Of a stretch of DNA of 22,293 nucleotides, positions 1 to 22,293 are shown in pieces. The notes beneath the pieces were generated by a model. The model was not told the DNA's origin, made no database searches, and saw only the letters and a list, made by a program, of their open reading frames with translations. This DNA comes from a virus. A program made the translations under genes and the position numbers. Where the stretch lies: positions 1-22,293 of the IMG/VR virus record IMGVR_UViG_3300032050_000885; one strand, given 5' to 3'. Position 1 is the first letter of the stretch; each line of letters starts with the position of its first letter.

Positions 1-53
1 TAATACAATTTTTTATAAAATTATGCACTTTCATTTTATAAAAAATTGTATTA
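1..53. repeat. Perfect 21-bp inverted repeat with 11-nt loop
   Basis: Bases 1-21 and 33-53 are exact reverse complements, separated by an 11-nt spacer (TATGCACTTTC). Only one pair per arm is G/C; the rest is A/T. In RNA it would form a long, weak hairpin and in DNA a possible cruciform or easily melted element. No T-run follows, so it is not a classic intrinsic terminator, though it could end or protect the transcript of an upstream gene outside the window. Its left arm begins at the first base shown, so the repeat may extend further upstream. Confidence 0.85.
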
Positions 54-69
54 TAATAACAAATAGGAG
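52..69 (+). promoter_or_regulatory. Possible -10 box and ribosome binding site for the first gene
   Basis: TATAAT lies at 52-57, at the outer edge of the inverted repeat. AGGAG lies at 65-69, nine bases before the ATG at 79. No good -35 hexamer is found 16-18 bases upstream of the TATAAT (TTTCAT is poor), so the promoter call is weak. The ribosome binding site is convincing and fixes the start codon of the first gene. Confidence 0.4.
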
Positions 70-78
70 TTAAAAAAT

Positions 79-525
79 ATGGCACATTTTGCAGAAGTAA
101 ACAGTTATGGTTTAGTATTAAGAGTAGTTGTTATTGATAATAATGACGTCAACGCAAACGGTGGTGATCAATCAGTTGGAGCTGAAGAAAAAGTTAAATC
201 TATAGTTCCTTTTACATCTGGTAACAGATGGGTTCAAACTTCTTATAACAATAATTTCAGAAAACAATACGCTGGAATTGGTTATACGTTTGATTCTGTT
301 AAAAACAAATTCATTGCACCTCAACCTTTTGCATCTTGGTCACTCGATGCTAATGACGACTGGCAAGCACCCGTTGCATATCCAACAGTTACAACTTATG
401 GAGATAATGTAAGATACAGGATTTCTTGGGATGAAGCTGGACAAAGATGGATTGGTAAAGACGATCAAAATAATTCATTCGCTTGGTCACCTGAAACTTC
501 ATCTTGGATTGCTACAGGCAATTAA
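79..525 (+). CDS. Conserved marine-phage structural protein, small
   Basis: 148 residues. The N-terminus (MAHFAEVNSYGLVLRVVVID) and the central RWVQTSYNNNFRKQYAGIGY block (residues 50-69), followed by a W-rich stretch (SWSLDANDDWQAP, 86-98), match from memory a small protein common in T4-like cyanophages and other marine phages, usually encoded near tail-fibre or neck genes and of unknown exact role. The C-terminal third repeats short W-containing units (ISWDEAGQRWIG, FAWSPETSSWIA), like a small beta-repeat. There is no signal peptide or membrane segment. The AGGAG at 65-69 supports the start. It lies 25 bases upstream of the glycine-rich fibre gene and is probably co-transcribed with it. A fibre-associated or head-tail accessory role is inference from position. 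Confidence 0.7.
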   Translation: MAHFAEVNSYGLVLRVVVIDNNDVNANGGDQSVGAEEKVKSIVPFTSGNRWVQTSYNNNFRKQYAGIGYTFDSVKNKFIAPQPFASWSLDANDDWQAPVAYPTVTTYGDNVRYRISWDEAGQRWIGKDDQNNSFAWSPETSSWIATGN

Positions 526-550
526 AGAATTTTAAAAACGGAGTAAGATC

Positions 551-2353
551 ATGGGATCACCCAATGGCGGTATCATAGGCGTAGTCAATCCAACATCGTT
601 TGGAAAGTGTACTGTCACATCTAAAACGTCATCAAGCCCATTAACCACGCAACCTGGAACTAGAATTGCATCTGTTGCAGTTGTAGCTGGTGGAGGTGGG
701 GGAGGTGGATATGTTGGAGGTGGTGGAGCAGGTGGTTTAAGAACTTCAACGTGTATTTCAGTTTGTGGAGCAACAGCATATCCAGTAACAGTTGGTGGAG
801 GTGGAGCAGCAGGTGCTTCAACTCCTTTACCAGGTGCATCAGGAACAGATTCAACATTTTCAACAATCACTTCAGCAGGTGGAGGAGGAGGTGGACCTAT
901 TGGTCCAACAGCAGCTGGAGCTGCAGGAGGATCAGGTGGAGGAGGAAGAGGAACTGGAGTTGGAGGAGCAGGAAATACACCACCAGTTAGTCCATCACAA
1001 GGAAATACAGGTGGAACTGGAGCTACAGATTCTGCCACATTTACAACAGGTGGAGGAGGTGGAGGAGCAGGAGCTGTTGGTTCAAATGCTGTAACAAGTA
1101 CAGCTGGAGCAGGAGGAGCAGGAAGAGATTTAACACCAATTTTTGGACCAGGATTACCTAATTCAGGAATTTATGGTGGAGGTGGTGGAGGTGGAACTTG
1201 TCGTTGTGGCTCACCAGGAGGAGGTGGAGCAGGAGGAACTGGAGGTGGAGGTAATGGTACCAATACATCAGTTAATTGTGCAACAGCAGGAACTGCAAAT
1301 ACTGGAGGTGGTGGTGGAGGTGGTAGAGGATGTGCTACTGGTGTTGGAAAAGCCGGCGGTTCAGGAATCGTTATCGTAAAAGAATTAAACAAGGCCAGTG
1401 GATCGTGGCCGTTGAGTGCACAATTTAGAAGCAGGAAACAAGGAACGTGGCCAACACCACAAATTTCAGTTGACGTAGATTATTTAGTCGTGGCCGGTGG
1501 TGGCGGTGGAGGATTTAATCATGGTGGAGGTGGTGGAGCAGGTGGTTTTAGAACATCTTTCCCTGGTGGAACAAAATTAACATTAACAGGATATGGACCA
1601 TTTAGTACTCCAATTACTATTGGAGGAGGTGGTGCTGGTGGTGGACCAGCTGCTGCAGTAAGTGGAAGTCCATCAATTTTTTCAACAATTACAAGTACAG
1701 GTGGTGGTAAAGGAGGTGGACCACCTGGAGGACCAGGAAATGCTTCACCTGGTGGTTCAGGCGGAGGTGGATCAGGAGAAACAGTAGCAGGAGGATCTGG
1801 AACAGCAGGAACGGGTAATTCTCCTCCAACAAGTCCACCTCAAGGAAATACAGGAGGACTTGGATCAGCACCACAATCAAATGGATCAGCAGGAGGCGGA
1901 GGAGGAGCAGGTGGAGTAGGTTCAGATAGATCTGGATCTCAAGGAGGAAATGGAGGAGTAGGTTCTCCAAACGTAATTTATGACAGCCCAACAGTTGGAA
2001 CACCAGGTCCAGCTCCAGGAAGATATTTTGCAGGAGGTGGAGGAGGAAGTTCAAGTCCATGTGCTCCAACTTCAGGAACAGGTGGAGCAGGTGGTGGTGG
2101 AAATTCTGGCCCAACAAATCCTGGTGCTTGTGTTCAAGCTGGAACAGTTAATACAGGTGGAGGAGGTGGTGGAGGTCCTGGATATGGTAGTGGAGGAGCT
2201 GCCGGTGGATCGGGAATTGTTATTGTAAGAGCTCCAGGAGGAGCATCTATTGCAGCAAGTCCAGGTACAAACACAGTTACAACATTACCGGCACCAGCTG
2301 GAGGTTGTAAAGTGGCGGTATTCACGGTTTCTGGAGATTTAACGATAAGTTAA
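551..2353 (+). CDS. Glycine-rich tail fibre / adhesin with two tandem Gly-rich domains
   Basis: 600 residues. After about 40 residues of leader come two homologous glycine-rich domains: residues 40-278 and 309-561. Each opens with a VVAGGGGGG block and closes with GGSGIVIV(K/R). The linker (279-308) holds SGSWPLSAQFRSRKQGTWP, a W-containing spacer. A 39-residue non-Gly tail (562-600, ending FTVSGDLTIS) follows. Domain 1 contains Cys at 68, 72, 217, 219, 243 and 261; domain 2 has Cys 504 and 527. Phage adhesins rich in Gly runs, such as gp38 of the T4-like phage S16, fold into packed polyglycine-II helices and bind receptors; a similar role here is inferred. GGAG just upstream supports the ATG. 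Three 2OG-Fe(II) oxygenase genes follow directly. The open frames on the opposite strand and other frames here come from the GGN/GGA codon runs. Confidence 0.8.
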   Translation: MGSPNGGIIGVVNPTSFGKCTVTSKTSSSPLTTQPGTRIASVAVVAGGGGGGGYVGGGGAGGLRTSTCISVCGATAYPVTVGGGGAAGASTPLPGASGTDSTFSTITSAGGGGGGPIGPTAAGAAGGSGGGGRGTGVGGAGNTPPVSPSQGNTGGTGATDSATFTTGGGGGGAGAVGSNAVTSTAGAGGAGRDLTPIFGPGLPNSGIYGGGGGGGTCRCGSPGGGGAGGTGGGGNGTNTSVNCATAGTANTGGGGGGGRGCATGVGKAGGSGIVIVKELNKASGSWPLSAQFRSRKQGTWPTPQISVDVDYLVVAGGGGGGFNHGGGGGAGGFRTSFPGGTKLTLTGYGPFSTPITIGGGGAGGGPAAAVSGSPSIFSTITSTGGGKGGGPPGGPGNASPGGSGGGGSGETVAGGSGTAGTGNSPPTSPPQGNTGGLGSAPQSNGSAGGGGGAGGVGSDRSGSQGGNGGVGSPNVIYDSPTVGTPGPAPGRYFAGGGGGSSSPCAPTSGTGGAGGGGNSGPTNPGACVQAGTVNTGGGGGGGPGYGSGGAAGGSGIVIVRAPGGASIAASPGTNTVTTLPAPAGGCKVAVFTVSGDLTIS

Positions 2354-2360
2354 TTCACTC

Positions 2361-2389
2361 TTTACAAACACTGTAAAAATTAATATATA
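2361..2389 (+). promoter_or_regulatory. Putative sigma70-type promoter giving a near-leaderless mRNA
   Basis: TTTACA (2361-2366) and TATATA (2384-2389) are separated by 17 bases, close to the TTGACA-N17-TATAAT consensus. The -10 box ends nine bases before the ATG at 2399, so the predicted transcript would begin about 2-4 bases before the start codon. No Shine-Dalgarno sequence is present. TTTACA also forms a 6-bp inverted repeat with TGTAAA at 2372-2377. AT-rich DNA makes -10-like sequences common, which limits confidence. Confidence 0.45.
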
Positions 2390-2398
2390 GTCATTAGA

Positions 2399-3037
2399 AT
2401 GAATCTACAGAATTATTATTACTATTTTCAAAGTGCACTCACACCTAGATTTTGTGATGAGTTAATTAAATATGGAATTGCACAGCAAGAACAATTAGCT
2501 CTTACTGGTGGTCAAACTGAAAAAATTAATAAAGGTAAAAATTTATCTGACGAAGATTTAAAAGATTTAAAAAAGAAAAGAGATTCAAATATTGTTTGGT
2601 TAAACGATCGTTGGATTTATAAAGAAATTCAACCATTTATACATCAAGCAAATAGATTAGCAGGTTGGAATTTTGATTGGGATTTCAGTGAGTCATGTCA
2701 ATTTACAAAATATAAATTAAATCAATTTTATGATTGGCATTGTGATAGTTGGGAAGCTCCATATGCAAATCCAGATAATAAAGACACTAATGGAAAAATT
2801 AGAAAATTATCTGTTACATGTTCCTTATCAGCACCAGAAGATTATGAAGGTGGAGAATTAGAATTTGATTTTAGAAATATGGATCCTGATAAACAATCAG
2901 TTAGAAAATGTGCTGAAATTAAACCACGTGGGAGTATAGTTGTATTTCCATCTCATGTATGGCATAGAGTTAAACCTGTAACGAAAGGAACAAGATATTC
3001 ATTGGTGATTTGGAACCTTGGATATCCATTTAGATAA
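2399..3037 (+). CDS. 2OG-Fe(II) oxygenase (PKHD / prolyl-4-hydroxylase-like)
   Basis: 212 residues, close to the usual size of PKHD-type hydroxylases. Members use 2-oxoglutarate, O2 and Fe(II) to hydroxylate a substrate. The double-stranded beta-helix motifs are visible: YDWHCDSW gives the HxD iron pair (H114, D116), FPSHVWHRV gives the distal iron ligand H189, and GTRYSLVIW gives R199, the expected 2-oxoglutarate carboxylate binder. Strand GGELEF (151-156) is also typical. The next Met is residue 161, which would cut off the HxD motif, and an in-frame stop lies just upstream at 2381-2383, so the start at 2399 is well supported despite the lack of a ribosome binding site. The stop overlaps the next start (TAATG). 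First of three neighbouring oxygenase-type genes. The substrate is unknown; the adjacent Gly/Pro-rich fibre is one candidate. Confidence 0.88.
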   Translation: MNLQNYYYYFQSALTPRFCDELIKYGIAQQEQLALTGGQTEKINKGKNLSDEDLKDLKKKRDSNIVWLNDRWIYKEIQPFIHQANRLAGWNFDWDFSESCQFTKYKLNQFYDWHCDSWEAPYANPDNKDTNGKIRKLSVTCSLSAPEDYEGGELEFDFRNMDPDKQSVRKCAEIKPRGSIVVFPSHVWHRVKPVTKGTRYSLVIWNLGYPFR

Positions 3038-3732
3038 TGGCAAAAACAGATCAATTACAAGCTTCAGTTTATTTTAGTTCACCAGTCTATTCTATAGAAA
3101 TTCCAGAATGGGTAGATGATACAAATAAGATTTGTGATAAATATATTAAAGACGCAAAGAAGAATAATGCAAAAATTATTAAAGAACGAGAAAAGAAATT
3201 TGGTAAAAAAATAGGAGATCATGGAATGAGTTATCATTCTACATCTTTAGTTGGAGATCCTGCTTTAAAAGAATTACAAGATTATATCGGAGCAACTAGT
3301 TGGAATTGTCTAGATCATATGGGATATGATTTAACTAACTATGAATTATTTTGGACTGAATTCTGGGTACAGGAATTTGGTGAAAAAGGCGGCGGGCATC
3401 ACGAAGGACATATGCACTATGATAACCATATATCTGGTTTTTATTTTTTAAAATGTAGTGAAAAAACTTCAATGCCTGTTTTCCACGATCCAAGACCAGC
3501 TAAACTAATTACACAATTACCATTAAAAGATGAAAAAGAAATTACTTTAGGAACACATCAAATTCATTACCGACCAAAACCAGGTACAATGATATTCTTT
3601 CCAGCTTACATGGAACATCAATATGTGGTAGATGATGGTGTAGAACCTTTTAGATTTATACATTTTAATCTACAAGCTGTGAGAAGAATGATTACAGATA
3701 CTGTAAGAAAACAAACTAAAGGAGAAGTATGA
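3037..3732 (+). CDS. 2OG-Fe(II) oxygenase of the PF13759 / TIGR02466 type
   Basis: 231 residues. The segment HMHYDNHISGFYFL (125-138) corresponds to the family pattern H.Hpns.lSGvyYl and supplies HxD (H127, D129). FHDPRPA (149-155) matches the conserved dPR element. GTMIFFPAYMEHQY (183-196) holds the distal His (H194), and EPFRFIHFNLQ (203-213) holds the 2-oxoglutarate-binding Arg (R206). The catalytic set is therefore complete. The N-terminal 60 residues are lysine-rich and probably helical. It starts inside the stop of the previous oxygenase (TAATG) with no clear ribosome binding site, so translation is probably coupled. Its stop overlaps the next start by ATGA. The sequence family differs from the preceding gene, so this is not a simple tandem duplication. 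Substrate unknown. Confidence 0.85.
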   Translation: MAKTDQLQASVYFSSPVYSIEIPEWVDDTNKICDKYIKDAKKNNAKIIKEREKKFGKKIGDHGMSYHSTSLVGDPALKELQDYIGATSWNCLDHMGYDLTNYELFWTEFWVQEFGEKGGGHHEGHMHYDNHISGFYFLKCSEKTSMPVFHDPRPAKLITQLPLKDEKEITLGTHQIHYRPKPGTMIFFPAYMEHQYVVDDGVEPFRFIHFNLQAVRRMITDTVRKQTKGEV

Positions 3733-4385
3733 GTTTTAAGAAAAATAAATATGCAATTATAAAAGGAGCGATATCAGAGGATCTTGCTAAATTTTGTTAT
3801 GATTATTTCATGATGAAAAGAAAAGTTGCAAGAACAATGTTTGATACAAAATACATTAGTCAATTTACTGAATATTTTGGCGTGTGGAACGATGCTCAAG
3901 TTCCAGAAACATATTCACATTATTCTGATATTGTAATGGAAACATTACTTGTAAAATTACTTCCTATCATGGAAGAGACAACAGGATTAAAATTAAATTC
4001 AAATTATTCTTACGCTAGAATTTATAAAAAAGGAGATGTATTACATCGTCATAAAGATAGATTCAGTTGTGAGATATCTACAACTATGCATTTAGGTGGT
4101 GGTTGTTGGCCAATATATTTAGAACCAGATGCATCACAAGGTGGTGTAGATGAAAAGACTGGTAATTACAAACCATCAAAAGCTAAAGGTGTTAAAGTAA
4201 TGTTAGAGCCAGGTGATATGTTAGTATATCGTGGAAATGAATTAGAACATTGGAGAGAAAAATTAACCTTTGATGATTGTGGTCAAGTATTCTTACATTA
4301 CAATAATGTTGAAACTAAAGGATCTAAAGAAAATATATACGATCGTAGACCTCATTTAGGACTTCCCGCTTGGTTTAAAAAGTGA
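3729..4385 (+). CDS. Third 2OG-Fe(II) oxygenase-like protein
   Basis: 218 residues. YARIYKKGDVLHRHKDRFSC (residues 95-114) carries an HxD pair (H108, D110), and MLEPGDMLVYRGNELEHWRE (158-177) carries the likely distal His (H174), the layout of a 2OG-Fe(II) double-stranded beta-helix. About twelve residues after H174, where the two neighbours have or approach the 2-oxoglutarate-binding Arg, this protein has Gln (CGQVFLHYNN, Q186). From memory a group of phage and bacterial homologues also reads QVFLHY, so this may be a family trait rather than decay, with another residue binding the cosubstrate. An AAAGGAG site at 3718-3724 precedes the ATG, which overlaps the previous stop. Last gene of the oxygenase operon, followed by an 89-base gap with hairpins. 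Oxygenase fold likely; activity less certain. Confidence 0.75.
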   Translation: MSFKKNKYAIIKGAISEDLAKFCYDYFMMKRKVARTMFDTKYISQFTEYFGVWNDAQVPETYSHYSDIVMETLLVKLLPIMEETTGLKLNSNYSYARIYKKGDVLHRHKDRFSCEISTTMHLGGGCWPIYLEPDASQGGVDEKTGNYKPSKAKGVKVMLEPGDMLVYRGNELEHWREKLTFDDCGQVFLHYNNVETKGSKENIYDRRPHLGLPAWFKK

Positions 4386-4392
4386 TATAGAA

Positions 4393-4439
4393 TCCTCTTA
4401 CTAGAGGAGCTTACCACCAATTCTACCTCAAGCTCCTCT
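4393..4439 (+). promoter_or_regulatory. Alternative hairpins in the leader between oxygenase and structural genes
   Basis: AGAGGAGCTT (4403-4412) is perfectly complementary to AAGCTCCTCT (4430-4439), giving a 10-bp stem with a 17-nt loop. The same AGAGGA (4403-4408) can instead pair with TCCTCT (4393-4398) around a 4-nt loop. The two structures exclude each other, as in attenuators. There is no U-run right after the long stem, so it is not a standard terminator; it may pause polymerase, protect an mRNA end or be a processing site. Confidence 0.6.
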
Positions 4440-4446
4440 GGTATTT

Positions 4447-4472
4447 ACTGTATTTATAAGTATAATAGAGGG
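4447..4472 (+). promoter_or_regulatory. Putative promoter (-10 TATAAT) and close GAGGG site
   Basis: TATAAT at 4461-4466 lies eight bases before the ATG at 4475, and GAGGG (4468-4472) lies between them, closer to the start than a normal ribosome binding site. No good -35 is present at 16-18 bases. The upstream hexamer ACTGTA (4447-4452), eight bases before TATAAT, is also found eight bases before the TATATA at 2384. If the -10 is real, the transcript would be almost leaderless. Confidence 0.35.
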
Positions 4473-4474
4473 TT

Positions 4475-6652
4475 ATGCCACTACAAAAGATACAATTTAA
4501 ACCTGGATTTAATAAACAACAAACTGCAACCGGAGCCGAAGGGCAATGGATTGATGGTGATAATATAAGATTTCGTTATGGTGAACCACAGAAAATAGGT
4601 GGATACCAGCAACTCGTCTCTAGCACCTTAGCAGGTCCTGCACGAGACCAGCATACTTGGACAGCATTAGATGGTAAAAAATATGCAGCAATCGGTACTT
4701 CAAAATTATTAGTTATTTATTATGAAGGTTCTTTTTATGATATTACACCCCTTGATACTGCACTAACATCTTGTACTTATACATCAACAACAGGATCATC
4801 AACTGTTACAATTACTAAAGCAGCGCATGGATTAGAGGTAGGAGATTATTTAATATTTTCTGCAGCAACAACACCAGGATCGCCTACTACAAGTTATACA
4901 TCAGCAAGTTTTACAACAAACGTTTTTGAAGTTAAATCAGTTCCTACATCAGGTACTTTTACACTTACGATGCCATCTAATGAGTCAGGCACAGGTGTTA
5001 CTGCAGGTGGAAATTTAACAGTGGATCCTTATATTTCTATTGGGCCAACATTTCAAACTCCAGCCTTTGGTTATGGTACAGGATATTGGGGTGGAACTAT
5101 TCCAACTTCAGCTACCACATTATTAGATGGAGCTATTAATAATGCAGTTACAACAATTACTGTAGATTCTACAGCCGCGTTTCCAACATCGGGTCGAATA
5201 GATATTGATACAGAATTAATTACTTATTCAGGTAAAACTGCAACTCAATTTTTAGGATGCACTAGAGGTGCAAATGGATCAACAGCTGCATCTCATTCAG
5301 ATAATGCAACCGTTACAAATGCAACAAGTTGGGTTGATTGGGGAGAAGAATCAAATACTGCAGGTGTGATATTAGCGCCAGGTTCTTGGTCAATTGATAA
5401 TTATGGACAGATTTTAGTTGCAACAGTTAAGAATGGTAAAACATTTACTTGGGACCCTTCTATTCCTTTAAGATTATTAACAAGGGCAACCGTTGTTGCA
5501 AATGCTCCAACAGCTTCAATTATGAGTGTTGTATCAGATAGAGATAGACATTTATTCTTAATGGGAACAGAAACAACCATTGGAGATCCATCAACACAAG
5601 ACCCGATGTTTATAAGATTTTCAAATCAAGAAGATATTAATACTTGGAATCCAACGGTGACTAATACTGCAGGAACATTCAGGCTAGATACGGGCAACGA
5701 GATTATAGGAGCAATACAAGGTAAAGATTACATCTTTGTTTTAACAGATCAGGCAGCATATACTATTCAATTTGTTGGCCCTCCATTTACATTTTCAGTT
5801 AGACAAGTTGGAACTAATTGCGGTTGTATTGGTCAACATGCAATGGTGTTTGCACAAGGAGCAGTCTTCTGGATTGGATTTGGTGGTGGATTCTTTGCAT
5901 TTGATGGAACGGTAAAACAATTACCATCACTTGTTGAAGACTTTGTATTTACAGATACTGGGGACAATTTAGGAATTAACTATGATGCAAGTCAAATTAC
6001 TTTTGCTTATCACAATTCATTATTTAATGAAGTTGGTTGGTTTTATGCAAAAGCAGGTTCAACTCAATTAGATAGAAACGTTGTTTATAATTTTGTTGAA
6101 AATACTTGGGCCGTTGGATCTTTAACTAGAACAACTTATAATGATGCAACAACTTTTGATTTACCTTATGCCACACAATACAATGCAACAGCCACACCAA
6201 CTTTTCCAACAATTAATGGTGTAAGTAATTTACCAGGTTCAACTAAATACTGGGAACATGAAATAGGTGTTAATGAAGTAGATGCAAATGGTAATCAAAC
6301 AGCAATAGCTGCTTATATTAAATCAGGAGATTACGATATATCAGAACAAGGATTAGGCGGAGATGGTCAATTAATAATGCGTGTTAAACGATTTATTCCA
6401 GACTTTAAAAGTTTAGAAGGCAATGCAAAGATAACTTTATTCTTTAGAGACTATCCAGCAAATAGTGAATCAACTCCTTCTACAACACCACCATTAATTA
6501 CAGGACCTTTTACAATTACATCTTCAACTGATAAAGTAGATACGCGCGTGCGAGGAAGACAGGTAAGTTTAAAAATAGAAAATGATGCAGTGGGTGAAAC
6601 TTGGAGATATGGAACTTTGAGATTAGATATTGAAGCAGGCGGAAGAAGATAA
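4475..6652 (+). CDS. Virion structural protein, tail/DNA-stabilisation type
   Basis: 725 residues. The opening MPLQKIQFKPGFNKQQTATG and GDNIRFRYGEPQKIGGYQ resemble a widespread podovirus and prophage structural protein that begins with FKPGi.re.T..egg and kvRFR.G.PekigGw. Two inserted beta-rich modules are visible: about 99-188 (TSTTGSSTVTITKAAHGLEVGDYL) and about 213-283 (TTLLDGAINNAVTTITVDST through GCTRGANGSTAASHSDNATV), the latter a module seen in many phage tail proteins. The remainder has repeated W/G-rich blade-like segments (FVLTDQAAYTIQFVGPPFTF, VFWIGFGGGFFAFDG), suggesting a beta-propeller-like tail or hub body. No signal peptide. Its stop overlaps the next start by TAATG. First gene of the second structural operon. 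Exact virion position is not determined from sequence. Confidence 0.7.
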   Translation: MPLQKIQFKPGFNKQQTATGAEGQWIDGDNIRFRYGEPQKIGGYQQLVSSTLAGPARDQHTWTALDGKKYAAIGTSKLLVIYYEGSFYDITPLDTALTSCTYTSTTGSSTVTITKAAHGLEVGDYLIFSAATTPGSPTTSYTSASFTTNVFEVKSVPTSGTFTLTMPSNESGTGVTAGGNLTVDPYISIGPTFQTPAFGYGTGYWGGTIPTSATTLLDGAINNAVTTITVDSTAAFPTSGRIDIDTELITYSGKTATQFLGCTRGANGSTAASHSDNATVTNATSWVDWGEESNTAGVILAPGSWSIDNYGQILVATVKNGKTFTWDPSIPLRLLTRATVVANAPTASIMSVVSDRDRHLFLMGTETTIGDPSTQDPMFIRFSNQEDINTWNPTVTNTAGTFRLDTGNEIIGAIQGKDYIFVLTDQAAYTIQFVGPPFTFSVRQVGTNCGCIGQHAMVFAQGAVFWIGFGGGFFAFDGTVKQLPSLVEDFVFTDTGDNLGINYDASQITFAYHNSLFNEVGWFYAKAGSTQLDRNVVYNFVENTWAVGSLTRTTYNDATTFDLPYATQYNATATPTFPTINGVSNLPGSTKYWEHEIGVNEVDANGNQTAIAAYIKSGDYDISEQGLGGDGQLIMRVKRFIPDFKSLEGNAKITLFFRDYPANSESTPSTTPPLITGPFTITSSTDKVDTRVRGRQVSLKIENDAVGETWRYGTLRLDIEAGGRR

Positions 6653-8067
6653 TGGCAAAGATAACGGCATATATACCAGAGCCTACACAGAATTATGATG
6701 TTAATAATCAAAGACAAATACTTGAAGCAATTAATACAATTAAAGATCAACTTAACTTTGGATATCAACAAGATTTAATTAATCAACAATCTGCTATGAC
6801 ACAATTTATATATGGAACACAATCTGGATCTTTCTGTCCACAACAGCCTATTGAAATAGCAGGTGGATCAGGTTCTACTGCTTATGATGCATTTGGAAGA
6901 CTTAGAATATCTGAACCTTTTACATTATTTGATTCACAAAATAGATATGCAGAAGATGATCAATTTAGTTCATCTACTACAGGATCAGGATCTTCAGTTA
7001 CATTTGCTACAAATGAATCTTCAGTAAACATGAATGTTGGTACAGTATCCGGTGGCAAAACTGTAAGACAAACATTTAGAAGAATGCCATATCAACCTGG
7101 TAAAAGTTTACTTATTCTTACGACTTTTTGTATGAATGCAGCTAAAGCAAATCTTAGACAAAGAATTGGTTATTTTGATGAAAACAATGGTATTTATTTA
7201 GAACAAAATGGATTATCTGAACCATCAATTACAATAAGAACAAATACATCAGGTACTCCTTCTAATGCAAATACAGTATCACAATCTAGTTGGAATGGAG
7301 ATAAATTAAATGGAACAGGACCTAGTGGAATTAGTTTAGATTTAGATGCAGTTCAAATATTTTGGTCAGATATAGAATGGTTAGGAGTTGGTAATGTTAG
7401 ATGCGGATTTGTTATTAATGGAGCATTTATAGTTTGTCATACTTTTCAATGTGCAAACCAAACTGGAAGAACAAAAGTATATATGGAAACAGCTATACTT
7501 CCGGTTAGATATGAAATTGAAAATACAGATACAACAGCAGATGCTTCTACATTAAAACAAATTTGTTCAACTGTTATTTCAGAAGGTGGTTATCAACAAA
7601 CTGTTCAAGATACTATTGCAAGAAGAACTGCATTACTTGGTACTATTTCAACTACATTTTTACCTCTTGTATCTATTAGACTTAAATCAACAGCTGCAGG
7701 TGCAGTTGTATTATTAAATAGAGTAAACGTATTACCTACAACAAATCAAAATTATGAAATATGCATTATGAAAAATTCTACATTAACAGGAGCTTCTTGG
7801 ACATCTTTATCAACTAATATGGAATATGATGTAACTGCTACCGCAATGACAACTTCTGTTGATGGTATTTATCAAAATGATTATGTAACATCATCTGCAC
7901 AAGGAAGAGCAGTATTAGCAGCTCCAACAGGATATAACTTTGCATATCAATTAGGAACATCTTTAGCTGGAGTATCTGATACATTTACATTAGGAATTAG
8001 AGTAGTATCTGGTGCAACTACAGGAGATGCATTAGGATCAATTTCATTTTACGACTTAACGGTATAA
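6652..8067 (+). CDS. Virion structural protein (marine-phage family)
   Basis: 471 residues. It contains the block AYDAFGRLRISEPFTLFDSQ (residues 78-97), which I recall from virion proteins of several marine phage groups where it precedes a jelly-roll-like domain. The rest alternates hydrophobic and Thr/Ser/Gly-rich beta strands. There are Gln/Asn-rich segments at 10-55, with probable helix at 20-50, and no membrane segment. The start overlaps the upstream stop (TAATG), downstream of GGAAGAAG, which could act as a weak ribosome binding site. The following gene begins one base after its stop. A receptor-binding, tail-tip or decoration role is possible, but the sequence alone does not decide. 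Confidence 0.65.
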   Translation: MAKITAYIPEPTQNYDVNNQRQILEAINTIKDQLNFGYQQDLINQQSAMTQFIYGTQSGSFCPQQPIEIAGGSGSTAYDAFGRLRISEPFTLFDSQNRYAEDDQFSSSTTGSGSSVTFATNESSVNMNVGTVSGGKTVRQTFRRMPYQPGKSLLILTTFCMNAAKANLRQRIGYFDENNGIYLEQNGLSEPSITIRTNTSGTPSNANTVSQSSWNGDKLNGTGPSGISLDLDAVQIFWSDIEWLGVGNVRCGFVINGAFIVCHTFQCANQTGRTKVYMETAILPVRYEIENTDTTADASTLKQICSTVISEGGYQQTVQDTIARRTALLGTISTTFLPLVSIRLKSTAAGAVVLLNRVNVLPTTNQNYEICIMKNSTLTGASWTSLSTNMEYDVTATAMTTSVDGIYQNDYVTSSAQGRAVLAAPTGYNFAYQLGTSLAGVSDTFTLGIRVVSGATTGDALGSISFYDLTV

Positions 8068-8068
8068 C

Positions 8069-8410
8069 ATGGCTATATTTTATAAAAATCAGGGATTTGT
8101 TTTATCAACAACAAACTTAACAACAGTGTTAACTATTAACACTTCATCTGTTGCAATTGTTAAAGACATTGCTGTAACAAACGATAGTTCAACTGCAGCT
8201 GAATTAGATATGTATATTTATGATTCATCAGCGACTACAAATTATCAATTTCTACATGCATCTATTCCAGGACTATGTAATGGAAATGCTGCTCAGACAG
8301 TCTTGAATTTAGAAGAAGGAGATGCTATATTAGCTCAAACACCAACTGTTAATGTTATTAAAGGCGTTATCAGTTATGCATTAATAGACAGAACAGGAGA
8401 AAATGGATAA
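8069..8410 (+). CDS. Small beta-rich structural protein
   Basis: 113 residues. Alternating hydrophobic strands (GFVLSTTNLTTVLTINTSSV, AELDMYIYDSS, AILAQTPTVNVIKGVISYAL) suggest a compact beta-sandwich like phage decoration or tail-accessory proteins; the same fold type is often encoded next to the larger AFGRLRISEPF protein in marine phages. It has one Cys and no signal or membrane segment. It begins one base after the preceding stop without a clear ribosome binding site, so coupled translation is likely. Its 3' end overlaps the next gene by eight bases. Function not recognised beyond probable virion protein. Confidence 0.55.
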   Translation: MAIFYKNQGFVLSTTNLTTVLTINTSSVAIVKDIAVTNDSSTAAELDMYIYDSSATTNYQFLHASIPGLCNGNAAQTVLNLEEGDAILAQTPTVNVIKGVISYALIDRTGENG

Positions 8411-8591
8411 TCTACCAAAGATAGAATGTCAGACAGTAGAAATTATTAAAAGTAAGAAAACAGGAAAGACTTATAATAATATGGAAGACTTCTTAAAAGA
8501 AAATAAAATTGAAGATTTACAAAAAGATTTAGCAGTTACTATTACAAATAAAGGTTTAGAGTTATTAGAGAAAGTAATGAATCAAAAATGA
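8403..8591 (+). CDS. Hypothetical small protein (62 aa)
   Basis: 62 residues, not recognised. It is lysine- and glutamate-rich with a predicted helical C-terminal half (NMEDFLKENKIEDLQKDLAV, then KGLELLEKVMNQK) after a short beta-like start (IECQTVEIIKSKKTGKTYNN). Size and content suit a small soluble adaptor or chaperone-like protein. ACAGGAGAAA just before the ATG is a good ribosome binding site, and tight overlaps on both sides (8 bases upstream, 4 bases ATGA downstream) support that it is real. It sits directly before two glycosyltransferases, so an accessory role there, or in virion assembly, is conceivable only. Confidence 0.55.
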   Translation: MDNLPKIECQTVEIIKSKKTGKTYNNMEDFLKENKIEDLQKDLAVTITNKGLELLEKVMNQK

Positions 8592-9523
8592 ATCCAAGAG
8601 GTGGTACAGAATTACAAGTAGAGTTATTGCATAAATATGCAGATAAAAATTTATTAGATAAAGTACAAATAACTACATCTGTACCAGAGAAAGTACCCTT
8701 ACATCCAACTAAACCAAATATACTTTGGCAACAAAATTCATATGATCAAGCAAATCTAGCACCATGGTTTCAAAATAAAGATAATCATAAAAAATATGAT
8801 TGGTATGTATTTAACTCACATTGGTGTTATGAAAAATTTAGAATGATGTTTGATATACCAACAGATAGATGTTTGGTTATTAAAAATGCAATAGATAAAT
8901 TAGAGTCTAGAAAATTAGAACATATTAAAGGAGATCCGGTAAAATTAATTTATACTTCAACGCCGTGGCGAGGATTAAATGTATTACTTGCTGCAATGCA
9001 ACTTGTTAAAAATACATCTGTTCATTTAGATGTTTATTCATCAACTCAAGTATATGGAGATCAATTTAAATCAGCTAATGATGATAAATTTCAAGGATTA
9101 TATAATCAAGCTGCTGCATTAAAGAATGTTAGTTATGTTGGATATAAGCCAAATGAATTTATAAAGGATAATTTAAAAAATTATCATATGTTTATATATC
9201 CAAACATTTGGGAAGAAACGTCTTGTATTGCAGCAATAGAAGCTATGGCTGCAGGATTATATTGTGTAACTACTGATTATGGTGCTTTATATGAAACAGG
9301 TTCTGAATTTATAACTTATGTTCCATTTGAAAAAGATTATATAAAACTAGCTCATACATTTGCATCAGTCATTGATGTAGCTGCAGATAGACTTGGAGAT
9401 AGTGGTGTTAAAGATCATTTAAGAATGCAAATAGATTTTACAAACAAGTTCTATTCTTGGGATTTAAGAAAAAACATTTGGAATAGATTTTTACAAGGAG
9501 TGGTCAATGCAGGACGCAAGTAA
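8588..9523 (+). CDS. Glycosyltransferase, GT-B fold (GT4-like)
   Basis: 311 residues, shorter than the usual 350-400 of GT4 enzymes because the N-terminal Rossmann domain is trimmed. It begins MNPRGGTELQ, matching the GGtE loop near the N-terminus of GT4-type enzymes. The C-terminal nucleotide-sugar domain is clear: LIYTSTPWRGLNVLLAAMQL (residues 120-139), then WEETSCIAAIEAMAAGLYCV (208-227) with the E-x7-E pair E210/E218, which contacts the donor. It should transfer a sugar from an activated donor to an unidentified acceptor. It starts in an ATGA overlap with the previous gene and overlaps the next glycosyltransferase by 17 bases. The position within virion genes suggests glycosylation of a virion protein; host surface glycan alteration is an alternative. 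Confidence 0.82.
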   Translation: MNPRGGTELQVELLHKYADKNLLDKVQITTSVPEKVPLHPTKPNILWQQNSYDQANLAPWFQNKDNHKKYDWYVFNSHWCYEKFRMMFDIPTDRCLVIKNAIDKLESRKLEHIKGDPVKLIYTSTPWRGLNVLLAAMQLVKNTSVHLDVYSSTQVYGDQFKSANDDKFQGLYNQAAALKNVSYVGYKPNEFIKDNLKNYHMFIYPNIWEETSCIAAIEAMAAGLYCVTTDYGALYETGSEFITYVPFEKDYIKLAHTFASVIDVAADRLGDSGVKDHLRMQIDFTNKFYSWDLRKNIWNRFLQGVVNAGRK

Positions 9524-10376
9524 GCCTATTTGGTTTAAAACAGAAACAAACGACTTTACTACAAAATTAAAGGAACCAGAAACGAGGATCTATGTAGCAA
9601 CTCCGGTTCATAGTGAATGTTCAATTCATTACACACAAGCATTATTAAAGTTTCAACAAAACTGTATGATGAATGGAATTATGGTTTCATTCTCACTTCT
9701 TAAATCATCTTTAGTTACACAAGGAAGAAACTTATGTGTTGCTAACTTTTTAGGAGATCCTGGTAATTATACACATATGTTATTTATAGATTCAGATATT
9801 GATTTTAAATTTGACACTATTATTAAGATGTTAAAGTTTAATAAGGAAGTGATAGCAACCCCTTATCCTATGAAACATATTCATTGGGATCAAATATGGG
9901 AAAGATTACAAAAAGGTAAAATTAAAGATAAAGATGAATTAATGAGAGCTGGATTTATTTATCCAATAAAGATGGATGGTATTGTAGATGATACTAAAAA
10001 AGAAATAAGTGTAGTAGATGGTTTAATAGAAGTCTCGCACGCGCCCACGGGATGTATGTTAATTAAAAGACAAGTATTTGATAAGATGATTAAAGCATAT
10101 CCAGATGATAGAATAGATCAAGCGACAATCGTAAATGGAGAAGCTAAAACTAATCCATATATGTACAATTTCTTTGACACAGTTCATGATCCACAATCTA
10201 AAAAGTATTACGGAGAAGACTTTGGATTCTGTAAAAAATGGACTGCAATTGGTGGAAAATGTTATTGTTATATAGATGATTTTATAACACACGTCGGCGA
10301 ATACCAATATAATGGTAGATTAAAAGACAATTTAGAATTTGTTAAAACCGTTGACGACCAACAGAAAAACAAGTAA
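9507..10376 (+). CDS. Glycosyltransferase, GT-A fold (GT2-like)
   Basis: 289 residues. RIYVATPVHS (27-36) starts a GT-A Rossmann-type domain, VTQGRNLCVANFL (70-82) follows, and MLFIDSDIDF (91-100) carries a D-x-D (D95/D97) for metal and nucleotide-sugar binding. A later YGEDFGFCKKW (235-245) matches the acidic ED catalytic motif of GT2-like enzymes, and THVG (261-264) could supply the metal-binding His found in related enzymes. It is therefore probably active. AAGGAG at 9495-9500 gives a strong ribosome binding site inside the 3' end of the previous gene. The paired GT-B and GT-A genes suggest two successive sugar additions. Acceptor unknown. Confidence 0.8.
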   Translation: MQDASKPIWFKTETNDFTTKLKEPETRIYVATPVHSECSIHYTQALLKFQQNCMMNGIMVSFSLLKSSLVTQGRNLCVANFLGDPGNYTHMLFIDSDIDFKFDTIIKMLKFNKEVIATPYPMKHIHWDQIWERLQKGKIKDKDELMRAGFIYPIKMDGIVDDTKKEISVVDGLIEVSHAPTGCMLIKRQVFDKMIKAYPDDRIDQATIVNGEAKTNPYMYNFFDTVHDPQSKKYYGEDFGFCKKWTAIGGKCYCYIDDFITHVGEYQYNGRLKDNLEFVKTVDDQQKNK

Positions 10377-10384
10377 AGTATACG

Positions 10385-10412
10385 TTTTCAGGACTATGTG
10401 CCTGCCTATAAT
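10385..10412 (+). promoter_or_regulatory. Weak promoter-like sequence before the internal virion genes
   Basis: TTTTCA (10385-10390) and TATAAT (10407-10412) are 16 bases apart in the 53-base gap following the glycosyltransferases. The -10 is perfect but the -35 matches only four of six bases. A short CAGG/CCTG inverted repeat (10389-10392 with 10401-10404) overlaps it. There is no Shine-Dalgarno sequence before the ATG at 10430, resembling the gaps before 2399 and 4475. Confidence 0.3.
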
Positions 10413-10429
10413 TAACTAATTTATTAAAT

Positions 10430-12364
10430 ATGGATTCTATAGCTACGGCACGAAATTTTTTTATAAACCAACAAGGATTAAGCCCTGACCAAGCTGACAT
10501 GATAGTTAGTCAAGGACTACAGGCTTATAATCAACAAACACAACCACAAAGCATGATGCAAATGGCATCGGGTGGTATTGCAAGACTTGGTTATCAAATG
10601 GGAGGCATTAGCGCTATGCCTATGGATTATGGTCAACCATTACAGATTCCACAACAACAGCAACCTATATTTACTACAACAGGTAGTGCAGCATCTAGTG
10701 ATTTATTAAATTACGGTCAAACAGGATTGAGAAAAGCTGGTGGAACTCCATTATCAAGACCAGGTTATCAAGAAGGTGGAATAACAAATTTTTATAAAGG
10801 TGAGGAACCAATCATTCCAAGAATAGAAAATATAGGTGGTCTTTTAGATCAAGCAGAGCAATCAATTGGTGAACCTGCTAATAATATGACATCTCCTCTT
10901 GCAACTACATTTTCAAGATTTGGATATGAATCAGGTGGAGTAACTCTTCCATCACAAGGATCTGAAATGTCTCAAATGGGACAAATGGATCAACAACAAG
11001 CATTACAAACTATCATTCAAATATTAATTGAAAATGGAATTCCACCAGAACAAGCTCAACAATTAGCATTACAAATTTTACAAATATTTGCTCAAGGTGG
11101 TGAGCCTGCTGTTGAAGAATTTGCAAATCAATTAGAACAAGCTGAACAAGGTGATGAACAAGTTCAAGGAATGGCAAAAGGTGGTATTGCAGGTTTATAT
11201 CCAAGACAAGGTTATTTTGTAGGTAAGATTGCTAAGGCAGTTACAGGTGCAGTTAAAGGAGTAGCAAGTGCAGTTAAATCAGTTGTTAAATCTCCAATTG
11301 GAAAATTAGCATTAACAGCTGCTGCAATATATGCAGGTGGTGGTGGATTTGGATTATCTCCAGGAGGATTTTCTCTTTTTGGAGGACCAGCAGGACCTGG
11401 ATTGTTAGGAGGAACAGGTTCTTTTAATCTTGGTTCTTCTGTAATTGGTCAAGGATTATTTGGAACTCCTGCTTTAGGAGATGCATTAGTAGGTGGATCA
11501 AAAGGATTATTTGGTAATTTAGGTTTAACTGGAGGATTTGGATCAAGTCTTGGAACTGGTACAGGAATAATGGGAACGATTGGAAAAGTTATAGGTAGTC
11601 CATTAACTACAGTAGCTAGTCTTGCTAGTGGAGATAATAAAGGAGTGTTAGGATTATTAGGAGCTGGAGGAATAGGTGCTGCTTTAGGATCATTATTAGG
11701 AGCTAAAAAACCAGAAGAAACAGATGAACAATATCAACAACGTTTACAAAGTGCTGGACCTTATTTAGAACAATACTATAAAAATTTAAATCCAGATGCT
11801 ACACCAGATCAAGTATCTCAATTCGTTAGATTAAACACTGCTGAATATGGTGGATTAGGACAAGGAAATACTTTTGCTGAAGGGGGTATTGCAAGATTAG
11901 GATATAAAGGAGCTGGAATGGTAAGTCCAAGATCTAATCCAACTCAACAAGATGAATTAAATCAAGCAGCGTTAGATGTATTTAAAAGACCATTACATCA
12001 GTTAACACCAGAAGAAGTAGATATGTTAATTGAATTTATTAAAGAAAAATTTGGTAAAGCTCCTATGCAAGAAGATACAACATTTGCAGCAAAAGGTGGA
12101 TCAATGATTCCTCCTGCTAGACAAATTGAAGGTGGTATTATAGAATTAGATGCAAGAAAAACAGGTGGTTATATTCCATATGGTAAAAAGGAACGAGTAG
12201 ATGATGTTCCGGCAATGCTTGCAAAAGATGAATTTGTATTTACTTCACGTGCAGTCAAGGCTGCAGGTGGTGGTAGCGCGAGACAAGGAGCTGCTAAAAT
12301 GTATAAATTAATGAAACAATTAGAAGCAAAAGGTAGAAAAATGGAACGAGGAGCTAGAGCATAA
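10430..12364 (+). CDS. Virion-associated protein with GGIARLGY repeats and Gly-rich hydrophobic core
   Basis: 644 residues. A motif of the form GG-I-A-R-L-x-GY-x-x-GG recurs at 48-59, 104-117, 163-170, 251-265 and 485-495. The first third is Met/Gln-rich with a helical stretch at 186-240. Residues 266-426 are Gly/Ala/Leu-rich and hydrophobic, with amphipathic helices (AKAVTGAVKGVASAVKSVVK) and likely membrane-interacting segments. The C-terminus has TGGYIPYGKKERVDDVPAML and AKDEFVFTSRAVKAAGGG (578-615), a block I recall in many marine-phage virion and tail-assembly proteins. A hydrophobic Gly-rich core suggests an internal or ejected protein that helps DNA cross the envelope; this is inference. 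No ribosome binding site is visible before the ATG. The stop overlaps the next start (TAATG). Confidence 0.6.
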   Translation: MDSIATARNFFINQQGLSPDQADMIVSQGLQAYNQQTQPQSMMQMASGGIARLGYQMGGISAMPMDYGQPLQIPQQQQPIFTTTGSAASSDLLNYGQTGLRKAGGTPLSRPGYQEGGITNFYKGEEPIIPRIENIGGLLDQAEQSIGEPANNMTSPLATTFSRFGYESGGVTLPSQGSEMSQMGQMDQQQALQTIIQILIENGIPPEQAQQLALQILQIFAQGGEPAVEEFANQLEQAEQGDEQVQGMAKGGIAGLYPRQGYFVGKIAKAVTGAVKGVASAVKSVVKSPIGKLALTAAAIYAGGGGFGLSPGGFSLFGGPAGPGLLGGTGSFNLGSSVIGQGLFGTPALGDALVGGSKGLFGNLGLTGGFGSSLGTGTGIMGTIGKVIGSPLTTVASLASGDNKGVLGLLGAGGIGAALGSLLGAKKPEETDEQYQQRLQSAGPYLEQYYKNLNPDATPDQVSQFVRLNTAEYGGLGQGNTFAEGGIARLGYKGAGMVSPRSNPTQQDELNQAALDVFKRPLHQLTPEEVDMLIEFIKEKFGKAPMQEDTTFAAKGGSMIPPARQIEGGIIELDARKTGGYIPYGKKERVDDVPAMLAKDEFVFTSRAVKAAGGGSARQGAAKMYKLMKQLEAKGRKMERGARA

Positions 12365-13191
12365 TGGCTGAAGTACAACAAACACAAGTATTACCCGCAC
12401 CGTATATAGAAGCCTTAGGTAAAACTTACGGCGAACAATTAACATCAGCTATCGGTGGATTAAAAGGATTAGATGTATCTAAAATTTATGGGCCACAATT
12501 TGTTGCACCAGAAACTGCACTTCAACAGCAAGCACAACAATTAGGACAAGGACTTGGTGCATATCAACCTTTTTTACAAGCTGCACAAGCTGCAACTGGA
12601 CCACAGGCATATCAACAATTTATGTCTCCATACCAACAAGATGTTATTAATACAACTTTAAGACAATATGATATTCAAGCACAAAAAGGTTTACCTGCAT
12701 TAGCAGCACAAGCAATTGGAGCTGGAGCTTATGGTGGTGGACGAGAAGGTGTTCAAAGAGCAGAATATCAAACACAATCAGATTTAAATAGAGCATTACT
12801 TCAAGCACAATTACAACAACAAGGATTTGGTCAAGCTCAACAATTAGCAAGTCAACAATATAATCAACAATTAGGATTAGCTGGTCAAGCTCAAGGATTA
12901 TTAGGTTCACAAATTTCAGGACTTAGTGCATTAGGTCAACAACAACAAGCTCAGAGACAAGCAGAATTAGAAGCACAAAAACAATTAGAATTCCAAAGAA
13001 TATATCAACCATTACAAACTGCGCAACAATTTGGAGCAGGTATCCAACCTTTAATTCAAGGATATCCTGGAAGAGAACAAATTTCAGTAACACCTTCTCC
13101 TACTGCTTTACAAACAGGATTAGGAACTCTTGCTACATTAGCAGGTATATATAGATCTTTTGTTCCTACTCCATTATTTGGTAAAGGATAA
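12364..13191 (+). CDS. Gln/Ala-rich internal virion protein
   Basis: 275 residues with very high Gln and Ala content. Long helical or coiled-coil segments run from about 55 to 220, including the block GAGAYGGGREGVQRAEYQTQ (119-138) followed by Q-rich helices (QQGFGQAQQLASQQYNQQ). This GGxREGVxxAE plus Q-rich helix pattern recurs in marine-phage proteins encoded among internal or ejection proteins. The C-terminus is more hydrophobic (GLGTLATLAGIYRSF, 253-267). No signal peptide or enzyme motif. It starts at a TAATG overlap with the previous gene and ends in another TAATG with the next. A pilot or ejection role comparable to P22 or T7 internal proteins is inferred from composition and context, not from recognised homology. 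Confidence 0.6.
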   Translation: MAEVQQTQVLPAPYIEALGKTYGEQLTSAIGGLKGLDVSKIYGPQFVAPETALQQQAQQLGQGLGAYQPFLQAAQAATGPQAYQQFMSPYQQDVINTTLRQYDIQAQKGLPALAAQAIGAGAYGGGREGVQRAEYQTQSDLNRALLQAQLQQQGFGQAQQLASQQYNQQLGLAGQAQGLLGSQISGLSALGQQQQAQRQAELEAQKQLEFQRIYQPLQTAQQFGAGIQPLIQGYPGREQISVTPSPTALQTGLGTLATLAGIYRSFVPTPLFGKG

Positions 13192-14231
13192 TGTCTAGAA
13201 TATTAAGAAGACCAATGTTCAGAGGTGGATCTACAAGTAATGAAGGTATTATGTCTGTGCCTAGAAAACAATATGAAAAGGCTGGTCCTGTAGATTCAGA
13301 ATTTGATTTTGGTTTTTTAGGAGATAGTAGAGAAGAAGGTGGTTTACGTAATTTATCTTCAAATTATTATGGAGGATTATTAGAAGATGAAAATAAAAGT
13401 AATTTTTTAGGATTAGGTTTATCAAATAAAATAGACAATGTAGATGTTGATTCTGATAAAAGCACCACATTAAATAAAAGTAAAATAATTGAAAAAATAA
13501 AAGAAGGAGATATTGCTGATGAATTAGGATTAAGTCCACTTGGAAAAAGATTAAGACAAAGATATTTAAGTCAAAGAGGAGATCCACTTGGTAAATTTTT
13601 AATTAACTTTGGATTAAATTATATGTCAGCTAGACCAAGAGGTGGTAAATTTGGTGCATTAGCTACAGTTGCGGAAGCTGCTAAAAAACCTACAGAACAA
13701 TTATATGCAGATCAAGACACAGAAGCAGCTTTAGAATTAAAATTATTAAGCGCTTTTGGAAAAGAAAAAGATACAGATGCTATGAAGATTGCTAAAGCAT
13801 ATGCACAAAAATATGGTGGAACAGCAGAAGATTATTTAGCAATGGTAGCAAAAAGAAAAATAGAATCTTCAGATTTAAAAGATTATTCTGATGTAGCTTT
13901 AATTAGAAAATATGGTGAAGATTGGGGTAAAGAAAATAAAGTAAATAGTGCAACTCAGAGATTAAATGTAGGTAAATTTAGATTAAGACTTGAAAAAGGA
14001 GAAGTTGATAAAGAAATTTTAGGTAATCTTCCTACAAAAGGTAGTGAAATTATAATAACAGAAGATATTACTCCAAGAAAAGATAATCCAAAAATATTTG
14101 ATATTAACTCACAAGCAGCACAAGATTACCAAACAGGAAAAATTTATGTTAATCCGGTAGATAAACAATTTTATATAGTTCAAGGAGAAGGTAATAAAAA
14201 AACATTTGTTGGTATAGGCAAATATTATTAA
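13191..14231 (+). CDS. Internal virion protein with RRPMFRGG N-terminus
   Basis: 346 residues. The N-terminus MSRILRRPMFRGGSTSNEGI fits a motif (RRPMFRxGGS.nEGI) I recall in proteins from many marine phages, encoded just before a very large internal virion protein. A second conserved segment is DPLGKFLINFGLNYMSARPR (about 127-146) with GGKFGALATVAEAAKKPTEQ directly after it. The middle is helical (AALELKLLSAFGKEKDTDAM and following), and the C-terminus looks like a small beta domain (GKIYVNPVDKQFYIVQGEGN). No enzyme motif, signal or clear membrane span. AAAGG precedes the start, which overlaps the previous stop. Probably works with the flanking internal proteins in DNA delivery; function not established. 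Confidence 0.6.
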   Translation: MSRILRRPMFRGGSTSNEGIMSVPRKQYEKAGPVDSEFDFGFLGDSREEGGLRNLSSNYYGGLLEDENKSNFLGLGLSNKIDNVDVDSDKSTTLNKSKIIEKIKEGDIADELGLSPLGKRLRQRYLSQRGDPLGKFLINFGLNYMSARPRGGKFGALATVAEAAKKPTEQLYADQDTEAALELKLLSAFGKEKDTDAMKIAKAYAQKYGGTAEDYLAMVAKRKIESSDLKDYSDVALIRKYGEDWGKENKVNSATQRLNVGKFRLRLEKGEVDKEILGNLPTKGSEIIITEDITPRKDNPKIFDINSQAAQDYQTGKIYVNPVDKQFYIVQGEGNKKTFVGIGKYY

Positions 14232-14240
14232 AGGAGTTTT

Positions 14241-17200
14241 ATGCAAGACGAAAACTTCGAAGGCATTGAAGAATTAAAGAATGCAGAAGATAATCAAGTA
14301 TTTTCTAAAGTAGATAAACCAATTCCAAATGTATCTGATTTTAGTGAATATGTAACTCCACAAGAAGTTACAGATGGATTAACTTACAAGGCACCAAAAC
14401 CTACAGTCGAGCGTCGAGAACCAACTATTGAGGAAAGACTTGCAAAAGGACCTAGATATAAAGATAGATCTAAGTTAGAAGCAGCTATATTTGGACCTGA
14501 TATAGAACTTCAAGGTGATTTTGGAATACCCGCACAAAGAGTTATTGAAAGACTTTATAGAAAAGCAACGGATAAAGAAGTTGAACCAGTTGATAATTTT
14601 TCAACAACAGAAAGTTTTGTAGCTGCATTAATAGATGGAAATATTAAATTAACTAAATTTCCAGTTAACATTGCATCAGAAATAATAGACCTTGCACGAG
14701 GATCTGGAATTGATCCAGATAAAAGTGCAGTTGCAAAAGTAGAAAAATATTTTACAGATAGCATACTTGGTAAAATTGGAACAGAAGCTGAAGAAATAGC
14801 GTTTTCAGATGCTGCAGGTAAATTAACATCAGCTGCAGTTCAAATATTTGGACTTTCTAAACCAACACAATTATTAACTGATTGGGGATTTAAAACTGCA
14901 AATAGATATTTTCAAGCAGCTAGAGCAGGTAAAGTTGCGACAGCGAGTAAAAATTTAGAACAAGCAACAAAAGAAGCAATAAAATTAAATCAATTGAGTG
15001 GTAAACAAAAGTTTGCATCTTTTATGATTGGTGGAGGTCTTGGTATGGCTGCTGTTGCTGATCCAGAAGATTTTGGAACATTATCTGATTGGTTTGAAGG
15101 AACTAGATTTGAAAGCACATTAGGTATCCTTGGATTAGATGAACAAAGAAAAATAGACCCACAAGATGAAGCAGCTAGGAGACTTTGGAATAGGGCAAAA
15201 TTAGGAATAGAATCAGGTTTAATAACTTGGCCTATTTTATGGACAGGTGGACTTGTTGGAAAAATTATAAGAAAACAAGCTAAGGACGTTTATGCAAGTA
15301 ACGAAGATTTAGATAGATGGGTTGAAAAATATTTTATATCACCTTTAAGAGCTCGAGGTGTAAAACCAGAAGAATTATTTGAAGAAATTCAAAGGGTAAA
15401 AAATAAAGTATCTTCAGGTCAAATTGCTTCAATAGATTTAATAAAAGATATAGATGCAGCACTTCTTAAAGTTGCAAAAGAAGCAAATATTAATAAAGGA
15501 ACTCCACAATTAAAAAGATTAATAGGTAGAATGGATGAACTACTTGTTACAGGCTCTGATATTGTTAAAGGCAAAGAATTTTTATTTAAAGGTTTTGATC
15601 CTAAAAAATTATCTGAGTTTAGAAAATTTGCATCTACAGAACTTGGATTAGTAGACAATCAAATAGAAACATTAGTTTCAGAATTAGCAAAAACTAGAAA
15701 TGTATTTAATAATTATAAAAACACATTTTTTGAAGGAGGTAATATAAATGTTGCAGCAAATGAGTTTGCTAAAATTATGTCTGAAAGAATGCAAAATGTG
15801 TGGACATCAGAATATAGAATATTTGAAGATAACTTTAAAATATTTCCATGGTTAAAATACAAACCAATTCAATCATATGTAGATGAAGCTAAACAAGTGT
15901 TAGGACGTTACGCGTCTCAAAATGGAGTTAAATTAACATTTCAAGAATTAGATGATCAATTATATTCAATATTAAAAAATGTAAGAAGAGATCCAATAAC
16001 AGGAGCACCAGAATTTCCATTATACAATCAAAGTATATTAGCAGAAGATGGAATACAGTATGTAAATATGGCTAAAAGTTTTGAAGGTGGAAAATTTAAA
16101 CCTGGAGAATTTTTTAAAAAAGAATCTGATGTTAGAACATTTCAAAGATTATTTGGACAAAAAAGAGATTTAAGAAACACAATTGCAAGTACAATGTCTG
16201 ATCTTGCAACTCTTACTGCAAAAGATACATTTTATAATAATATTTTAAAACTTAATGATGATTTAATAAAACAAAACAGACCGGGTGTATTTTATAAAAG
16301 TCCTACAGCAGCAAGAACTGGTTTAAGAAATACTATAGGTGGTGAAGATATTATAACTACTAAAGGTGGATTAAATATAAAATCACCAATAGGAGAAGAA
16401 TTTTATACTAATCCATTAAACGGTACATATACATCTAAACCATATGCTGATGCTTTAAATTTTTCTGAAAAAATATTATTTGATGAATTAGCAAGAAATA
16501 CTTGGTATCAACATTTAGTTCTTATTCCAAAAGGGTTAACACAAGTTTCTAAAACTGTATTAGGTCCTTTCACGCATACAAGAAATTTTGTAACGCAAGG
16601 GCAATTTGTTTTAGCAAATGGTAATTTATTTAAAGATCCTAGAAAAATAGTTGATAATTTTAAACGAGCTTTTAATACTATTCAACCACAACTTATTTAT
16701 AGAAATTTACCTAAAGACCAAGCTATGGCTAGATTTTTAATAGAAGAAGGAGTTATGAGTTCTAGTGCTATTGCTACGGATATAGCAGGATTAATAGATG
16801 ATATGTCTAAAACAGGAGATGTTTATTCAAGATTATTTGGAAAATTTGGAGATAAAATGAAAAAACTTTATAATGTTGCATTTGATTTATACGTTGCAGA
16901 AGATGATATTTGGAAAATTTATAGTACGTTTGCTGAATTTGATACCTATAAAAATCTTTACACTAACGCTGTTAAATCAGGAAAACTTAAAAACATGCCT
17001 ACTGATTTACAAATAATGAAACAAGCTACAAAAATTGTAAGAGATACTTTACCTAACTATGCGTACGTTGGTGATTTTATTAAAGCAATGCGAAGAACAC
17101 CGCTTGGAAATTTTATGTCATGGCCTGCATCTGTTATAAGATCTGGATTAAAAACATTTGAACTTGCACAAAAAGAAATTAGAGATCCAATACTTCATTC

Positions 17201-18512
17201 ACAAGGTGTAAAAAGAATGATGACCTTTGGAACAGTTACTGCTGCATCGTTACCTGCTATTCAATCAATGGTACATGGTGTGTATGGTATTACAAATAAA
17301 ATGGTAGCCGCATCTAGATACTTTGTTCCTGATTTTTCTAAAAACAATACTCTTATATTAACTCAAGATGAAAATGGTAATATTAAATATATAGATGGAA
17401 GTGGATCATTTGTTTATGATACTTTAACTTCTCCTTTTCAATCTATTATAGCTGAAGTTAATATATCTACAGCATACGATCCAAAAGCTCCAATTATACC
17501 TGCAACATATAAAGGATTAATAAAAGGTATTGGAAAATTAATGGAACCATTTGTTAGTGAATCTATGTGGTTACAAATTATTAATGATTTAGTTGTTAGA
17601 GGAGGAGTAACAAAAGATGGTAAAAGAATATGGAACCCACAAATGGATGCACCTGATAAAGTAATAGCAGCATTGGAATATTTTGTAGGATCAGTTGCTC
17701 CAGGATCTTATAAACAGTCTGCGCGTTTAAAAAAATCAATTGAAGGAGAACCAGGAGAAAGAGGAGAAAAATATGAAGTAGATGATGAAGTAGCTGGTTT
17801 TTATGGTTTAAGACAAATTAAATTAGAACCACTTAAAAAAATGGATTTTAAACTTAATGAATATTTACAAGGAGAAGCAGATACTAGAAAATTATATTCT
17901 GTGCCTACAACAAAAGGAGGAAGAATAAGCAGTAATGATATAATTGAAAATTTTTTTTACGCTAATAGAAAAAAATTTGAATTAATGGCAGATTTAAAAA
18001 AAGGTAATGAATTTGCACAAATTTTAAATGTAAGAAGAAAAGATTTAGAAAAATTATATGATGAAAGAAAAAAAGGATCTTTATTTGATTATTTGCAAAG
18101 AAATAGATTTAATCCTTTTGAATTTACAGACAAACAAACAGAAACAATTGAAACACAATATAAAAACATTTTAAGAGATTTTGATGGAATAGTTTATGAT
18201 AGACCTCTTGATAGAACAACTCAAAGAGTTCTTGATAGAATGGTAAGAGATATGTCTCGAGTAAGATTAACAGATGATTTTAATAATATAATGAAACTAG
18301 AAAATTATTTAATTAAAGATAGTAGAAGCGAGTTACCAGCTCAACCAGCAACTAACGTACAACCATTACCACCACAACCACAACCTAATCCACAAATAGT
18401 ATCTAAACCACCAGTAGCTCCCGGTTTACAAACAGGGTTGACTGCAACAGAAACTGGGTTATTAAGTGATGCTGAAAAAGCAATTAGATTAAGACAACAA
18501 GGACTAGCATAA
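14241..18512 (+). CDS. Very large internal virion protein (1423 aa), probable ejection protein
   Basis: 1423 residues, the largest gene here and similar in length to T7 gp16 (about 1300), though no lytic transglycosylase motif is visible. The sequence is mostly helical and charged. Hydrophobic stretches at about 257-275 (FASFMIGGGLGMAAVADPED), 325-342 (GLITWPILWTGGLVGKII) and 997-1020 (GTVTAASLPAIQSMVHGVYG) could contact membranes. A conserved-looking block NTWYQHLVLIPKGLTQVSKT, then GPFTHTRNFVTQGQFVLANG lies at about 753-796. A proline-rich tail (about 1363-1398, including PPQPQPNPQIVSKPPVAP) precedes the C-terminus. AAAGGAG at 14230-14236 gives a strong ribosome binding site four bases before the ATG. 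Large size, position after other internal proteins and before a holin-like gene suggest a protein ejected with the DNA. Confidence 0.6.
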   Translation: MQDENFEGIEELKNAEDNQVFSKVDKPIPNVSDFSEYVTPQEVTDGLTYKAPKPTVERREPTIEERLAKGPRYKDRSKLEAAIFGPDIELQGDFGIPAQRVIERLYRKATDKEVEPVDNFSTTESFVAALIDGNIKLTKFPVNIASEIIDLARGSGIDPDKSAVAKVEKYFTDSILGKIGTEAEEIAFSDAAGKLTSAAVQIFGLSKPTQLLTDWGFKTANRYFQAARAGKVATASKNLEQATKEAIKLNQLSGKQKFASFMIGGGLGMAAVADPEDFGTLSDWFEGTRFESTLGILGLDEQRKIDPQDEAARRLWNRAKLGIESGLITWPILWTGGLVGKIIRKQAKDVYASNEDLDRWVEKYFISPLRARGVKPEELFEEIQRVKNKVSSGQIASIDLIKDIDAALLKVAKEANINKGTPQLKRLIGRMDELLVTGSDIVKGKEFLFKGFDPKKLSEFRKFASTELGLVDNQIETLVSELAKTRNVFNNYKNTFFEGGNINVAANEFAKIMSERMQNVWTSEYRIFEDNFKIFPWLKYKPIQSYVDEAKQVLGRYASQNGVKLTFQELDDQLYSILKNVRRDPITGAPEFPLYNQSILAEDGIQYVNMAKSFEGGKFKPGEFFKKESDVRTFQRLFGQKRDLRNTIASTMSDLATLTAKDTFYNNILKLNDDLIKQNRPGVFYKSPTAARTGLRNTIGGEDIITTKGGLNIKSPIGEEFYTNPLNGTYTSKPYADALNFSEKILFDELARNTWYQHLVLIPKGLTQVSKTVLGPFTHTRNFVTQGQFVLANGNLFKDPRKIVDNFKRAFNTIQPQLIYRNLPKDQAMARFLIEEGVMSSSAIATDIAGLIDDMSKTGDVYSRLFGKFGDKMKKLYNVAFDLYVAEDDIWKIYSTFAEFDTYKNLYTNAVKSGKLKNMPTDLQIMKQATKIVRDTLPNYAYVGDFIKAMRRTPLGNFMSWPASVIRSGLKTFELAQKEIRDPILHSQGVKRMMTFGTVTAASLPAIQSMVHGVYGITNKMVAASRYFVPDFSKNNTLILTQDENGNIKYIDGSGSFVYDTLTSPFQSIIAEVNISTAYDPKAPIIPATYKGLIKGIGKLMEPFVSESMWLQIINDLVVRGGVTKDGKRIWNPQMDAPDKVIAALEYFVGSVAPGSYKQSARLKKSIEGEPGERGEKYEVDDEVAGFYGLRQIKLEPLKKMDFKLNEYLQGEADTRKLYSVPTTKGGRISSNDIIENFFYANRKKFELMADLKKGNEFAQILNVRRKDLEKLYDERKKGSLFDYLQRNRFNPFEFTDKQTETIETQYKNILRDFDGIVYDRPLDRTTQRVLDRMVRDMSRVRLTDDFNNIMKLENYLIKDSRSELPAQPATNVQPLPPQPQPNPQIVSKPPVAPGLQTGLTATETGLLSDAEKAIRLRQQGLA

Positions 18513-18733
18513 TGGCAAACGGTAAAGAACCAAAGACAACAGGTGAACATATTGTAGCTCTTTATGGCCATATAACTGGCGTAAAAAGAGATTTAAGAGA
18601 ACTTAGAGAAGAATCTTCACAGATGCATTCTAAATTTGAAAATAAATTTGATAAGTTGACTTGGTGGATCATCGGGGGACTGGGATCAACCATAGCACTT
18701 CTACTCACACTGGCTTTTAATTTAATTAAATAA
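18512..18733 (+). CDS. Small coiled-coil / transmembrane protein, holin- or XhlA-like
   Basis: 73 residues. A charged helical N-terminal part (residues 12-48, VALYGHITGVKRDLRELREE and following) is followed by one strongly hydrophobic segment, WWIIGGLGSTIALLLTLAFN (51-70), and a short LIK end. This helix-then-single-span layout and length match hemolysin XhlA-type and small holin proteins. A role in host lysis or membrane anchoring is probable but not proven, because no endolysin gene is in the window. It starts in a TAATG overlap with the giant virion protein. The gap after it holds a palindrome. Confidence 0.6.
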   Translation: MANGKEPKTTGEHIVALYGHITGVKRDLRELREESSQMHSKFENKFDKLTWWIIGGLGSTIALLLTLAFNLIK

Positions 18734-18742
18734 ACTATTGAT

Positions 18743-18762
18743 TATAGTTTTAAAAAACTATA
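18743..18762. promoter_or_regulatory. 9-bp palindrome between holin-like gene and speD-like gene
   Basis: TATAGTTTT (18743-18751) and AAAACTATA (18754-18762) are perfect inverted repeats with a two-base centre. The right arm overlaps a TATATT (18759-18764) that could be a -10 box for the gene starting at 18773, with TTGATT (18738-18743) 15 bases upstream. No T-run follows, so it reads better as an operator or processing hairpin than as a terminator. Confidence 0.5.
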
Positions 18763-18772
18763 TTAGGCGTTT

Positions 18773-19345
18773 ATGAATAAAGTTTTAGTACATAAACATC
18801 TTATCATAAGAGCAGAAGCAAAAAATCCTCCAATGGATGTCGCTGTTCTTCGCAAGTGGTTTCAAAAATTTATAAATGAAATAGGTATGAAAGTTATGAT
18901 GGGTCCTTATATTAAATATTCTCACATGGTTGGTAATCGTGGAATTACCGGAGCTGCAATCATAGAAACATCTCATATTGTAATGCATGTATGGGATGAA
19001 CCTGACCCCGCCTTGCTGCAGTTTGATGTTTATTCCTGCGGCGAATTTGATCCTGAAACAATATGCAACAAAATTAAAAAAGATTTTAATACTACAAAAA
19101 TAGAATACAAATTTTTAGATCGTGAACATGATCTACAAGAAATACATACATTAACGTACACAGATCCAATAGTTAAAAATTATGAGAATAGAGAAATAGA
19201 AAAGAAAAATAATGCATTATTAAAAAGTAGAAAAGAAGTTGAGATTAATGGTAGTGGTACACACGGATATAGAATCAAAGAAGGTATTCACAAAGGTACA
19301 GTTGTTGGCCATATTACTAGAGAAAAATCAGTACTTGAAAATTAA
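18773..19345 (+). CDS. speD: S-adenosylmethionine decarboxylase-like protein (SpeD family)
   Basis: 190 residues. SpeD converts S-adenosylmethionine to its decarboxylated form, the aminopropyl donor for spermidine, and uses a pyruvoyl group made by self-cleavage before an internal Ser. The core GITGAAIIETSHIVMHVWDE (57-76) with LQFDVYSCG (82-90) matches the family (gvSG...eSHi.iHtWPE, then DvftCG): Ser67 is the predicted pyruvoyl precursor, His68 and His72 follow, and Cys89 is the expected catalytic Cys. The residue before Ser67 is Thr; it is Glu in many short SpeD proteins and Lys in E. coli. A lysine-rich C-terminal extension of about 60 residues makes it longer than the usual 120-130-residue form. 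SpeD-like genes are known auxiliary metabolic genes of marine phages. Decarboxylase activity is likely but not certain. There is no strong ribosome binding site. Confidence 0.78.
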   Translation: MNKVLVHKHLIIRAEAKNPPMDVAVLRKWFQKFINEIGMKVMMGPYIKYSHMVGNRGITGAAIIETSHIVMHVWDEPDPALLQFDVYSCGEFDPETICNKIKKDFNTTKIEYKFLDREHDLQEIHTLTYTDPIVKNYENREIEKKNNALLKSRKEVEINGSGTHGYRIKEGIHKGTVVGHITREKSVLEN

Positions 19346-19369
19346 TAAATAATCTTTATATATCTTCCA

Positions 19370-19391
19370 GACTGCATCATGTGGATGAGTC
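19370..19391 (+). promoter_or_regulatory. Leader hairpin upstream of hsp20
   Basis: GACT-G-CATC (19370-19378) can pair with GATGAGTC (19384-19391) with one bulged G and a five-base ATGTG loop, giving an 8-bp stem. It lies about 30 bases before the hsp20 start and does not sequester the AAAGGAG site (19408-19414), so a simple thermosensor is not indicated. Confidence 0.35.
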
Positions 19392-19420
19392 AATTAACTT
19401 GCTTAACAAAGGAGATAATT

Positions 19421-19843
19421 ATGACAAACCTAGAAGTTTTCAATAATTTAAGCAAACAAATGTTCAATGGATCAACAAAATTTTTTGATGATGCTTTTGA
19501 AAATATTTTTGACACGTGGTCAAAAGTACAATCATTTCCATTCTACAACGTAGTAAAATACTCAAAAGGTAAATACGGATTAGAAATCGGTTTAGCTGGC
19601 TACAACAAAGAAAATGTTCTTGTAGAAGTTAAAGATGGTATTTTAACAGTAGAAGGAAAAGTAGATAACAAAAATGTAGACTATGTTAAACAGGGTCTTG
19701 CATTTAGAAAATTTTTCAAACAGTTTGAATTAGCTAAAGATGTAGTAGTTGATGAAGCTGAAATGAAAGATGGTTTATTAAAAATAAAACTTGGTTACAA
19801 AGAACCAAAAGAAGTTGAAGGTATTAAAGTAGATATTAAATAA
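19421..19843 (+). CDS. hsp20: Small heat-shock protein, Hsp20 / alpha-crystallin family
   Basis: 140 residues from the chosen ATG at 19421, which follows a strong AAAGGAG site (19408-19414). An in-frame ATG at 19379 would add 14 residues but has no ribosome binding site and overlaps the leader hairpin. The alpha-crystallin domain spans about 36-140: FPFYNVVKYSKGKYGLEIGL, AGYNKENVLVEVKDGILTVE, then LAFRKFFKQFELAKDVVVDE and AEMKDGLLKIKL, which fits the A-x-x-x-G-x-L signature. The terminus EGIKVDIK resembles the I-x-I/V tail that links oligomers. Hsp20 proteins hold unfolding proteins in an ATP-independent way; in marine phages they are known auxiliary genes and may help virion protein folding. 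The stop overlaps a 27-residue reading frame (TAATG). Confidence 0.9.
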   Translation: MTNLEVFNNLSKQMFNGSTKFFDDAFENIFDTWSKVQSFPFYNVVKYSKGKYGLEIGLAGYNKENVLVEVKDGILTVEGKVDNKNVDYVKQGLAFRKFFKQFELAKDVVVDEAEMKDGLLKIKLGYKEPKEVEGIKVDIK

Positions 19844-19926
19844 TGAGTATACCTTTACAATTAACATTTATTTTTATAGTCGCTGTTATAATTTTAACAG
19901 CAGTTATTTACAATAATTATAAATAA
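19843..19926 (+). CDS. 27-residue single-span membrane peptide
   Basis: The reading frame begins in a TAATG overlap with the hsp20 stop and encodes MSIPLQLTFIFIVAVIILTA followed by VIYNNYK. Residues about 6-23 form one hydrophobic span, with a short polar lysine-containing end predicted on the cytoplasmic side. The tight coupling, the same junction type as other genes here, and the clean membrane topology support a real gene despite its small size. A small holin, antiholin or host-membrane effector are possibilities; nothing in the sequence selects one. Confidence 0.5.
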   Translation: MSIPLQLTFIFIVAVIILTAVIYNNYK

Positions 19927-19942
19927 TGTTCCCTTACAATGA

Positions 19943-19972
19943 GGAGGAGTGGAAATTTATATCCACTCCTTC
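19943..19972. terminator. Hairpin at the convergent gene junction
   Basis: AGGAGTGGA (19945-19953) and TCCACTCCT (19962-19970) form a perfect 9-bp stem with an 8-nt loop, extendable by a G-U and a G-C pair to 19943-19972. It lies where the plus-strand hsp20 unit meets the minus-strand helicase gene and covers the helicase stop codon. It could serve as a two-way termination or 3'-end protection structure. Neither side has a T-run, so it is not a textbook intrinsic terminator. Confidence 0.5.
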
Positions 19973-21390
19973 AACTCTTCTCCCATAATTTGAGTTGCAA
20001 TATCAACTTTAGTTCTTAAAGCTTTTACAATTTTTTCATCAACAGTTCCTTCAGCTATAATATCAATATAAGTCATTGGTTTTTCTTGACCAATACGATC
20101 AATCCTAGCTTCTGATTGTTGACGTTTTTCTAAGTCATATCCATTAGAATAATAAATCATAGTAGATGCACCTGTTAATGTAATTCCATATCCACCTGTT
20201 TGAGGTGTGCCTACAATAAATCTTACCGGACTATTTGGATCTTGAATTAGTTTAATTGCTTTCTGTCTATCATCTGTAGATGTATCTCCATAATAAGTAA
20301 CAACAGAATTATCTCCATATTCTTTTTTAATAGCTTCAACAATAACTTCTATATCATATCTATAATGAGCCCATATAACTGCTTTACCCTCCATTTCAGA
20401 TAAAACATCCATCAATTCATCTAGTCTATTACTTGCAATCTTTTGTGTTTGACCATCATCAGATTTAAAATGACCACAAGTTATTTGATGTAATCTCATT
20501 AATTGAGTTATAACATTATGCGTTGTAGTTAATTTTCCATTTAATGTTGCAAGTGCAATTTCTTTCATTTGTTTATAAACTTTTCTTTGTTCTTCTGTTA
20601 ATTGAATAGTTCTTTTCATATAAGTTTTAGGTGGTAAATCTAAACAATCATCTTTTAAAACTCTATGTGAGAATGGTTTTATTTTTTCTGAAAGCTCTGG
20701 TAGGTTTCTATATCCCACTACAATTTGAATCATACGACCAGATACATTTATTTGTTTTGTAATAGCGTATCTAGTTTTAAATGAATAATAAGATTGATGA
20801 TCTAATAACCATGGATCTAAAAAAGCACATTGAGTAAATAAATCTAAAGGAGATTTGGTTACCGGCGATCCTGTTAAGATTCTTTTGTATTTAACATCTT
20901 TACCTAAATCTATAATAGATTTAGTTCTAATTGCGCCTGGATTTTTTATTGTAGTAGATTCATCTATTGCCATTAAAGTTTTGTGACAACTTAAAAATTT
21001 TTCTGCAAATTGTTTTCCTTTTTTAGTAGACAATGCTTCAACATTCATAATTAAAATATGAAGATCATAACTGGATTTAAATAATATATTTAATTCTTTT
21101 TCTTTAGATTTACTTGCAGTGGACTCCCATAATACCATTTTCTTTTCTATATGATCTGGCATATGGGTTGGTATTTCAGAGTCAAACCAGTTCTTATAAA
21201 CACCTTTAGGAGCTATAATTAAGGCGCCATTTATAAGGCCTTTATCATAAAGCATTGACATATTATCTATTAATACTTTAGACTTACCGGTCCCCATTTC
21301 CATAAAATAAGCAAATACTTTCTTATCCCAAGACATTTCTAATGCCTTTAATTGATGTGCAAATGGCTTTGTCTTAAACTTATAATGCAT
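19957..21390 (-). CDS. SNF2-family DNA helicase / translocase
   Basis: 477 residues. Superfamily 2 motifs appear in order: HQ of FAHQLKALEM as a Q-like motif (10-19); Walker A EMGTGKSKV (31-39, K36); motif Ia LIIAPKGVYKNW (57-68); Walker B IDEST (142-146, D143/E144); motif III LTGSP (172-176); then the C-terminal lobe with AVIWAHY (337-343), VTYYGDTSTDDR (364-375), and motif VI QSEARIDRIGQ (425-435, R429/R432). The RIGQ ending is typical of SNF2 proteins such as those annotated SNF2/DEAD-like in phages. It should be an ATP-driven DNA translocase acting in replication, recombination or remodelling. It is the only clear minus-strand gene, convergent with hsp20 and divergent from the next gene, with its own promoter. 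Only a weak purine-rich AGAAAG precedes the start. Confidence 0.88.
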   Translation of the reverse strand: MHYKFKTKPFAHQLKALEMSWDKKVFAYFMEMGTGKSKVLIDNMSMLYDKGLINGALIIAPKGVYKNWFDSEIPTHMPDHIEKKMVLWESTASKSKEKELNILFKSSYDLHILIMNVEALSTKKGKQFAEKFLSCHKTLMAIDESTTIKNPGAIRTKSIIDLGKDVKYKRILTGSPVTKSPLDLFTQCAFLDPWLLDHQSYYSFKTRYAITKQINVSGRMIQIVVGYRNLPELSEKIKPFSHRVLKDDCLDLPPKTYMKRTIQLTEEQRKVYKQMKEIALATLNGKLTTTHNVITQLMRLHQITCGHFKSDDGQTQKIASNRLDELMDVLSEMEGKAVIWAHYRYDIEVIVEAIKKEYGDNSVVTYYGDTSTDDRQKAIKLIQDPNSPVRFIVGTPQTGGYGITLTGASTMIYYSNGYDLEKRQQSEARIDRIGQEKPMTYIDIIAEGTVDEKIVKALRTKVDIATQIMGEELKEWI

Positions 21391-21418
21391 ATATAATAGT
21401 TAGTTCTTTCTATTGATT

Positions 21419-21448
21419 AGTATAACACATTAATATAAAAGAAGTCAA
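21419..21448 (-). promoter_or_regulatory. Promoter for the helicase gene
   Basis: Read on the minus strand, TTGACT (21448 to 21443) and TATACT (21424 to 21419) are separated by 18 bases, and a TG sits one base before the -10 (extended -10). The predicted start of transcription is about 20 bases upstream of the helicase ATG. The -35 lies directly against the start codon of the oppositely oriented gene at 21451, so the two genes share a 60-base divergent control region. Confidence 0.55.
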
Positions 21449-21450
21449 GA

Positions 21451-21807
21451 ATGGAAAAAAATAAAGTTTACGTTATTCAAGATGTGCCAGGCACAAGAGA
21501 AGGAAGACCAAAAATAAATATTATTGGGGCTTCACAGTTTGGTTCACTAAAAGTTCTGCTTCCAGAAAATGCACAAATTATATTAAGTGCAGGACCTGTT
21601 GTATTTAAGTTACGACAGTTGCTAAAAGATTACACCTCAGAAGATTATTTACTACTTACAGGTGATCCTGCAATAATAGGTGTTGCGTGTTCAATAGTTT
21701 CTGATATAACAAATGGCAAGTATAAATTATTAAAATGGGATAAACAAGAAAGGAGATATTATCCAATTGAAATTGACTTGTATCAAAAATCTGAGACGAG
21801 CACTTGA
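21451..21807 (+). CDS. Conserved hypothetical phage protein
   Basis: 118 residues. KVYVIQDVPGTREGRPKINI (5-24), KVLLPENAQIILSAGPVVFK (34-53) and DYLLLTGDPAIIGVACSIVS (65-84) are hydrophobic-strand segments that I recall in conserved proteins of marine phages in early or replication regions; the function is unknown to me. Alternating beta strands and helices with TGDPA suggest a small alpha/beta domain. There are no catalytic motifs I can name. The start follows a weak GAAG only. A poor promoter (TTGATT 21413-21418, TATAAA 21434-21439, 15-base spacer) lies in the divergent gap. The stop codon TGA is part of the next gene's -35 box. Confidence 0.6.
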   Translation: MEKNKVYVIQDVPGTREGRPKINIIGASQFGSLKVLLPENAQIILSAGPVVFKLRQLLKDYTSEDYLLLTGDPAIIGVACSIVSDITNGKYKLLKWDKQERRYYPIEIDLYQKSETST

Positions 21808-21832
21808 CAAACGTAATTTAAAGGATTATAAT
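21804..21832 (+). promoter_or_regulatory. Perfect-consensus sigma70 promoter
   Basis: TTGACA (21804-21809) and TATAAT (21827-21832) are both exact consensus hexamers with an ideal 17-base spacer. The -35 overlaps the stop codon of the upstream gene. Transcription should start around 21839, about 17 bases before the ATG at 21856. This implies reading by host RNA polymerase and fits an early-gene promoter. Confidence 0.8.
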
Positions 21833-21855
21833 ATACAGAACAGAAAGATAAAAAT

Positions 21856-22293
21856 ATGACAATAAATTTTGAACAAGACCGAGTAGAATCAGTAACGCAA
21901 ATTGATGCGGCAAAAACTTTATCTGATAAAGTTTTAAAGTTAAAAGATTTAGAGGACGAAATTTTAAATGCTGAAGAAAGTTTAAATAAATTAAAAGAAC
22001 AAGCAAGAATACTTTCTCAAATAGAAATTCCTGCCATGATGCAGGAAATGCACATTACAAAATTAAAGCTTAAAGATGGTGAATCTGTAGAGGTTAAACC
22101 TTTTTACAGTGCATCCATTATTCCTGAAGTTCAGGAACAAGCTTTTACATGGCTTCGTAATAACGGCTTAGGTGATATCATTAAAAACGATATCACTGTT
22201 ACCTTTGGTCGTGGCGAAGATAACAAGGCAGCACAATATGCTGTCCTTGCACGAGGTCAGGGTTTTGAACCAGTCCAGAAGGTAGGTGTTCAT
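21856..22293 (+). CDS. Conserved hypothetical phage protein with coiled coil (partial, runs off window)
   Basis: The frame is open from ATG 21856 to the last base, 146 codons with no stop, so the 3' end is missing. The N-terminal half is a Lys/Glu/Leu coiled coil (residues about 20-55, KLKDLEDEILNAEESLNKLK). A second part, KLKLKDGESVEVKPFYSASI (69-88) with AFTWLRNNGLGDIIKNDITV (95-114) and TFGRGED, matches from memory a conserved protein encoded in early regions of marine podoviruses and some prophages, without known function. The start is preceded only by AGAAAG. It is driven by the strong promoter at 21804-21832. Base composition rises from about one third to about 42 percent G+C over the last 210 bases (counted by hand). 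Soluble; no membrane segment. Confidence 0.7.
   Translation, partial: MTINFEQDRVESVTQIDAAKTLSDKVLKLKDLEDEILNAEESLNKLKEQARILSQIEIPAMMQEMHITKLKLKDGESVEVKPFYSASIIPEVQEQAFTWLRNNGLGDIIKNDITVTFGRGEDNKAAQYAVLARGQGFEPVQKVGVH

Follow-up and report, generated by a model that had tools for sequence, protein, structure and literature searches.

Coupled 2-oxoglutarate-type oxygenase genes in an exchangeable enzyme island among the virion genes of a pelagiphage-like virus

Phages that carry several 2-oxoglutarate (2OG)-type oxygenase genes have been described before. S-SZBM1 has nine copies (PMC9146016), and co-located 2OG genes are found in HTVC023P-type pelagiphages (PMC9599517). S-CREM1 encodes eight 2OG enzymes and a JmjC protein consecutively, S-SM1 and S-RSM4 have tandem arrays, and the SAR11 myoviruses HTVC008M and Mosig carry homologues of two of the genes studied here (ox1 and ox3) among about five consecutive 2OG-type genes. 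Three coupled oxygenases are therefore not unusual, and the multiplicity of such genes in phages is already known; the initial annotation of our locus had regarded only single ones as known, whereas cyanophage and pelagiphage tandem arrays reach about nine. One family that recurs at these loci, phrog_2954, is named 'ferrochelatase' in two papers and in databases. In HTVC023P-type pelagiphages it was read as a ferrochelatase partner of the co-located 2OG genes (PMC9599517), and another paper took 'ferrochelatase' and 2OG genes together to be auxiliary metabolic genes that are enriched seasonally (PMC11561400).

We analyzed a virus record from IMG/VR with a length of 22,293 bases (the window). 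Three oxygenase-type genes lie downstream of g148 and a fibre-like gene and upstream of two structural genes, as follows.

79..525, plus strand: g148, a phrog_7759 protein (MAHFA...), left border of the island
551..2353, plus strand: glycine-rich fibre-like protein with two PF21722 repeats (E=2.5e-34), phrog_2295
2399..3037, plus strand: ox1, 2OG-Fe(II) oxygenase, PF13640/PKHD-like, phrog_61; predicted motif H114-x-D116, H189, R199
3037..3732, plus strand: ox2, TIGR02466/PF13759 oxygenase-fold protein, phrog_81, exchangeable; H125-x-H127, H194, R206
3729..4385, plus strand: ox3, phrog_2954, named 'ferrochelatase', predicted double-stranded beta-helix (DSBH) 2OG-type oxygenase; H108-x-D110, H174
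4403..4439, plus strand: stem-loop with a 10-bp stem and a conserved ACCACC...loop, closing the island (z=-3.8)
4475..6652, plus strand: vs725, virion structural protein phrog_3287 (1.5e-81), right border of the island
6652-8067: phrog_1645 structural gene

The open reading frames of ox1, ox2, and ox3 are intact and of full length (212, 231, and 218 amino acids). The genes are consecutive and translationally coupled, with a TAATG junction between ox1 and ox2 (3035-3039) and an ATGA overlap between ox2 and ox3 (3729-3732), just as initially annotated. In relatives, 173 of 177 ox1-ox2 junctions and 189 of 195 ox2-ox3 junctions fall within 10 bp, and overlaps are normal here. The proximity to a fibre gene also holds, the trio being part of a structural-gene operon next to the glycine-rich fibre-like gene. 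As for the stem-loop, an Rfam search of the window gave no match; relatives keep the ACCACC...loop while, by eye, their stems have changed and still pair, and a TATAAT-like stretch follows it in relatives. Elsewhere in the window, two consecutive genes lie downstream of the structural genes (8588-10376), and one of their HTVC023P homologues is annotated as a glycosyl transferase group 1 protein. In the region 18773-21390, inspection by eye suggested resemblance to S-adenosylmethionine decarboxylase (18773-19345) and Hsp20 (19379-19843) and a SNF2-type helicase-like open reading frame on the minus strand (19957-21390).

The ox1 product matches PF13640 (E=1.3e-17; 64.9 bits, cut-off 27), and its profile matches in the PDB are PKHD hydroxylases (3dkq/PiuC) and a prolyl 4-hydroxylase. 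H114, D116, H189, and R199 are invariant in all 291 sequences. With a best score of 60.6 bits it falls far under the NCBIfam YbiX/PKHD equivalog cut-off of 143 bits, and at the level of sequence its relation to the PKHD-type hydroxylases YbiX and PiuC is one of resemblance only. The ox2 product matches PF13759 (8.8e-13; 49 bits, cut-off 27) and, by profile, PDB entries 3bvc and 2rg4, solved structures of uncharacterized TIGR02466 proteins; it scores 63.5 bits against TIGR02466, above the curated cut-off of 62.5. We know of no function for that family. H125, H127, H194, and R206 are kept in 214 to 215 of 215 relatives and are invariant where present. In contrast, D129, two residues past H127, is Asn in 159 of the 215, so that the conserved motif of ox2 is HxH and the carboxylate ligand of an HxD motif was not found. 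Hence, the HxD plus distal His that had been ascribed to all three proteins is present in ox1 and ox3, whereas ox2 has the distal His (H194) behind HxH. Pairwise profile-profile alignment (hhalign) detected no homology between ox1, ox2, and ox3, with probabilities of 0.1 to 8%; by this measure they really are three different subfamilies, as the initial annotation had it, and all three come out as DSBH oxygenases by profile or model.

The identity of ox3 deserves closer attention. Its only PHROG matches are phrog_2954 and phrog_3531, both named 'ferrochelatase', and sequence searches of Pfam, NCBIfam, and the PDB gave no significant match. An AlphaFold (AF2) model built on a 47-sequence alignment showed a double-stranded beta-helix (pLDDT, 96.6; pTM, 0.91). 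Foldseek returned 596 PDB matches for this model at an E value of ≤0.001, with Pseudomonas putida prolyl 4-hydroxylase first and Dictyostelium PHD, PHD2, EctD, SnoN, and HygX among the best; the top 50 of the 596 consist of 2OG-type oxygenases together with related DSBH proteins. Viral structure matches comprise 2OG oxygenases and the S-SM1 'ferrochelatase' itself. Because TM-scores to PDB entries are moderate (0.5 to 0.6), the modeled ox3 resembles prolyl hydroxylases in fold, which does not prove a shared function. H108, D110, and H174 are invariant in 308 of 308 sequences, and so are R97, R111, C114, W127, R176, Q186, H190, and Y191. The use of 2OG by ox3 is putative, as the protein has no Arg or Lys about 10 residues past the distal His, the usual 2OG-binding place; conceivably, the invariant R97, R111, R176, Q186, and H190 could act as substitutes. 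The AlkB-type 2OG model PF13532 is matched weakly by 5 of 47 family members (best E value, 0.012).

That ox3 might be a true ferrochelatase, supplying haem as a partner of iron enzymes, was considered and rejected. It is suggested by annotation only (the phrog_2954/3531 and RefSeq names) and by the heme oxygenase and PcyA genes found in Mosig and three sampled loci, and we regard it as highly improbable. None of the 47 family members matches the ferrochelatase model PF00762 at an E value of ≤1, and against this idea also stand the DSBH fold, the invariant 2OG-type metal motif, and the fusion of ox3 to a 2OG domain described below. Given the predicted DSBH fold and the lack of a PF00762 match, the ferrochelatase name of phrog_2954 is wrong at the level of the modeled fold. 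We found no published correction of the name, which is no proof that there is none. If phrog_2954 is an oxygenase, its supposed role in haem biosynthesis disappears and a tailoring pathway is indicated instead. The family is nearly absent from cellular genomes: a search of 84,980 gave 18 matches, and several of these look phage-like. Divergent relatives on long contigs of Rubrivivax and Mucilaginibacter metagenome-assembled genomes (L332 and L333) are possibly cellular or from prophages.

Other names in these loci merit a similar remark. Members of phrog_274 ('DNA endonuclease V') and phrog_2297 ('DNA endonuclease') match PF13640 at up to 37 bits (cut-off 27) at L160:5499-6008, L084:12242-12724, L086:10663-11175, and L352:2114-2623, and judging from these matches the endonuclease names also look wrong. 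Likewise, a phrog_1644 'minor coat protein' inside an oxygenase island (L260:6687-7349) has strong DUF6445 and weak 2OG-model matches.

How firmly are the three genes linked? Their order is identical in the cultured phages HTVC033P and HTVC023P and in genome 023Pt_psg01. Scans seeded with an ox gene found ox1 in 65 of 65, 56 of 56, and 55 of 56 loci and ox3 in 36 of 36, values that are inflated by the choice of an ox gene as the starting point. Since sampling seeded with ox3 or ox1 is biased, we used the downstream structural gene (vs725) as an ox-independent seed, keeping 51 islands with a visible left end or at least 7.5 kb of upstream sequence. Both ox1 and ox3 were present in 24 of these, ox1 only in 5, ox3 only in none, and neither in 22 (Fisher test, 9e-10, with relatedness ignored), while ox2 was present in 7 and the number of recognized 2OG genes per island varied from 0 to 7. 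A fixed ox1-ox2-ox3 trio is thus rejected on the frequency of ox2; judged by the initial annotation's own test of independent occurrence in related genomes, ox2 drops out of the trio, whereas ox1 and ox3 do travel together. Moreover, in S-SCSM1 a single protein of 453 amino acids combines an ox3 domain (phrog_2954, residues 5 to 178) with an ox1 domain (phrog_61, residues 264 to 452). Similar fusions occur in S-SCSM2R, S-T4 (where the match is longer than the gene model), and the ACG-2014f lineage. This one-way dependence, together with the fusion, suggests that ox3 works with ox1 or on its product. A multi-step or multi-substrate pathway, as put forward in the initial annotation, remains the best reading in light of the fusions, the absence of ox3 without ox1, and the halogenase, sulfotransferase, and carbamoyltransferase genes that accompany them, with the fixed trio removed from it.

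The trio is located in an exchangeable enzyme island that has g148 on one side and the phrog_3287 structural gene on the other. Among 259 ox-seeded loci, at least three 2OG genes were found in 93% and at least four in 53%, frequencies that are lower bounds for the enzymes on incomplete contigs. Recurring members are a Trp halogenase (PF04820), a sulfotransferase (PF13469), and a carbamoyltransferase, along with APS-kinase-like and cytidylyltransferase-like genes, methyltransferases, and a GNAT. Several relatives have no recognized enzyme at all in the stretch from g148 to the structural gene. In about 20 loci an endonuclease VII-type HNH gene, perhaps a homing element, is inserted exactly between ox1 and ox2 (e.g., L022:2649-3218 and L081:3004-3447). 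Possibly, a row of sulfotransferase, APS-kinase-like, and cytidylyltransferase-like genes (L046:5882-7351, L065:1665-3617, and L080:5341-6810) represents a phage-borne sulfate activation set.

What might the island do? We favor a late-expressed tailoring pathway that acts on a virion protein, to which we assign a probability of roughly 45%. The ox1, ox2, and ox3 products would be non-haem-iron 2OG-type oxygenases, made late from the virion operon of an HTVC023P-type pelagiphage-like podovirus, as their operon position suggests. With ox1 and ox3 as the functional core, the prolyl/PKHD-hydroxylase-like ox1 would probably oxidize a side chain first and ox3 would then act with it or on its product, while ox2 and the swappable enzymes (further 2OG enzymes, Trp halogenase, sulfotransferase, and carbamoyltransferase) may add or vary further groups. 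The likeliest substrate would be a virion protein, probably the neighboring fibre or a fibre-associated protein, and the outcome a variable exposed chemistry of the adsorption apparatus.

We prefer virion protein tailoring because g148 and a structural gene bracket the island, because g148 adjoins or directly follows fibre-type or structural genes in most unrelated phages viewed, because the enzymes are of the kinds expected in a decorating pathway and are exchanged rapidly, and because comparable clusters are found next to fibre or neck genes in several further groups of phages. The latter are unrelated myoviruses: the 2OG runs of HTVC008M and Mosig and the S-RSM4 cluster lie beside fibre/neck genes, the S-SCSM1 array adjoins tail fibres, that of Sf-FR1, which comes with a Trp halogenase, has tail-fibre genes on one side and neck genes on the other, and in S-CAM8 and S-MS29 a carbamoyltransferase-2OG-'ferrochelatase' row is directly followed by a g148 homologue. 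Other locations argue against it. No annotated fibre genes adjoin the S-CREM1 array, one 'ferrochelatase' gene of Syn30 is in the replication module, and the fused ox3-ox1 genes of ACG-2014f and S-T4 lie outside fibre modules, adjoining ribonucleotide reductase, NAD synthetase, and CpeT in the former and a helicase in the latter. As a candidate substrate g148 itself was rejected, which likewise counts against virion protein tailoring: its conserved Pro/Trp motifs are kept in islands without any 2OG gene, so that no substrate signature distinguishes islands with oxygenases from those without, and its confidently modeled fold had no match in the PDB.

Alternatively, the island enzymes could act on small molecules or proteins of the host, in auxiliary metabolism or host takeover, with their place in the late operon incidental; they might hydroxylate translation factors or reshape 2OG/succinate and iron pools. 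A Pseudomonas prolyl hydroxylase hydroxylates EF-Tu, and the closest PDB match of ox3, the P. putida enzyme, has also been solved in complex with EF-Tu. The fused ACG-2014f gene among metabolic genes fits such a role, as does published work that treats 2OG and 'ferrochelatase' genes as auxiliary metabolic genes (PMC9599517, PMC11561400) or connects the 2OG gene of HTVC027P with iron uptake by the host (PMC12753301). We nevertheless consider this possibility less likely than virion protein tailoring: g148 and the structural gene bracket the site even when it is devoid of recognized enzymes, the rapid turnover of island enzymes is unlike a conserved metabolic need, and halogenase, sulfotransferase, and carbamoyltransferase suit tailoring better.

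Lower still do we rate a scheme in which a small precursor (a modified amino acid or sugar) is produced or altered by the oxygenases and then transferred to the virion or the host envelope by the glycosyltransferases encoded downstream. Glycosyltransferase-like genes (8588-9523 and 9507-10376) belong to the same operon and are found downstream again in relatives, and some islands have sulfotransferase, APS-kinase-like, and cytidylyltransferase-like genes; however, structural genes separate the glycosyltransferase genes from the island and no sugar-nucleotide pathway was seen in the window. AlkB/TET-like modification or repair of phage DNA seems more improbable again. The weak PF13532 matches of ox3 relatives would fit it, and cyanophage 2OG enzymes beside uvsW/uvsY have been proposed to act in repair (PMC9146016), yet the island lies among virion genes, no DNA hypermodification gene was recognized in it, and the ox1 and ox3 matches indicate prolyl hydroxylase types.

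Extending virion protein tailoring beyond this locus, it is possible, though less likely than not, that abundant marine phages share a modular system with RiPP-like logic, in which a core of ox1 and then ox3, together with exchangeable hydroxylases, halogenases, sulfotransferases, and carbamoyltransferases, chemically decorates fibre proteins of the phage itself, so that adsorption can be varied or recognition evaded. Our literature searches returned nothing relevant on fibre hydroxylation by phage 2OG enzymes or on 2OG-halogenase-sulfotransferase islands, which does not prove absence. The island picture bears on why marine phages have so many 2OG oxygenases, a question it makes directly testable on cultured phages. 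What makes the present analysis useful is a corrected annotation for a widespread phage family, the dependence of ox3 on ox1, and the view of the locus as a tailoring island.

Compared with known enzymes, ox1 shares both the fold and the HxD...H...R motif with PKHD-type and prolyl 4-hydroxylases (YbiX, PiuC, and P. putida P4H), whereas ox3 has only the fold in common with them. A viral flavin-dependent halogenase is on record (Gkotsi et al. 2019, as cited in PMC10452541). Trp halogenase homologues occur in islands of the same kind as ours, with none in the window. To our knowledge, the viral halogenase has no known native substrate. The tandem arrays of T4-like cyanophages (S-SM1, S-RSM4, S-CREM1, S-SCSM1, Sf-FR1, and S-MS29) likewise line up genes of several 2OG subfamilies, phrog_61 and/or phrog_2954 among them; several arrays lie beside fibre/neck genes and some have a halogenase or carbamoyltransferase. 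They differ in being larger, in belonging to myoviruses, and in being partly elsewhere in the genome, whereas the window has the minimal ox1-ox2-ox3 set in a podovirus-like late operon. Closest are the HTVC023P-type pelagiphages (HTVC023P, HTVC033P, and 023Pt_psg01), which share the three genes and their order. In contrast to the published reading of these phages (PMC9599517), we read ox3 as one more oxygenase, the third, within a broader tailoring island.
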